The notes under the pieces: generated by a model
What the model saw: the letters and a program-made list of their open reading frames with translations, nothing else
What the model was told of the DNA's origin: nothing
Database searches by the model: none
Assembly (NCBI GenBank): GCA_905479975.1
Contig: CAJQOS010000026.1
Coordinates: forward strand, 1-64,000
DNA length: 64,000 bases
Source: an uncultured Puniceicoccaceae bacterium
GTDB lineage: Bacteria; Verrucomicrobiota; Verrucomicrobiia; Opitutales; Coraliomargaritaceae
Direction of reading: 5' to 3'
In this document: one piece after another, positions 1 to 64,000 of the stretch
Layout of the letters: every line of letters begins with the position of its first letter
Position numbering within the stretch: position 1 is the stretch's first letter
Translations under genes and position numbers: made by a program

Positions 1-288
1 CGAGGTGGGATATTGGCTGCACCAATATTTATAGCCTACGAATTTGGAGCATGGGAGGCAAATTTGCCTCTTATGCTCCTTTATTTTTAACGCCTAGCCC
101 GCGTCATGACTGATCACACGCAACGTGGGACGGGCTCTATACTAAGCTCCGCGTCCTCCGCGCACTCTAGTGACCGAAGGAAACGGGCGGTTAAAACAAC
201 CGAGCAAAAGCTCCGTGTCTCCGTGCCTGCCGCGTTCTACGCGGTGAGACCCTACTCATCATGAGCTCTACCCTGACTGACTCTACTG
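1..288. other. Gene-free window edge with repeat-like words
   Basis: I see no convincing gene. The stretch holds a long palindrome (46-79) and two short word-like blocks, CTCCGCGTCCTCCGCG near 147-162 and CTCCGTGTCTCCGTGCC near 211-227. These resemble the word repeats found in other spacers of this window. The 3' end runs into the stop codon of the HigA gene read on the minus strand. Confidence 0.5.
46..79. terminator. 34-nt palindrome with T-rich tail
   Basis: The two 17-nt arms meet at AAATTT in the centre: GGAGCAT, two G-T wobble positions, then GAGGCAAA, mirrored on the other side. The + strand continues TTTATTTTTAA. This fits a terminator for a plus-strand gene left of the window, although a hairpin with no loop would lose its central pairs. 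A palindromic repeat is the alternative. Confidence 0.45.
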
Positions 289-534
289 TTATTTAAACCG
301 CAGTGCGCGGAAGTCGCAGTCGACTTGAATGCCATGCCAGAAGGCTTCGGATTGACCGAAGAAGGCGCCGAAGCGGATCGACATTTGTGGGGTGATCGAG
401 CGCTTGCCGTGGACGATTTCGTTGATGGCACGTGGTGCAACGCCGATGGCGCGAGCCATGGCGTTTTGCGAAATCCCCATCGGTTCGAGGTATTCTTCTA
501 GTAAGATTTCTCCTGGGGTGATCGGCGGATTCAT
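289..534 (-). CDS. higA: HigA-family antitoxin, orphan and short
   Basis: This 81-residue protein has the HigA/VapI signature: [20 protein letters not shown] at the N-terminus, then a helix-turn-helix region ([26 protein letters not shown]) and the typical AFWHGIQ segment. In HigBA modules the antitoxin binds DNA and neutralises the HigB mRNA interferase. Here the protein stops about 15-20 residues earlier than usual family members. The toxin gene that should lie just upstream is reduced to its last 21 codons (566-631). I infer a solitary antitoxin left from a decayed module; it may still act as a repressor or protect against related toxins. Confidence 0.85.
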
Positions 535-565
535 GGGTATAACGCGTTGCGTTATGGGCTTATTG

Positions 566-631
566 TCAATGGTAGTCTTTGATTGCGACTTTGGATGGGC
601 CTTGCTCAGTCCAGCGGAAGATGATGCGCCA
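566..631 (-). pseudogene. higB: HigB toxin remnant (C-terminal 21 codons)
   Basis: Read on the minus strand, the 21 codons ending at the TGA at 566-568 give [10 protein letters not shown] followed by [11 protein letters not shown]. This matches the conserved end of HigB/RelE-like toxins (typically ...WRICFRW...GP..V.I.DYH). The frame is open only after a TAG at 632-634, which is the stop of the upstream coiled-coil gene, so the first three quarters of the toxin are gone. The fragment lies 31 nt upstream of higA, the normal toxin-antitoxin order. The match is from memory of the family, not a search. Confidence 0.75.
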
Positions 632-1147
632 CTAGTGCTCTTTACTGCTTTCGATCGCTTCGACGGAGGTCGATTTGTTGGGTAGGAACGGTTTTTTGAT
701 CCAGCCGATGATGCCGGACTCTTCTTTTTTGACTTCGGCCTCGGCGTCTTTGAGGGCGCTCTCCCATGCGGAGCCGAAGCCGGGGGCGCGGGTGTTCATC
801 ATGCTGAGTGCTTTGCAGTAGAGGTGTAGTGTGCGGATCTCGGCGCGGCCAGGTTTGTCTTTGAGCGCGCTGACGGTGTCTTTGAGGTTTTGGTTGGTCG
901 CTTTGAGTGCTTCCAATTCTTCTTTGAGTGATTGATTACCCTTGGTGCTGATCTCCATCTGTGTGTGGAGGTGCTTGCGTAGGTGGTTGATTTCGTCGTT
1001 GGCTTTGTCGAGGCGTGCCGCGCCGTCCAATTTGATTTCGCGTGCTTTCAGGCAGCTGCGTAGCCAGATGAGTAGTGCGATGACGAGGCCGATGCAGAGC
1101 CCGATGACGATGGGTTGCGTGAATAAATTTTTGAGGGCTTCTTGCAT
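632..1147 (-). CDS. Membrane-anchored coiled-coil protein, unknown function
   Basis: This 171-residue protein has one strongly hydrophobic segment at about residues 12-30 ([20 protein letters not shown]). A charged heptad-like region at roughly 35-95 follows ([36 protein letters not shown]), predicted to be coiled coil. I do not recognise a family. The likely topology is an N-terminal anchor with a cytoplasmic or periplasmic coiled coil. Its stop codon directly abuts, in the same frame, the HigB remnant, so the 3' end may have been shaped by the deletion that removed the toxin's 5' part. Confidence 0.65.
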
Positions 1148-1256
1148 AATAAATTCGTGGGTTGAGTGATGTTTATAGCACTGAGTTGTGAGCGGTTACA
1201 AATCTTTATATTCGAGTGTCAGTGATTGATACTCAGCGTATCGCTTCTAATCTTGG

Positions 1257-1316
1257 CCATCTGCCATCTGCCATCTGCCATCTGGATTCTGACTTCTGCC
1301 ATCTGGATTCTGACTT
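1257..1316. repeat. CCATCTG tandem words upstream of the 1370 gene
   Basis: Four head-to-tail copies of CCATCTG occupy 1257-1284. The unit CCATCTGGATTCTGACTT occurs at 1278-1295 and again at 1299-1316, a 21-base period. The block lies in the 222-bp spacer between two divergent genes, about 50 bases before the ATG at 1370. Confidence 0.9.
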
Positions 1317-1369
1317 ATGTCTTCTGGATGATTGACGATCTGCTTATCTTTAGCTAAGGATTTTGTCCC

Positions 1370-1969
1370 ATGGCGAGTTTTGATGAAGACATTGTCCGTG
1401 AGTATTTTGAATTGAATGGCTTTTTTGCCCGTCAGTTACGAAAGCATGTGGTGCGTTCGCGCAAGAAGCCGGTGGAAGAGACGGTGGAGTTGCTGGTGTA
1501 TAATCCGTCGGCGCCGTCGGAGGGGCCGGAGCCGAACTTTCAATTGTTCTCTTCGGATATGGCGTCGATTCGACAGGCGATCGTGGTGGTGCATGGTTGG
1601 CAACATACGCGGGTGACGCCAGCGATCTTGAAAAGCTCAGCGCGCTTGTTGGAGTTTTTAAAGAAGGATGTGCTGAGTCAGGCAGACACCTTGTTTGCTG
1701 TGGAGGAGGGTGAGTTGGAGGGGGCGGAGTCGTATCGAAAGATTCTGGTGCTGCCGGGCCTGCCGACGGCGGAGCCGCAGCGTAGTGAGTGTATTGCGCT
1801 ATTTAAAGAGCAGAGGGTGGATGGCGTGATTGCGTTTAGCACGATCCTTGAGGATTTACTGCGGCATGTGGAGGTGAATCACAGCTATCAAAAGTCGGAA
1901 CTGTTGCAATTAGTGCGGGTGCTGAAGATCTACGATATGGTGCAGGCGCCGCAGATGAACCTTTTCTGA
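1370..1969 (+). CDS. Conserved-looking protein of unknown function
   Basis: This 199-residue soluble protein is rich in charged residues and has no signal peptide or membrane segment. Notable stretches are FARQLRKHVVRSRKKPVEET near the N-terminus, the hydrophobic core AIVVVHGW (about residue 70-77) and VDGVIAFSTILEDLL (about 150). The start has a good ribosome site, AAGGA at 1356-1360. The codon pattern looks like a real gene, and the mixed alpha/beta make-up suggests an enzyme-like fold. I cannot assign a family or function. It precedes lpxA and pdxA on the same strand, separated by a repeat-filled spacer. Confidence 0.65.
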   Translation: MASFDEDIVREYFELNGFFARQLRKHVVRSRKKPVEETVELLVYNPSAPSEGPEPNFQLFSSDMASIRQAIVVVHGWQHTRVTPAILKSSARLLEFLKKDVLSQADTLFAVEEGELEGAESYRKILVLPGLPTAEPQRSECIALFKEQRVDGVIAFSTILEDLLRHVEVNHSYQKSELLQLVRVLKIYDMVQAPQMNLF

Positions 1970-2030
1970 GACTTGAGGGCTGAGACTTGAGGGCTGAGGT
2001 TTTTCAACGAACAACGTGCAACGATCAACT
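1968..2030. repeat. Word-repeat spacer (GAGACTTGAGGGCT x2 plus CAAC words)
   Basis: GAGACTTGAGGGCT occurs at 1968-1981 and 1982-1995 and overlaps the TGA stop of the preceding gene. It is followed by CAACGAACAACGTGCAACGATC. The 17-mer GAGACTTGAGGGCTGAG recurs at 44275-44291. The GCAACGAT word recurs near 16497-16504. Confidence 0.9.
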
Positions 2031-2072
2031 TCCATTCTTGAGTAATTTGAAAAGGCGGCATTTGTTACGCGC

Positions 2073-2867
2073 ATGTCGATTCATCCTACTGCTATTGTTT
2101 CTGAAACTGCCGTGATTGGGGCAGATTCTGTTGTTGGGCCTCATGCGATCATCGAGGACGGTGCTGTTTTGGGCGAGGGCTGCGTGATCGCAGCGCATGC
2201 GATCGTGCGTCACGGCGTGGTGATGGGCGCTGCCGTGCGAGTGGATTCGTTCGCTGTGATCGGTGGCGATCCACAGTCGTTGACTTTTGATCCAGCGACG
2301 ACGAGCGGCGTGGTGATCGGTAATAATGTGGTGATCCGTGAGGGGTGCACTGTGAATCGCGGCTCCAGTGATGGTGCGGATACGACTGTTGGTAATGACT
2401 GCTTTCTTATGGCGCAGGCGCACGTGGCGCATGACTGTCAGGTCGGCAACGACGTGGTGATCGCGAATAATGTGATGCTGGCCGGGCATGTGACGGTGGG
2501 CGCGAATGTCTTTATCGGTGGTGGCGTAGGGATTCATCAGTTCTGCCGTATCGGCACCTATGCGATGATCGCGGGGAATGCCTCGATCGCGGCGGATGTG
2601 CCGCCTTATGTGATGGCGGCGGAGCGTAACACTGCGCACGGCCTGAATTTGGTCGGTCTGCGTCGCGGTAAGTTTGAGCGTCCTGACATTGCGGATTTGA
2701 AAAAATGCTATCGAGCGGTTTATTTCGGCGGGGGTAATTTGAAGAAGAAGGCGGCTGAAGCGGTGCGTGAGCATGAGTTTGGCATGACGGCAACCGGGGC
2801 GCGCTTCTTGGCATTTTTCGAGCACGGCAAGCGCGGCTTCGTGCAGTCGTCGCAGGATGCGACCTGA
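2073..2867 (+). CDS. lpxA: UDP-N-acetylglucosamine O-acyltransferase LpxA
   Basis: LpxA transfers an R-3-hydroxyacyl chain from acyl carrier protein to UDP-GlcNAc, the first step of lipid A synthesis, in the cytoplasm. The 264-residue length matches the family. The N-terminal two thirds is a run of hexapeptide repeats (IHPTAIVSETAVIGADSVVG and so on) forming a left-handed beta helix. The catalytic motif AHVAHDCQVG places the general-base His at about residue 120 (E. coli His125). A helical C-terminal domain follows from about 190. It shows that the cell makes LPS. No strong ribosome site is visible; AAGG lies about 17 nt upstream. pdxA follows after an 82-bp repeat spacer. Confidence 0.95.
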   Translation: MSIHPTAIVSETAVIGADSVVGPHAIIEDGAVLGEGCVIAAHAIVRHGVVMGAAVRVDSFAVIGGDPQSLTFDPATTSGVVIGNNVVIREGCTVNRGSSDGADTTVGNDCFLMAQAHVAHDCQVGNDVVIANNVMLAGHVTVGANVFIGGGVGIHQFCRIGTYAMIAGNASIAADVPPYVMAAERNTAHGLNLVGLRRGKFERPDIADLKKCYRAVYFGGGNLKKKAAEAVREHEFGMTATGARFLAFFEHGKRGFVQSSQDAT

Positions 2868-2868
2868 G

Positions 2869-2954
2869 GTGGGAAGGTATGAATGTGGGAAGGTATGAAT
2901 GTGGGAAGGTTAAATGTATGAAGGTGCGAACGTATGAAAGTGGGAAGGTATGAA
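2869..2954. repeat. GTGGGAAGGTATGAAT repeats carrying the pdxA start
   Basis: The 16-base unit GTGGGAAGGTATGAAT occurs at 2869-2884 and 2885-2900. A partial copy starts at 2901, and a last copy (2940-2954) contains the pdxA ATG at 2950. Each full unit has a purine run one base before an ATG. The inverted sequence at 9634-9649 matches 2901-2916 at 15 of 16 bases. Confidence 0.9.
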
Positions 2955-3888
2955 GGGGCGTGCTGCAACTCTTCCGTTGGCGATTACTTGTGGTGACCCT
3001 GCTGGGATCGGCTCGGAGGTGATTGCGGCTACGCTGCGCAATGAGTCGGAGCGTGGGCGAGATTGTGTGCTGATCGGGGCTGCCAGCTGGGCGGAGCCTT
3101 TGGCGGCGGAACTGCGCATCGGATTTGAGGCGGTTGGCCCTGCGGACTTTTCGGCTGTGCTGGGTAAGCCTTCACATGAAGGAGCAGAGGTGGCATTGGC
3201 GGCTTTACAAACTGCGGCGCAAGGCTGTGTCGATGGGCGCTTTCGTGGTGTGGTGTCGGGGCCGGTGAGTAAGCATTGGCTACAGCAGGTTGGTTTTACG
3301 CATCCCGGGCAGACGGAATTTTTTGCAGAGGCATGGGGCGGTGATCCGACGATGGGATTTGTGGGCGATGAGTTGCGCGTCGTGTTGGCGACTTGGCATA
3401 TTCCGTTGCGTGATGTGGCGGATGCATTGACTGCGGATTGCCTAGAGTTGGCCGTGCGCCGTGCGCATGCACTGGCGAAATCTTTTGGTGTCGAGACGCC
3501 GCGGATCGGTGTGTGCGGGTTGAATCCACATGCGGGTGAAGGTGGGATTTTGGGGATAGAGGAGCGCGATGTGCTGGATCCTGCGTTGGATCGCTTACGC
3601 GCTGAAATCCCGAGGCTGTCGAAGTGTTTGCCAGGTGATACGGTGTTTTTCCGTCAACGGCGCGGGGAGTTTGATGTGGTGGTTTCGGCGTATCACGACC
3701 AGGGGCTGGCAGCTGTGAAGACTTTGGAATTTGATGCGGCGGTGAATGTGACGCTGGGCTTGCCGCATGTGCGCACGAGTCCGGATCATGGCACCGCCTT
3801 TGATATCGCAGGGCAAGGATTGGCGGACAGAGGTAGCTTTGCGGCGGCACTTTCTGTCGCTCGGCAGTTGACTTGTTTGAAACGCTGA
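2950..3888 (+). CDS. pdxA: 4-hydroxythreonine-4-phosphate dehydrogenase PdxA
   Basis: PdxA oxidises 4-phosphohydroxy-L-threonine with NAD in the DXP-dependent vitamin B6 pathway. The 312-residue protein has the family motifs in order: ITCGDPAGIGSE near the N-terminus, HPGQTEFFAE, GLNPHAGEGG with the metal and substrate residues, YHDQGLAAVKTLEFD, and PHVRTSPDHGTAFDIAGQG near the C-terminus. The start codon lies inside a copy of a 16-base spacer repeat, with GGGAAGG only one base before the ATG. That spacing is too short for an ideal ribosome site, but no better in-frame start precedes the conserved ITCGDPAG. Confidence 0.95.
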   Translation: MKGRAATLPLAITCGDPAGIGSEVIAATLRNESERGRDCVLIGAASWAEPLAAELRIGFEAVGPADFSAVLGKPSHEGAEVALAALQTAAQGCVDGRFRGVVSGPVSKHWLQQVGFTHPGQTEFFAEAWGGDPTMGFVGDELRVVLATWHIPLRDVADALTADCLELAVRRAHALAKSFGVETPRIGVCGLNPHAGEGGILGIEERDVLDPALDRLRAEIPRLSKCLPGDTVFFRQRRGEFDVVVSAYHDQGLAAVKTLEFDAAVNVTLGLPHVRTSPDHGTAFDIAGQGLADRGSFAAALSVARQLTCLKR

Positions 3889-3965
3889 AAGCTGAAAAGC
3901 TGAGATTCTGAAATGTAGGTTTGCCTAAATGGCAGTAGGTGTTGATGGATGGATCGATTACTATA

Positions 3966-4343
3966 ATGACTGAAGATACAAAATCTGAGCTGCCGGAAGG
4001 CGTTCGCGAAGGAAATGAGACACTGGTTTTGGTGACGGAGCCAGCTGGTGCGAAGCTGCGGGCGTTGATCGCGCGTGAGCAGAAGGGCGAGTATCTACGC
4101 GTCAAGATCACTGGTGGCGGCTGCAATGGGCTGAGCTACAAGATGAAATTCGTGAAGGATACGAAGCGTGGCGACATTCTCGTGCGCTCATCGGGTGCGC
4201 AGGTGCTGGTCGATACCAAGAGTGCGCTGTATCTACGCGGCACGCATCTGGACTTTTCCGATAAAATGGTCGGCGGTGGGTTTAAATTCAGCAACCCGAA
4301 TGCGAAATCGAGTTGTAGCTGTGGCGAGAGCTTTAGCATCTAA
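3966..4343 (+). CDS. HesB/IscA-family iron-sulfur cluster protein
   Basis: A-type carriers bind and hand over Fe-S clusters. The C-terminal 105 residues carry the HesB fold with the three conserved cysteines: one in GGGCNGLSYKM and two in SSCSCGESF at the end. The spacing fits IscA/ErpA/SufA. The first ~25 residues are acidic and variable. The start is uncertain: ATG 3966 is used here, but ATG 3945, preceded by TAGGTG, would add seven residues. I cannot choose between ErpA and IscA roles. SufT, another Fe-S maturation factor, is encoded 10 kb away. Confidence 0.88.
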   Translation: MTEDTKSELPEGVREGNETLVLVTEPAGAKLRALIAREQKGEYLRVKITGGGCNGLSYKMKFVKDTKRGDILVRSSGAQVLVDTKSALYLRGTHLDFSDKMVGGGFKFSNPNAKSSCSCGESFSI

Positions 4344-4567
4344 GGCGTGGTTGCGCGGAGAGGTCTCTGTGAAATGCGCTGCCGAAAGCGGCGAAAAGAG
4401 TTGAAATGCCAGATTCTTCCAGCCAACCTCGGATTTCTTGTATGGTTATCCAACCAAAATTTATGACGAACTAAAGTGATTTTTCGGAGCGGCACGGAGC
4501 TGTTCCCACTTTCGCATAGGTTATCCGATCGAATTCCGATACAAGACGTTTATCTAAAAATCAGTTA

Positions 4568-5227
4568 ATGCCAAAATACCCGAATAATCGCGGTCGCTAT
4601 CAGAACCGTAACCGTGGACCGAAAGGTCTCAGAAGAAATGATCGTATCCGCGCGACTGAAGTGCGCGTGATCGGCCCCGAGGGCGGAAACCTCGGTGTGA
4701 TGCCGCCTCGCAAGGCGCTTGAACTCGCGAAATCGGTCGGGCTCGACTTGATCGAGATTTCCCCTGCAGCGCGTCCTCCGGTCTGTCGTATTTTAGACTT
4801 CGGCAAGTTCCTCTATGAGGAAAGCAAGAAGCAGAAAGAATCCAAACAGCAGGCGACTAAGCTCAAGGAGATTAAATTCCGCGTGCGTATTGGTGACCAT
4901 GATTTCGAAACTAAGCTGCGTCGTGCAGAAGGTTTCCTCAACCACGGCCATAAGGTGAAGCTGACGCTTCAGTTCCGTGGCCGCGAGAACGAGCACCGCG
5001 ATTTGGGCTTTGTGCGAGTGAATCTTGCCAAGGATGAACTCTCAGGCATCGCGACTGCAGACTCCGAACCTCGCTTGGTCGGTCGTCAGGTCGCGCTCAT
5101 TCTGTCTCCATTGCCTGAAGGCAAGCGCGTCTTGAAGTTCAACGCTCCTGATCACGAATACGATGATCGCGATGATAGTGAAGTCGAGGAGCACGACGAC
5201 GAGGACGACGAAGAAAACGAATCCTAG
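4568..5227 (+). CDS. infC: Translation initiation factor IF-3
   Basis: IF-3 binds the 30S subunit, checks start-codon pairing and prevents premature 50S joining. The N-terminal domain shows [20 protein letters not shown] and the linker-C domain shows [11 protein letters not shown]-like sequence ([15 protein letters not shown]) and [19 protein letters not shown]. At 219 residues it is about 40 longer than E. coli IF-3, because of a very acidic tail ([20 protein letters not shown]). It starts at a normal ATG rather than the autoregulated AUU of enterobacteria. The usual partners rpmI and rplT do not follow; a cell-wall amidase gene begins six bases after the stop. Confidence 0.97.
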
Positions 5228-5232
5228 TTTCG

Positions 5233-6261
5233 ATGCGGTCCGGAGTCCTTCTAGTTAAGGTCGGGCGACTCGTGTCTCGTTACATTTTTCAAAGCTTAGC
5301 GCTGCTTGCGGCGCTAAGCTTTTTTGTGCCCGTATCCTTATCGGCACGCCAGATTCAGGTGGATGGAAAGCCATATGTGGATTTGGCGACCGTGGGGAAG
5401 GGCTTCGGTATGCAGCCGTATTGGCTGAAAGGCTATAAGACCTATCGTCTTCGCAGTCAATGGACGACAATCGATGTCGGGAAGAATGGGCGCACGTTAT
5501 ATATCAATCGGTTGCCCGTTGCTTTGGGGTTCCCGACGGTGGAGTCTAAGGGGCAGTTGTTCATTGCGACGGCGGACTATAAGCATGCGTTGCAGCCGAT
5601 CCTGACACCGCAGGCGTTTAAGGATCGCCCGGGGTGTCGGCGCATCGTGATCGATGCCGGTCATGGCGGGAAAGATAGTGGGGCACGTAATGATGCCTAC
5701 GGTTTATTAGAGAAGGATTTGACACTGGATGTGGCGCGGCGTCTGAAGGTGTTGCTGAAGCGGTCGGGGTTTGAGGTCGTGATGACGCGTGATAGTGATG
5801 TGTATCTCCCGTTGGCGCAGCGGCCGAAGATGGCGAATCGTGCGAAGGCGGACTTGTTTGTGAGTTTGCATTTCAATGCGGCGGGTTCGGCCTCGGCATC
5901 TGGTTTCGAATCGTATGCGTTGACGCCTCAATATCAGGCGTCGTCGAAATATCCGCGGCCGACTGCGAAAGATGCGGTCCGTTGTAAGGGGAATGACTAC
6001 GATCCGTGGAATGCGTTGATTACGTATCATGTGGAGCGAGCCCTGGTGCAGGGGCTCGGTGGGCCGGATCGTGGTATGAAACGAGCGCGTTGGTCGGTGC
6101 TGAAGAATCTCGAATGTCCGGGTGTTTTGACTGAGTTGGGCTTCGTTTCACATGCGGAAACCGCCAAGGGATTACGTTCGTCGGCAGTTCGCCAAAAACT
6201 TGCGCAAAGTTTATATGAGGGCATAGTGGCCTATCGAAAACGGCTGCAACGTACCCAATAA
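5233..6261 (+). CDS. N-acetylmuramoyl-L-alanine amidase (Amidase_3)
   Basis: This exported zinc amidase cleaves the bond between MurNAc and the peptide stem in peptidoglycan. A hydrophobic signal sequence lies at about residues 18-38. A ~100-residue N-terminal domain follows (VDGKPYVDLATVGKGFG, resembling the copper-amine-oxidase-like N domains). The catalytic domain starts near 137: IDAGHGGKDSGA (zinc His), the zinc Glu in LLEKDLTLDVA, LFVSLHFNAA, and CPGVLTELGFVSH with the catalytic Glu. The annotated ATG has no ribosome site. GTG 5272, preceded by AAGGTCGGG, would give a cleaner signal peptide. The TIGR03790 gene starts five bases downstream. Confidence 0.92.
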   Translation: MRSGVLLVKVGRLVSRYIFQSLALLAALSFFVPVSLSARQIQVDGKPYVDLATVGKGFGMQPYWLKGYKTYRLRSQWTTIDVGKNGRTLYINRLPVALGFPTVESKGQLFIATADYKHALQPILTPQAFKDRPGCRRIVIDAGHGGKDSGARNDAYGLLEKDLTLDVARRLKVLLKRSGFEVVMTRDSDVYLPLAQRPKMANRAKADLFVSLHFNAAGSASASGFESYALTPQYQASSKYPRPTAKDAVRCKGNDYDPWNALITYHVERALVQGLGGPDRGMKRARWSVLKNLECPGVLTELGFVSHAETAKGLRSSAVRQKLAQSLYEGIVAYRKRLQRTQ

Positions 6262-6265
6262 TCTT

Positions 6266-7912
6266 ATGTCTTTTAGAAAACTTTCCTTATCCCTAATTGG
6301 TATCGTGTGTATTTGTGCGGTCGCTCTCGTTCGGCTGGCTGCGGGCGAGGCAGATAATGTGGTGGTGCTGGTCAATGCGAGCGATAGTGGTTCGGCCGAC
6401 ATAGCGAAGTATTATACTGAGAAGCGAGGGATACCGTCGGAAAATATCATCGCGTTGAAAATGCCTACTAAGGAGACGGTAACGGTGCGTGAGTTTGTGG
6501 ATACGATATATAATCCGCTACTGAATGCGTTGATTGATCAGAAGTGGATGAATGCGGTGAAGGCTACGGGGCGGGATAGCGTCGGCCGGGAACGCGTCTC
6601 AATCGCGACTCACCATATCAGCTATCTTGTGACAACGCGGGGCGTGCCGCTGCGGATCGCCAATGATCCGGCGCTGTTAGAAACGAACTTGGAGCAGTTG
6701 CCGAAGCAGTTTCAGGTGAATAATGGTTCGGTCGATGGTGAACTGGCGTTGCTAGCGTCGCCTGCGAATTTGCCGATGACTGCATTTGTGCCAAATCCGT
6801 TGTTTTCGAATATGAAACCGACCCGCTTGGATGCGAAACGTGTCATCCGAGTGAGCCGTCTGGATGGGCCGAGTGTCGAGTCTGTCACGAAGCTGATCGA
6901 CCGAAGCTTGCAGGCAGAAGCCGAAGGGCTGATGGGCCGTGCGTATTTCGACATTGGCGGGCCGCATGCGAAAGGAGATGAGTGGATGAATGCTGCGGCG
7001 GGGCTCGCGGTGAAGGCATCTTTCGATACCGATTTTGAGAAGACAAAGCGGCCGATGGACGGACGGGATCGTTATGATGCCCCCGCGATTTACATGGGTT
7101 GGTATCGCCAGAATGCTTATGGCCCATGGCGTGCGGCTAAATGGTCGGTGCCGCCGGGGGCGATCGGATTTCACCTGCATAGTTTTTCGGCGACGACTGT
7201 GCGCTCGACCAGTCAGGGCTGGCTCGGGGCATTTGTAAATCAAGGTTACTGTGCGACGGTGGGGAATGTGTATGAGCCGTATTTGGAATATACGCACCAT
7301 CCGCACAAGCTGTTGGGCGCGTTGCTGGATGGGCATACTTTCGGCGAGGCGGCGATGTTTAGTAATCCGGCGCTGAGTTGGCAGGGGGTGGCTATTGGCG
7401 ATCCGCTATATCGTCCATTTAAAGTGGGGCTGGATGCGCAGTTGCAGGATTCGATGGAGACTTCTTTTAGTGCGTATCTCTGTTTGCGGCAGATCAATCG
7501 TCTCGAAGCCAAAGGGCAGGCGGATGAGGCCTTGTCATTTGCACGGACGCAGTTTGTTCGCCAGCCGTCGTTGCCTTTGGCTTATAAATTGGCCAAGCTG
7601 TATGCGGCTAAGGGGGAGAGTCAGAAGGCGGTGGAGGCGCTCAGAGTTGTCCGCTATATGACTGTGTTTTCGAACGAAGAAGTCGTGTTGGTTCAAAAAA
7701 TCGCTAATTTCTTGAATAAACACAACGAGAGCGAGTTGGCCTTCGATTTATATAAAAAGTTGATCGATCAGAAGGGGCAGGAGAAGGCTTTGCGAATTTC
7801 GCTACTCCAGGGCGGTGCTAAGATTGCATTAAGCGAGGGGGAGGCGAGCTTGTCCTCGAACTGGACGTTGACTGCGCGGAAATTGAAGGCACCTCCAGCG
7901 AAGAAGAAGTAG
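6266..7912 (+). CDS. TIGR03790 family protein, exported
   Basis: This 548-residue protein has a signal-anchor at residues 6-26. It then has the hallmark of the TIGR03790 family: VVVLVNASDSGSADIAKYYTEKR, followed by IPSENIIAL, YLVTTRGVPLRI, and a C-terminal part with GWLGAFVNQGYCATVGNVYEPY and HTFGEAAMFSNPALSWQGVAIGDPLYRPF. The family is known only from a minority of phyla and has no assigned function. The caspase/gingipain-like layout of its core (alpha/beta with a late Gly-Cys) is my impression, not a demonstrated homology. The last ~130 residues look like TPR helices (EALSFARTQFVRQPSLPLAY). It is probably co-transcribed with the amidase gene. Confidence 0.88.
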   Translation: MSFRKLSLSLIGIVCICAVALVRLAAGEADNVVVLVNASDSGSADIAKYYTEKRGIPSENIIALKMPTKETVTVREFVDTIYNPLLNALIDQKWMNAVKATGRDSVGRERVSIATHHISYLVTTRGVPLRIANDPALLETNLEQLPKQFQVNNGSVDGELALLASPANLPMTAFVPNPLFSNMKPTRLDAKRVIRVSRLDGPSVESVTKLIDRSLQAEAEGLMGRAYFDIGGPHAKGDEWMNAAAGLAVKASFDTDFEKTKRPMDGRDRYDAPAIYMGWYRQNAYGPWRAAKWSVPPGAIGFHLHSFSATTVRSTSQGWLGAFVNQGYCATVGNVYEPYLEYTHHPHKLLGALLDGHTFGEAAMFSNPALSWQGVAIGDPLYRPFKVGLDAQLQDSMETSFSAYLCLRQINRLEAKGQADEALSFARTQFVRQPSLPLAYKLAKLYAAKGESQKAVEALRVVRYMTVFSNEEVVLVQKIANFLNKHNESELAFDLYKKLIDQKGQEKALRISLLQGGAKIALSEGEASLSSNWTLTARKLKAPPAKKK

Positions 7913-7945
7913 CCAAAAGGCTAGGTTGCTGGTGCCTTAAATTAC

Positions 7946-7978
7946 TATTATTAGTTCTTGACTCAAAAACTAATAATA
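7946..7978. promoter_or_regulatory. AT-rich 11-bp inverted repeat before cysC
   Basis: TATTATTAGTT (7946-7956) and AACTAATAATA (7968-7978) pair perfectly around an 11-nt loop. A second small hairpin, GGATAC/GTATCC, follows at 8003-8019. Inside the loop, TTGACT (7958-7963) could serve as a -35 element. The block lies between the TIGR03790 stop and cysC, so it could be an operator, an attenuator-like leader or an AT-rich terminator. Confidence 0.4.
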
Positions 7979-8033
7979 AGAATAACTCGTTTACTTTCTT
8001 AAGGATACTGTTTGTATCCGATCCTTCATTTCC

Positions 8034-8654
8034 ATGAGCACACCTGAAAACATACATACAGAATTTCACCGCATGCTGGGCCGCGACGCCAAGGAGGTGC
8101 AATTGCGTCAGCGCGGTCACGTTTTCTGGTTTTACGGTCTCTCCGGTTCGGGCAAGAGCACACTGGCCAATGCGGTCGAGCGTAAGCTGACTGAACGCGG
8201 TATTTTTACCAAAATCTTGGATGGCGATAACATCCGCAGCGGCCTGAACAGTGATCTCGGCTTCTCCGATGAAGACCGCCAAGAGAATATTCGCCGTATC
8301 TCCGAAGTCGCTCGGCTCTTTCTGGATGGCGGCATGGTGGTATTCACTTCCTTTATTACGCCGAAACGTGACTTGCGTGCCGCGGCTGCCGAGATCGTCG
8401 GAACTGACGATTTTACTCCGGTTTATGTGCAGGCCTCGTTCGAAACCTGCGCCGAGCGCGATGTGAAAGGGCTGTATGCCAAAGCCGCCGCGGGTGGTGT
8501 GAAGCACTTCACTGGCAAGGATTCCTCTTTTGAAGAACCCGCCGCCAGTGACCACGACTGGGTGATCTCCACTGACTCTCAGACGGAAGAAGAGTCGATC
8601 AATGAACTTCTAGAGCGTATCTTACCGCTCATCGAAAATACCGTTAACACTTAA
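8034..8654 (+). CDS. cysC: Adenylylsulfate (APS) kinase CysC
   Basis: CysC phosphorylates adenylylsulfate (APS) to PAPS with ATP. The 206-residue protein has the P-loop GLSGSGKS at residues 35-42. The APS-binding signature follows: LDGDNIRSGLNSDLGFSDEDRQENIRRI, with FITPKRDLR in the next section. It heads a three-gene set with cysD and cysN (29 bp and 94 bp spacers). PAPS can feed sulfate reduction or sulfotransferases; no PAPS reductase lies in this window. No clear ribosome site is visible before the ATG. Confidence 0.96.
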   Translation: MSTPENIHTEFHRMLGRDAKEVQLRQRGHVFWFYGLSGSGKSTLANAVERKLTERGIFTKILDGDNIRSGLNSDLGFSDEDRQENIRRISEVARLFLDGGMVVFTSFITPKRDLRAAAAEIVGTDDFTPVYVQASFETCAERDVKGLYAKAAAGGVKHFTGKDSSFEEPAASDHDWVISTDSQTEEESINELLERILPLIENTVNT

Positions 8655-8683
8655 TCCTTTCTTCTAAATCCTAAGATAGAACG

Positions 8684-9591
<908 letters not shown>

Positions 9592-9592
<1 letters not shown>

Positions 9593-9649
9593 AATTAGGA
9601 ATTACGAATTAGGAATTACGAACACTTCCAATTCATTTAACTTTCCCAC
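9592..9649. repeat. GAATTAGGAATTAC tandem plus inverted pdxA-type word
   Basis: GAATTAGGAATTAC occurs at 9592-9605 and 9606-9619. GAATTAGGAATTA recurs at 44240-44252 and, with changes, inverted at 44393-44423. Then 9634-9649 is the reverse complement of 2901-2916 with one mismatch. The block fills most of the cysD-cysN spacer, and no Shine-Dalgarno sequence remains before cysN. Confidence 0.9.
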
Positions 9650-9686
9650 TTTTATACATTTCCACTTTCAAACTTTTAAAAATAAC

Positions 9687-10967
<1,281 letters not shown>

Positions 10968-10987
10968 TCGCTCGAACGATTTCAAAC

Positions 10988-11026
10988 AAAAGGCCGAGTC
11001 ACTGTAAAGTGCCTCGGCCTTTTTTT
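10988..11026 (+). terminator. Rho-independent terminator after cysN
   Basis: AAAGGCCGAG and CTCGGCCTTT form a GC-rich stem around a 14-nt loop, followed by a T-run to 11026. It ends the cysCDN unit. Its A-rich left flank means it could also work on the minus strand for the convergent gene ending at 11096. Confidence 0.85.
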
Positions 11027-11095
11027 GAAAGTAGGGGTCGTGCTTGCGCGATCCGAACAGCGTTTGAGTGCGTTTGAAGCTTCGCGGTCTAGCCC

Positions 11096-12301
11096 CTACG
11101 GCTGGGATTCCAACGGCAAATCAATTACCTGCCATGGCAAACCACGCAGGTTGAGTTCTTCCATGAATGGATCGGGATCGCATTGCTCCATGTTCCAAAC
11201 GCCAGGCTCTTTCCAGAGGCCGCGTAGGATCATTTGGGCGCCGATCATTGCCGGCACGCCGGTAGTGTAACTGATCGCTTGGCTGGAGACTTCCTTGTAG
11301 CACGCTTGGTGGTCGCAGGAGTTGTAGATGAACATGCGCTTCTTTTTGCCGTCTTTGGTGCCGACGATGTCGCAACCGATGCAGGTCTTACCCTTGGTGC
11401 GCGGCCCGAGGCTGCTCGGGTCGGGGAGCACGTGAGTGAGGAATTCGATCGGTGAGATCTTTGCGCCGTTCACTTCGATCGGCTCGATCGAGGTCATGCC
11501 GACGTTTTCCAAAACGCGTAGGTGTGTGAGATACTTCTCGGAAAAAGTCATCCAAAAGCGGATACGCTTGAGGCCTTTAATATTCTGGCAGAGAGACTCG
11601 AGCTCTTCGTGGTAAAGTAGATACGCGTCTTGTTTCCCGACGACAGGGAAGTCGTAAACTTGGTGCACGCTCATTGGCTCGACTTCCTTCCATTCGCCTT
11701 CTTCCCAGTAGCGACCATTCGCAGTGATCTCACGAATATTGATCTCGGGGTTGAAGTTGGTCGCGAAGTGGTGGCCGTGGTCGCCTGCATTCGCATCTAA
11801 GATGTCAATGGTCTCGATTTCGTCGAACAGGTGCTTTTGCGCGTAGGCGCAAAACATATTGGTCACGCCTGGATCAAATCCGGATCCGAGGATTGCGGTG
11901 CGGCCTGCTTCTTTGAAGCGATCTTGATAGGCCCACTGCCACTTGTATTCGAATTTGGCTTCGTCCAGTGGTTCGTAGTTGGCCGTGTCGAGGTAATCGA
12001 CGCCGGCGGCGAGGCAGGCATCCATGATGGTTAAGTCCTGGTAGGGCAGGGCGACGTTGATGACCAGATCTGGCTTCTCCGCGAGGAGCAGGGCCGTGGT
12101 GGCGGGCACATCGTTAGCGTCGATCGCAGCCGTGCGGATCGTGCGGCCCTGCTTGGCCTCGATGTCTTTGGCGATTGCGTCGCACTTTGAGACTGTCCGC
12201 GAGGCGAGGACGATCTCTTCGAAGATTTCAGGTAGCTGTGCGCATTTGTGTGCGACCACGTTTCCGACTCCACCTGCACCGATAATAATTACTTTAGGCA
12301 T
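11096..12301 (-). CDS. Carboxynorspermidine dehydrogenase (saccharopine dehydrogenase family)
   Basis: This 401-residue NADPH enzyme is expected to condense aspartate semialdehyde with a diamine to give carboxy(nor)spermidine, in the alternative polyamine route. The N-terminal Rossmann motif is IIIGAGGVGNVVAHKCA. Next come LVINVALPYQDLTIMDACL and GVDYLDTANYE, then GSGFDPGVTNMFCAYA. The C-terminal half has ILDANAGDHGHHFATNFNPE, typical of CANSDH. The decarboxylase partner (nspC/CANSDC) is not in this window, so the product spermidine or norspermidine is inferred. Lysine-type saccharopine dehydrogenase is the alternative, but the GDHGHHFATNFNPE block argues for CANSDH. Confidence 0.85.
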   Translation of the reverse strand: MPKVIIIGAGGVGNVVAHKCAQLPEIFEEIVLASRTVSKCDAIAKDIEAKQGRTIRTAAIDANDVPATTALLLAEKPDLVINVALPYQDLTIMDACLAAGVDYLDTANYEPLDEAKFEYKWQWAYQDRFKEAGRTAILGSGFDPGVTNMFCAYAQKHLFDEIETIDILDANAGDHGHHFATNFNPEINIREITANGRYWEEGEWKEVEPMSVHQVYDFPVVGKQDAYLLYHEELESLCQNIKGLKRIRFWMTFSEKYLTHLRVLENVGMTSIEPIEVNGAKISPIEFLTHVLPDPSSLGPRTKGKTCIGCDIVGTKDGKKKRMFIYNSCDHQACYKEVSSQAISYTTGVPAMIGAQMILRGLWKEPGVWNMEQCDPDPFMEELNLRGLPWQVIDLPLESQP

Positions 12302-12346
12302 GCAGACAGCTTAAGTCGAACTGCACCCGATTCTTCAAGAATATTT

Positions 12347-12365
12347 AGCACACTGACTGTGTGCT
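12347..12365 (-). terminator. Small hairpin after the 12371 gene
   Basis: AGCACAC and GTGTGCT pair around a 5-nt loop, followed on the minus strand by AAATATTCTTG. It sits six bases past the stop of the minus-strand gene. Only a weak U-rich tail is present, so it may be a weak terminator. Confidence 0.4.
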
Positions 12366-12370
12366 GTTGG

Positions 12371-13693
12371 TTACTCAGGGAGATTCAGTGTCACTGTGCC
12401 TATCTCTAGCGCGCGATCGCTTTCGTGTGCCTTCGCAATCATTGTATAATTATCTTCATTCTGTGTGATCGCCAGTGTGGCTGTGGCGGCACTGGGGATG
12501 GACTCGGGGGCAGCTTCAGCTGGTAAGTAGCTGCGTTGGATGTAGCTCCCCTCTGCGAGTATGAGTGCCGAATTCTTCAGCAGCGTGTCTTTGAGTAGAT
12601 CTGCGACTAGAACCGATTGTGCGGTGGTGTCGGCTGCTGCGATCGTTTCGAAAGAATAGGGCGAAGCGAGGCCGGAGAGCTTATCGATCAACTGGTTTTG
12701 GTCGTTGATTGTGACGCTTACAGGAATCGTGCGTGGGGCTGCGGCGATCAAGGTTGATGCGACCTCATCGCTGGCGGCTTCACTTGAGGAGGCTTCGATG
12801 ATTTCATCGGTAGAGGTCGCAGTTTCCGATTCTGGTGTGAGCACTTCACTTGCATCGGGGATGTAAAACAAGACGCTGCTGATGAGTCGCTGTGTGTCGA
12901 GGTCGAGTGCGCGCACTGACAGGAGTGCTTCGGTTTCACTGCCTGGTGCGATCACTTCGATCGCGAGTAGGGCAACTTTTTCTCCTGCAAAGACTGACGC
13001 GTTGTCGTATTGAAACGCATATTCCGCAGTTGTGTCGTCCTGTGCTAGCTTCAGGCTGAGAGGGACTTTGACGTTGAAGTGTGTGCCGTCTGCTTGGATG
13101 AAAGTGTCGTAGGTCGCATTGTGCACTTTCGGTGCAGCTTTGGTGTGTTGCTCCGCTGTAATGATCCGCAGACCATCGTAAAAGATGTTGTTGTAGCCAG
13201 CATCACGGCAGTTTTCGAGTGTCTCTGTGGCGGCTTGTTCGATGGCTGCCGCATATTCTTCTTCGACTAATTCGAAGTTATACTTTTTCGCTGCGATGGC
13301 TTGGCTGGTGACTTGCTGAGCCTTCACTTCCGTTAATAGTGCGACGAGCTTTTTTTGTCCTTCGAGTAAAGTGGCTTGTCCTTCTTCGACGAGGCGCTCA
13401 CCGCGATCATGGATGGGCTTTAGGTCTTTGTTGGGGTTGAACGTGGAAGTTTTCTGGGCCTGGAGGTTTTCACCGCTTCGAATGTCGGACTTGCCCTCTT
13501 TAATTAGCTGCGCCGCTTCGATGTAGTCCACTCGCTGTTGCTGCGTCATATAGGGACGCAGCGCATCGCGTTGCTCGATGATACTGAGGTCGATCGGAGC
13601 TTCTTTTGTGGAGGCTGCCTGACTTGATAGTGGCAGGCAGCAGAGTAAGAGAAGAGTGAGTCGGCGAAATGCCAGAGCAAACGATTGATACAT
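12371..13693 (-). CDS. Secreted protein of unknown function (440 aa)
   Basis: A clear signal peptide (hydrophobic LTLLLLCCLPLSSQA, about residues 12-26) ends in a likely SQA cleavage site. The mature protein is acidic and helical in its first 140 residues (AAQLIKEGKSDIRSGENLQ; GERLVEEGQATLLEGQKKL; YAAAIEQAATETLENCRDAG). A beta-rich part follows, with FNVKVPLSLKLAQDDTTAEY and a Ser/Thr/Glu-rich linker near residue 300. No lipobox is visible. I do not recognise a family. It is probably a periplasmic or surface protein. It is divergent from sufT, and the 178-bp region between them must hold both promoters. Confidence 0.7.
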   Translation of the reverse strand: MYQSFALAFRRLTLLLLCCLPLSSQAASTKEAPIDLSIIEQRDALRPYMTQQQRVDYIEAAQLIKEGKSDIRSGENLQAQKTSTFNPNKDLKPIHDRGERLVEEGQATLLEGQKKLVALLTEVKAQQVTSQAIAAKKYNFELVEEEYAAAIEQAATETLENCRDAGYNNIFYDGLRIITAEQHTKAAPKVHNATYDTFIQADGTHFNVKVPLSLKLAQDDTTAEYAFQYDNASVFAGEKVALLAIEVIAPGSETEALLSVRALDLDTQRLISSVLFYIPDASEVLTPESETATSTDEIIEASSSEAASDEVASTLIAAAPRTIPVSVTINDQNQLIDKLSGLASPYSFETIAAADTTAQSVLVADLLKDTLLKNSALILAEGSYIQRSYLPAEAAPESIPSAATATLAITQNEDNYTMIAKAHESDRALEIGTVTLNLPE

Positions 13694-13871
13694 TATGGAA
13701 AGGTCGTTGGGGATGTTAACCTAGGGAAGTCATATAAGAAGTGTTCGATGGTGGAGCTATTTGGGGGATTGCCAAGGATTTTTGCGGGGTAATTTGAATT
13801 ATAAGTAGATGTGAATGCGTCTTGTCGTGACGTTTATTGACATAGAGTCGAATCTGGGTGTTGTAGCCCAT

Positions 13872-14438
13872 ATGAATTTTAACGAAGAATTGACGCTCGT
13901 TCGCGATACGACGGCCACGGTCATCCCTGCTGGGGAAGAGCAATTGTTGCCAGCTGGCACGCGTGCGGTGATTTCGCAGGCGCTTGGCGGCACGGTCACG
14001 ATTCGCACAGATTCCGGACTGTTTCGTCTTTCGAGTAAAGATTGGGATGCTTTGGGGGCAGCGGCTCAGACTGAGTTGGATGCAGTGGCGAAAGCGGCAG
14101 AAGCCGAACAGAGCAGTGCGCCCTTTAGTGAAGAGCAGGTCTGGGAGGCGATGAAGAGCTGTTTTGATCCAGAGATTCCAGTCAACATCGTCGATCTCGG
14201 ACTCATTTACGATATGCAGGTCGCTGCGGCAGATGCAGACGGCAAGCATGCGATCAGTGTGAAAATGACGCTGACCGCACAAGGCTGCGGCATGGGCCCA
14301 GTGATTGCGGATGATGCCAAGGCACGCGTCGAAGCCTTGGCTGGAGTGTCGTCCGCTCAAGTGGATATCGTATGGGATCCGCCTTGGACGCCGCACATGA
14401 TTTCCGACGCCGGACGTGCTAAACTGGGTTTAGAGTGA
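13872..14438 (+). CDS. sufT: Fe-S cluster assembly factor SufT
   Basis: SufT-type proteins help mature Fe-S enzymes. The N-terminal ~75 residues are the SufT-specific region (RDTTATVIPAGEEQLLPAGT, TVTIRTDSGLFRL). The C-terminal part is a DUF59/MIP18 domain: MKSCFDPEIPVNIVDLGLIY, then MTLTAQGCGMGPVIADD with the conserved Cys, and VDIVWDPPWTPHMISDAG. ATG 13872 (MNFNEEL) is chosen because homology starts there. An upstream ATG at 13815 would add 19 unconserved residues. It stands alone, facing the pnt operon across a hairpin-rich spacer. Confidence 0.92.
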   Translation: MNFNEELTLVRDTTATVIPAGEEQLLPAGTRAVISQALGGTVTIRTDSGLFRLSSKDWDALGAAAQTELDAVAKAAEAEQSSAPFSEEQVWEAMKSCFDPEIPVNIVDLGLIYDMQVAAADADGKHAISVKMTLTAQGCGMGPVIADDAKARVEALAGVSSAQVDIVWDPPWTPHMISDAGRAKLGLE

Positions 14439-14494
14439 TCGCCTTCGGCTAGTGACGTCTTCGGCGGAGTGAGGGTGAGGAGTGTCAGTTCTCA

Positions 14495-14560
14495 GTAGAA
14501 GCGGCTTCCAGCCGCTTTTCCATGGCTGAGCCAAGCGACTGGACGCCGCTTCTACTTTTT
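14495..14560 (+). terminator. GTAGAAGCGGC palindrome between sufT and pntB
   Basis: GTAGAAGCGGC (14495-14505) and GCCGCTTCTAC (14545-14555) form an 11-bp outer stem, and an inner GCGGCTTCCAGCCGC hairpin lies in the left half. The + strand ends in TTTTTAT, so it can terminate sufT. Related GAAGCGGC hairpins occur at 59110-59160, which suggests a dispersed palindromic repeat. The following 14567-14602 is a run of CACT words. Confidence 0.65.
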
Positions 14561-14615
14561 ATCTATTAACACTAATCACTTTCACTCTTCACTATCACTC
14601 GACCGCAGCGCGGCG

Positions 14616-16019
14616 CTAGCTGTCCTTGAACTGTGCGACCATGCCAGTGACCGTTGCCTTGGCATCGCCGTAAATCATGCGCGTGTTCTCGGAAGTGAAG
14701 AGCGCATTTTCAAGGCCAGAGAAACCAGCACCCTTACCGCGCTTGAGGCAGAAGGTGATCTTGGCTTTGTGGGCGTTGATGATTGGCATGCCGTAGATTG
14801 GGCTGGCTGGATCGTCGGCCGCGGCTGGGTTGACCACGTCGTTGGCGCCGATCACGATCGCTACATCGACCATTTCGATAGTCGGGTTGACGTCGTCCAT
14901 TTCAACGAGTTGCTCATACGGCACATCCGCTTCGGCGAGGAGCACGTTCATGTGGCCAGGCATACGTCCAGCGACTGGGTGAATTGCAAAGCGCACTTCA
15001 CAGTCATTCGCTTCGAGCACTTCGCCGAGTTCTTTGACGGCGTGTTGTGCCTGTGCGACGGCCATGCCGTAACCAGGAATGACGATCACGTTTTTAGCTG
15101 CTTCGAGAATGTAGTAAGCATCTTCGACGGAAATGGGTTTCATCTCGCCAGTGCTTGCAGTGCCAGAGGCTTGAGCAGTCGCACCAAATCCGGAGAAGAG
15201 CACGTTGACCAATGTGCGGTTCATCGCCTTGCACATGATGATGGTCAGGATGAGTCCCGATGCACCAACGAGGCAGCCTGCGACGATCAACACGTTGTTG
15301 GCGATGACGAACCCTGCAGCACAGGCTGCGAGCCCCGAGCAGGAGTTGAGTAATGAAATGACAACCGGCATGTCGCCGCCACCGATTGGCATGACTGCGA
15401 AGATACCGAGTAGTAGCGAGAGCACGATCACGGCGATGAGCATCGGGTAAGCGAGCTCTGCGGTCGGTGCCAGTGTGAAGATTGCGCCGCAGGCGATGAT
15501 ACCGAGGGCGAGCACTGCGTTAAATGCTTTTTGACCGCCAAAGGTGAGGGCGCGTCCGCCGAGTTTGCCTGAGAGTTTGCCCCATGCATAGAGCGAGCCA
15601 GTAAAGGTGATGCCGCCGATTAGGATCGCGAGCACGATCACGGCTGCGGTGAAGGTATGAACGGACTCGAGGGAGATGCCAACGATTTCGTTGCCGACAG
15701 AGCGTTGATATTCGGCCCAGCCGACGAGCAGCGAGGCGAGGCCGCCGAAACCATTAAACAAGGCGACGAGTTCGGGCATGCCCGTCATTTGCACACGCTT
15801 GGCGGCGACGAAGCCGATCACTGAGCCCAGGGCGATGCCGCCGAGCACGAGTCTATAGTCGAGACCTTGATTGAGTAGTGTGACGATAATGGCGAGGGCC
15901 ATGCCGATCGAAGAGATCCGGTTGCCGCGGCGAGCAGTGTCGGCATGGCCGAGCATCTTGATGCCGAAGACGAAGAGGATCGCCGCAGCGATATAAGAGA
16001 GATTAACTAAATTTTCCAT
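14616..16019 (-). CDS. pntB: NAD(P) transhydrogenase subunit beta PntB
   Basis: PntB holds the NADP(H)-binding domain III and most of the proton-conducting membrane domain II of the proton-translocating transhydrogenase. The 467-residue protein has about nine membrane helices in the first 270 residues. The soluble NADP domain follows: VIIPGYGMAVAQAQHAVKEL (seen as VIVIPGYGMAVAQAQ), GRMPGHMNVLLAEADVPY, DVAIVIGANDVVNPAA, and KRGKGAGFSGLENALF near the end. It works with pntAA and pntAB encoded just upstream on the same strand, supplying NADPH from NADH and proton motive force. Confidence 0.96.
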   Translation of the reverse strand: MENLVNLSYIAAAILFVFGIKMLGHADTARRGNRISSIGMALAIIVTLLNQGLDYRLVLGGIALGSVIGFVAAKRVQMTGMPELVALFNGFGGLASLLVGWAEYQRSVGNEIVGISLESVHTFTAAVIVLAILIGGITFTGSLYAWGKLSGKLGGRALTFGGQKAFNAVLALGIIACGAIFTLAPTAELAYPMLIAVIVLSLLLGIFAVMPIGGGDMPVVISLLNSCSGLAACAAGFVIANNVLIVAGCLVGASGLILTIIMCKAMNRTLVNVLFSGFGATAQASGTASTGEMKPISVEDAYYILEAAKNVIVIPGYGMAVAQAQHAVKELGEVLEANDCEVRFAIHPVAGRMPGHMNVLLAEADVPYEQLVEMDDVNPTIEMVDVAIVIGANDVVNPAAADDPASPIYGMPIINAHKAKITFCLKRGKGAGFSGLENALFTSENTRMIYGDAKATVTGMVAQFKDS

Positions 16020-16118
16020 CTATTAAAAGGAGTTGGTCTGAGTTTTGTTTAAAGGAGGTGGGGCACTCTTGCCCCGCATAGTTGTTGGGTTGTGACGGAC
16101 AGGAGTGTTCGTCCTCCT

Positions 16119-16397
16119 TTATTTCTTCTTTTTGAACATGCCGAGCATGCGGTCGGTGACCATATAACCACCGACGACATTGACGGTCGCGAGCACGATG
16201 GCGGCGAAGCCGAGCCAGATGGATAAGTTGTCGGAGCTGGTGTTGACGGCGAGAATTGCGCCGACGACGGTGATGCCGGAGATCGCATTCGAGCCAGACA
16301 TCAGCGGCGTGTGTAGCTGCGAGGGGACTTTTGCGATCAGCTCAAAGCCTAGAAAGCCGGAGAGCACGAAGATGAAGAGTAAGAGTATGAGTTCCAT
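16119..16397 (-). CDS. pntAB: NAD(P) transhydrogenase small alpha-2 subunit PntAB
   Basis: This 92-residue membrane subunit contributes three helices to domain II: LILLLFIFVLSGFLGFELIA, AISGITVVGAILAV and LGFAAIVLATVNVVGGYMV. It ends in a basic tail FKKKK. The ATG at 16397 (MELILLL) is chosen because the longer open frame upstream is made of GTT-word spacer sequence. The split alpha subunit matches the three-gene type known from Rhodospirillum. It is separated from pntAA by a 107-bp spacer of GTT/CAAC words and from pntB by about 100 bp. Confidence 0.93.
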   Translation of the reverse strand: MELILLLFIFVLSGFLGFELIAKVPSQLHTPLMSGSNAISGITVVGAILAVNTSSDNLSIWLGFAAIVLATVNVVGGYMVTDRMLGMFKKKK

Positions 16398-16403
16398 GGT
16401 GAC

Positions 16404-16504
16404 GGTTGTTTGTTGGAAGTTGTTGGTTGTATGTCTGAGTTTCAGTTTTTTGTTGTTTGTGGGGCGCCTGATTCGAACAACCCTCAACTAACAACAAGCA
16501 ACGA
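16404..16504. repeat. GTT/CAAC word spacer in the pnt operon
   Basis: The spacer between pntAA and pntAB contains GTTGTTTGTTGG, AGTTGTTGGTTGT and TTGTTGTTTGT. The inverted words CAACCCTCAACTAACAACAAGC follow, split here as CAACCCTCAAC and TAACAACAAGCAACGATTAA. The same vocabulary appears at 2005-2030, 29151-29190 and 43180-43210. Confidence 0.75.
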
Positions 16505-17635
16505 TTAACTCTTAAAGCGTTCGTGGACGATTGCGCCGCCTTTAGTGATGAGGCAGCCGTTGAGGATTTCGTCGTCTTCCTTGTATTGGAAGTCCTTCGC
16601 TTCTTTGTCCCAGAAGTGTTCGATGAGGTTGTAGAAGTTCGAAGCCAGCATGAGGGTGGCATCCTTCGGGTAGTAACCTTCGAGATTCTCCGGGCCGATG
16701 ATGCGCACGCCTTTGTCAGTCACGACTTCTTCGCCGACTTTGGAGCCTTCGACGTTGCCGCCGGATTCGACTGCGAGGTCGATTAAAATGCTACCATTCT
16801 GCATTTGATCAAGTACTTCATTGTTGAGGATGAGGGGTGCTTTGCGGCCAAACAGTTTCGCGGTGGTGATGACGACGTCGGCGCGGGCGCAGGCTTTGGC
16901 CATTTCCTGGCGTTGCTTATCGAGTTGCTCGGGGGTGAGTTCCTTCGCGTAGCCTTGGTCGGTTTGTCCCATTTCACCGAGATCGACTTTGACGAATTTC
17001 GCGCCGAGTGATTTGACCTGCTCTTCAACGACGGGGCGTGTATCAAATGCTTCCACGCGTGCGCCGAGGCGTTTCGCGGTGGCGATGGCTTGTAGGCCGG
17101 CGACGCCGACACCGATGATGAAGAAGCGTGCTGGCGAGATGGTGCCAGAGGGCGTCATCATCATTGGCAGAATCTTGCGCATGCGGTCGGTCGCCATGGT
17201 CACTGCGGCGTAGCCTGCGAGGTTGGCTTGCGAGGAAAGGGCGTCCATCTTTTGCGCCAGCGTGCTGCGCGGGATCATCTCCATGCTAATGGCGGAAATA
17301 TCGCGCTTGGCGAGGTCGTCGATCAGTTCCTTTTCGTTAAAGGGATCGAGAAAGCTGATGTGCAGTGTGCCAGGCTTGAGCTGCTTCAATTCTTCCGCGT
17401 TTGGTTTGTTGACGCGTGCGACGATGTCGGCTTGAGCATAACCAGTGGCGGCATCTGCCACGATTTCTGCGCCTGCTTCCGTATAAGCCGAGTCGGCATA
17501 ATCGGATTTGAGACCGATGCCAGTTTCAACGCTGACGGTGAGCCCGAGTTCGCAGAGTTTAGAGACAGTGCCGGGTGCGACCGCGGCACGTGTTTCCGCG
17601 GAATTGGTTTCTAAGGGAGCAAATAAACGCTTCAT
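16505..17635 (-). CDS. pntAA: NAD(P) transhydrogenase alpha-1 subunit PntAA
   Basis: PntAA is the soluble NAD(H)-binding domain I of transhydrogenase. The 376-residue protein resembles alanine dehydrogenase: ETRAAVAPGTVSKLCELG near the start, KDISAISMEMIPR-type sequence (KRDISAISMEMIPRSTLAQK), then the Rossmann motif FIIGVGVAGLQAIATAKRLG (about 172-191) and VITTAKLFGRKAPLI. It leads the pnt operon (pntAA-pntAB-pntB, minus strand). An AT-rich stretch with no gene lies upstream. Confidence 0.95.
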   Translation of the reverse strand: MKRLFAPLETNSAETRAAVAPGTVSKLCELGLTVSVETGIGLKSDYADSAYTEAGAEIVADAATGYAQADIVARVNKPNAEELKQLKPGTLHISFLDPFNEKELIDDLAKRDISAISMEMIPRSTLAQKMDALSSQANLAGYAAVTMATDRMRKILPMMMTPSGTISPARFFIIGVGVAGLQAIATAKRLGARVEAFDTRPVVEEQVKSLGAKFVKVDLGEMGQTDQGYAKELTPEQLDKQRQEMAKACARADVVITTAKLFGRKAPLILNNEVLDQMQNGSILIDLAVESGGNVEGSKVGEEVVTDKGVRIIGPENLEGYYPKDATLMLASNFYNLIEHFWDKEAKDFQYKEDDEILNGCLITKGGAIVHERFKS

Positions 17636-17961
17636 AGGTGTGAGATTTTTTCTTTAAGTAAAACTAATACGAGATTGGGATAATTTAAGCTTAATTAATT
17701 GTAAAATTCAAGTGTTAAACGCTTTGGGGGGATGTTTATGGGATCAATCGAGAGGGTTTCTCGTGTGGTCTGGGGCGGAGGGTAGCGCGTCTTGCGTGAT
17801 TTTTCAAATAATATGGTAAGGTTCGTCTGATTTCTCGGATTGGGCGAATGTTTTAGCGTGATGCGTCTTTGGTGGGGCGAGATTTCTATTTCTTCGAGCA
17901 CAAAAAAAGCCGGACCCGCGCTGAGCGGAATCCGGCCTGAAAAGTAAGGAGCTAGACGATC
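17636..17961. other. Intergenic region between fba and pnt operon
   Basis: This 326-bp stretch holds the fba terminator (17902-17938). Toward the pnt side it has an AT-rich block (17660-17710, including TAAGCTTAATTAATT) that is the likely promoter region of pntAA. No -10/-35 pair stands out. I see no gene in it. Confidence 0.5.
17902..17938 (-). terminator. Rho-independent terminator of fba
   Basis: On the minus strand GCCGGATTCCGC, loop TCAG, CGCGGGTCCGGC (one mismatch) is followed by seven T. It lies 24 bases beyond the fba stop codon. Confidence 0.88.
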
Positions 17962-18993
17962 TTAGACAGTGCCGAAGATTGTTTTGCCGTTGGAGCAAAG
18001 ATCTTCTGCAGCTTGAACAAGACGTGCTGCCATGCTTGCTTCACCCTTCTTCAGGTAGCCGCGTGGGTCGTATGTCTTCTTGTTGCCGACTTCGCCGTCG
18101 ATCTTCAGCACACCTTCGATGTTTGCGCAGATGTGAGTTACAACAGGACGTGTGAATGCATATTGTGTGTCGGTATCGATGTTCATTTTGACAACACCGT
18201 AGCCGAGCGTTTCGCGGATGTCAGCCAGCTCGGAGCCAGAACCGCCGTGGAAGACGAGATCCATGAGTGCTGCTTCACCGTGCTTGTCAGTCACTGCCTT
18301 TTGGCCATCACGGAGGATGGTTGGCTTGAGCTTAACAGAGCCTGGCTTGTATGCGCCGTGCACGTTACCGAAAGTCGCTGCGAAGAGGAAGCGGCCGAGT
18401 GGCTGGAGTGTTTCGTAAACTTCGACCATGTCTTCGGGGGTGGTGTAGAGCTTTTCAGCTGGAAGGCCGGATGTATCGTGACCGTCTTCTTCGCCGCCTA
18501 CGCAACCTGCTTCCACTTCGAGGATGATGTCGAGCTCAGCGCACTCTTTAAGAAGCTCTTGGGAGATCTTAAGGTTCTCGTCGAGTTCTACAACAGAACC
18601 GTCGAACATGTGAGATTGGAAGAGCGGGCCCTTGCCTTCTGCGATACGCTTGCGGGAAGCTTCGAGCAGTGGCTTGAGGAAACCTTCAACCTTCTCTGGG
18701 TGGCAGTGGTCTGTGTGAAGACCGACGAGCACGTCGTATTTCTCAGCAAGCAGATGAGTGGCTTCAGCGAGAACGATCGCACCGAAAGCGGCGTCTGCTA
18801 CGTTGAGACCGGAAGCGAATTGACCGCCACCTGTGGAAACTTGGATGATGCCGTCGGACTTTGCGTCAGCGAAGGCTTTGAGCGCTGCATTGATCGTGGT
18901 GATCGATGTGACGTTGACTGCCGGATAGGCGTAGTTGCCCTTCTGGGCTGCGTCGAGCATTGCTGCGTATTGTGTAGGTGTTGCTACTGGCAT
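17962..18993 (-). CDS. fba: Class II fructose-bisphosphate aldolase
   Basis: This zinc aldolase splits fructose-1,6-bisphosphate in glycolysis and works in reverse in gluconeogenesis. The 343-residue protein shows the class IIA pattern: HTDHCHPEKVEGFLKPLL with the catalytic Asp and zinc His, SHMFDGSVVELDENL, LEVEAGCVGGEEDGHDTSG, FGNVHGAYKPG and LVFHGGSGSEL with the remaining zinc His residues, then KMNIDTDTQYAFTRP. It is monocistronic, with its own terminator. Transketolase (48 kb) is the other central-carbon gene in the window. Confidence 0.95.
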   Translation of the reverse strand: MPVATPTQYAAMLDAAQKGNYAYPAVNVTSITTINAALKAFADAKSDGIIQVSTGGGQFASGLNVADAAFGAIVLAEATHLLAEKYDVLVGLHTDHCHPEKVEGFLKPLLEASRKRIAEGKGPLFQSHMFDGSVVELDENLKISQELLKECAELDIILEVEAGCVGGEEDGHDTSGLPAEKLYTTPEDMVEVYETLQPLGRFLFAATFGNVHGAYKPGSVKLKPTILRDGQKAVTDKHGEAALMDLVFHGGSGSELADIRETLGYGVVKMNIDTDTQYAFTRPVVTHICANIEGVLKIDGEVGNKKTYDPRGYLKKGEASMAARLVQAAEDLCSNGKTIFGTV

Positions 18994-19143
18994 GATTAGT
19001 GTGTGTTATCTTGTTTGTTTTCAGATTAAGAAAAACTTATACAAAGGCGGTCGCCTATTAGAAGGCAAGCATATTTGAGGAGATCCGTCTTTTTTCAACC
19101 ATAGAATGCAGTCATTGAGCGGAGAGTTGTCACCGAATGGGGA

Positions 19144-20496
19144 CTAACGGTTGTCCTTGCTTGGCTTCGGTAGCTTCAATGCGAGGATCAATGGGACGAC
19201 GACGATGACCGCGCCAAACAGATAGGTGCTCTTCGATCCATAGGCGAAGTAAACTAGCGCGGCTACGAGGGGGCCGATGGCGCGTGCGAGTGAACCTGCG
19301 GAGCGGAATACGCCGATTGCAGCGCCTTGCTCGGCTTCTTTCGTGTAGAGCGAGACCAGTGCGCTGAGTGTGGGTGATGCAAGCCCGATAGAGAAGGCCA
19401 TTAGTGCGAGTGCGCCAAAGAAGAGGCCGAGGTTGAGCGCAATCGCGAGCACCAGAAAGGCGGCGATGCCGCACGCGATGCCTGCCACTGCGAGCCGCTT
19501 TTCTCCGACGGGGCTGGCGAGGCGACGAACAATGCCGCCTTGCACGAGGATGAGCACGAAGCCGATGAAGACGAACATGCCGCCGTTTTGAGCGGGGGAG
19601 AATTGGAAGCGTTCCACCGCGAGGAAGGTGAGGGTGAATTCCATTCCGCTGAATGCCAGCATGTAGATCAGGTAGACCAGGTTGGTGCGGAGCGTCGCTG
19701 GGGAGGCGCTTTTAAACATGCGAAATACCGGGATGCCCTTGCGATCAGGGTTGGCCTTGCCGCGTTTTTCCGCTGGCAGTGTTTCCTTAAAGCTGCGTGC
19801 GACCCAGAGTAGATTGGTCAATGCCAGTGCGAAACTGACCAATGCTGGCACGGAGAATGGATTGACGCCGAACTGCTCGAGAGCGGGGAACAGCTCCACG
19901 AGGTTGATCTTGGCAAATAAGCCGCCGATGCCAGGGCCGACGATAAAGCCGAGGCCAAACGCGATGCCGATGATTGCTAGCCCACTCGAGCGCTTTTCGC
20001 GCGTGGTGCTGTCGGCGACAGCTGCGGTTGCGACGGAGAGATTGCCTCCCATTGCGCCGCCGAGCACGCGAGCCAGCACCAATACCCAGAAGGATGCGGC
20101 GAAAAACCAAGCCGCATAGCTCAGAGCGAGGCCTGCAATTGTGATCAGTAGCACCTTGCGGCGACCGACGCGATCCGAGTAGGCGCCCCAGAGCGGTGCG
20201 CAGATGAATTGCAGGATCGAGTAGAGTGAGCCGAGGATGCCGCCAAACAGCACAGCCGTCATGAAGCGCGGATCGCCTGCACCGCTACGTTCCGCCCAAG
20301 CGGACAGCGGCGCGATTAATTGCCCAAGCAGGCTGCCATCACCTGCGCCATTGGGCAGGTAGTAGTCCAGCATGGCTGGAAACAGAGGGAAGATTATGGA
20401 AAAACCGACAAGATCGATGAACAGCGTCAGAAAGATGATTCCGAGTGTTCGTTTACTTTGAGCGGGATCCGTGGGTAGTTCGGTCTCGGCTGACAT
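19144..20496 (-). CDS. MFS transporter, TetA-like drug:proton antiporter family
   Basis: This 450-residue protein has 12 predicted membrane helices. The MFS signature between helices 2 and 3 is [14 protein letters not shown]. The N-terminus reads [20 protein letters not shown], which is characteristic of the DHA1/TetA group, and motif C-like [12 protein letters not shown] follows in helix 5. Members export tetracyclines, other drugs or metabolites. The substrate here cannot be told from sequence, and resistance should not be assumed. It lies downstream of coaD on the same strand, separated by 102 bp. Confidence 0.85.
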
Positions 20497-20598
20497 ATTA
20501 TCCTAGATGTAGGAATTGGTAGTTTAGAATCTGAATGAGAGGCGCGCTTGATGGTAGTGAAATCGAGGCACGCCTAGAAGGTGTAGGAGTCAGCAGGA

Positions 20599-21084
20599 CT
20601 ATTGATTGTGTCCGAATTTTTCGGAGAGTGCGGCGTGCACGTTGGCTGGAATGAGATGCCTTTCGCGGTCGGTAAATTTGAAGACCTGTTTGACCAGATT
20701 TGAGCTGGTAAAGAAGTAGCGCTCGTTTGGCATGAGGAAAATCGTTTCGATCTTATCGTCTAAGTGGCGGTTCATTTGTGCCATCTGGAACTCGTGCTCA
20801 AAGTCGGACACCGCGCGTAATCCACGAATCAGCGCGACGGCATTGAGCTGCTCAGCCAAGTCCACTATCAGTCCGTCAAAGGCAATAACCTCGATGTTTG
20901 GGCGGTTTTGCACGTTTTCCTTGATCAGCTCAACGCGCTCTTGAGCGGTGAACAACGGATCTTTTGCCGCGTTGCGAGCGACTGCGACCACGACCTTGTC
21001 GAAGATGTGACGTCCGCGATTGATGACATCGAGGTGGCCATTGGTGACTGGATCGAAAGAACCCGGATAGATTGCAATTTTCAT
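20599..21084 (-). CDS. coaD: Phosphopantetheine adenylyltransferase CoaD
   Basis: CoaD adenylates 4'-phosphopantetheine to dephospho-CoA, the penultimate step of coenzyme A synthesis. The 161-residue length is normal. Motifs: [19 protein letters not shown] with the nucleotidyltransferase T/HxGH site, [40 protein letters not shown], and [14 protein letters not shown], the usual SSSxVRE region in altered form. It is divergent from the DUF1186 gene. Confidence 0.96.
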
Positions 21085-21232
21085 GATAGTGGGCGGATTG
21101 AGTGCATATTACGCAATAAGTCCAACCTTTAACGGTGTTTAGGGAATGCGGCTTGGGGCTTTGCCCTTTCTCTTTCACCGAGAAGGTCGATTCTCGGCTC
21201 GCTTCTTAAGATGCTTTTATTATGCGAGTGGG

Positions 21233-22153
21233 ATGCTTGATTTGCCGGATTATTTGAAGCCACTAGAGTCTTTGACGCAGCCATATCCACGGGATGCCGT
21301 TGATGCGGTGCTCGCGCGACGAGAGGAGGCGATTCCTCAACTGTTACAAGTGTTGGAGCAACTGCCAGCATTGCATGCGAGCGGTGAGTTGGATCCTGAT
21401 TGGATGATTCATGAATACGCGCTGTATTTGTTGTCTGAGTTTGGGGAGTCGCGGGCATTTCCGTTGATCATCAAAATGGCTCGGCTTCCGAACCTAGATG
21501 ACCTGTTGGGCGATGGGATTACGGAGGCTTTGCCTAAAGCGTTGGCTGCCACGTTTTCGGGAGAGCTGCGTGATTTTTACCCGTTGATTGAGGATCGACA
21601 GGCGGATGAGTATGCCCGCGGGAGCGCTCTCGATGCAATTGGCATTCTGTTTAAGCAAGGGAGAATCCCCCAGTCGGCATTTGAGCGCTATTTGGTGGAG
21701 CTTTATGCTCTGATTGAGGCGAAGCCTACGCACGCTTGGGATGTCTGGGTAGGTTTAGTTGCCGATTTTAGGTGCGATTTACTGTTTGATAAGGTTCGCA
21801 CTCTGTATCAACGAGGTTTTGCGGATCCCGGTTTTCAATCACTCGCCGATGTCGAGGCAGAGATGAAAAAGGGCGCATTCACTGGCGATGTAACCTATCG
21901 CTATCAGGAATTTACCAGTGTGCATGAGTGTATGTCTTGGTGGTATTGCTTTTCGGAGGAATATGCCAAGAGCTGTAATGACCATGAGGCTGAAGGCCAA
22001 CCGGACGCAGACGCCATTGCGAGAGACGCAGGCTACATCAGATCGACGAGTTATCATGCGCAGGCGCCGCATGTTCGTGAATCCCCTAAAGTGGGGCGCA
22101 ACGATTCATGCCCTTGTGGGAGTGGTCGGAAATTTAAGAAATGCTGCCTGTGA
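21233..22153 (+). CDS. DUF1186 protein with C-terminal SEC-C zinc motif
   Basis: This 306-residue protein has a helical DUF1186-like body ([59 protein letters not shown]). It ends in a SEC-C motif, [24 protein letters not shown] motifs bind zinc and in SecA contact SecB and the ribosome. The role of free-standing DUF1186/SEC-C proteins is unknown. ATG 21233 is chosen because the 29 extra codons upstream are rich in Arg and Phe and unlike the rest. It is probably monocistronic. Confidence 0.85.
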
Positions 22154-22321
22154 GATGCGCTGAGGAGCTGTCCAGAAGTGGCTCCAATAATATTCGAAAG
22201 TAGTGTGCAGATGCAGAGCGGTGTGGGCGTCGTTTAGCTATTTGTCTGGCCTTGGCTAAATTAACGCGTTCGGGCGTATTTTTGACTAGCAGGCGCGGCG
22301 CTCACGCGCCACCCTCCCAGT

Positions 22322-22936
22322 GTGAATTTACCGAACCTTCTCACGCTTTCCCGCATTCCGATCATTTTTGGAGTGGTGGCTCTATTGTATCTGCCAATGA
22401 CAGGAGCCAGTACTGTGGCCTTTGTTCTGTTTGTCATCGGGGCGATTACCGACTGGGCGGATGGCTACTACGCACGCAAGCAGGGCATCGTCTCCAATTT
22501 TGGCAAGCTCATGGATGCGCTGACCGACAAGGTCTTCATGGTCGGGCTCTTTATTACCATGGTGGTGATGGGCGAATTGCCGGGGCTGTGGTCGTTGTTT
22601 CTCTTACTGCTGATCTTGAGTCGCGAGTTTTTGATCACTGGTCTGCGTCTCGTGGCAGCTAGCTCTGGTATCATTCTGGCTGCAGAGAAGTCGGGTAAGA
22701 ATAAGACGGTATTTCAGATTACTTCCGCGATTTTGTTACTGCTGGCGATTGCGATTCGCAAAGATATGCCGAATCTGTTTCCTGCAATCTTCGGGTATTC
22801 GTTCGATGGGATTCTTCACTGGGCCGGCGTGCTTTGCTTTGTGCTGGCAGCGGTGCTCACGATTTCGTCCGGCACGAAGTATATGATCAAGTATTGGTCG
22901 GTATTCATTGGGGAGGACGAGAAAAAAGGTGAATAA
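22322..22936 (+). CDS. pgsA: CDP-diacylglycerol-glycerol-3-phosphate 3-phosphatidyltransferase PgsA
   Basis: PgsA makes phosphatidylglycerophosphate from CDP-diacylglycerol and glycerol-3-phosphate in the inner membrane. The 204-residue protein begins at GTG 22322 with [13 protein letters not shown], the usual start. It carries the CDP-alcohol phosphotransferase motif [20 protein letters not shown] followed by MDALTDK (D-G-x2-A-R-x8-G-x3-D-x3-D). About five membrane helices are visible. pgpA, the next enzyme, starts at a GTG inside its last codons (8-nt overlap), so translation is probably coupled. Confidence 0.95.
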
Positions 22937-23450
22937 TATACAACGCTATTTTCCGTGGACGCGGTTCATCTCCACGCCTGTCGTGGTGAACCTCGCAACG
23001 CTCGGCCCGCTGGGTTTGGTCAAAAAAGGCCCTGGCACGGTCGGTAGCGTGGCGGGCATCGGTCTGTATTCCGTGCTATTCCACTATGCGACGCCGCTGG
23101 GCTATCTCGTATTTATGCTGTTGCTCACGTATCTGGCGGTGGCGATTTGCGATATCGCAGAGCGCCGTCTGCAAATGCGCGATCCCGGGATGATCATTCT
23201 CGATGAGCTGATCGCAGTGCCGCTGGTGTTCCTTGGCATGAATGGGCATAATGGATTGGTCGCCGAACATGGCGGCTGGCCGGTGTTGCTCGCCGGCTTC
23301 GTGCTCTTTCGTATTTTTGATATCGCCAAGCCATTTGGGATCTCAAAATTGCAGAATCTCCCTGGCGGCCTCGGTTGTGTGGTGGACGATCTCGCTGCGG
23401 GCATCGCGTCCTGCATCGTGCTGCATCTGATCCTGCACTTCTTCTTTTAA
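22929..23450 (+). CDS. pgpA: Phosphatidylglycerophosphatase A
   Basis: PgpA dephosphorylates phosphatidylglycerophosphate to phosphatidylglycerol, directly following PgsA. The 173-residue protein has [37 protein letters not shown] with the conserved acidic pair, and [20 protein letters not shown] plus [11 protein letters not shown]. The GTG at 22929 follows AAAAAAGG inside pgsA and gives the normal N-terminus. The earlier in-frame ATG (22908) would lie deeper inside pgsA. Membrane helices occur at about 45-70, 90-110 and 145-165. Confidence 0.93.
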
Positions 23451-23465
23451 AGAGGGATCGTGAGC

Positions 23466-24272
23466 ATGACTTTCTTAGATAAATTGGAGAAGCGTTTCGG
23501 ACATTGGGCGGTGCCGAATGTGGTACTGTATATCATTATCGCGCAATTGGTGGTGTATGCGTTGGTGATTAGTGGGCAGATCTCGTTTGTCACCTTGCCG
23601 CTGATTCCGAAAGCGGTGATGGCAGGGGAAGTGTGGCGCTTGTTCTCATTTTTAATTTCGCCGCCGAATATTGCGGGAGGTGCGATGAGCGCGCTCTTCT
23701 TGGCATTTTTTTGGTATATCTTCTGGATGATGAGCTCGGCACTGGAGCATATCTGGGGAGCGTTCCGCTTTAATGTCTACCTGCTCTGTGGGGTGGGCTT
23801 CACGATTATCGCGGCTTTTGTTGGGCAATTCGTGTCGCCTGCCACGACGATCATCATCTTTCCGGATTTTCTCTACTTGAGTGTCTTTCTGGCCTTTGCA
23901 GTGAATCACCCGAACGTTGAATTTGCGATCATGCTGATCTTACCTGTAAAGGTGAAGTGGCTGGCATGGCTCGCGGTTGGCTTAACCGCATTCTCATTTT
24001 TAGGCGCACCTTCCTGGGGCGACCGTATCGCGATCCTCGGACCGCTGTTGAATTTCTACTTCTTCTTTCGAAAAGATTTGATGAACTCAGTGGAGAGCCG
24101 TAAGCGTCGTGTGGCTTTTGCAAAGGAAAAGACGGTTCGCGACAATGAAGCGTTCCACACCTGCAACGAATGCGGAGCGACGGATAAAACGCATCCCGAG
24201 CGCCACTTCCGTTATAAGACGGTGGATGGTCAGGCCGTTTGCATTTGCGATACCTGTCGTGGAGAATCGTAG
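23466..24272 (+). CDS. Rhomboid-like membrane protein without protease motif, zinc-ribbon tail
   Basis: This 268-residue protein has six predicted helices in the first 200 residues, laid out like the small rhomboid domain (WRLFSFLISPP, FWYIFWMMSSALEHIWGAFR). The GxSG serine motif is missing; the corresponding helix reads NVYLLCGVGFTIIAAF. The histidine helix is also lost. A 70-residue soluble tail carries CNECGATDKTHPE and CICDTC, a four-cysteine zinc ribbon. I infer a pseudoprotease of the rhomboid superfamily. ATG 23466 is chosen because GAGGGA lies 8 bases upstream; GTG 23460 is possible. It follows pgpA by 15 bp. Confidence 0.75.
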   Translation: MTFLDKLEKRFGHWAVPNVVLYIIIAQLVVYALVISGQISFVTLPLIPKAVMAGEVWRLFSFLISPPNIAGGAMSALFLAFFWYIFWMMSSALEHIWGAFRFNVYLLCGVGFTIIAAFVGQFVSPATTIIIFPDFLYLSVFLAFAVNHPNVEFAIMLILPVKVKWLAWLAVGLTAFSFLGAPSWGDRIAILGPLLNFYFFFRKDLMNSVESRKRRVAFAKEKTVRDNEAFHTCNECGATDKTHPERHFRYKTVDGQAVCICDTCRGES

Positions 24273-24337
24273 TTTGTAAGTTTGTTGTGGAACACGCTTC
24301 TGCGCGAAGCGCCGAGCGTGTTATACTCCCACGTATC

Positions 24338-24460
24338 ATGATTTGTGAAAAGTGTAGTCGGGTTCCTTTAGGTGCTCGACCGACACGGCCATCGCTATCG
24401 TTTGCTCCAAGCGAGTGGCCACCCATTCGACAAGCTCAGGATCTACCCGACCTAAAGGAA
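24338..24460. repeat. Foldback repeat, copy 1
   Basis: The 55-bp stretch 24338-24392 (ATGATTTGTGAAAAGTGTAG, then TCG, then TTCCTTTAGGT, then CGACCGACACGGCCAT) recurs at 61298-61352 with few differences. Here TTCCTTTAGGT (24363-24373) pairs with ACCTAAAGGAA (24450-24460), giving a foldback element of about 120 bp. The word TTCGACAAGCTCAGG lies in the loop at 24426-24440. No gene is evident in the 299-bp spacer. Confidence 0.85.
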
Positions 24461-24571
24461 GCCACCGACGACTTCAGGCTCAAGATCCGGACGATGATGT
24501 CTTCTTGGCGATCAGATGCTCCACTAAAAATCACAATACTTGATGCGCGGCAGTATATTCGCCCCTGCACT

Positions 24572-25645
24572 TTAATCTACTACGGGATAATCCGTATAAC
24601 CTTTGGAACCACCGCCATAGAAGCTGTCGGAGTCAATTTCGTTAAGCGCGAGGCCTTCACGGAATTTCCGCACCAGATCTGGATTCGCGATAAATTGTTG
24701 GCCCCATGCGCAGGCATCGGCTTCGCCGTTACTGATCAACTCCGCGGCCGTTTTGGGACTGAGCTGTTGATTCGCAATAAACGGGCCTTGGAAAATGGCT
24801 TTTAACTTCGCGCCTACCTCAGCGTCCGTCTGAGCGGCGCGGGCAAACAGAAACGCGAGGCCACGTTCGCGCATGGCTGCTGCGACATAGCTGAAGGTCG
24901 CCTCCGGATTGGAGTCGCCCATGTCGTGCGCATCACAGTCGGGCGCGATGTGTAGGCCGACATGATCAGCGCCCCAAACGGAGACGACTGCATCGACGAC
25001 TTCCAGCATCAGACGGGCACGGTTTTCAAGTGAGCCGCCATAGAGGTCGTCGCGATGGTTCGTGGAGTCTTGTAGGAATTGGTCGAGCAAGTAGCCATTC
25101 GCTCCGTGAATTTCGACGCCGTCGAAGCCGGCGGCTTTGGCATTTTCAGCGCCCTTGCGGAAGGCTTCGATGATCGCCGGTATTTCGTCGAGCTCCAGCG
25201 CGCGTGGTGTCACAAAGCTCTTCATTGGGCGCACGAGGCTTGGATGCCCCGCAGGGCCAATTGCGCTGGGTGCAACTGGCAGTTTGCCGTCGAGATAGAT
25301 CGGGTCGGAGATACGGCCGACGTGCCAGAGTTGTAATAGTATGCGGCCGCCTTTGGCGTGCACCGCTTCAGTCACTAGTTTCCAGCCAGCAACCTGTTCG
25401 TCCGACCAAATGCCGGGTGTGTCTGGATACCCGACACCCATTGGGTCGACGGAAGTCGCTTCGGAAATGATGAGTCCCGCGGTCGCGCGCTGCGCGTAAT
25501 ACTCGGCCATCAACGCATTTGGAACGCGCCCTTCACTGGCACGGCAACGCGTGAGCGGCGCCATAATCATACGGTTTGGGAGTTCCCATGCACCAATGTG
25601 GACGGGAGTGTGAAGCGGAGAAGTCGTGGCTGCTGATGTTGTCAT
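24572..25645 (-). CDS. Old yellow enzyme family alkene reductase
   Basis: This FMN enzyme reduces activated C=C bonds with NAD(P)H. The 357-residue protein has the OYE barrel pattern: ELPNRMIMAPLTRCRASEG, IISEATSVDPMGVGYPDTPG, LLQLWHVGRISDP with the FMN-contacting QLWH.GR, and FDGVEIHGANGYLLDQFLQD with the H-G-A-N substrate pair. NHRDDLYGGSLENRARL and QFIANPDLVRKFREGL near the end complete the motif set. It resembles NemA/GTN reductase, but the physiological substrate is unknown. It is monocistronic, convergent with the pseudo-rhomboid gene. Confidence 0.93.
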   Translation of the reverse strand: MTTSAATTSPLHTPVHIGAWELPNRMIMAPLTRCRASEGRVPNALMAEYYAQRATAGLIISEATSVDPMGVGYPDTPGIWSDEQVAGWKLVTEAVHAKGGRILLQLWHVGRISDPIYLDGKLPVAPSAIGPAGHPSLVRPMKSFVTPRALELDEIPAIIEAFRKGAENAKAAGFDGVEIHGANGYLLDQFLQDSTNHRDDLYGGSLENRARLMLEVVDAVVSVWGADHVGLHIAPDCDAHDMGDSNPEATFSYVAAAMRERGLAFLFARAAQTDAEVGAKLKAIFQGPFIANQQLSPKTAAELISNGEADACAWGQQFIANPDLVRKFREGLALNEIDSDSFYGGGSKGYTDYPVVD

Positions 25646-25791
25646 GTGCGATTGGAGTGTGGTCGTGTATGTTTTATTTCAACTATTAGTTGTTTATTGG
25701 TCAACGGGAGTCGCGAAGTAGGACTTCGTGTCGAGCCTGGCTTATTAGGATGGTTAATGGGTGGTATTGCGCGGGCGCATGATGCGGAAGT

Positions 25792-25815
25792 TACTACTAC
25801 TACTACTACTACTAC
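25792..25815. repeat. (TAC)8 trinucleotide microsatellite
   Basis: Eight uninterrupted TAC units lie in the 228-bp non-coding spacer between the alkene reductase gene and the RAYT gene, about 60 bases before the RAYT start. Such tracts are prone to slippage. Confidence 0.95.
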
Positions 25816-25873
25816 CAGGCAATAAAATGGAGAAGGCCGATTGACTGTGTTCTGATTTGTGCTATTTTAGGGG

Positions 25874-26863
25874 ATGAAAAGATTGCGGAGGACTAAGGTG
25901 GTTGGAGTCAGCGCTGCATACCATGCGATGAGTCGCACTGTGGGGAATGCATTTCTATTTGAGGATCGGGAGAAGGAAATGTTGAGAAAGATGATTTGGC
26001 AAGTGGCTGACTTCTGTGGGGTGGAGGTGCTGACTTATTGCATCATGTCGAACCATTTTCATGTGTTGATTCAAGTTCCTTGTGTGGACTGCATCTCAGA
26101 TGCAGAGCTGCTTCGTCGTTTTAAAGTGCTGTATCCTAAGCCGACGAAATACCAAGTGGCTTCTTTTGCTGAGATAGAACGCTTATTGCTGGCTGGCGGT
26201 GATGATGCGGCTGAAGTTCGTCAGAAATTGTTGGCGCGAATGGGCGATTTGTCGGAGTTCATGAAGACTGTGAAACAGCGTTTTTCTATTTGGTATAATC
26301 GTCATCATGGCAACCGGTTCGGGACGCTCTGGGCTGATCGTTTTAAGTCTGTCTTGGTCGAGGGATCAGGTAATCCGCTGCAAACGATGGCGGCTTACAT
26401 TGACTTAAACCCTGTGCGTGCGGGGATTGTCGAGGATCCCAAGGATTACCGCTTCTGTGGCTATGCGGAGGCAGTCGCCGGAGTTGTGGAAGCTAAGAGG
26501 GGATTGGTTGCTGTCTGGAGTGATTATGGTGCGAAGCGGATCGACTCGGCGCTGCGGGCACACCGTTCGTTGATTTTTGGTAAGCGCGCGTCTGAGTCGG
26601 GTTTGACTGAGCTGACGCGTAAGCAGGCAGTGAAAGTGCTGGAAGCGGACGGCGAGCTGCCAATGTCTGCGATGCTGCGCTGCCGCGTTCGGTATTTTAC
26701 TGACGGAGCGATTTTGGGCTCTGCTGAGTTTGTGCGTGGGTTTACCGATGTCTGGCAAGTGGAGCGTGGGCGTCGGCACCCTCCTAAAGTCAATCGCGTG
26801 CGTGGCTCGGGTTGGGGTGACCTTGCAGTCATTCAGGGATTGCGACGGCAGGTCTTTGGATGA
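25874..26863 (+). CDS. RAYT-type Y1 transposase
   Basis: This 329-residue protein is an HUH single-strand transposase-like enzyme of the REP-associated group. The HUH motif is in YCIMSNHFHVLIQ (HFH at about residues 61-63). The Y1 helix context is WADRFKSVLVEG, AAYIDLNPVRAG and DYRFCGYAEA. A ~120-residue C-terminal extension follows (ELTRKQAVKVLEADGELP), as in several RAYT subgroups. RAYTs are thought to copy or excise REP palindromes; they are usually single-copy and not flanked by IS ends. Here a REP-like hairpin with the word GTCACTT lies 67 bp downstream (26930). Confidence 0.88.
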   Translation: MKRLRRTKVVGVSAAYHAMSRTVGNAFLFEDREKEMLRKMIWQVADFCGVEVLTYCIMSNHFHVLIQVPCVDCISDAELLRRFKVLYPKPTKYQVASFAEIERLLLAGGDDAAEVRQKLLARMGDLSEFMKTVKQRFSIWYNRHHGNRFGTLWADRFKSVLVEGSGNPLQTMAAYIDLNPVRAGIVEDPKDYRFCGYAEAVAGVVEAKRGLVAVWSDYGAKRIDSALRAHRSLIFGKRASESGLTELTRKQAVKVLEADGELPMSAMLRCRVRYFTDGAILGSAEFVRGFTDVWQVERGRRHPPKVNRVRGSGWGDLAVIQGLRRQVFG

Positions 26864-26919
26864 GCGGCTTGTGTTGGGATATATCTGCCTTCGCGTTTAC
26901 TTGGCGTTGCTTCGCAGGC

Positions 26920-26954
26920 AAAAAAAAAAACAGGCAGGAATGCCTGTGTCACTT
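26920..26954 (-). terminator. REP-like hairpin serving as hrpA terminator
   Basis: ACAGGCA, loop GGAA, TGCCTGT (26930-26947), with ten A on the left, reads on the minus strand as a hairpin plus a long U-tract just after the hrpA stop. The same hairpin-plus-GTCACTT layout occurs near 30969 and 61379, so it is also a dispersed repeat. Confidence 0.8.
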
Positions 26955-29900
26955 CTACTTTAACTTCCGTTCGAGGTCGTCGGCTAGTTTATCTAGGCGT
27001 TTTTCGGAAACCTTTTGGGCGGTGCCTAGCTCTTGGGCGTAAACCGAGACTTTGAATTCTTCTAACAGAATGCGGTAGGCTTTGAACTCGTTTTTCTGGG
27101 CTGCGGTCTTGGCTAGTTTGCTGAGTGCAGCGCTACGGGTTTCGTAGGGTGCAATGCGTTTGGACTTTTCGATATCGCGCTGGATGCTGTCTTTGGCGCG
27201 TTCGGCGCGTAGGCGCATGGCTTTTAGGAAACGAGTGAGGTTGGGGAGCTCGGCGAAGCTGTAGTGCTCTAACACATTTGTAGGAGAGATACTTTCTAGT
27301 TGGGCGCGCATGCCTGGATAGACCAAGGCTTTGGCGGTCTTCTTTTTCTCTAGTAGTAGACTGATTTCTTGGCGGGCATCTAAGTGGGCGCGTAATTGAT
27401 CGCAGAGTTGGGTGACGATGCCGCGGCGTTCTTCATCGGCGCGGGCGAGGCCTTTTTTGAAACGTGACTCTTTGAGGGGCAGGTATTCGCCGCAGCGGAA
27501 TAGGTGGCGTTGTAAGTGTCCCCATGCGCTGGCTTTGATGCTGTCAAAGTTGCCGAGTGGTAGCAGCAGGGCGCCGAGCTGTTTGAGATCTTTGAGGTCG
27601 TTGCGTAGCCATGCAACATCGCGTCCCATCACGGTGGTGGCGAGTGCGGGCCAACCGTGACGGGTGGCTTCGAGTGCGGCGGCGGCATCGGGGAGGAGGC
27701 GCAGATGCACGCGTTCGCCTTCTTTGACGAGGGCGGGATACGCTTTGAGTGGTAGGCCGGAGTCGCCGCTGAGGTCGATCTCCAGAGGCAAGTCGCCGAA
27801 ACTCCAACTGCTTAAATTTTCGCGTTCGTATTGGGCGGTGGCTTGTTGCCATGCGGGGATGGCGTCGAGGCCGTTGCCACTTGAGACTTCCTTGGCGGTG
27901 CTTTCGAGGCTGGCTCTGAGTGTGTCGAGGTCGCGGCCGTCGGCGAGGATGTCGCCTTTTGTGTTCTCAATTTGAATGCGTGGTTGCAGGTAGTCGGGAA
28001 TCTCGGTCTTCGACCAGTCGTCCTTATACGTTTCAACCTGGTATTGCTCGCGCAGGGTGTCGGCGAGTTGATCGCGGAGTGATCGAGCGGATGGTTTGAG
28101 CTGTTGGCGTAGTTGTGCGGCGCGCTCTTTGAGCGGGTGCAGCTGTATGCGGATTTGCTTGGGCAGGCCGCGTAGTAGGCTCTCGATTTTTTCTTCTAAG
28201 TGGCCGGGCACTGCCCAGTCGAGCGTGCCTTGTTGGATCGCGCCGATCTGTGTGAGTGGCACGTGCAGGGTCACACCGTCGTCCTCGCCGCCAGGTTCGT
28301 GGCGATAGCGCAGCGGAAGTTCGCTGCCGCCGATGGCGAGCGATTTTGGGAATGCTTCGGTGGTGTCGTTTTGCTCCTCTTCCGGGAGTAGGTCGTCGAT
28401 TGAGGCGTTGAGGAAGTCGAGGCGACCTTTATGTTCGCGTTTGGCGAAGCTGCGCAGTTCTGCATAGGAGCCGACGGCGTCGAGGCGTTGGCGGTAGAAA
28501 TCGTAGAGTCGATCTTCGACGGCGAATCCGGAGCCGAGTCGGCGACGTGCGAGTTCGGACTCGGCGCGCTCGGCAACGTCGGCATTGTGCTCGATGAATT
28601 TCGGTCGCTCGCGGATGCCGAGCTCGATTAGGCCATTGCGCACAAAGATGTCGGTCGATTGCTCGGGATCGATGCGGCTGAGGCTGACATTGCTGCGGCC
28701 GATTTCTAGGCCGAAGAGCACCTTGCGCTGTTTACAGAGTGCTGCGGCGGACTTGGTGCTCCAGAAGGGTTCGGAGTGCTTGAGCTTGAGCAGGTCGCCG
28801 GCCATATCCTCGATCCATTGCACTTGCACTTTGGCAGCGGTGCGGGCGAAGAGGCGGCTGGTTTCCATCCACTCGCCGCAGACAATCCATGCGGGGGCAG
28901 TTGTTTTGGCAGGCTTAGGCTTGCTGGTTTTTGCGTAGCTGGCCTTGCGTTGCTTCTTGGCGGTTTCGTGATCGAAGAGCCCAGATCCTGGAAAGAGGAG
29001 GGCCTTACGATTGCGCGGGCCGCGGTAGTTGTGCTCCTCTTCTTTGACGGCGATGTTGCTGAGTAGGCCGGAGAGGATGGAGCGGTGAATGGCGGCGTAG
29101 GTGGCAGCTTCGCTGCCAAGTGAGGAGTGAGGAGTGGCGAGTGGGGAGTGTTGTTTGTTGCTGGTTGTTTGTTGTTTGTTGTTTGTTACTTGCTTGGTTT
29201 TGTGGCCTCGCTCGTGAGAGCGGGGAGCGGGCGTGGGAGACTTAGGTTCTGAAACCCCGATCTTACGATCGAGGCCACGGTTGTTGTCCCTGCCTGAAGG
29301 TAACAATTTCAGGTTTTTTAGAATCCGCTCGAGTTGATGGTGCACGTCGCGCCATTCGCGCATGCGTTGATAGGAGACGAAGTGCTGCTTGCAGAATTTG
29401 CGGAGTTTGGCCTGCGTGAGGCGGTCCATCTCGTCGTGGTAGGCGTTCCAAATGTTGAGTAGGGTGAGGAAGTCGGACTCTTTATGGACGAAGCGCTTTT
29501 GCATTTCGTCGGCTTCTTTCTTCAGCTCGGCGGGGCGCTCGCGGGGGTCTTGAATCGAGAGGCCGGAGGCAATGACGAGCACGTCTTCGATCGCATTCTC
29601 CCTGTGCGCTTGAAGCAGCATGCGTGCGACGGTGGGGTCGACTGGGATTTGCGCGAGTCGGCGGCCGAGTTTAGTGAGGCGATAGTCGTCTTCGTTGTCG
29701 CTGCGATGGTCGCTGTAAACAGCGTCGAGCTCTTCGAGGAGTCGGTAGCCGCCGCGGATGGCGGTGTCGGACGGCGGATCAATGAACGGGAAGCTGCGAA
29801 TGTCGCCGAGCTTGAAGGCCAGCATTCGTAGAATGACGGAGGCGAGATTCGAGCGGTGGATTTCCGGCGTGGTGAAACGCGGGCGACCTAAGAAGTCTTG

Positions 29901-30959
29901 CTCGGAGTAGAGGCGGTAGCAGACACCATTGCTGACGCGGCCGCAACGGCCTTTGCGTTGATCAGCGCTTGATTGAGCGATGGGCTCGATCGGCAGGCGT
30001 TGCGTGCGCGAGGTGGCGCTGTAGCGACTGATGCGCGCGAGGCCGGTATCGACGACGTAGCGGATGCCGGGCACGGTCAGTGAGGTTTCCGCGATATTGG
30101 TCGATAGAATGATGCGGCGGCGACCTTGCGGGTGGAAAATACGTTGTTGGTCGGCATTGGCCATGCGGCCGTAGAGTGACAGGATGTCGCAGGTGCGGGC
30201 GGGGCTGTCTTCCAGTTCGCGGCGCAGTTCGTGGATGTCGCGCTCACCGGGTAGGAAGACTAGGATGTCGCCTTGACGATTGTCGTAGAGGATCTCGTTG
30301 ATCGTCTCGGAGGCGGCTTCGATGAAGGTTAGGTCGCCTTCGTTCTCATCAAAGGGGCGGTAGTGCGTGTCGACCGGAAACATGCGGCCGGAGACTTCGA
30401 TGATGGGCGCGCCGTCGAAGGCTTTGGAAAAGCTCTCGGTGTCGATGGTGGCCGAGGTAATGACGATCTTGAGATCTTTGCGCTGCTCTGATAGTTGACG
30501 CAGGCAGCCTAGAATGAAGTCGATGTTGAGGCTGCGCTCGTGGGCTTCGTCAATGATGATGGCGTCGTAGGCGCGGAGCATCGGGTCGTCCTGAATCTCG
30601 TTGAGCAGGATACCGTCGGTCATGACCTTGATCGCGGTGTCTTGGCGGGTCTGGTCGGTAAAGCGGATCTTGGCGCCTACTTCGTTGCCGTAGGTGACGC
30701 CGAGCTCTTCGGCGATGCGTTGCGCGACAGAGAGCGCGGCGACGCGGCGCGGCTGGGTGCAACCGATCAGGCCGTTTTGTCCTAGGCCGGCATCGATCAG
30801 GAATTTCGGGATCTGGGTGGTTTTACCAGAGCCTGTTTCACCTGCGATGACGACAATCTGGTTGTCTTTGATGGCGCGAATGATCTCTTCCCGCCGTGCA
30901 TGGATCGGAAGGTCTTCGCTGTAAGTTGGCTGTAGGATGGTTTTGATGGCGTGCTGCTG
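26955..30959 (-). CDS. hrpA: ATP-dependent RNA helicase HrpA, start codon missing
   Basis: HrpA is a DEAH-box helicase. The frame shows motif [16 protein letters not shown] (codons near 30840-30800), Ia [63 protein letters not shown] and [21 protein letters not shown]. The long HrpA C-terminal region (DUF3418) follows, ending near 1,330 residues. Between the in-frame TAA at 30990-30992 and codon 30623 there is no ATG, GTG or TTG, yet motif I lies in that interval. The first ATG (30623) would delete motif I. A REP-like hairpin occupies the 5' edge. An in-frame insert of about 50 residues near 29119-29250 is built from spacer-type words. Confidence 0.88.
29119..29195. repeat. Spacer-type word DNA inside hrpA
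   Basis: On the + strand this reads AGTGAGGAGTGAGGAGTGGC, then GAGTGGGGAGTG, then GTTTGTT words to about 29190. The same GAGTG and GTTGTTTGTT words fill non-coding spacers at 14470, 59985, 16404 and 43180. In the HrpA frame it encodes a low-complexity Lys/Gln/Asn/Ser/Thr segment ([17 protein letters not shown]) between two conserved blocks. Confidence 0.8.
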
Positions 30960-30960
30960 T

Positions 30961-30994
30961 AAAAAGAAAACACAGGCAAGATGCCTGTGTTACG
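30961..30994 (-). repeat. REP-like hairpin between cyclase gene and hrpA
   Basis: AACACAGGCA (30969-30978), loop AGA, TGCCTGTGTT (30982-30991). On the minus strand the hairpin is followed by TTTCTTTTT, so it looks like a terminator for the cyclase gene. It also forms the extreme 5' end of the hrpA frame. Confidence 0.85.
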
Positions 30995-31031
30995 GTGTCA
31001 GGCAAGCTGACAGTTTGGAGGTGTTGCTCGA

Positions 31032-32003
31032 CTACGCGTCCTTATTGATGAAGGCCCAGATGTTATGGCGTCCGTAGGGTTTGATATGCGCGGCGAGCTC
31101 TTCCTTCTTTAAGTGGAGTGGAATGTTTGGCACGGAGCGGTCGACATAGACGCGATCGCCTGGGCAGACACTACAGAGGCGGCTGGCGATATTGATGGGG
31201 CGACCGATGTAGTCGTCGCCGACTTCGAGGTGTCCTGCTAGGCCGAAACAGATGCCTGCGCCGAGAGCTTGTGGCGCTCCATGGCTGAAGTGCGGGCTGT
31301 CTTGCACCTTTTTCCATTGGTTGCGTAGGCTTAACGCTGCTTCGAGGGCGACGTTGACTGCTATTTCGCGGTCGGCTGGAGTGGTTTCCCAAATCGCAAG
31401 GACGCCGTCGCCGAGGAATTTAGTCATATCTGGCGGGAAACGTTGCAGTGAGCGATTCACCATGTGGTAAAAGGCAGACATGAGGCCGCAGGTGTAGGTC
31501 GATTCGATACTGGGCTCTTCGCAAAAGAGACTGAAGCCGCGAATGTCGATGATGAGCGCGAGCACTTCACAGGGCTTGCCGAATTCGACTTCGGGCTCGG
31601 TGTTTTCGTTGAAGGGATAGTTGGTGGTGATCTCCTCTTCGAACTGATAGTAGTCGACCTTGTTGACCGAATCGCTGTAAAAATTGAGCCCTTGGAGGTA
31701 GCGCTCGTAGGTGTGTGGTCGGTATTGCAGCTCGGATACGCCGTAGCCTTCGGCGTGTTGGGTGCGGCTGGTGTAGAACCGCGCGGAGTATTTGCGCACG
31801 CGGTGTTCTTTACCTTCCAGCTTCTTAAGGACTTTTGACACTTCGGGCTCGTCGAGCACCAGAAAGGAGTCGAAGCCATCCACCGTGAAATAGACATTCT
31901 TGTATTCCGGGTGCACGGTTTGGAAGCGGCTACAGATATCCCAAAAGTCCCGGAAGCTGAGATCCGGAATGGGGTAGTGTCGCCGTATGATGGAAGATGC
32001 CAT
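31032..32003 (-). CDS. Class III adenylate/guanylate cyclase
   Basis: This 323-residue soluble protein has a C-terminal class III cyclase domain. The first metal Asp is in ALIIDIRGFSLF (about residue 153), the second in TKFLGDGVLAIWE (about 199). The transition-state Asn/Arg pair lies in IGRPINIASRLCSV. The N-terminal ~140 residues match no sensor domain I know. The Lys in TKFLGD favours ATP as substrate (cAMP), but this is a family rule, not proof. No membrane segment is visible. It stands between rpmB and hrpA, and a hairpin downstream separates it from hrpA. Confidence 0.88.
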   Translation of the reverse strand: MASSIIRRHYPIPDLSFRDFWDICSRFQTVHPEYKNVYFTVDGFDSFLVLDEPEVSKVLKKLEGKEHRVRKYSARFYTSRTQHAEGYGVSELQYRPHTYERYLQGLNFYSDSVNKVDYYQFEEEITTNYPFNENTEPEVEFGKPCEVLALIIDIRGFSLFCEEPSIESTYTCGLMSAFYHMVNRSLQRFPPDMTKFLGDGVLAIWETTPADREIAVNVALEAALSLRNQWKKVQDSPHFSHGAPQALGAGICFGLAGHLEVGDDYIGRPINIASRLCSVCPGDRVYVDRSVPNIPLHLKKEELAAHIKPYGRHNIWAFINKDA

Positions 32004-32074
32004 GAGTCGCAGAAAGTGAGAAGTCAGATATACGCGGAATCAAGCTATTTAGCGGAGATAGAGCGCTCTGGATA

Positions 32075-32109
32075 CAAAAAAGCCTCGGTGATTAAACCAA
32101 GGCTTTTTG
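32075..32109 (-). terminator. Terminator of rpmB (bidirectional shape)
   Basis: On the minus strand AGCCTTGGT, loop TTAAT, CACCGAGGCT is followed by six T. It sits 27 bases after the rpmB stop. The + strand also ends in a T-run, so it could act both ways. Confidence 0.85.
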
Positions 32110-32135
32110 AAAAGTTGTAAGTGTGTCGCTTAGGA

Positions 32136-32366
<231 letters not shown>

Positions 32367-32446
32367 GAGAGTTCCTTGATTAAAGTTATGAAGGGCAGGA
32401 AAGTAGGGGTCTGTGGCGACCTAGCAAGCCTTTTTCTATAAAAAGA

Positions 32447-33442
<996 letters not shown>

Positions 33443-33537
33443 ACGCTTTGATCAACGAAGCTATCTTTGAGGAGTCGAGTATAAATACGAATTTCTAGTT
33501 ATTTACAATCAGCGGCGAGGTGCCCACAGTGCGGAGC

Positions 33538-34833
33538 ATGGACAAGCATACGCTGCGCTGGGTGATCCCTGTTGCTTTATTGGCGCTGCTCGCTTCGCAA
33601 TTCGCGGCGCGGGCGGATTGGCGGGCGATGCTTTCCAAGGATTATTGGCAGAGCCTCTCACGCTATGGCATGGTTTTGAGGATTGTGGAGTCTGAGTTTG
33701 TCCATGCCGATGAGGTCGATTTTCGAGAGCTCACCGATGTCGCGTTGCGGTCCGCTGTGAGTTCGCTTGGCCCGTATTCCAGTTATATGACGGCGGACGA
33801 CTACGAGGAGTTTAGCATGGCGTCCAATCAAGAATACGTCGGCGTCGGCATCGAAGTCGGACAATTTTCAGGGCGCATTATTATTTCGCAGGTATTTGAG
33901 CAAGGCAGCGCCGCTGAGGGTGGTATCCTTGCTGGTGATTTCATTATCGGCGTCGATGAGGTCGATACGCGTGAGGAATCCTTGGGCGAGGTGATTGACC
34001 GTATTCGCGGAGAGCCGGGCTCGCTGGTTACGCTTGAGGTTGAGCGACCGATCACTGCAGAGGAGTATTCCTTTGAGCTAGAGCGGCGAGCGATCGCACT
34101 TGATTCCGTGGTCGATATCGAGATGGCGACGGACAGTGTCGGCTATATGCGCGTGCGGCAGTTTATCGATGAGACTGATCTGGAGATGGTATCCGCCATT
34201 CACATGCTCAATGTGCAAGGCATGCAGGGCTTGATCCTCGATCTTCGGGGGAACCCGGGCGGGCATCTCGATATCGCCGTAAAGATGGCTGAGGTCTTTT
34301 TGAAAAAGGGGCAAAAGGTTCTGATCGTGCAATCACGCAGGGGAGAGGAAGAAGTCTTTTATGCGAAGGACTCGATTGATCAGTTTCAAAAACCGCTGAT
34401 CGTGTTGATCGATGGTCAAAGCGCGAGTGCGTCTGAAATTCTCTCTGGAGCTTTGCGAGATCATGAGCGTGCATTGTTGGTGGGCGAGAAATCTTACGGC
34501 AAAGGCTCTGTGCAAAGTGTCTACTCCTTTGCTGATGGTGATGGACTGAAGCTCACGAGTGCCCGCTATTTACTCCCGAATGGCGAAGCGATCAATGGCA
34601 CCGGCGTATATCCAAATGTCACGGTCGAGCGAAGCACCGAAGAAGCGATCTTGCTCATGCTGCAAGCGCATCACCTACGCCACATGAGTGCTGAAGCATT
34701 TACTGACGCGTTTGGTTTCGCGCCGGTGGAAGATACGCAACGGCTCGTCGCCCAGCAAATGCTGGAGGCACTGATCAGTGCGAACTCGTCGAATGTCGAC
34801 GGAGGTCTGCCGGAGATGGCGAAGCAACGTTGA
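33538..34833 (+). CDS. S41 family carboxy-terminal processing protease
   Basis: This exported tail-type protease of 431 residues has a signal-anchor (HTLRWVIPVALLALLASQFA). Its PDZ domain spans about residues 90-170 (EYVGVGIEVGQFSG, IISQVFEQGSAAEGGILAGD). The catalytic domain has LILDLRGNPGGHLDIAVKMA, the nucleophile Ser in DGQSASASEILSGAL and the Lys in VGEKSYGKGSVQSV. It is predicted periplasmic. ATG 33538 is used; GTG 33520 would add six residues. The last residues GLPEMAKQR and the stop are encoded by a 24-bp repeat also found at 61482, so the C-terminus appears repeat-derived. Confidence 0.93.
   Translation: MDKHTLRWVIPVALLALLASQFAARADWRAMLSKDYWQSLSRYGMVLRIVESEFVHADEVDFRELTDVALRSAVSSLGPYSSYMTADDYEEFSMASNQEYVGVGIEVGQFSGRIIISQVFEQGSAAEGGILAGDFIIGVDEVDTREESLGEVIDRIRGEPGSLVTLEVERPITAEEYSFELERRAIALDSVVDIEMATDSVGYMRVRQFIDETDLEMVSAIHMLNVQGMQGLILDLRGNPGGHLDIAVKMAEVFLKKGQKVLIVQSRRGEEEVFYAKDSIDQFQKPLIVLIDGQSASASEILSGALRDHERALLVGEKSYGKGSVQSVYSFADGDGLKLTSARYLLPNGEAINGTGVYPNVTVERSTEEAILLMLQAHHLRHMSAEAFTDAFGFAPVEDTQRLVAQQMLEALISANSSNVDGGLPEMAKQR
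34804..34827. repeat. 24-bp repeat at the S41 gene end, copy 1
   Basis: GGTCTGCCGGAGATGGCGAA followed by GCAA matches 61482-61505 at 23 of 24 bases. Here it is translated as the protease C-terminus; at 61482 it is non-coding. Both copies are followed within 25 bases by TGTCACTTTTTG. Confidence 0.9.
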
Positions 34834-34897
34834 ACGTCGAGCGCTGAATATGTCACTTTTTGATTCTCTTTTTATTCATTCGATGTTCGACGTTCAG
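34831..34897. repeat. Inverted TGAACGTCGA word after the S41 gene
   Basis: TGAACGTCGA (34831-34840, containing the TGA stop) and TCGACGTTCA (34887-34896) are exact inverted copies. The surrounding GATGTTCGACGTTCAGCG and GTTCGATGCTCGAAG are variants of the same word. The block ends a few bases before the tsaD start. Confidence 0.8.
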
Positions 34898-34923
34898 CGT
34901 TCGATGCTCGAAGTTTTTTAAAC

Positions 34924-35946
34924 ATGATTCTAGCCATTGAAAGTTCTTGCGATGAGTCCGCGCTCGCACTGTTCGATCCTGAAACGGGGATCGAAGGCGA
35001 GTGGGTGCACAGTCAGATCAGCCTGCATCAAGAGTATGGCGGCGTCGTGCCCGATCTCGCCAGCCGTGAGCATTTGAAGAATTTCTTTCCGCTGCTCGAA
35101 GCGACGAATATTGTCGAGCGCCAGTCCGAGATCACAGGAATCGCCGTCACTCAGGGGCCTGGGCTCGCTGGTTGCCTAGCGCTCGGTATCGCATTTGCCA
35201 AGAGCCTCGCGCTCGCTTGGAAGTTGCCGCTTTGCGGGGTGAATCACCTGCGCGGTCATGCGTATTCACCTTTCATTGCACTGCATCAATCCGCCCCTGA
35301 AGCTTTTGCTGAGGCCTTTGATGGCCTGCTGCCGCATCTCGGTCTCGTTGTTTCCGGAGGCAACACGATCCTATTTGAAATCAACAAAGCGAAGCAACTC
35401 ACCGTGCTCGCGGAGACCGTCGACGACGCCGCGGGCGAAGCGCTCGATAAAGGTGCCAAGCTCCTTGGCTTGCCTTATCCTGGCGGGCCGCATGTTGAAA
35501 AGATCGCGGCTACGGGCAATGCCAAGGCTTTTGATTTTCCCAAATCGATCGCCCCGCGCAACGAGCGACGCTTCAGTTTTTCGGGTCTCAAGACCAGTCT
35601 GCGTTATCGGATCGAGAAAATGGACGATGCCGAACTCGAAGCCGCGATGCCCGATATTTGCGCATCGTATCAAAGCGCAGTGATCGATCAATTGTTTGGC
35701 AAGACGAAGCACATTTTGGAAGTCGACAACTATAAGAGCCTCGGTCTTTCCGGCGGGGTCTCGAACAACAAGGCGCTCCGCGCTGCGATGCAACGACTCG
35801 CCAAGCGCTACCGTATGTCATGCTTGATTGCCGAGCCTCAGCATACCGGTGACAACGCCGCGATGATCGCGTTCGCCACGTTCGCCGATCCCGAAGGCAC
35901 CCGCAATGACGCCATCAGCATTGAGCCAGCGCTGCGGTTGGGCTGA
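34924..35946 (+). CDS. tsaD: tRNA N6-adenosine threonylcarbamoyltransferase TsaD
   Basis: TsaD transfers the threonylcarbamoyl group to A37 of ANN-decoding tRNAs, with TsaB/TsaE. The 340-residue protein starts MILAIESSCDESALAL, the canonical ASKHA phosphate-1 motif. It has VTQGPGLAGCLALGIAFAKS, the metal-site HxxxH-type segment VNHLRGHAYSP, VSGGNTILFEI, DDAAGEALDKGAKLLGLPYPGG and SGGVSNNKALR. Length is normal. tsaB and tsaE are not in the window. Confidence 0.96.
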   Translation: MILAIESSCDESALALFDPETGIEGEWVHSQISLHQEYGGVVPDLASREHLKNFFPLLEATNIVERQSEITGIAVTQGPGLAGCLALGIAFAKSLALAWKLPLCGVNHLRGHAYSPFIALHQSAPEAFAEAFDGLLPHLGLVVSGGNTILFEINKAKQLTVLAETVDDAAGEALDKGAKLLGLPYPGGPHVEKIAATGNAKAFDFPKSIAPRNERRFSFSGLKTSLRYRIEKMDDAELEAAMPDICASYQSAVIDQLFGKTKHILEVDNYKSLGLSGGVSNNKALRAAMQRLAKRYRMSCLIAEPQHTGDNAAMIAFATFADPEGTRNDAISIEPALRLG

Positions 35947-35958
35947 ACATAAGTCTCA

Positions 35959-36028
35959 CGCAAAGGCGCCAAGACGCAAAGTTACTATGTGAGAGTGCTC
36001 CGTATTCGCTTTGCGCCTTAGCGTCTTG
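35959..36028. repeat. CAAAGGCGC/AAGACGC inverted words
   Basis: CGCAAAGGCGCCAAGACGC (from 35959) and the inverted-type word CTTTGCGCCTTAGCGTCTTG (36009-36028) face each other across about 28 bp in the spacer between convergent tsaD and the dehydrogenase gene. They could form a long imperfect hairpin that ends both transcripts. Confidence 0.75.
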
Positions 36029-36060
36029 AGGGGCGCGGGCGTGACATCTAGATCCGATTT

Positions 36061-36942
36061 TTAGCTGCGCCCCTTAAACGTCAGCTCCGCGATACCGGAC
36101 TTGTCTAGTTCGCCTTTGCCCATTTCGGTGAGCTTGGTGTATTGATCAAAAGTTGCTTGAGCGAGTGGCGTTTGGATGCCCTGTGCTGCCGCTAGGCCGA
36201 GTGCGATTCCGGAATCCTTGGCGGCGTGCGATACCGAGAAATAGCAATCGTGGTCACGGAGAATCATATCTTCGGCGTCGGTCTCGAGCACGCGGGAGTT
36301 TGCGCCAGTTTGGCTGAAAATATCGCACAACATCTTCAGGTCGATGCCGAGCGCGTCGCCAATGCCGAGGCCTTCCGCTAGGGCGGCGGTGTTGATGTTC
36401 ATCACCATGTTGACCAGTGCCTTTACTTCGGAAGCTTTGCCAGCAGCTCCGACGTAGTGCAGGGCTTTGCTGAGATCGTCGAGCAGCGGCTTGTTTGCGT
36501 TGAAATCGGTTTCGTGCCCGCCGATCATAAGGAAGAGTTCGCCGCTGCGTGCTTGTGGAATACTGGATGCCATGCAGGCTTCGAGGCAAGTCGCACCAAT
36601 TTTGGTCGCGGCCTCTTCGAGCTTCGTGTGCACCGCCGGAGTGAGTGTCGCGCAGTTGATGAACGTGCGGCCTGCAGCTCCGGTAAAGAGGTTGTCGTCG
36701 CCAAAAAAGATGGCGTCCATCGCATCGTCATTCGTTACGACGGTGAGAATGATATCTGCATTGGCGGTGACTTCGACCAGCGACTTGTAAGCAGTCGCGC
36801 CGACTTCGGCCGCGAGGTCTGTGGCAACGCTTCTGTTAATATCGAAGAGCGCTGTGACAGTGTAGCCCTTTTCGTTGAGGCAGCGCGCCATGTTAGCGCC
36901 CATGCGACCGAGGCCGACGAATCCGATAGTTTTGTTTTTCAT
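36061..36942 (-). CDS. NAD(P)-dependent beta-hydroxyacid dehydrogenase
   Basis: This 293-residue enzyme belongs to the 3-hydroxyisobutyrate dehydrogenase/tartronate semialdehyde reductase/GLYR family. The N-terminal Rossmann motif is IGFVGLGRMGANMARCLNEKG. The substrate region reads SSIPQARSGELFLMIGG, replacing the usual APVSGG. The catalytic Lys lies in SEVKALVNMVMNINTAALAE. The C-terminal helices are AKDSGIALGLAAAQGIQTP. The substrate is not predictable; small semialdehydes are likely. It starts 19 bases after the batE stop, and being on the same strand it may be read from the Bat operon. Confidence 0.88.
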   Translation of the reverse strand: MKNKTIGFVGLGRMGANMARCLNEKGYTVTALFDINRSVATDLAAEVGATAYKSLVEVTANADIILTVVTNDDAMDAIFFGDDNLFTGAAGRTFINCATLTPAVHTKLEEAATKIGATCLEACMASSIPQARSGELFLMIGGHETDFNANKPLLDDLSKALHYVGAAGKASEVKALVNMVMNINTAALAEGLGIGDALGIDLKMLCDIFSQTGANSRVLETDAEDMILRDHDCYFSVSHAAKDSGIALGLAAAQGIQTPLAQATFDQYTKLTEMGKGELDKSGIAELTFKGRS

Positions 36943-36963
36943 GATAGTGGGGGGCTCAGCCGA

Positions 36964-37704
36964 TCAATCTGCCAGTGGGCGGAATTCCTCCTTCGAGACC
37001 CAACCAGTTGCTAGGCCTTCGGTTTCGAGTTCATAAAAATTGTTGTATTGATCTAGGATGCGTGCGCGTTCGCCGGGGCGTGCGGAGCCGCTTTCGGGAG
37101 CTGCGCTGGCGGGGGCTGCGTGGAGGCCGACGGTTTCGTCGGTGATGATCGTCCCTGATTGCAGGAGGCGTAGATTGAGCCAGATCGCGGGTAGTGAGAG
37201 GATCAGTGCGATGATGGTAATGACGCGTAGCGACTTCGTCCATAGTCCCGGTTTCATGCCGCTGAGACGCGGCAAGATGTAGGCGGCGAGGAGTAGCCAG
37301 AAGCTGATCGAGGCAATGATGATCCAGCTCTTTGTCGGTAGTGCTTGGCTGGCGAGGATCGTCCAGTTCGGTGCGCCTGCGAAGAGGCCGAGTTCTTGAC
37401 GAACGGCGCCGAGTTTGAATCGGTAGTCGGCGTTGAACGGCGCTAGGAGCTGTGCACGTTCGAGTTGCCAGACCGCTTCGGCGGGTGCGTTCAGCTGGAA
37501 GTAGGCGAGCCCTAGGTTGTGGCGAGCTGCTGCGGTTTCTTTGGTCTCAAGCGCGGCGGTGAACTGTGTCTTGGCTGCTTTGTATTGACCATTCTGATAC
37601 GCTTCGATACCGGATTGAAAGGGAGCGGTTGCGTCACTGGTCGCTGCAAACGCAAGGACTGCGGAGGCGATGTAGAAGAGTGCGATGCGAAGAAGGGAAC
37701 TCAT
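36964..37704 (-). CDS. batE: BatE-like TPR and SH3-type protein
   Basis: The 246-residue protein has a signal peptide (LLRIALFYIASAVLAFA) and two TPR units at about 25-95 (FQSGIEAYQNGQYKAAKTQF; AARHNLGLAYFQLNAPAEAV). Two membrane helices lie at about 125-175. A bacterial SH3-like C-terminus reads VGLHAAPASAAPESGS, FYELETEGLATGWV. This is the typical BatE layout. Its ATG overlaps the batD stop by four bases (37701-37704), showing coupling. It ends the moxR-bat operon. Confidence 0.88.
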   Translation of the reverse strand: MSSLLRIALFYIASAVLAFAATSDATAPFQSGIEAYQNGQYKAAKTQFTAALETKETAAARHNLGLAYFQLNAPAEAVWQLERAQLLAPFNADYRFKLGAVRQELGLFAGAPNWTILASQALPTKSWIIIASISFWLLLAAYILPRLSGMKPGLWTKSLRVITIIALILSLPAIWLNLRLLQSGTIITDETVGLHAAPASAAPESGSARPGERARILDQYNNFYELETEGLATGWVSKEEFRPLAD

Positions 37705-39497
37705 AGTGCTTTCAAAATCGAGTTGAGTTGAGTGCGGGCGCTTTGCAGGTCTGCGCTTTGACTGCGTCCTGAGAAGCGATGACCATCGGCGGCTTGAAAC
37801 AGGGCGCGTGTCTGTGCGATTACGTCGTCTGATAGATTGATTTGCTTAAAAACTGCTTCGAGCTCGGCAAGATCGGCGGAGCGTAAGTTGCGTTTCATAC
37901 GAGCAGTTGCTGCGAGGCGAACGGCGCATTGCGCGCTGTGGTAGAAGTCTGCGCCATCGCTGTTTTGAGATGCTTTGAGCGTGGCCTTGAGCGTTTGTTT
38001 GGCTTCATGCGCTAGAGCGTAGTCTGCATTCTGATGCAGGCGTTTTCGGCTGTAGATCCAAATGCCAGTTGCAGTGAGTGTGAGTAGGCCAACTGCGTTG
38101 AGGCCGTAGCAGAGTGGACTAGAGCAGAGGTGCTTCTGGATGTTGCGTCCTGTGCTCGGGCGGTAGTCGAGTGTGAGTAGCAGCTCTTCGGGGCTCAGTG
38201 CTTTGGTGAGATTGACTGCTGGTGTTGCGTCGCTCTCGTCGGTCGCGGTTGGTTGTGTCGGGAGTGCAGGGCGAAGGGACGGCCCGACTTCGACGCTGAT
38301 GGCGGGGCTACTGAGCTCGACGTATTTTCCGACTTTCGGGTCAAAGAATGAGAAGCGCACTTCAGGGAGTTTGAGTGTGCCTGCCTTCTCGGGGATGAAG
38401 ACATAGTCGAAACGTTTCACGCCTTTGAGTGATTGTGAGTCGCTTGCTTCAAAGTCGGACTCGGGCTTATAGTTACGCCAGCCTCGTGTCTTTTTCATCT
38501 CGGGGCCTTTGATGCGATCAAAGTTGCCGCGGCCACTGAGTTTGAGAGAGAGCATGATCGGCTCATCCACGCGTGTGGTATCGGTATCGGCGCTGACTGC
38601 CATGCTGAAGTTGCCGATTGCTCCTGAGAAGCTTTTCGGTTTGCCCTCAGAGGGGAGTGTACGCACGTCGATTTGAGTCGGCTCTGTGTAGATGTTGAAG
38701 CGCTCGGAACGTCCGAAGAAGTTGTCAAACATCCCTCCGCCAAACGGTGAGTTACGCGCGTTGCGCTGATCCGGCATTTGTGCGGCCAGTGTGAATTGAA
38801 AGTTGAGATCCTGTGGGCCTGCACTGATCGGTGTGATGGTGAGCGGCCAGCTATAGACACGGTAGCGACTGCCGTTGTGCATCTCGACGCTTTCCGAGGA
38901 TTCTTCTGGGAGGTCGCTGACGGTGAATCCGTCGGCATCGCGCTCGAAGGCATTGAGCCCGCGCAACTGCACGTTGCTTGAAATGTATAGCTTCAGTGTG
39001 ATGGGTGTGGTTTGGCCGACGTAGAGTTGCTGTGGTGCATCGGCTTTTAGGAAGATGAGTTCATCGACAGTGGGCGCGGCATTGGCTGAGCGCTCGACTA
39101 CGGTGAGTGTGGCTGCTGGGGCTTGTAAGCGTCCGCCTTTGTATTCGAAAATATATGCGGGTATCGTGTAGGCGCTTGGTGTCTTGGATACGGCATCGAT
39201 GATGAGTTGCTGTGTGCTGCTGTAATTACGTTTCCCGTTAACGATTTGAGTGGATTGGCTGGTCGAGGTGTGGCCGTTGCGCAGGGTGAGGCCGCCGTCG
39301 GATGGAATCGGCAGCGAGGTGATCCGCTCGGGCTCTGGCATCGCGCTGGTGTCGGATTCGACGATCTCAACAATGTATCTGGACGTGCTGCCAGCGGCAA
39401 CGCGCGCCGGCTCGAAGCGTGCGTTGACCTGAATCTCTGCGTTGAGTGCGGAGGTTGCCCAGATGGCGAATATTAGGAATACGTGTCGTAGATGCAT
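37701..39497 (-). CDS. batD: BatD (oxygen-tolerance family membrane protein)
   Basis: The 598-residue exported protein has a signal peptide (HVFLIFAIWATSALNA). Large beta-sandwich regions follow (IQVNARFEPARVAAGSTSRY; LFIGQTTPITLKLYI-like segment QLYVGQTTPITLKLYISSNV; TTRVDEPIMLSLKLSGRGNF). A single membrane helix lies at about 470-490 (YGLNAVGLLTLTATGIWIYS), with a cytoplasmic tail. BatD is required for the MoxR-Bat system in several bacteria, possibly assembling or stabilising envelope complexes; its molecular role is unresolved. It is 19 bp downstream of batB-C. Confidence 0.9.
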   Translation of the reverse strand: MHLRHVFLIFAIWATSALNAEIQVNARFEPARVAAGSTSRYIVEIVESDTSAMPEPERITSLPIPSDGGLTLRNGHTSTSQSTQIVNGKRNYSSTQQLIIDAVSKTPSAYTIPAYIFEYKGGRLQAPAATLTVVERSANAAPTVDELIFLKADAPQQLYVGQTTPITLKLYISSNVQLRGLNAFERDADGFTVSDLPEESSESVEMHNGSRYRVYSWPLTITPISAGPQDLNFQFTLAAQMPDQRNARNSPFGGGMFDNFFGRSERFNIYTEPTQIDVRTLPSEGKPKSFSGAIGNFSMAVSADTDTTRVDEPIMLSLKLSGRGNFDRIKGPEMKKTRGWRNYKPESDFEASDSQSLKGVKRFDYVFIPEKAGTLKLPEVRFSFFDPKVGKYVELSSPAISVEVGPSLRPALPTQPTATDESDATPAVNLTKALSPEELLLTLDYRPSTGRNIQKHLCSSPLCYGLNAVGLLTLTATGIWIYSRKRLHQNADYALAHEAKQTLKATLKASQNSDGADFYHSAQCAVRLAATARMKRNLRSADLAELEAVFKQINLSDDVIAQTRALFQAADGHRFSGRSQSADLQSARTQLNSILKAL

Positions 39498-39516
39498 GTG
39501 TCTCTAAAGGTGGACG

Positions 39517-41568
39517 TTACCAGTCGCGGATTTCTCCTTTGCGGTTTGTGCGTGTTTCGTCGGAAGGTTCGGTAAATGGAAGTAAGCGCTCGGAGTTGCG
39601 GAGGCTGTCGAGTAGGTCTTGCGCTTCGGAGACGCTCATGCCTTCGAGCATCATTTCCCCCGCTTCGCCTTGCTCGGCTTCTTGGCCTTCGGTGGGCTGC
39701 GGGGCTTGGCCTTCTTCTTCGCCTGGCTCTTCGGATTCTTCGCCTTCGCTGCTGGCTTCTTCTTGGGCTTGTTGCTCCATGTCTTCAGCAGGATCGCCAG
39801 TCGATTCAGTGCTTTCGTCTTCGCCGGGTTCCTCGCCTTCGGAGCCTTCTTGCTCGGATTGCTGTCCGCCGTCTTCTCCTTGCTCAGAGTCTTCGCCTTG
39901 GTCGCCAGATTCTTCGTCACCCGATTGCTCGTCGTTTTCTTCTGACTGTTCCTCTTCGCCTTGGTCTTCGGAGTCCTCGCTTTCGTCACCGTCTTCAGAT
40001 TGCTCGTCGGACTCTTCTTGCTCCTGTTCCTCGTCGCTCTCTTCTTGGTCCTCTTGCTCCTGGTTGTCCTGATCTTCTGGCTCTTGCTGCTTCAGGAATT
40101 CTTCGAGTGCTGTGCGGCGTGCTTCTACGGTGGCGGCATCTTCGAGGCTGCGAGTGTCGGAGGTGTCGATTTCGTTGGCGGATTTAAAGAGTGCTTCGGC
40201 TTGTTTCCAGGTTTCGATGGCGGCTTCGAAGTCCTGCGCTTCAAAGGCGGCGTCTCCGATTTGATTGGCAGCATGTGCCATATTATACAGCGCGTCGCGT
40301 TCGAGGGCGACATCTTCGCTGCGCTCAATCGCTTCTTCATAGAGGCGTGTGGCTTCGGCGTAGTTGCCAGTGGTGAGTTGCTCGTGTGCTTGGTTATAGA
40401 GGATGCGTGGATCAGTCGGGAGATCGTGGATGATCGCTTCCGGTGCTTCCTCGGCATCAGGTAGTGGTAGCTCGAGTGACTCAGTGGACTCGGGTATTTC
40501 TGGGATGTCTTGAGCTTCGCTGGGTGAAGGGAGCAGCAGTGTGCCGGCGGCGATTGCCACGGCCAGTTGAATGGATGCCTTGCCGCGGCGACGTATGAAG
40601 ATTTCCAATACAAGAAAAAGGCAGGCGACTGCGAGCGACCATTGATAGCGCTCGATGCGTGCTTCCTGTAGTTCGGACTCGCGCTCTTCGCGTGGCAGTG
40701 TGGCGAGGACAGACCTGTAGAGTGTGTTGAGGGATTGATCGCTCAAGCGGCTGTAACTGCCGCCGGTGAGTTGTGCGATTTCTTTAAGTGTGGCTTCATC
40801 GAGCTGACTGCGCACGGGTTGGCCGCTGGAATCGCGGATGAATTCTTCGGTGCCTTGTCCGTTGCGGATTTTAAGATACTCACCCTCGGGGGTGCCGATA
40901 CCGATGGTATATACTTTGATGCCGCCCTTGGCGACTTCGCGGGCGGTTTCGATGGCTTGCTGCTGTTGGTCTTCGCCGTCGGTTAGGAGAATGACGACCT
41001 TAAAGTTGTTGTCCTTTGGGAAGGCCTTCGCGGCTTCACGGATGGCGCGGCCGATGTCACTGCCGCCGCGTGATAGGCTGGTATGCCCGATCGAGTCCAA
41101 ATTTTCACGGAATGCTGCGTAGTCCAGTGTCGGTGGAGTTTGCAGGAAGGCATTGCCCGCAAAGACAACGAGCCCGATGCGGTCGCTTTCCAAGCGTTTG
41201 ACGAGATCGATGATTGCCAGCTTCGCACGGTCCAGGCGCGTCGGGCGCAGGTCAGTGGCGAGCATACTCTTCGAGCTGTCGAGGACGAAAACGATGTCGA
41301 GGCCGCGTGCTTTGCGTTCGATCCAATCGACGCCGTATTGCGGGCGTGCCAGTGAGATGCCGATTAACGCAAGGGCTAGGAGGATCAGGCCTGCTTTAAG
41401 GAGCGTGCGTTGGTGGCTGGCTTTTTCGGTGAGTTGGTCGAGTAGGCGTGCAGCGGCAAAACGGCTGAGTAGCGCCTCGCGCCGGCGCAGGCCGAACACG
41501 AAGAGTCCCGCAAAAAATAATACGATGAGCGGGGTGACGGTGAGCCAGGTATGATTCTCAAAGGTCAT
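39517..41568 (-). CDS. batB: BatB-BatC fusion: VWA domain, TPRs, acidic tail
   Basis: The 683-residue protein has an N-terminal helix pair and a VWA domain with an intact [21 protein letters not shown], then [10 protein letters not shown] membrane helix near 310 ([16 protein letters not shown]) follows. Next come two or three TPRs at about 390-470 ([40 protein letters not shown]). A highly acidic tail of about 150 residues, mostly Glu/Gln/Asp/Ser/Gly, ends the protein ([16 protein letters not shown]-like end). BatB and BatC are separate in many genomes. ATG 41568 overlaps the batA stop by four bases; the longer frame upstream lies inside batA and is rejected. Confidence 0.92.
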
Positions 41569-42602
41569 GGTAGGCGGCGGTAGCGCGTGTTGCGCAAGAG
41601 TTGTTCCAAGGCGAGGAGGGCGAGCCCGAGGGCTGCTGGCCAAATGAAATACTCGGTGAAGGTTGCGTAAGAGCGCAGCTCAATGGTGGTGGTTTCGAGC
41701 TCATCGATCTCATCGTAAATACGCTCAAGATCGCCGTCTTGGGTGGCGCTGAAAAAGAGGCCGCCAGTCATTTTTGCGATTTCAGTGAGTTCGGCTTCGT
41801 CGTAGTTTGAGTTCTCGCTACGTCCGCGATAGACGGGTTTGCCCTTTTTGTCGCGCATCACTTTATTGTCGCGAGTCATCTCTGGGATGGGCACGCGGCC
41901 TTTTTGTCCGGTGGCAATCGTGTAAACTTTGACGCCGTAGCTTTTGGCCGCTTCGGCTGCACCGATGGGAGAAATGGTGCCAGAATTGTTTTCGCCGTCG
42001 GTTAGGAGAATGACGATGTGGCTGCGTGCTTCGTGGTCGCGCAGGCGGTTCACGCTGGCTCCCAGCGCGGTGCCGATTGCGGTGCCGCCGCCGTCGATTT
42101 CGCCGAGTTCGAGACGGTCGAGATTCTTCTTTAACCAGTCGTGGTTCAGTGTGAGTGGGCTGACGACGTAGGCATCGGCGGCAAAGGCAACGAGTGCGAT
42201 GCGGTCGTAAGGACGTTTCTCAATGAATGCGCGCACCACCTTTTTAGCCGCATCCAAACGCGTAACGACATTTTCACGTGTGGAAAGATCGAGCGCACGC
42301 ATGGAACCAGAAAGGTCGAGGGTGACGACGATATCGATGCCGTCGGCATCGGTGGTGTCGTTCATCTTGCCCATTTGTGGGCGGGCGAGCGCGGTGATGA
42401 GTGCGGCCAGCGCGAGGATACGTAGGCCGAATAGGAACTTCCCCGGGAGGCTGCGTCGCGAACGGCTGACTGCTTTGACCAGAGAGGTGCTGGAAAAACG
42501 CATTGCTGCTTCCGGCCCCATACGTCCTGCCCACCATGCGATAATCGGTAGTAGAATGAGTAGCAAGAAGCACTCTGGGTTCTGGAATTGGAAGAAGCTC
42601 AT
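41565..42602 (-). CDS. batA: BatA, VWA-domain membrane protein
   Basis: The 345-residue protein has two N-terminal helices ([39 protein letters not shown]). A VWA domain with MIDAS residues [17 protein letters not shown] and TDGENNSG follows, and a C-terminal helix reads [22 protein letters not shown] domains of Bat proteins bind partners through a metal ion in the periplasm. Four-base ATGA-type overlaps on both sides (with the DUF4381-like gene and batB-C) mark translational coupling. Confidence 0.93.
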
Positions 42603-43174
42603 GACTGTGCGACCTCTGGTTGGGGAGCGTCAGAGCCTTGCTCGGATTGACGGATGAGCGTGATGGCAGATTCCGTGAGTGCGTCGCGATCAGCCTCGGT
42701 GAGTGAGGCTTGGGCGAATTTGACGCGGTCGCAGTGTTCTAAGAAGGTAGAGAGCGAGGCGCGGGCTTCGGTGTTGAGCAGTGTGTGCCCATCGAGTGCT
42801 TTGAGGAATTCGAGTGTCGTGCGGCCGAGGGCGGCGATGCCCTTGCCGGTTTCAAAATAACGCCGCAGTGCGAGTGAACTGAGCACGGCGAAACGTTCGT
42901 CGTCGCCAGCGGTGCATTCGGCAGCGGTTTTGAGTTCGGCGAATGCAGTGGTGTGGGGCTGAAGTTGTGCGGCACGGTTTCTACGTGCACGGGCGAATTG
43001 GACGATGCCCCAAGTTAGTAAGCTAAATGCGATGACCGCGAGGGCGATCATGACGCCGATTTGCCACGGCTCATAGGGCGGGATCTCGATCGGGCCACGC
43101 ACATTATCCAACGACGGGCCGGGCGGCAGGTCTGGAAGCTGAGGTGTTTGTGCTGGCAGTTGTGCGAGAAACAT
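42599..43174 (-). CDS. DUF4381-like membrane protein of Bat operon
   Basis: This 191-residue protein has a proline-rich N-terminal segment, one membrane helix ([20 protein letters not shown], about residues 39-58) and a helical cytoplasmic part ([35 protein letters not shown]). DUF4381-type proteins commonly sit between DUF58 and batA in these operons. Function is unknown; an adaptor in the Bat membrane complex is inferred from position. Its stop overlaps the batA ATG. The 172-bp spacer before it is filled by word repeats. Confidence 0.82.
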
Positions 43175-43275
43175 TAGGGTTGGTTGTTGTTCGTTGTTGG
43201 TTGTTGGCTTTGGATACGCGGGGCAGCTAAAGCAGCCTATCCTTGAGGGGGGCGTTTGTTATTTGGTTTTCAGGT

Positions 43276-43346
43276 TTTCCGTGTTTCAGTATTTCCGTGT
43301 TTCAGGTTTTCAAAGTTTCAGCTTTTCAGAAGTTTCAGCTTTTCAG
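43276..43346. repeat. TTTCAG word repeats abutting the DUF58 stop
   Basis: TTTCCGTGTTTCAG occurs at 43276-43289 and 43292-43305. AAGTTTCAGCTTTTCAG occurs as an exact tandem at 43313-43329 and 43330-43346, ending one base before the DUF58 stop codon (43347). CAGCTTTTCAG is also found inverted at 3892-3902. GTTGTT words fill 43180-43210 of the same spacer. Confidence 0.92.
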
Positions 43347-44228
43347 TTAGTGTCGGCTGGCGCGGCGCGCGAAAAGGTTGCGCAATGCGGGTAGGTAGGG
43401 CTGATCGGTGCTGGCTTGTATCCAGTCGAGTCCCTTCTTGCGCATGTGGGTGTTGAAGTCGCTTTGGCGCTTGCGGGCGAGGGTGGCGTAGCGATGGCGC
43501 GTCGATTTGTTGCCCGTGTCGATCTCTACCATTTCTCCGGTTTCGGCATCTTCAAGGGTGATCAGGCCGACTTCGGGTAGCTCAACCTCGCGCGGATCAC
43601 TCAGTGCAATGCTGATCAAGTCATGCCGTTGGTTGGTCAGTGCGAGCGTATCGAAGAGTTCGATGGGTTCGTCGAGAAAGTCCGAGATCATGAAAACGAC
43701 GGTTTTACGACGTTGCACACGATTGAGATAGTCGAGCGCAGCTTTGTGTGAAGTGCGCCGACCTTTCGGCTTGAAGAATAAAATGTCTCGGATGACGCGC
43801 AGAATGTGGCGGCGGCCTTTCTTGGGCGGGATGTAGTGCTCGACCTCGTCGGTATAGAGGAGCACGCCGACTTTATCGTTGTTCTGCGTGGCGGAAAACG
43901 CGAGCACGCTGGCGATTTCCGCGGCGCGTTCGCGCTTGCTTTGTTCGACGGAGCCGAAGACGCCCGAAGCGCTCAAATCGATCAGCAGCATCAATGTCAT
44001 CTCGCGTTCTTCACGGAAGACTTTGACGAAGGGACGATCCATCTTGGCGCTGACATTCCAATCAATCGTGCGCACATCGTCGCCGATTGCGTATTCGCGC
44101 ACTTCCTCAAAGTCCATGCCACGGCCCTTGAATGAGCTGTAGTAAGCACCTGTGACCGCTTCCGTCACTAGGTGGCGGGCGCGGATCTCAAGGCGGCGAA
44201 CTTTTTTGATGATGTCGGAAGTGTTCAC
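43347..44228 (-). CDS. DUF58 domain protein of MoxR-Bat operon
   Basis: The 293-residue protein has the DUF58 core: KKVRRLEIRARHLVTEAVTG, then FKGRGMDFEEVREYAIGDDV and RTIDWNVSAKMDRPFVKVFR, and a VWA-like region with LLIDLSASGVFGS and FMISDFLDEP. It is cytoplasmic and partners with the MoxR ATPase. The start is a GTG at 44228. The 30 bases upstream are terminal-repeat sequence without any purine-rich ribosome site (ATTCTTAATTCCCCT precedes the GTG), so the native leader seems to have been replaced. Confidence 0.93.
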   Translation of the reverse strand: MNTSDIIKKVRRLEIRARHLVTEAVTGAYYSSFKGRGMDFEEVREYAIGDDVRTIDWNVSAKMDRPFVKVFREEREMTLMLLIDLSASGVFGSVEQSKRERAAEIASVLAFSATQNNDKVGVLLYTDEVEHYIPPKKGRRHILRVIRDILFFKPKGRRTSHKAALDYLNRVQRRKTVVFMISDFLDEPIELFDTLALTNQRHDLISIALSDPREVELPEVGLITLEDAETGEMVEIDTGNKSTRHRYATLARKRQSDFNTHMRKKGLDWIQASTDQPYLPALRNLFARRASRH

Positions 44229-44232
44229 AGGG

Positions 44233-44423
44233 GAATTAAGAATTAGGAATTAGGAATTAGGAGATGGGAGATGGGAGACTTGAGGGCTGAGATTTGAGGG
44301 GGGGGGGAAGTTGGAAGTTAGAATTGAGAAGTTTGGGAGCTTAGGTGGCGTGTTGGTTCTTAATCTCCGCGTTGGCGGTGCGTCGTCCATAACTCCTAAT
44401 TCTTAATTCCTAACTCTTAATTC
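44233..44423. mobile_element. 191-bp segment with 31-bp terminal inverted repeats
   Basis: The left end 44233-44263 (GAATTAAGAATTAGGAATTA...) and the right end 44393-44423 are inverted copies with 29 of 31 bases identical. The interior holds GAGACTTGAGGGCTGAG (44275-44291, also at 1968), a run of ten G (44298-44307) and no open frame. It is MITE-like in size and ends. No target-site duplication is evident. It separates moxR from DUF58 inside an operon. Confidence 0.7.
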
Positions 44424-44490
44424 GTCACAGCAATCTTCGAAGCCGTCGTTGTCCCTAAGGGACCGCGACGGCTTCGAAGATTGCTGTGAC
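44424..44490. repeat. 67-nt near-perfect palindrome at the moxR end
   Basis: Arms 44424-44448 and 44466-44490 are perfect 25-base inverted copies. The 17-base centre contains GTCCC TAA GGGAC, a further 5-bp stem. The right arm is the last coding part of moxR (VTAIFEAV), the TAG stop lies in the centre, and the left arm is non-coding. The palindrome begins at the base after the 31-bp terminal repeat ends. Confidence 0.95.
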
Positions 44491-45456
44491 AAGGTCTTCG
44501 CTGGTGATTTCTTCGGCTTCGGCCTCGTAGCTGGGGATCACGCGGTGGCGTAATACGTCCATGCCGATTTCTTTAATGTCCTGTGGGATCACATAGGAGC
44601 GACCTTGCATCAGCGCCCATGCTTTGGCAGCCAATGTCAGGCTGATCGTGGCACGGGGGCTGGCACCAAATTGAATATATTGACCGAGCTTGAGCTTGAA
44701 ATCTTCTGGGTTACGTGTGGCGAGTATCAGATCGACGATGTAGTCGCGGATCTTCGGATCGACGTAGACATCGTTCACATGCTTGCGCGCCTCTTGGATG
44801 GCTTTGAGTGTGGTGACGGCGTTGACGCTCAGGTTCGGATCAGTCGAAGCCATGCGGTCAAGAATCTCGCGCTCTTCGGTTTTGCTTGGGTAGCCGACTT
44901 TGAGTTTCAGCATGAAACGGTCCACCTGCGCCTCGGGCAGCGGATAGGTGCCTTCTTGGTCGATCGGATTCTCCGTGGCCAGCACGAGGAACGGCTCCGG
45001 CAGAGGATATGTGGTATCGCCGATCGTGACTTGGTGCTCCTGCATCGCTTCGAGCAGCGCACTCTGCACCTTTGCAGGTGCGCGGTTGATTTCGTCGGCC
45101 AGCACCAGGTTGGCGAAAATCGGCCCCTTGCGTGTGTGGAAGGTGCTGTCTTTCGGGCTGTAGATCAGCGTGCCGATGACGTCTGCCGGCAGCAAGTCGG
45201 GCGTAAACTGTATGCGCTTGAAGTCGGCGTCCGTGGCACTGGCCAATGTGCGGATGCTCAAGGTCTTGGCCAGCCCGGGAACACCTTCGAGTAGCACGTG
45301 GCCATTTGCGAGCAGGCCAACGAGTAGGCGATCGACGAGGTAATGCTGGCCGACGATCACGCGGCCGATCTCCTCACGTAGGGTGGGGATCCACGCGATG
45401 GCGGCTTCGAGGGCTTCGGTGTTGGGAGGTGTGATGGTTGAGGATTCTTGGCTCAT
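44455..45456 (-). CDS. MoxR-family AAA+ ATPase
   Basis: The 333-residue AAA+ protein has Walker A LEGVPGLAKTLSIRTLA (about residues 57-73), Walker B VLADEINRAPAKVQSALLEA, sensor 1 ATENPIDQEGTYPLPEAQ, and the sensor-2 region FGASPRATISLTLAAKAWA. MoxR ATPases act as chaperones that activate or insert partner proteins, with the VWA proteins as adaptors. It is first in the operon (moxR, DUF58, DUF4381-like, batA, batB-C, batD, batE). Its last codons form one arm of a 67-nt palindrome. Confidence 0.95.
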   Translation of the reverse strand: MSQESSTITPPNTEALEAAIAWIPTLREEIGRVIVGQHYLVDRLLVGLLANGHVLLEGVPGLAKTLSIRTLASATDADFKRIQFTPDLLPADVIGTLIYSPKDSTFHTRKGPIFANLVLADEINRAPAKVQSALLEAMQEHQVTIGDTTYPLPEPFLVLATENPIDQEGTYPLPEAQVDRFMLKLKVGYPSKTEEREILDRMASTDPNLSVNAVTTLKAIQEARKHVNDVYVDPKIRDYIVDLILATRNPEDFKLKLGQYIQFGASPRATISLTLAAKAWALMQGRSYVIPQDIKEIGMDVLRHRVIPSYEAEAEEITSEDLVTAIFEAVAVP

Positions 45457-45582
45457 AGTAAAGTAATGGAAATTGGTAAAACGACTAACGGCAGGACATC
45501 AATGACAAGCCTTCCTGCAAGAGGTTTCCTTGAAAATAAAGAGAAATTGCATTTGAATACAAGGTGTGCCTTATTGTCCCAC

Positions 45583-46950
45583 ATGCCCGCAACGATATTG
45601 ATAGTCGATGACGAAAAGAACACCCGCGAAGGCCTGAGCCTCGCTTTGGAAGAGGACTACGAGGTCTATCTGGCCTCTGGTGCGGAAGAGGCGTTTAATT
45701 TGATGGAGGCGGAGACCTTTGACGTGGTCTTGACCGATCTGAGGATGGCGGGGCAGTCCGGCCTGAAGGTGATCGACCACGCCATTGCATTGCCGAATCA
45801 CCCGATCTGCATCATGATGACGGCTTACGGAAATGTAGAAACTGCGGTCGAAGCGATGCGTCGCGGAGCTTTTGACTTTTTGACTAAGCCGGTGAGTTTG
45901 GAAAAGCTGGAGATTATCATAAAGCGCGCGCTGCAATCGCGGACGATTGCGGCCGAGAATGTGGTGCTGCATGAGCGTTTGGATAAGAAATACAGCTTCG
46001 GAGGGATTGTGGGTAATTCGCCAGGGCTGACTGATGTGTTGGACAAGGTGAAACTGGTCGCGCCATCGCGAGCGACCGTGTTGCTGGAGGGGGAGACTGG
46101 CACGGGTAAGGAGTTGATTGCGCAGGCGATCCACCAGAATAGCACGCGTGCTCGCAAGCCCTTCGTGCCGGTGCATTGCGCGGCGCTGGCGGCGAACCTG
46201 TTGGAGAGTGAACTTTTCGGCCATGAGAAGGGCGCGTTTACCGGCGCGACCGAGCGGCGTATCGGACGCTTCGAGGCTGCCGACGGTGGCACCCTGTTTC
46301 TAGATGAAATCGGTGAGATCGATGCCTCCACGCAGGTGAAGCTGCTGCGCTTCCTAGAGACGCGTAGTTTCGAGCGTCTTGGTAGCTCCAAGCCAGTGGA
46401 CATCGATGTGCGCCTCGTTTGCGCGACCAATCGTGACCTCACTGCGATGTCGAAGACTGGTGAGTTTCGCGAGGATTTACTTTACCGGCTCAACGTGGTG
46501 ACGATTCATCTGCCCGCGCTCCGGCATCGGCAGGAAGATCTGATCATATTGCTGAACCACTATATCAAGGAGTTCAGTGATGAAAACGCCGTGGCGCCGG
46601 TTCGTTTGACCGAGGGCGCGCTGGATGTGTTGCGAGCGTATCGTTGGCCGGGCAATATCCGTGAGCTGCGCAATTTTTGTGAGAACATCGTCGTGCTCAA
46701 GCGAGGCAGTGAAGTGACCGAGTATGATCTCGATCCGAAGTATCAGGCGCAGGAGGGCGGCTCTCCTGTTTCGGAGGTCGTTGCTTCCAGTTCCACATTG
46801 AGCAAAGAGGAGAGCGAAAAGCGGCTGTTACGCAACGCACTCATCAAAGCCAGTGGCAATCGCACGCGTGCCGCCGAGTTGATGGGGATTAGTCGCCGGA
46901 CTTTACATCGGAAGCTCATTCAGTGGCCCGAGTTGGACGTGGAGAAGTGA
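45583..46950 (+). CDS. Sigma-54-dependent NtrC-family response regulator
   Basis: The 455-residue regulator has three domains. The receiver (1-120) carries ILIVDDEKNTREGL, the phospho-acceptor Asp in VVLTDLRMAGQSGL, and DFLTKPVSLEKL. The sigma-54 AAA+ domain (about 140-375) has GETGTGKELIAQAIH, the GAFTGA loop in FGHEKGAFTGATERR, GGTLFLDEIGEID and WPGNIRELRNFCENIV. A Fis-type helix-turn-helix (RTRAAELMGISRRTLHRKL) ends it. GAFTGA is intact, so it should activate sigma-54. No sensor kinase is adjacent. ATG 45583 is chosen over an earlier ATG (45448) because homology starts at ILIVDDEK. Confidence 0.95.
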   Translation: MPATILIVDDEKNTREGLSLALEEDYEVYLASGAEEAFNLMEAETFDVVLTDLRMAGQSGLKVIDHAIALPNHPICIMMTAYGNVETAVEAMRRGAFDFLTKPVSLEKLEIIIKRALQSRTIAAENVVLHERLDKKYSFGGIVGNSPGLTDVLDKVKLVAPSRATVLLEGETGTGKELIAQAIHQNSTRARKPFVPVHCAALAANLLESELFGHEKGAFTGATERRIGRFEAADGGTLFLDEIGEIDASTQVKLLRFLETRSFERLGSSKPVDIDVRLVCATNRDLTAMSKTGEFREDLLYRLNVVTIHLPALRHRQEDLIILLNHYIKEFSDENAVAPVRLTEGALDVLRAYRWPGNIRELRNFCENIVVLKRGSEVTEYDLDPKYQAQEGGSPVSEVVASSSTLSKEESEKRLLRNALIKASGNRTRAAELMGISRRTLHRKLIQWPELDVEK

Positions 46951-47065
46951 CGTCAAACACCGGCGATTGGTGATTAAGCTTAGGGTTTGACTCTCTTTAA
47001 GTGTCCGTCAGAAATGTGAACACCTCATTTTTTCATTAATATCCCGGATTCAGTTCACTTTTATT

Positions 47066-47932
47066 ATGCTTTCACGTCTTTCCTTGTTTTTTCTAGCCGC
47101 TGCAGTGGTGGCGCCCGTTGGTGCCGAAGAAATCCGTATCGCGGCCTCCGATCTCTTGGCAGACTTCATTACTGAGCCATTGCAAGCTTACGGCAAGGAG
47201 CACTCGATTGAGTTCGCGATCGATAGTATCGGTAGTTTGCCTGCGCTGGATCGTTTGCGCTCCGATGAAATTGATTTGGCGATTATTGCCGTGCCGGAAA
47301 ATACCGAAGTGCCGCGCGACGAATTTAAAACATACCCCTTTGCCTATGACGTTGCTGTGGTTGCGGTCAATGAGAGTAATCCGATCGATGAAATCAGCAT
47401 GGGGCGTTTGGGGGGTATTTTCGGATCCGACGAGGAGTTGGACTACACTTCTTGGGGCGATATGGGGCTCTCCGGTTGGGGGAATCGCTCGATTAAGGCT
47501 TTAGCTGGGCAGACTGACGAAAGTATCTCGCTCGAATTATTTAAATTCTCGGTCCTTCGCGGAGGACAGATGAAAACGACTGTCGCGGAGGTGAAGGATT
47601 CCGAGGTCGAAGAGTTGCTTCAGTCTGATGCGGCTTCGATTGCAATTATGCCACGTTTGCCAACAAGCAAGAAGGTCAAGGCACTGATGATTTCCAGCGA
47701 GGCGGATGGTCCTGCATTTGGCCCGACGGATGATAATGTTCACTATGGTGACTATCCCATCCGCTTGGCATTCTACATCGTTTACAACGGTCGCGACGAA
47801 GCACGAATCCAAGAATTGCACCGTGTATTGATGGGTGACGAGGTCGCCGAGGCGTTGCGTGAGAACTACTTATTTGCGTTGCCTGATACCGTGCGCCGCA
47901 AGCTGACGATTGATTTAGATCTCGGAAATTAA
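47066..47932 (+). CDS. Exported PBP-like (PstS-type) substrate-binding protein
   Basis: The 288-residue protein has a signal peptide ending VAPVGAEE. It then has a type-2 periplasmic-binding fold: IRIAASDLLADFITEPLQAY, LDRLRSDEIDLAIIAVPENT, YPFAYDVAVVAVNESNPIDE, then FKFSVLRGGQMKTTVAE and PIRLAFYIVYNGRDEARIQE. It resembles PstS-like domains of the PBP_like_2 type, but no pst transport genes are adjacent. Solitary proteins of this type in Verrucomicrobiota have no assigned ligand. It follows the NtrC-type regulator by 115 bp and precedes tRNA-Gly. Confidence 0.82.
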   Translation: MLSRLSLFFLAAAVVAPVGAEEIRIAASDLLADFITEPLQAYGKEHSIEFAIDSIGSLPALDRLRSDEIDLAIIAVPENTEVPRDEFKTYPFAYDVAVVAVNESNPIDEISMGRLGGIFGSDEELDYTSWGDMGLSGWGNRSIKALAGQTDESISLELFKFSVLRGGQMKTTVAEVKDSEVEELLQSDAASIAIMPRLPTSKKVKALMISSEADGPAFGPTDDNVHYGDYPIRLAFYIVYNGRDEARIQELHRVLMGDEVAEALRENYLFALPDTVRRKLTIDLDLGN

Positions 47933-47949
47933 ATTTTCTCAAAAACGCA

Positions 47950-47978
47950 TTGACAGAGAGGTCGAATTTACGATTCTT
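47950..47978 (+). promoter_or_regulatory. Candidate tRNA-Gly promoter
   Basis: TTGACA (47950-47955) is a perfect -35 element. A 17-base spacer leads to ATTCTT (47973-47978), a poor -10. The predicted start would leave about 12 nt before the tRNA. Confidence 0.4.
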
Positions 47979-47996
47979 TGCGACTTCTTCCAAGAA

Positions 47997-48078
<82 letters not shown>

Positions 48079-48112
48079 AAACCCCCAGTCCAAGCGACTG
48101 GGGGTTTTTTAT
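48079..48112 (+). terminator. Terminator after tRNA-Gly
   Basis: ACCCCCAGTC and GACTGGGGGT form a 10-bp stem around a short loop (CAAGC), followed by TTTTTTATT, seven bases after the tRNA. Confidence 0.9.
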
Positions 48113-48128
48113 TGCAACGAAGAAGCCA

Positions 48129-48163
48129 CAAAAAAGGCCGCCCTTTTCGGGGCGGCCTTTTGT
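48129..48163 (-). terminator. Terminator of transketolase gene
   Basis: AAAAGGCCGCC and GGCGGCCTTTT form an 11-bp stem. The minus strand continues with a T-run (TTTTTTGTGG) after the hairpin. It lies 20 bases after the tkt stop and is back to back with the tRNA terminator. Confidence 0.88.
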
Positions 48164-48183
48164 ATTCAAATGATGGCTACGGA

Positions 48184-50187
48184 CTAGAGTAGTTCTTTAG
48201 CGACGGCTGCGACGTTGTCAGCTGTCATGCCTAGCTCGACCATGACGGTGTCGCCTGGTGCTGAGATGCCGAAGCGATCGATGCAGACTGTCTTGCCAGT
48301 GAGGCCGACATACTTGCCCCATGTTGCAGAGACGCCTGCTTCAACGGCAACACGCTTAGTGCAGCTCAGAGGAAGGACGCTTTCGATGTAGTCGGCGGAT
48401 TGACGCTCAAAGCGCTCGAAGCAAGGCAGGGAGACGACGCGGACGCCTGCTCCGATTTGCTCGGCTGCACCGAGTGCGTGCTGCACTTCAGAGCCTGTTG
48501 CCATGATGATCAGCTTCAGCTCGCCGGTTTCCTGCTTCGCGATGTAGCCACCCTTGAGTGTGCCTTCGCGACGGTCGGCTGCGCTGACGCCTTGGTTGGC
48601 GGGCACGTTCTGACGTGTGAGGATGAGGGCCGTTGGGCCGTCTTTGCGAAGTGTTGCGGCTGCGAAGGCTGCTGCAGTTTCTTCGGCATCAGATGGGCGG
48701 ATGACATCGACATTTGGGATGACGCGCAAGCCACTGACAGTTTCGACTGGCTGGTGGGTTGGGCCGTCTTCGCCAACACCTACAGAGTCGTGCGTGAAGA
48801 TGTAAGTCACAGGAAGTTTAGCGAGGCCAGCGAGACGAATCGCTGGGCGAAGGTAGTCGGCAAATACGAGGAACGTCGCGCCGCTTGGGCGGAAGATGCC
48901 GTCGTATGCGATGCCATTGCAGATCGAGCCCATTGCGTGCTCACGGATGCCGAACCAGATGTTACGACCTCCGAAGTTTTCAGCGGAGAAGTCGCCACCA
49001 TCCTTGATGTAGTTCTTAGTCGAACCGTAAAGGTCGGCAGAACCGGTGATGAGTTGTGGCACTTCCTTGGCAACGGCATTGATTACGGCACCGCCTGTGG
49101 CGCGTGTGGCTCCACCTTCGTCAGCTTTGAATTCTGGAATACGGTTGAGTAGATCGGCTGGGACTTCGTCGTTCACGTGGCCTTCGAGTTCGGCAGCGAG
49201 TGCTGGGTTGGCTGTGCTCCATGCGGCGTAAGTCGCTTCCCATGCTTCGAATGTGCTCTTACCAGCTGCGGCAACTTCAGCGAAGTGTGCGCGGACTTCA
49301 GGGGAGACGTAGAAAGTCTCTTCTGGCAGGCCGAGGCCTTGGCGTGCGGATGCTGCGAATTTTGCGCCGCCTTCGCCGTGACCGGCTGCAGTGCCTGCGA
49401 CTTCTGGGATGCCTTTACCAATGGTGGTCTTCGCGATGATGACTGTTGGTTTGCCGTTGTCGTTGGACTTGGCGTGTGCGACGGCTTCCTTGACTGCGGT
49501 CAAGTTGTGACCGTCGATGGTGATTGCGTCCCAGTTCTGGGAGATGAAGTAGGACTCAGCATCTTCGCTCTGTGACTGTGTGGCCATCGCGTCGAGTGTG
49601 ACGTCGTTGGAATCATAGATGAGGATGAGGTTATCGAGTTTGTTGTGCCCCGCGAATGCGATGGCTTCTTTGGCGACACCTTCTTGGAGGCAACCGTCGC
49701 CATTGAGTGCGAAGATGTGCTGGTTAAAAATCGTGTGGTCTGCGGTGTTGAACTTCGCTGCGGCGCGCTTGCCAGAGAGCGCATAGCCGACTGCATTACC
49801 GATACCTTGGCCGAGTGGGCCGGTGGTGGCTTCGACGCCGACGGTGTCGCCGAACTCAGGGTGACCCGGTGTTTCGGAGCCGAGCACGCGGAAGTTTTTC
49901 ACTTGCTCAAGGGAAAGATCATAGCCGGCGATGTGCAGCCATGAGTAGATAAACATGGAGCCGTGGCCACCGGAGAGCACGAAGCGGTCGCGGTTGAGCC
50001 ACTTGGGAGCGGCTGGATTGTAACGCAGGCCGCCGTCGCCGAAAAGAACCGCGCCGATTTCTGCGCAACCGAGTGGAAGGCCTAGGTGGCCGGAGCTACA
50101 GGCGTGGATTGCATCGATCGCAAGTCCGCGCGCTTGATTCGCTGCTTGAGTGAGAGTTTCAGCTTTGGATGGTGTCGCTGTGTTCAT
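48184..50187 (-). CDS. tkt: Transketolase
   Basis: Thiamine-diphosphate enzyme of the pentose phosphate pathway. The 667-residue protein has [50 protein letters not shown], and the ThDP motif [13 protein letters not shown]...NLILIYDSN. The pyrimidine domain has [18 protein letters not shown] and [23 protein letters not shown] 50187 ([12 protein letters not shown]) is chosen; the extended frame above it contains Cys/Ser-rich non-conserved sequence. It is monocistronic and divergent from hisI. Confidence 0.96.
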
Positions 50188-50371
50188 AAGTGTATGTGTT
50201 TGAGACGTGTGTGCGCCGAGTTCTGCGTTGTTGAAAAGCAAGCACGATGTCCCGCTGCTGGGGAATGGAAAGGAAAAATCAGTGTTTCTGTATGAATTCT
50301 TCATTTTACAGTCATGCATAATTTGAATTCGAAACTCGACTCAGGCTCTGGCAAACGCTTATTCCAGTGGC

Positions 50372-50797
50372 ATGACACACGAAGAATTAGAACAGGGCAC
50401 TGCCCTTAATCTTGATTTTACTAAGCTGCGTAAGGTGGCAAATTGCGGTGCGGATGTGCTGCCTGCGATTGCTCAGGACGCGAAAACAGGCGAAGTGCTG
50501 ATCGTTGGTTATGCGAATGAGTTGGCGCTGCAGACTGCGCTGGAGTGCGGCATGGCGACTTTCTGGAGCACGAGCCGCAATGAGTTGTGGATCAAGGGTA
50601 AGACCAGTGGGGACTACCTGAAGATTGAGGATATCCGTATTAATTGTGAGCAGAACTCGATTCTGTATTCGGTCACTCCTGCGGGCAAGGGCGCGTGCCA
50701 TACGAAGAATCAGGCCGGCATCGCTCGTTCGGGTTGCTACTACCGCCGCTTGAAAGAGGACGGCTCTTTGGAATACGTTGATCCGGCTCAGGTCTAG
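50372..50797 (+). CDS. hisI: Phosphoribosyl-AMP cyclohydrolase HisI, altered metal motif
   Basis: HisI opens the adenine ring of PR-AMP in histidine synthesis. The 141-residue protein shows VLIVGYANELALQTALECG, ATFWSTSRNELWIKGKTSGD, and the zinc cysteines in GKGACHTKNQ (Cys109) and RSGCYYRRL (Cys122). The usual DCDxD magnesium/zinc motif reads NCEQN here (residues 91-95). The Cys is kept, but both outer Asp are Asn and the middle one is Glu. It is stand-alone, without hisE fused or adjacent. It may be a natural variant of the active site; loss of activity is possible but would leave the cell without this step unless another copy exists. Confidence 0.88.
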   Translation: MTHEELEQGTALNLDFTKLRKVANCGADVLPAIAQDAKTGEVLIVGYANELALQTALECGMATFWSTSRNELWIKGKTSGDYLKIEDIRINCEQNSILYSVTPAGKGACHTKNQAGIARSGCYYRRLKEDGSLEYVDPAQV

Positions 50798-50863
50798 ACT
50801 TTGAGTGTAGTGGAGTCCGCGAAGCGGTTCCGATCTGTGCGGTGCCTCGGTTGATGCGCTCGC

Positions 50864-51424
50864 CTACCAAGGGCTGAGCACTTCGTCGGTGATCTTTCTG
50901 GCCATTTCTCGTGCCAGCTGAGTCATCGCTTGGCGTTCACTCTGCTGGTAAGAGATGATTTCACCCTCGCTGTAAGGGTTGCCGATGTAGGCATGTGTGG
51001 TGGCCTGAATCGGGCGCTCCTTAAACAAGTAATCTCCTTTGGTTTGATTGTAGAGGGAGACCTCGGCTGTGAGCGTAATATCGAAGTCGTTGGCGATGAC
51101 GGTGTCTTGGCTGTTACGTGCTCCGGCGCTGCGGTCGTATTTGGTCAAGTCGACTAGGAGCACGGCATCGGCTTCCTCTTCGCTGGCGACTAGTTTGACG
51201 CGTGCATCGTGAATGAAGGTTTCGCGTATTTGAGCACTGACGATCGGCTGTGCTTGAGGCGCGAAGCTGTGGTTCGTCGTGGGTTTGATGTAGATCGATT
51301 TGAAGGGGATTTCCGCAGACGAACCGAGCTTGTAGTTGGCGCAGCCGCTAAACAGGCCCAGCACAACGATGGCGGTGAGGCCGATGAGGGCGCGGACGAG
51401 TGAATTCTGGGACGTCGTGTTCAT
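50864..51424 (-). CDS. lptE: LptE-like LPS assembly lipoprotein
   Basis: The 186-residue lipoprotein has a signal sequence with the lipobox LFSGC (Cys at about 28). The LptE-type start of the mature protein follows: ANYKLGSSAEIPFKSIYIKP. Next come AQIRETFIHDARVKLVASEE and LTAEVSLYNQTKGDYLFKER. LptE plugs the LptD outer-membrane LPS translocon. lptD is not in the window. It follows bamD by 27 bp on the same strand, so an envelope-assembly cluster extends from fabH to here. Confidence 0.85.
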   Translation of the reverse strand: MNTTSQNSLVRALIGLTAIVVLGLFSGCANYKLGSSAEIPFKSIYIKPTTNHSFAPQAQPIVSAQIRETFIHDARVKLVASEEEADAVLLVDLTKYDRSAGARNSQDTVIANDFDITLTAEVSLYNQTKGDYLFKERPIQATTHAYIGNPYSEGEIISYQQSERQAMTQLAREMARKITDEVLSPW

Positions 51425-51451
51425 GGGTGGCTGACTTAAAGTGTATGTGGA

Positions 51452-52468
51452 TTATTCGGCTCTCAATAGCTTGCGAAGGATGCTGGCTTTATTGGTCGGG
51501 CGAACGCCCGCGTCGATATCTGCGATGCGTAGGCTGGCTTCTTCAGCAGCATCAGAGTCTGGTTCGATGGTGATCGCTTCGTTGTAGAAGACGAGGGCGG
51601 CAGTGTTATTGTTGCGGAAGTAGTAATAGAAGTCACCGAGGTTGAGACGGCTGCTGGCAAGCAGATTCTCCATCGTTTTGAGGTTGGCTTCGACTTCGCC
51701 AGTGTAGCTGCTTGTCGGAAAGAGGATAAGGAAATCTTCGTAGTAACTGATCGCGCGGCGAGTGGAGCCTTGGTCATACTCGTAGCCTTGGACGAGGTCG
51801 GAGTAGGTTTGCGCCAAGTTGTAGTAGGCGTCTGGTGCGAGCATGCTTTGCGGGTAATAGTTGATCAGTCGATCCAGTGCATCGATCGCCTGTTCTGAGT
51901 CTTCAGTCTTTTCGGAGACGAGTGCCACGTTCATGAGCGCGAGTGGCGCGTAGTCGCTATAGGGTGCATTGATGACGATCTGCTCAAATTGCTTTGCGGA
52001 GGTGCCGTATTGTGTGAAGCCGGGGAAGACCCAGAGGATGCGACCCCGTGCGCCTTCCATCAGTGCAGTGGCGCAATCAAATTGATCGGCGATGACGCGG
52101 TCGAATTTTTCGTAGTCGGCGTGTTTGGTGATGACATCTTGTAAGTCGTCAAAGCCCTTCGTCCAGCGCTCCTTTTCCATGTAGATGCTGGCGCGTAGCG
52201 TGAGCGCCTCTGCGGTGGAGCTGGATGCTGGGTATTTCTTGATGACTTTTTTGAGCGTGCGTCGCGCGGAACTCAATTTACCTGCGTCATATTTTTCTTT
52301 GGCGACGGTGAGTAGCTCGGCTGCTGCGTCTTGGACTTCGCTGCTGGCGTCGATACTATTTGATTCACTGCTACCTCCAAACCAATTGAATGGGTTCAGG
52401 GAGAGTGCATTCACTGTGGGGGCCATGAGGAGCCCAAGTGCGAGTAGGAGAGGGAATGAGCGATGCAT
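51452..52468 (-). CDS. bamD: BamD-like TPR protein of outer-membrane assembly
   Basis: The 338-residue exported protein has a signal peptide ([16 protein letters not shown]). Five or more TPR units follow ([60 protein letters not shown]), matching the outer membrane assembly lipoprotein YfiO/BamD. There is no lipobox cysteine after the signal sequence (VNALSLNPF), unlike E. coli BamD, so it may be soluble in the periplasm. It is longer than E. coli BamD (245 aa). ATG 52468 is used; its start lies five bases after the fabH stop. Confidence 0.85.
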
Positions 52469-52473
52469 AAAAG

Positions 52474-53475
52474 TTACTGCCATTTGATCAGTGTTGAAGC
52501 CCAGGTCAAGCCAGCCCCGAATGCTACGAGGAGGATGAGGTCGCCGGACTTGATGCGCCCTGCGCGGAAAGCTTCGTCCAGTGCGATGGGCACTGATGCG
52601 GCGGAGGTGTTGCCGTAACGATCCAAATTGTTGTGGAATTTGTCCATCGGGATCTTCAGGCGCTTGGCTAGGCTATCGATGATGCGCATGTTCGCTTGGT
52701 GCGGAATCACAAGGGTTAAATCTTCCGATGTGTAGCCCTGCTGCTCGATGATGTCTGTGCTGGCTTGGCCCATCACGCGCACGGCGGATTTGAAGATCTC
52801 TTTGCCGTTCATTTTCAGGAAGTGCTGACGGTTGGCGATGGTTTCTGTGGATGCGGGCATGGCGGAACCACCGGCGGGTTGCTGTAGTAGGCTGGGGTTG
52901 GAGCCGTCCGCTCCGCTGATCGCGCCCAAAATGCCGACTTTATCGGTCGTGGCCTCGTTGCTGAGAATCGCTGCGCCGGCACCATCGCCAAACAATACGC
53001 AGGTCGTGCGGTCTTCGAAGTCGAGGATGCCGCTCATTTTCTCGGCGCCGATCACGAGTGCCTTGTTGAAATTGCCGGAGAGCAGCATCGAGTTAGCGAC
53101 GCTGAGAGCATAGACGAAGCCTGAGCAGGCTGCCTGCATATCGAAGGTGGTGACGTTGGGCAGCCCTAGTTTGCTCTGCACGAGGCAGGCGGTGGAGGGG
53201 AAGGGCATGTCGGGGGTCATTGTGGCAACGATGATCAAGTCGATTTCGCTGCGTTCGATGCCTGCTGCGTCGATGGCGCGGTCGGCTGCGATGCATGCCA
53301 TGTCGCTGGTGCTTTCATCCTCGGCTGCAAAGTGGCGGGCGCGGATGCCGCTGCGGCTGCGTATCCATTCGTCGGATGTTTCGACAGTCTTCGCCAGATC
53401 GTCATTGGTCACGATGTTTTTAGGCGCGTAAGAACCGGTGCCGAGAATAGTGACAGACTGTGTTTGGCTAGACAT
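52474..53475 (-). CDS. fabH: Beta-ketoacyl-ACP synthase III FabH
   Basis: FabH condenses acetyl-CoA with malonyl-ACP to start fatty acid synthesis. The 333-residue protein has [20 protein letters not shown], the catalytic Cys in [14 protein letters not shown] (about residue 117), [18 protein letters not shown] with the catalytic His, and [17 protein letters not shown] with the catalytic Asn. It lies in the classical order rpmF-plsX-fabH, with plsX 42 bp upstream. Confidence 0.96.
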
Positions 53476-53517
53476 GAAAAGTGGAGGTGCTCTGTTTTTC
53501 AGAGTGTGCCGGAGTGA

Positions 53518-54585
53518 CTAAGGGGCGTTCTCTGTATCGGAGTTGGTGATCAATACATTAGCTTGATTGATTTCACTGCCGATGGAGTCAATCATATCAT
53601 GCGTAACGACCTCTTTTGCGATGCGCAGGGCGTTCGCGATTGCGACGTAATTGGAAGATCCGTGAGATTTTAAAATGTTACCGCGTAGGCCGAGGAGGGG
53701 CGCGCCGGCGTGTTGATCGGGGCCGAGGCGGGTCTTCATATCCTTGAACGCGGATTTGGAGAGCACGGCGCCGATTTTACGTTTTACGTTGCGCACGAGT
53801 GCTTCGCGTAGGGTGCTACCAATGAAGCCAAAGAGCGCTTCGCTTGATTTGAGCACGACGTTACCTACGAATCCGTCGCACACGACGACATCGACATCGC
53901 CGTCAAAGAGTTGGAAGCCTTCGATCGGGCCGACGTAGTTGATCACGCCGTTCACTTGTTGGAGTAACGGATGTGTCGTATTGGTTAAGGTGTTACCCTT
54001 ACCTTCTTCGGTGCCGATGGTCAGCAGTGCGACGCGAGGATTGCTGATGTTGAGCGCGGCTTTGGCGTAGTTCGCTCCGAGGATCGCATTGTGCACTAGG
54101 TTTTCTGGCGTGGATTCTGGGTTCGCGCCGACATCTGTTAGGACGAACGGATTCTTCTTGCTCGGCACGATGATGCCGAGTGCTGGGCGATCCACCCCAG
54201 GGATCTGGCGCAGGCGTAGTGTGCCGCCGGCCATGAGTGCGCCGGTGTTGCCGCAACTGATCATGGCATCGGCTTGCTGGTCTTTAAGCAGCCCGAGGGC
54301 CTTGACCATCGACGAGTCTTTTTTGCTCTTGAGCGCTTGGATCGGCTTTTCATCCATCCCGATCACTTGAGTGGAGTGGATGATGTTGATTCGATCTGAG
54401 TAAACGTCGAGTTTGCGGACTTTTAACAGTCGCTCAAGCAAGCGTTGGTTGCCAACGAGTGTGAAGTTGCAATCCAGCTTCAGCTCTTCGATGGCATAAA
54501 AAAGCCCACGGATAAACTCAGTGGGCCCTTTGTCTCCGCCCATGGTGTCGACTGCAATGGTGCAGTTGACTGCGCTAGCGCCCAT
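53518..54585 (-). CDS. plsX: Phosphate acyltransferase PlsX
   Basis: PlsX converts acyl-ACP to acyl-phosphate for phospholipid synthesis. The 355-residue protein begins with IAVDTMGGDKGPTEFIRG and has the conserved SCGNTGALMAGGTLRLRQIPG, VDRPALGI, LLTIGTEEGKGN and VVVCDGFVGNVVLKSSEALF. Length is normal. rpmF is encoded 41 bp upstream on the same strand. Confidence 0.96.
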   Translation of the reverse strand: MGASAVNCTIAVDTMGGDKGPTEFIRGLFYAIEELKLDCNFTLVGNQRLLERLLKVRKLDVYSDRINIIHSTQVIGMDEKPIQALKSKKDSSMVKALGLLKDQQADAMISCGNTGALMAGGTLRLRQIPGVDRPALGIIVPSKKNPFVLTDVGANPESTPENLVHNAILGANYAKAALNISNPRVALLTIGTEEGKGNTLTNTTHPLLQQVNGVINYVGPIEGFQLFDGDVDVVVCDGFVGNVVLKSSEALFGFIGSTLREALVRNVKRKIGAVLSKSAFKDMKTRLGPDQHAGAPLLGLRGNILKSHGSSNYVAIANALRIAKEVVTHDMIDSIGSEINQANVLITNSDTENAP

Positions 54586-54625
54586 AGGTGGTTCGAAATA
54601 TACGGTGTGACTGGTTACGCGAGGC

Positions 54626-54805
54626 TTAGACTTCTACGTCAAGCACTTGGCGTCCGCGATAGAGTCCGTTGGCCGGGTTCACGCGGTGTGGGCGGAACAG
54701 TGTGCCGTCCTGTGGGTCTTTTGCCAGTTGTGGCAATTGATAAGTAACTGCACCACGGCGTTTACGGCTGCGTTGCTTGGATTGTTTACGTTTTGGCTGT
54801 CCCAT
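54626..54805 (-). CDS. rpmF: 50S ribosomal protein L32
   Basis: A 59-residue basic protein: it starts MGQPKRKQSKQRSRKRRGAV, continues YQLPQLAKDPQDGTLFRPHR and ends GRQVLDVEV. The N-terminal KRKQSKQRSRKRR block is the L32 hallmark (usually V/M-P-K-R-R-x-S-x-x-R...R). No zinc cysteines are present. Position before plsX-fabH is the classical bacterial arrangement and supports the call. Confidence 0.95.
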   Translation of the reverse strand: MGQPKRKQSKQRSRKRRGAVTYQLPQLAKDPQDGTLFRPHRVNPANGLYRGRQVLDVEV

Positions 54806-54919
54806 GAGATTTGTTTGCTTAGATGAAAATGATTAGACGTGCGATGTCTTCTAAAGGCCGCGGATTAAAGAGCCTAAAATCGCCCCGTCAAGTATTCAAT
54901 CAGGTTAATTTATCTTAAA

Positions 54920-55585
54920 TTATGCAAGCTTTAGGAGCTCGCTGACCAGTTTGTTGATGCCTGCTTCGGCTTGGAGGATGTTTTCGGCCTGCATGTAGGC
55001 TGGGGTGGTGACGACGCGGTTTGCGGTATCGACGACGACCTCATTGACTGGGCAGTTGATGTGTGTCGCACCTTTGCTTTCGAGGATCGCAGCGGTGTCA
55101 GCGTCGTTGCCGATGGTGAGGCGCACCTGATTGGCGCCCAGTGCGGATGCCGCGAGTGCTGGAGCGATGCACATGAAGCCGAGTGCTTTGTGTGCCTGAT
55201 GCGCGTCCTGGATGAAGCTATGGATGATTGGGTCGATGTCGTAGGCCTTGCCGTCGAAGGCGAGGCTGGATAGATTTTTTGCCACTCCGAAGCCGCCGAC
55301 GAAGATGATGGCATCGAGTTCGCTCAGTCTAAGCTCATCCATGCGCTTGATCTCGCCACGAGAGATGCGTGCGGCTTCTTCGAGCACGTTTCGGTCTTCG
55401 TCTTCGATTTCTTCACCTGTGGCATGGTTGATGACATGGCGCTGTGTGATATCTGGTGCGGCGCAGGTGACTTTGGCTCCAGCGCGTGCGAGTGCGAGCA
55501 AGGTGAGCACGGACTCGTGGATTTCAGCGCCATCGAAAACGCCACAGCCAGAGAGAATGACGGCTACTTTTGCTTTATTTTGCAT
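54920..55585 (-). CDS. elbB: ElbB-family DJ-1/PfpI-like protein (glyoxalase III-like)
   Basis: The 221-residue protein has the class I glutamine amidotransferase-like/DJ-1 fold: VAVILSGCGVFDGAEIHESV at the start, HATGEEIEDEDRNVLEEAAR, LDAIIFVGGFGVAKNLSS, and the nucleophile elbow GFMCIAPALAASALG with its Cys. ElbB was once linked to isoprenoid biosynthesis; weak glyoxalase activity has been reported for the family. ATG 55585 (MQNKAKVAV) fits the homologous start. The longer frame overlaps ribB. It follows ribB by 28 bp. Confidence 0.9.
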   Translation of the reverse strand: MQNKAKVAVILSGCGVFDGAEIHESVLTLLALARAGAKVTCAAPDITQRHVINHATGEEIEDEDRNVLEEAARISRGEIKRMDELRLSELDAIIFVGGFGVAKNLSSLAFDGKAYDIDPIIHSFIQDAHQAHKALGFMCIAPALAASALGANQVRLTIGNDADTAAILESKGATHINCPVNEVVVDTANRVVTTPAYMQAENILQAEAGINKLVSELLKLA

Positions 55586-55613
55586 GTGATCAGCAGTTTG
55601 AGTTTTTAAGGTT

Positions 55614-56726
55614 CTAGACTTCCACTTGCTCCACGATTTCGAGGTCGTAGCCATCTAAGCCGATGACTTTGCGGGTGGTGCTTGAGAGTAACCGGATTTT
55701 TTTGAGGCCGAGGTCGACCAGGATCTGTGCGCCGATGCCGTAGTCACGGAAGTCCATCTTTGTCGGGCCTACGTCCTTGAGCTCGGTTTTGTGGGCGCCT
55801 TCGATCACGCGCACGCCGCCTTGTGGTTGCTCGATGTAGATGAGTGCGCCGTGCTGTGCTTCAGCGATTTTTTGCATGGCAGAGGTGAGCGAGCTATAGC
55901 CGCCGAGTTCCTTGGAGCGGAAGATGTCTGTTAGCAAATTCTCGCTTTGCACGCGCACCAGTGTTGGCTCGGCGTTGAGTTCACCCATGCTGAGTGCGAT
56001 GTGCTGACGATCATCGAGCACGCTGCGGAAAATATGCAGATCAAAGGTGCCGAATTCGGACTCGAAGGGACGTGTCAACACGCGCTCGACGAGTCGGTCG
56101 CGAGTGTGGCGATACTCGATCAGATCCGCGATCGAGATCATCTTCAGATTGTGCTTCTTCTTGTATTTGATCAGGTCTGGCACGCGTGCCAAAGTGCCGT
56201 CTTCGTTGAGAATCTCGCAAATCACGCCACTGGGGTGGAGGCCTGCGAGTTGTGCGAGGTCGACTGCGGCTTCGGTGTGGCCTGCGCGTTGTAGCACGCC
56301 GCCGGGGCGGGCGCGCAGCGGGAATACGTGGCCCGGTTGCACTAGCATGTCGGGGTGTGAGGTCGGGTCTGACAGGATGCGAATCGTCTCTGCTCGGTCG
56401 TAGGCGCTGATGCCTGTGGTAATGCCTTCAGCGGCATCGACGGAGATTGCGAAGTCGGTCTGGTGGGACTCGCGGTTTTCAGAGGCCATCGGGCTGATGC
56501 CGAGGCGGCGAAGCTGATGGCCGAGCATCGGCACGCAAATCAGGCCGCGGGCGTGGAGCGCCATTTGGTTGACCGCTTGCGGGGTCACCTTTTCGGCAGC
56601 CATGATCAAGTCGCCCTCGTTTTCACGCGACTCATCGTCGGTTACGATTACCATTTTACCGTCCGCGATATCGCGGATGGCGGATTCGATGCTGTCGAAG
56701 GCGTCTGAGTGCTGTGCCGTAGTCAT
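55614..56726 (-). CDS. ribB: 3,4-dihydroxy-2-butanone-4-phosphate synthase with degenerate GCH2 domain
   Basis: The N-terminal ~205 residues are a complete Rib[49 protein letters not shown], and [20 protein letters not shown]. The C-terminal ~165 residues follow the GTP cyclohydrolase II fold but lack its zinc cysteines ([20 protein letters not shown] replaces the SECLTGD...RCDCG block) and the GQEGRGIGL loop. [15 protein letters not shown] is kept. This matches the RibBX type, where the second domain has lost cyclohydrolase activity. A separate ribA should exist elsewhere in the genome. ATG 56726 is used. Confidence 0.92.
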
Positions 56727-56773
56727 TGCGGCAAAATAGGGTGAATCGCTTGCGAGTCCAGTCCTAGCTTTAA

Positions 56774-56807
56774 TAAAAATGGCCCTCCGGTTCAACCGGA
56801 GGGCCAT
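56774..56807 (-). terminator. Terminator of the sugar transporter gene
   Basis: ATGGCCCTCCGGTT and AACCGGAGGGCCAT are exact inverted arms with a minimal loop (CAA region). The minus strand continues TTTTTATT. It lies 27 bases past the transporter stop and just upstream of ribB. Confidence 0.9.
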
Positions 56808-56833
56808 CGTATTCATTTAAGAATGATTTAGAG

Positions 56834-58324
56834 CTACGCAGCAGTTGCTAGCTTCTTTCTGTGCTGCAATGCGATGAATCCGTAAACTGCGATGATCACA
56901 AAGCAGAGAGCGACTAGGAAGAACGAGCCGCGTGTCGCGCTAGTTCCCATAAATGTGTCGAGGTCGAGCACTTGTCCTTGGAATCGAGTCATGAACACAC
57001 CGCCGACGATCGCGAAGATCAGTCCGGCAGAACCCAACTTGGCATCTTCGCCAACGCCACCGAGAGCCAGACCGTAAATGGTCGGGAACATCACTGACAT
57101 AAAAGCAGAAACGAGAACCAAGGAGTATAGACCGGTGAGGCCTTGGAGGTAAATCGCGCCGAGTGTGGCTGTAATCGCACCTGCACTCAGGAGCATGAGT
57201 AGTGTGCTTGGGCAGATATACTTAAGGAAGTATGTGAAGACGAAGCGGCACAACAAGAAGATGACCATTGCCATGATGTTGAAGTTCTGGGCGGTCGCTT
57301 TATCGATCCCCAATTCGTTTTCGGCATATTGGATGATGAAGGTCCATGTCATGATTTGTGCGCCGACGTAAAATGTCTGTGCAATCACGCCGCCGACATA
57401 CATTGGGTTCGTGAATAGGCGCTTCACCGTGCGACCGAAGTGCACGTCATGATCCGCATCCGGCGGGCTGGTGTGCGGCAGCTTGTTGAGCAAGAAAATC
57501 ACCAGCACGACGAGCACGATCCCGCCGATGACGGTGTAAGGCATCGCTACCAGCTTTAAGTCGTTTTGTTGTAACTCGCGGTGAGTCATGCCTTGGAAAC
57601 TTGCGATTTTGCCGTCCTTGAAATCTTGTAGCGCGGTTGCTGCCGCATCGACGCCGACTTCATCGACGTAGGCTTTAACCTCTGCATCGTAGACACGCTC
57701 ACGAGGTTTTGACTGAAGGAAGGAAGGGATGTTATATTCGGATTGAACCACTTCCACTGTCTGCAAATCTGCAGCGTAACCGTTCACGTCGTTTTTGAAG
57801 TCCTCCACTTGAATCGCGGAAAGAATCACGGTTCCGGCGATGAACATGCCGGTCAATGAACCCATCGGGTTGAACGCTTGAGCCAAGTTCAAGCGGCGTG
57901 TGGCCGTTTCGGAGGGACCCATCGATAGGATGTATGGGTTTGCGGTGGTTTCGAGGAAAGCCAGGCCAAAGGTCAGAATATACAGCGCGATAATGAACAA
58001 GTTGAAATTCGCTCCGGCAGCAGCGGGGATCGAAAGTAAGGCTCCAGCTGCGTAAAGCGACAGTCCGACGCAAATGCCGGACTTGTAGGAGAAACGGCGA
58101 ATGAAGATGGCAGCGGGCAACGCCATGGTCGCATAGCCACCGTAGAATGCCATTTGCACCCAGGTGCTTTGCGCATTGGTGATGACGAATACATCTTTAA
58201 AGACGGCAACCAGCGGGTTTGTTACATCGTTGGCGAATCCCCAGAGCGAGAATAGTGTCGTCACCAATATAAAGGAGACGAGGTATTTGCGGGGTATAAC
58301 GGGTATATTGTCAGTTTGACTCAT
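56834..58324 (-). CDS. Sugar MFS transporter, fucose-permease type
   Basis: The 496-residue protein has 12 predicted helices and the FucP/GluP pattern: SFILVTTLFSLWGFANDVTN, FGLAFLETTANPYILSMGPS and RRLNLAQAFNPMGSLTGMFI. A ~90-residue hydrophilic insert lies between helices 6 and 7 (NVNGYAADL to ELQQND), longer than in E. coli FucP. Substrates of the family are fucose, glucose, galactose or related sugars by proton symport. ATG 58324 (MSQTDNIP) is chosen. The upstream region has a candidate operator (58461-58524), fitting carbohydrate control. Confidence 0.9.
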   Translation of the reverse strand: MSQTDNIPVIPRKYLVSFILVTTLFSLWGFANDVTNPLVAVFKDVFVITNAQSTWVQMAFYGGYATMALPAAIFIRRFSYKSGICVGLSLYAAGALLSIPAAAGANFNLFIIALYILTFGLAFLETTANPYILSMGPSETATRRLNLAQAFNPMGSLTGMFIAGTVILSAIQVEDFKNDVNGYAADLQTVEVVQSEYNIPSFLQSKPRERVYDAEVKAYVDEVGVDAAATALQDFKDGKIASFQGMTHRELQQNDLKLVAMPYTVIGGIVLVVLVIFLLNKLPHTSPPDADHDVHFGRTVKRLFTNPMYVGGVIAQTFYVGAQIMTWTFIIQYAENELGIDKATAQNFNIMAMVIFLLCRFVFTYFLKYICPSTLLMLLSAGAITATLGAIYLQGLTGLYSLVLVSAFMSVMFPTIYGLALGGVGEDAKLGSAGLIFAIVGGVFMTRFQGQVLDLDTFMGTSATRGSFFLVALCFVIIAVYGFIALQHRKKLATAA

Positions 58325-58460
58325 ATTAATTGTCTTAGGTTGGGTGTCATGCGTCTCATCGTTGAGGCACATGATGTTTTGTAGATATATGTGGTAGGCT
58401 AGGGAGCGCCTTTGTTTGTGTCGCGGGGATCGGGTCGTTAGACCTGTGTATAAGCAGTCC

Positions 58461-58524
58461 ATTATACGCTATTCGGTCAATATTGGAATGGTGATAAATT
58501 GCTGTCGTATGGATATAATTGACC
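58461..58524 (-). promoter_or_regulatory. Inverted repeat and -10 box upstream of sugar transporter
   Basis: GGTCAAT (58475-58481) and ATTGACC (58518-58524) are inverted copies 36 nt apart. ATTATA at 58461-58466 is a perfect TATAAT on the minus strand, 137 bases before the transporter ATG. No matching -35 is seen. The pair could be operator half sites. Confidence 0.35.
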
Positions 58525-58553
58525 GCCTTCGAGTTGGCGTTGTTGGTGTGGCA

Positions 58554-58586
58554 CAAAAAAACCTGAGGCTTTAGGAAGCGCTCAGG
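58554..58586 (-). terminator. Terminator of EF-hand gene
   Basis: On the minus strand CCTGAG, inner GCTT/AAGC pairs with a bulge, CTCAGG, then seven T. It lies 53 bases beyond the stop codon. Confidence 0.75.
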
Positions 58587-58639
58587 CTGTAAGTGTTCGC
58601 TACGTCTACTCGTGACGTGCGGAACGTTGATTTAGGCCC

Positions 58640-59008
58640 TTATGCGTCGCATTTAGGGCATGTGCCTTGGCCGCCACCGTTGCCTTTCGGGCCGCCTTTG
58701 TTGCCTCTGCCACGTTTTTGATGTGCGGCTTTGAGCTCTTCTTTGGTGATTTGGCCGTCGCCGTCTGCGTCGATCTTATCGAAGTTTTCGGCGAGTCGTT
58801 TCGCCTCGGTGCCTTCGACTTCTTCACGTGAGAGTTGCCCGTCGCCGTTGCTGTCGGCATTATTGAAACGCTCGCCGCGTTCTTGTTGGCTTGGCGGGCC
58901 TTTGCGTTGACCGTCTTGATCGCCGCCGACCGATCTGCCTTCGGCTTGAGCGAGTGCAGGGATGAGGAAGGCCGCGAGTGCTGTGAGGAGGAGTGTCTTG
59001 AATTTCAT
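58640..59008 (-). CDS. Exported EF-hand calcium-binding protein
   Basis: The 122-residue protein has a signal peptide (FKTLLLTALAAFLIPALAQA). Two EF-hand loops follow, DSNGDGQLSREE and DADGDGQITKEE, about 30 residues apart, each with the acidic 1,3,5,12 positions. A basic Gly-rich tail ends in GQGTCPKCDA, a single CxxC pair. It is likely periplasmic or secreted and calcium-binding. Its role is unknown; small EF-hand proteins are common in Planctomycetes/Verrucomicrobiota. ATG 59008 is chosen since the signal peptide starts there. Confidence 0.88.
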   Translation of the reverse strand: MKFKTLLLTALAAFLIPALAQAEGRSVGGDQDGQRKGPPSQQERGERFNNADSNGDGQLSREEVEGTEAKRLAENFDKIDADGDGQITKEELKAAHQKRGRGNKGGPKGNGGGQGTCPKCDA

Positions 59009-59109
59009 GATGTGTATTTTTTTATGTGGTTTCGCAGCGTTTGGTTGGCTGCTTAACACATACATCGTGACGGCTCGCTGAAAAGTTTCAGCGAGTTTTT
59101 TATTCAGTC

Positions 59110-59165
59110 GAAGCGGCATCTTGCCGCTTGGTTATTTGACGGCCAAGCGGCTGGAGGAAAGCTTC
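59110..59165. repeat. GAAGCGGC palindrome family, second locus
   Basis: AAGCGGCA, loop TCT, TGCCGCTT (59111-59129) form a hairpin. CCAAGCGGCTGGAGG and AAGCTTCTGC follow. The words match the palindrome at 14495-14555. It lies just past the rph stop and may end that transcript. Confidence 0.7.
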
Positions 59166-59179
59166 TGCTTTCACTCGGG

Positions 59180-59941
59180 CTACGCTTTCAGCCCTTCAGT
59201 AATCGCGGCATTTTGCAGCTCGTTGATCTCTTTAATGCCTTTGGCTCCGAGGTCGAGTAAGGCATCGAGCTCGTCGCGTGTGAAGGTGGCCTCTTCGCCG
59301 GAGCTTTGCACTTCGACGAACTTGCCGCTGCCTGTCATGACGAGGTTGGCATCGACGGTAGCGTCTTTGTCCTCTGGGTAGTTGAGGTCGAGCACGGGTG
59401 TGTTTTCGAATACGCCTACGGACACGGCGGCGACGGATTCGGTGAAAGGATTTTCGGCGAGCTCACCGTTGGCGATCAGTTTTTGAATCGCGATCTGTGC
59501 GGCAACATAAGCGCCGGTGATGGAGGCGGTGCGGGTGCCGCCGTCGGCTTGCAGCACGTCGCAGTCGATCCAGATCGTCTTACCTGTGAGCTTTTTGAGG
59601 TCGAACACGGCGCGGAGCGAGCGGCCGATGAGGCGCTGGATCTCGATGGTGCGTCCGTCGGCTTTGCCAACGCTGATGTCGCGGCGCTTACGGTCGAGTG
59701 TGCTGTAGGGAAGCATTGAATACTCGGCAGTCATCCAGCCGCCTTCGACTTTTTGGGCGCGCATCCAGCCGGGCACGCGGTTATCGATCGAAGCGGCGCA
59801 AATCACGCGTGTGTCGCCGAAGCTGACGAGCACGGAGCCGAGCGCGTGCGGCGCGATGCCAGTTTCGAAGCTGATCGAGCGAAGTTCGTCGATGGCGCGG
59901 TTATCAGGACGGGCGAAGGGAGTGGTTGTTTCGTTGGACAT
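59180..59941 (-). CDS. rph: Ribonuclease PH
   Basis: RNase PH trims tRNA 3' ends by phosphorolysis. The 253-residue protein has ISFETGIAPHALGSVLVSFG (the usual RPV...GSVL pattern), TRVICAASIDNRVPGWMRAQ, GGWMTAEYSMLPYSTLDRKR, EIQRLIGRSLRAVFDL, IWIDCDVLQADGGTRTASIT, and NLVMTGSGKFVEVQSSGEEA. The N-terminal motif RPDNRAIDELR is typical. Length is normal (E. coli 238). The AI-2E transporter gene ends 80 bp upstream, across an AGTGAG repeat. Confidence 0.96.
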   Translation of the reverse strand: MSNETTTPFARPDNRAIDELRSISFETGIAPHALGSVLVSFGDTRVICAASIDNRVPGWMRAQKVEGGWMTAEYSMLPYSTLDRKRRDISVGKADGRTIEIQRLIGRSLRAVFDLKKLTGKTIWIDCDVLQADGGTRTASITGAYVAAQIAIQKLIANGELAENPFTESVAAVSVGVFENTPVLDLNYPEDKDATVDANLVMTGSGKFVEVQSSGEEATFTRDELDALLDLGAKGIKEINELQNAAITEGLKA

Positions 59942-59984
59942 TAAAATAGTGAATTCGGCTGCGCCGAGAGTGACGCCTGCGGCG

Positions 59985-60017
59985 AGTGAGAGTGAGAGTG
60001 AGAGTGAGAAGAGTGAG
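59985..60017. repeat. AGTGAG tandem repeat between transporter and rph
   Basis: Four exact AGTGAG units run from 59985 to 60008, followed by AAGAGTGAGACG. Related words appear inverted at 14570-14602 (CACTTTCACTCTTCACTATC) and inside hrpA at 29119. Confidence 0.9.
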
Positions 60018-60021
60018 ACGC

Positions 60022-61203
60022 TTAGGCCTCTGCTTGCTTGTTGGTCAGTGCGGGTAAATAGCGTTCACGGGCGAGGCGCCAGAAGATTAAGAAGAAGGCG
60101 GTGAGTGGAATGGCGAGCACCATGCCCATGATGCCGCCGAGGGCGACGCCCCAGAAGAAGATCGAGAAGATGATGAGCATCGGTCCCATGCCGGTTTTGT
60201 CGCCCATGATGCGCGGTGTGAACCAATAATCGGTGAGGAGCTGGCCGATGATGAAGACGATGGCGCAGAGCCCGATCAAGGTCGTGCCGCCTCCGTCTTG
60301 GAAATAGGCGAGTGGCAGGACGGTGATGATGCCGAGCATGGTGCCGAGGTAGGGGATGATGTTGAGCAGTCCGAGAATGATTCCGAGCACGATGCCGAAT
60401 TTGAGCCCGACGAGTCCGAACCCGATCGCGAGCACAATGCCGAGTAGTAGGCCGATAATGATTTGCCCGCGGAAGAATGCGATGAGGATGTCACTGAATT
60501 GGCGGCAGAGAAAGACGATGTCATCACGGCGTTTATCGGGAAAGAAACTCAGTTGCTTCTCCAGATCATTCCATATGTTACGATCACCATTGAGGATAAA
60601 GAACAGATAGACGGGGATGATGGCGTAGGCTGCGATCTTTCCAAAAAAACTGCCGATGAAGCCGCCAATAGAGCCGCCGATGATGCCGACTTTTTCCGGT
60701 AAGGTCTTGAGCGCACTGGTGATCGTGTCGGAGTGAGTGGCGACGATGTTTTGCACGTATTCATCGGGCGCCTGACCGAGTTTGAGGTGTAACCATTGCC
60801 ACGCTGCGGGGGTCTTCTCTTGTAGGAATAGATAGAAGTTGTCGCGTATGGTCGGCACCGCCTCGATGAATTCTGTGATTTGACTGAATAATATCGGGAG
60901 TAGTAGTGCCGTGGTGGTCGCGATGGCGAGCAGCACCAATAAGTAGAGTAGGGCGATGCCTTGCGTCTTGGAGAGCCGTGTATGTTGCTCGCATAGCGTG
61001 ATGATCGGGCGCAGGAGCGTGGCGGTGATCGCGGCGATGACGAGCGGCAGGAGCACGTCTTTGAAGGTGTGGATGAATTGCTGTAGCGCGACGAAGAGTG
61101 CGAAGGCCGTCGCGATGAGCAGGATCAAGGCGAGGGCAGTCGCCCCTGCGGCAATGATTCGTTTCTGGGCGGGGGATAGGGTGGTCGATTGTGATTCAGA
61201 CAT
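60022..61203 (-). CDS. AI-2E family (PerM-type) transporter
   Basis: The 393-residue membrane protein has seven to eight predicted helices: [57 protein letters not shown], and a late block [20 protein letters not shown] followed by [20 protein letters not shown]. The motif NIIPYLGT...Q..(T/E)...P is the AI-2E family hallmark. Members move varied solutes, and the autoinducer-2 label comes from one member only. Substrate is unknown here. Confidence 0.93.
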
Positions 61204-61297
61204 AGCGTTTTGTGTGTGAGGGAAACATGTAGCGGACTACGTTTGGAATGTCGAGCGTCAGAATTGGTGAAGGAGAAGTGATATACTGGCGCGCATG

Positions 61298-61352
61298 ATG
61301 ATTTGTGAAAAGTGTAGTCGGCTTCCTTTAGGTGGCCGACCGACACGGCCAT
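61298..61352. repeat. 55-bp dispersed repeat, copy 2
   Basis: Matches 24338-24392 in ATGATTTGTGAAAAGTGTAG, TTCCTTTAGGT and CGACCGACACGGCCAT. The mirrored right arm present at 24450 is missing here. Both copies begin with the same open frame (MICEKCSR-PLG-RPTRP); here it stays open for 55 codons to 61465, so a tiny gene cannot be excluded. Confidence 0.88.
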
Positions 61353-61378
61353 TTTTGTCTGTTCCTCAATTGGAGAAA

Positions 61379-61404
61379 CACAGACAAGAATGTCTGTATC
61401 ACTT
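61379..61404. repeat. REP-like hairpin, copy 3
   Basis: ACAGACA (61380-61386), loop AGAA, TGTCTGT (61391-61397), followed by ATCACTTT. Both arms changed GGC to GAC relative to the copy at 26930, a compensatory change. A half copy, ATGTCTGTGTCACTTTT, is at 61505-61521. Confidence 0.8.
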
Positions 61405-61410
61405 TGCGCA

Positions 61411-61446
61411 CAAAAAAACGGCGGACATTGCTGTCCGCCGTTTGTG
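61411..61446 (-). terminator. Terminator of DEAD-box helicase gene
   Basis: AACGGCGGACA and TGTCCGCCGTT form an 11-bp stem with a TTGC loop. The minus strand continues with seven T. It lies about 85 bases past the helicase stop, beyond the 24-bp repeat at 61482. Confidence 0.88.
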
Positions 61447-61481
61447 TCAAGTTGTTGTGCGCTGAAAAAAGACAGGACGTA

Positions 61482-61505
61482 GGTCCGCCGGAGATGGCGA
61501 AGCAA
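61482..61505. repeat. 24-bp repeat, copy 2 (non-coding)
   Basis: GGTCCGCCGGAGATGGCGAA plus GCAA, 23 of 24 bases identical to the S41 gene end at 34804-34827. It is located just downstream of the DEAD-box helicase stop. Confidence 0.9.
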
Positions 61506-61532
61506 TGTCTGTGTCACTTTTTGTAGAAAACC

Positions 61533-63302
61533 TTACTCAGGCTTCTTGAAACGACGTGCCGGTTTCTTCACTGGAGTGAAGTCCTTGTTGCCACCACCGC
61601 TAAAGCCGCCGCCACCTTCGCCGCCAGCACTGTGACCGCCGCCGAATTTGCTTTTGGTCTTGAAGGGGCGCTTTGGACGTTCGCCGCCTTCGTTCCATGA
61701 GCGATTGCCGCCGCCACCGTTGTCATTGCCACGGTTACCTTGGTAGCCACCGCCACCACGGTTGTCGTTGCCGCGCTCGCCGCCACGGTTATCGTTGCCA
61801 CGGTAGTTGCCTCCGCCGCGGTTGTCGTTGCCGCGGTAGTTGCCTCCGCCGCCTCCGCCGCGGTTGTCATTGCCGCGATTGCCACGGTAACCGCCGCCGC
61901 CACCGCGATTGCCGCCACGGTAGCCACCGCCACCACCACCACCGCCGCCACCACGTTTTTGTGGTTTGTCGAAATAAGGTTCGGTGTCTTCGGCGATCTT
62001 TTCGCCGAGGCCGGCGTCGTCTTTGTTGAGCAGGTTAAAGAGTGCGCTGGCGATGTCGGTCGGAGTGTGGCCAGCGTCGAGTAGGCGATCGACCAGTGCG
62101 TCGTGACGCTTGAAATTACCTGCTTCGAGCAGTTCGCGAACTTGGTTGAATACCTTGTCGGCTTTGCGGCCTTCGACGTCTTCCAGAGAAGGGATCTGCA
62201 TGCGGCGCACGACTTGGCGTGTGTAGCGCTCGATCGCTTCGAGGCGGTAGATGTCGCGTCCGTAAACGAATGTCACGGATTTACCAGAGCGTCCTGCGCG
62301 ACCTGTGCGGCCGATACGGTGCACGTAGTCTTCCGGGTCGTGCGGTAGGTCGTAGTTGAATACGATGTCGACGTCGTCGATGTCGAGGCCACGGGCTGCC
62401 ACGTCGGTTGCGACGAGTAGCTCCACGGAGCCATCCTTGAAGCGCTTGATCACGCGCTCACGGTTGCCTTGCGTAATGTCGCCATGGATGCGGTCGGCGA
62501 CATAGCCACGTGCGGCCAGTGCCTCGGTCGCGTCTTCTACCATTTGCTTGGTGTTGCAGAAGACGATGCCACGTGGTTTGACCTCTAAGTCAAGAATACG
62601 GCACAGCACTTCGATCTTCGAGCGGTTGCGCACTTCGTAGTAAGTCTGCTCGATCGTATCAACGGTCAGCGACTTGCGCTCGATCGAGATTTGTTGAGCA
62701 TCGCGGCTGAATTTGCGGATCAGACCTTCGACGCCGCGATTCATGGTTGCGGAGAAGAACAGTGCTTGGCGATCTTCGCGCATGTCGCCGAGGATCACTT
62801 CCATGTCATCGCGGAAGCCCATGTCGAGCATGCGGTCGGCTTCGTCGAGGATGCAGATTTTGATTGCGTCGGTGCGCAGTGTTTTGCGGCGCAGGTGATC
62901 CATCACACGGCCTGGAGTGCCGACGACGATGTGAGCGCCATTGCGGAGCGCGCGCATTTGGCGATCGAGCGGAGCGCCGCCATAGACGGGCACGGCGACT
63001 AGGCCGCGCAGCGCAGCAGCGAGACGGTTGATCTCTTCACAGACCTGGACTGCCAGTTCACGTGTCGGGCAGAGCACGAGCACTTGTGTTTCTTTGCGAT
63101 CGATATCAATCAGATTGAGCGCTGGAAGGCCAAACGCGGCTGTTTTACCAGAGCCAGTCTGGGAGAGGCCGACGATGTCCTTGCCGCTCAGAGCGACGGG
63201 AATGGTTTCTGCCTGAATAGGAGAGGGTGATTCAAAGCCGAGGCGTTGAATACCTTCGAGGAGTTCCGGGCGTAGCCCGAGATCGGTAAACTTGATGTCC
63301 AT
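61533..63302 (-). CDS. DEAD-box RNA helicase with Gly-rich RGN tail
   Basis: The 589-residue helicase has the Q motif [14 protein letters not shown], motif [12 protein letters not shown] (about residues 47-57), [34 protein letters not shown], and in the second domain [20 protein letters not shown] and [14 protein letters not shown] helical dimerisation-like segment follows ([20 protein letters not shown]). A tail of about 110 residues repeats GG, YRGN and NDNRGG, then a basic end. Such tails bind RNA and can drive condensate formation. It resembles CsdA/DeaD or RhlE types. No DbpA-type RNA-binding domain is seen. Confidence 0.94.
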
Positions 63303-63486
63303 AGTATCTGTAATATGCCCGTTGACCGGATATTACCGATACTTGAGCGAGTGAAGGAAATGTGCCTATATTTGAGGCCTTCCCTGAAGTGAGGCGGAGG
63401 GCTTTGACAGCTCTTTGCTCGATGACAAGGCTTAAAAGTGGTTTTGCCTTGCTTTGCGGCTTTGAACCTCAAATACGTCCCCCTCT

Positions 63487-64000
63487 ATGTCTGAATCTTG
63501 GAAAATAGCAGCCTTTTATCATTTTGTCGAATTGCCTGATCGCGACGAGTGGGCGGAGCGCATCATCGACCATGGCCTTAAAGTTGGCCTGCGCGGCACG
63601 ATCATCTTTGCCAATGAAGGGATGAACTCCACCTGTGCCGGTTCGCACGAGGCGGTGGATGCCACCATTGCGCTGCTCAAGTCCGATCCGCGTTTTGCAG
63701 CGATGGAGGTGAAATATTCGTATGCAGACTTTTGCCCGTTCCCGAAGTTTAAGGTTAAAAAGAAGCCCGAAATCGTGACCTTTCGCCAAGGCGGAGCCGA
63801 TCCGCGCGACGAAGTCGGCACCTATTTGGAGCCGGACGAGTGGAACGAGCTGATTTCGGACCCCGACGTGATTACCATCGACACCCGCAATGACTACGAG
63901 GTCGGGGTTGGGAAGTTCAAGGGCGCGATCAACCCCGATACCGATGATTTTACCGAATTTGCCAAATTTGTGGACGAGCACCTCGCGTACCAGAAAGGCA
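63487..64000 (+). CDS. trhO: tRNA uridine hydroxylase TrhO (YceA), cut by window end
   Basis: The reading frame starts at ATG 63487 (MSESWKIAAFYHFVELPDRD) and runs past the last base. It has the TrhO N-terminal domain: GLKVGLRGTIIFANEGMNST, YSYADFCPFPKFKVKKKPEI and VTFRQGGADPRDEVGTYLEP. The start of the rhodanese domain follows (DVITIDTRNDYEVGVGKFKG). TrhO makes 5-hydroxyuridine at tRNA position 34 with oxygen; the catalytic Cys lies beyond the window. It is divergent from the helicase gene across 184 bp. Confidence 0.93.
   Translation, partial: MSESWKIAAFYHFVELPDRDEWAERIIDHGLKVGLRGTIIFANEGMNSTCAGSHEAVDATIALLKSDPRFAAMEVKYSYADFCPFPKFKVKKKPEIVTFRQGGADPRDEVGTYLEPDEWNELISDPDVITIDTRNDYEVGVGKFKGAINPDTDDFTEFAKFVDEHLAYQKG

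Follow-up and report, generated by a model that had tools for sequence, protein, structure and literature searches.

Introduction

Heptad repeats, the intervening sequences (IVS) of 23S rRNA and S23 genes are each already known, and it is against these that the element described here has to be placed. In Coxiella burnetii, the 23S IVS carries GACAGAT heptads just upstream of its S23 open reading frame (ORF) and has a terminal stem that is cut by RNase III, and the function and origin of IVS have been called unclear (PMC4990558). The TAACTGA repeats of Beggiatoaceae include a single inverted case, in BOGUAY; no evident transfer mechanism was found for them, and S23 is not mentioned in the text (PMC4679880). 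Among the open-licence papers searched, we found no report that S23 genes outside rRNA are regularly enclosed by mirrored heptad arms and none of a matching between S23 subtypes and words, and the Coxiella IVS paper (PMC4990558) is the only one found that brings S23 and heptads together.

The element considered here is a 191-bp spacer (44233-44423) between a moxR-type gene and a DUF58 gene in the window, the whole 64,000-nucleotide stretch of DNA that was analysed, which belongs to contig C26 of the source genome (G000). The nearest named relatives of its DUF58 protein are records of Puniceicoccaceae, Opitutales and Coraliomargarita, which places the source among the Puniceicoccaceae/Opitutales. 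Like the IVS of 23S rRNA, it has terminal inverted repeats that make a long stem (31 bp in the focal copy) and contains heptameric repeats, and the ORF-bearing members of its kind hold an S23 ORF in the loop. Unlike the IVS, these elements lie between protein genes rather than in 23S rRNA, each of their arms is an array of heptads whose words are particular to the element, they are only putative targets of RNase III, and the focal copy has no ORF. Many classical IVS also lack an S23 ORF.

The arrays resemble the cyanobacterial STRR and the TAACTGA repeats (PMC4679880) in being 7-base tandem direct repeats that are dispersed, intergenic, often near starts, SD-poor and variable in copy number in steps of 7 nt, but here many words coexist and turn over between orthologous spacers, and the arrays pair up as mirror images and lie on either side of S23 genes. 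With MITEs the element shares its short length, the lack of an ORF, mirrored ends, many dispersed relatives and the existence of ORF-bearing relatives, whereas no target duplication and no transposase match were seen, the ends are degenerate heptads and the focal copy did not arrive whole. REPIN/RAYT elements are likewise dispersed intergenic hairpins and occur in the same genomes and even in the same spacer, but their sequences differ and the RAYT-like genes here are without heptads. Finally, the Avd of diversity-generating retroelements (DGR) is an S23/IVP homologue (NF033474 and bAvd matches), yet no DGR layout was seen; reverse transcriptase was found neither in G000 nor in 15 of the 28 S23-bearing genomes, and dependence on this enzyme was rejected on that ground.

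Anatomy of the spacer

The spacer separates the gene of a DUF58 protein (43347-44228, minus strand), which has a GTG start and no SD, from a gene for a moxR-type AAA+ ATPase (44455-45456, minus strand; named in the first-pass annotation) whose DUF58 neighbour is conserved in relatives; both genes are placed from the ORF list and from relatives, and the features below are unstranded. Its inverted arms (44233-44263 and 44393-44423) are 31 nt each, complementary at 29/31 positions (94%) and separated by 129 nt. The first-pass annotation was thus right about the 31-bp terminal inverted repeats, as it was about the G10 tract (44298-44307) and the GAGACTTG word (44275-44282) of the interior and about the spacer encoding nothing (no ORF of at least 80 aa lies within the 191 bp). 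The nature of the arms needed correction, both being arrays of a heptad, (GAATTAG)n. The DUF58-proximal arm (44233-44263; arm alignment, lag and grid analysis) reads GAATTAA, three times GAATTAG and then GAG, and the moxR-proximal arm (44393-44423; arm alignment and congener comparison) is made of TAATTCN heptads on the plus strand. Lag-7 identity over the full 191 bp is 0.58, with 0.23-0.35 at the remaining lags, 14 excepted. On the in-phase heptad grid the DUF58-proximal arm runs on into the interior as GAGATGG (twice), GAGACTT, GAGGGCT, GAGATTT and GAGGGGG (44261-44302), followed by GGGGGAA. The interior lies mostly on the same 7-base grid as the arms, and the G10 tract, read from sequence and grid, is the seam of two adjoining heptads, GAGGGGG and GGGGGAA.

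Directly adjoining the element is a 33-bp inverted repeat of 94% identity (44424-44490), missed in the first pass and recovered by an inverted-repeat search and comparison with relatives, in which the 3' end of moxR (44458-44490) is followed by its own inverted copy (44424-44456). It makes a strong hairpin across the moxR stop codon, and relatives are without the copy. The mirrored moxR tail is the signature of a fold-back copy, and a similar fold-back event could have made the mirrored DUF58-proximal arm. In this draft genome the fold-back site could conceivably be an artefact of assembly or amplification, but the heptads at the locus are found again in independent assemblies. That hairpins accompany other heptad arrays was rejected as a general rule, the signal being weak (5/60 sides, as against 3/246 random stretches). 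The 191 bp folds far beyond chance expectation (DNA z = -10.7), and the coding-strand RNA of the 191 bp together with the adjacent moxR hairpin is predicted to form two strong stems (-111 kcal/mol, z = -14.2).

The orthologous gap in relatives

The moxR-DUF58 gap is filled differently in every congener. Seven of them (G004, G005, G007, G008, G009, G010 and G011) have AATTAGG heptads right after the moxR stop, reduced to a short remnant in G011, and in all seven this array gives way to other heptads (TTTCAGCG, TTCCACT, CTCAAGT) that continue up to the DUF58 start; G001, G002 and G003 are without the moxR-proximal array. Across 32 orthologous spacers the lag-7 signal is strong (z = 19), most neighbouring lags being flat or low, though the words vary from species to species. 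By this comparison the moxR-proximal arm is the ancestral half, common to most congeners, and the DUF58-proximal half has turned over in G000, where it is now the mirror of the moxR-proximal arm. In a distant relative (L061), this gap is occupied by an S23/IVP gene that has mirrored heptads on its two sides.

The operon had been described as otherwise packed, which does not hold on the other side of DUF58, where there is a spacer of about 170 bp (43175-43346) that is also rich in heptads (GTTGTTN and CTGAAAN, by lag analysis and congener comparison) and that congeners fill with other heptads. This spacer also contains a REP-like palindrome, GGCAGCTAAAGCAGCC (43222-43237), which is also present at this spacer in G010 and, on contig C46 of G000 (L366), in the flank of a RAYT-like gene. 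Further arrays of the window lie at 1246-1306 (GCCATCT), 9585-9625 (GAATTAC), 29112-29201 (GAGTGAG and TTGTTTG) and 43177-43215 (GTTGTTG). The GTG start without an SD had been attributed to the element itself; the start is as described, but because relatives begin DUF58 at the same position (with ATG or GTG) and likewise without an SD, whatever their spacer contains, the element is not its cause.

Heptad words elsewhere in the genome

The full 191 bp is present once in G000. In the search proposed in the first pass, its 31-bp end recurs dozens of times, singly or in convergent inverted pairs at variable distance, so that the earlier description of the element as built from spacer words, and of these words as dispersed, holds. 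The heptad pattern gives 100 overlapping matches in G000; the same pattern reversed, as a control, gives 32. All mixed clusters have the word first and its mirror second, with interiors that vary in length and sequence, and heptads are present in many spacers that have no S23 gene.

S23/IVP genes and their mirrored arms

The ORF-bearing relatives of the element encode S23 and not a known transposase. S23/IVP (PF05635, a four-helix bundle) is present in 28 of 57 relatives and occurs 8 times in G000. When the upstream flank of each of 91 S23/IVP genes from Opitutales is compared with the reverse complement of its downstream flank, the median score is 20, as against 9 for ordinary genes and 9 for mismatched flank pairs; scores of at least 14 are reached by 87% of the S23 genes, by 6% of ordinary genes and by 9% of mismatched pairs (p = 2e-43).

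The words vary between S23 loci, yet S23 proteins that are related have words in common even where their genes occupy non-homologous sites of different genomes. Mean word similarity is 0.099 for close S23 proteins and about -0.025 for others; for related pairs the observed value was reached in 0/2000 free and 1/2000 within-genome permutations, orthology having been excluded by neighbour homology only, and the reversed orientation is flat. Over all pairs the correlation of protein and word is weak (rho 0.06), and the link rests on closely related proteins. Mirrored heptads also accompany S23 genes of cyanobacteria and of Azospirillum plasmids (p = 4e-4), and those closest to the type found between gltB and gltD share with it an AGRAGTYAG-like word (cross-phylum word match, 104/5000).

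Contig C83 of G000 carries two S23 genes, at different sites and with about 85% DNA identity, whose arms use words such as GAGACTT, GAGGGCT, GAGGGGG and GAGATGG, and 4 of the 5 distinct interior words of the 191 bp recur in the arms of these two genes or of their G005 relative. For the outer word, GAATTAG, no S23 gene of G000 is a clear partner; only the gene on contig C53 has GAATTAAGAATTAGG, in one arm. Arrays of GAGACTT and GAACGTC are abundant in G010 and G016, in which no matching S23 type was found, so that arrays can persist without a resident cognate S23; mobilisation in trans by a resident cognate S23, taken as a strict rule, is unsupported on the same ground. In one gene cluster of G000 (L149), two S23 genes of about 85% DNA identity (417-801 and 2728-3109) have different surroundings, one lying by a probable toxin-antitoxin pair and the other adjoining genes that resemble gmhA and rfaE.

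Filled and empty sites

At the gltB-gltD gap, an S23 gene with AGAAGTT-type arms is found in 8 genomes (the G000 copy being degenerate), ORF-less mirrored heptads in about 6, and a short gap in others. The S23 gene of G000 at this gap (L167) has an in-frame stop, and most of its orthologues there are open.

In the sister genus g6, GAACGTC hairpins that lack an ORF and measure 78-211 bp recur many times with the same ends, and in 17/17 retrieved pairs the word precedes its mirror. One such hairpin after a stop codon is present in G027, a remnant in G023 and absent from G016; another heptad hairpin lies in frame within a UvrA-like gene (L326, 1934-2032; also L353 and L355) in G027 and G023, where G016 has different heptads. 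No target duplication was noticed at these hairpins, whose boundaries are soft. The repeated ends, together with orthologous sites that are occupied in one genome and empty in another, show that g6 has discrete MITE-like hairpins made of heptads; the focal 191 bp is not cleanly one of them.

Origin of the element and alternative explanations

With a probability of roughly 0.6, we take the 191 bp to belong to a class of IVS-like hairpins with heptad arms, as a member that lacks an ORF and has been remodelled locally; the ORF-bearing members of the class hold an S23/IVP gene in the loop. Its moxR-proximal array is inherited and its DUF58-proximal half has been rebuilt as the mirror of that array, with words of another S23-linked family between them. 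Arrays would lengthen and shorten by slippage and mirror copies may arise by fold-back template switching, of which the adjacent mirrored moxR tail would be a local trace. With its two predicted strong stems, the moxR-DUF58 transcript is a probable target of RNase III, which would uncouple the two genes. The heptad arrays would be supplied by S23 elements, and S23 may act on the arms around its own gene and, in trans, perhaps also on copies without an ORF.

A wider formulation is possible, though we would not give it even odds: S23/IVP genes with mirrored heptad arms would make up a widespread mobile family, of which the rRNA IVS are only the 23S insertions and the STRR-type heptads of Verrucomicrobiota and cyanobacteria are ORF-less copies or remnants, the focal 191 bp among them, each S23 subtype recognising its own word.

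Should the heptads have no mobile link, they could be STRR-like neutral filler that is kept by slippage, with mirrored arms from fold-back replication alone. This account needs no known enzyme and fits both the many spacers that carry heptads without S23 and the fold-back copy adjoining the element. We consider it unlikely, since it leaves unexplained the mirrored arms around S23 genes (RAYT-like genes have heptads in 0/18 cases), the sharing of words among related S23 proteins, and the fact that the ORF-less hairpins repeat their ends and all run with one polarity.

The heptads could instead lie upstream of starts in order to control expression at the translational or post-transcriptional level, as was proposed for the TAACTGA repeats of Beggiatoaceae, which sit just upstream of starts (PMC4679880). 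In G000 an ORF start follows within 20 nt of 21/33 GAATTAG-type arrays (22% of random positions), that start being ATG in 15/33 (7% at random positions), and the DUF58 starts of G000 and its relatives are SD-less. Proximity to starts is, however, expected of anything restricted to short spacers, orthologues of one gene carry different words, arms are also found after stop codons, and one hairpin is found in frame within the UvrA-like gene; a control function is an improbable explanation of the arrays.

The first-pass annotation had read the spacer as a MITE built from spacer words, that is, a 191-bp non-autonomous element with 31-bp terminal inverted repeats, inserted whole by a transposase in trans. 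Its ends are indeed inverted, the end word is dispersed in inverted pairs in G000, and the discrete g6 hairpins have repeated ends and empty sites. At the focal locus, however, this reading is largely refuted, because most congeners already carry the moxR-proximal arm, beside different DUF58-proximal heptads, so that the 191 bp was not inserted as one MITE and no clean empty site is seen in relatives. Moreover, the full length is single-copy in G000 while the interiors of other pairs vary, the ends are tandem heptads rather than a fixed terminal sequence, and no target duplication is seen by eye at 44228-44236 and 44420-44430, where the element boundaries are soft. Insertion as a unit is thus very improbable here; what survives of the earlier proposal is the broader idea of the words as parts of a mobile system, which gains support from the discrete hairpins of the sister genus and the tie to S23/IVP.

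REP/REPIN-like hairpins moved by RAYT (Y1 HUH) transposases can be set aside as a heptad source, for although RAYT-like Y1 genes are numerous (17 in G000) and occur in 27/28 S23-bearing genomes as against 3/29 others, a co-occurrence that probably follows genome size and mobile-element load, 0/18 RAYT-like genes carry heptads, their flanks, where mirrored, are other REP-like sequences (e.g., AAGGGGTCAAACG or GGCTGCTTTAGCTGCC), and in G016, which lacks a Y1 gene, there are nine S23 matches and many arrays of GAACGTC.

The shared words and mirrored arms suggest a home for one scattered class of bacterial repeats, namely a family of mobile elements that has so far gone unrecognised. Linking the origin of the heptad repeats to the function and mobility of S23/IVP gives both questions a testable partner and, if true, would explain why the content of spacers within conserved operons (moxR-DUF58, gltB-gltD) is replaced from species to species, and why cas10-cmr3 and cas6-cas4 operons can contain S23 genes. 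Those CRISPR operons lie on cyanobacterial plasmids (cas10-S23-cmr3 and cas6-S23-cas4; L298, L304 and L307), and the S23 genes inside them could be mistaken for CRISPR components.
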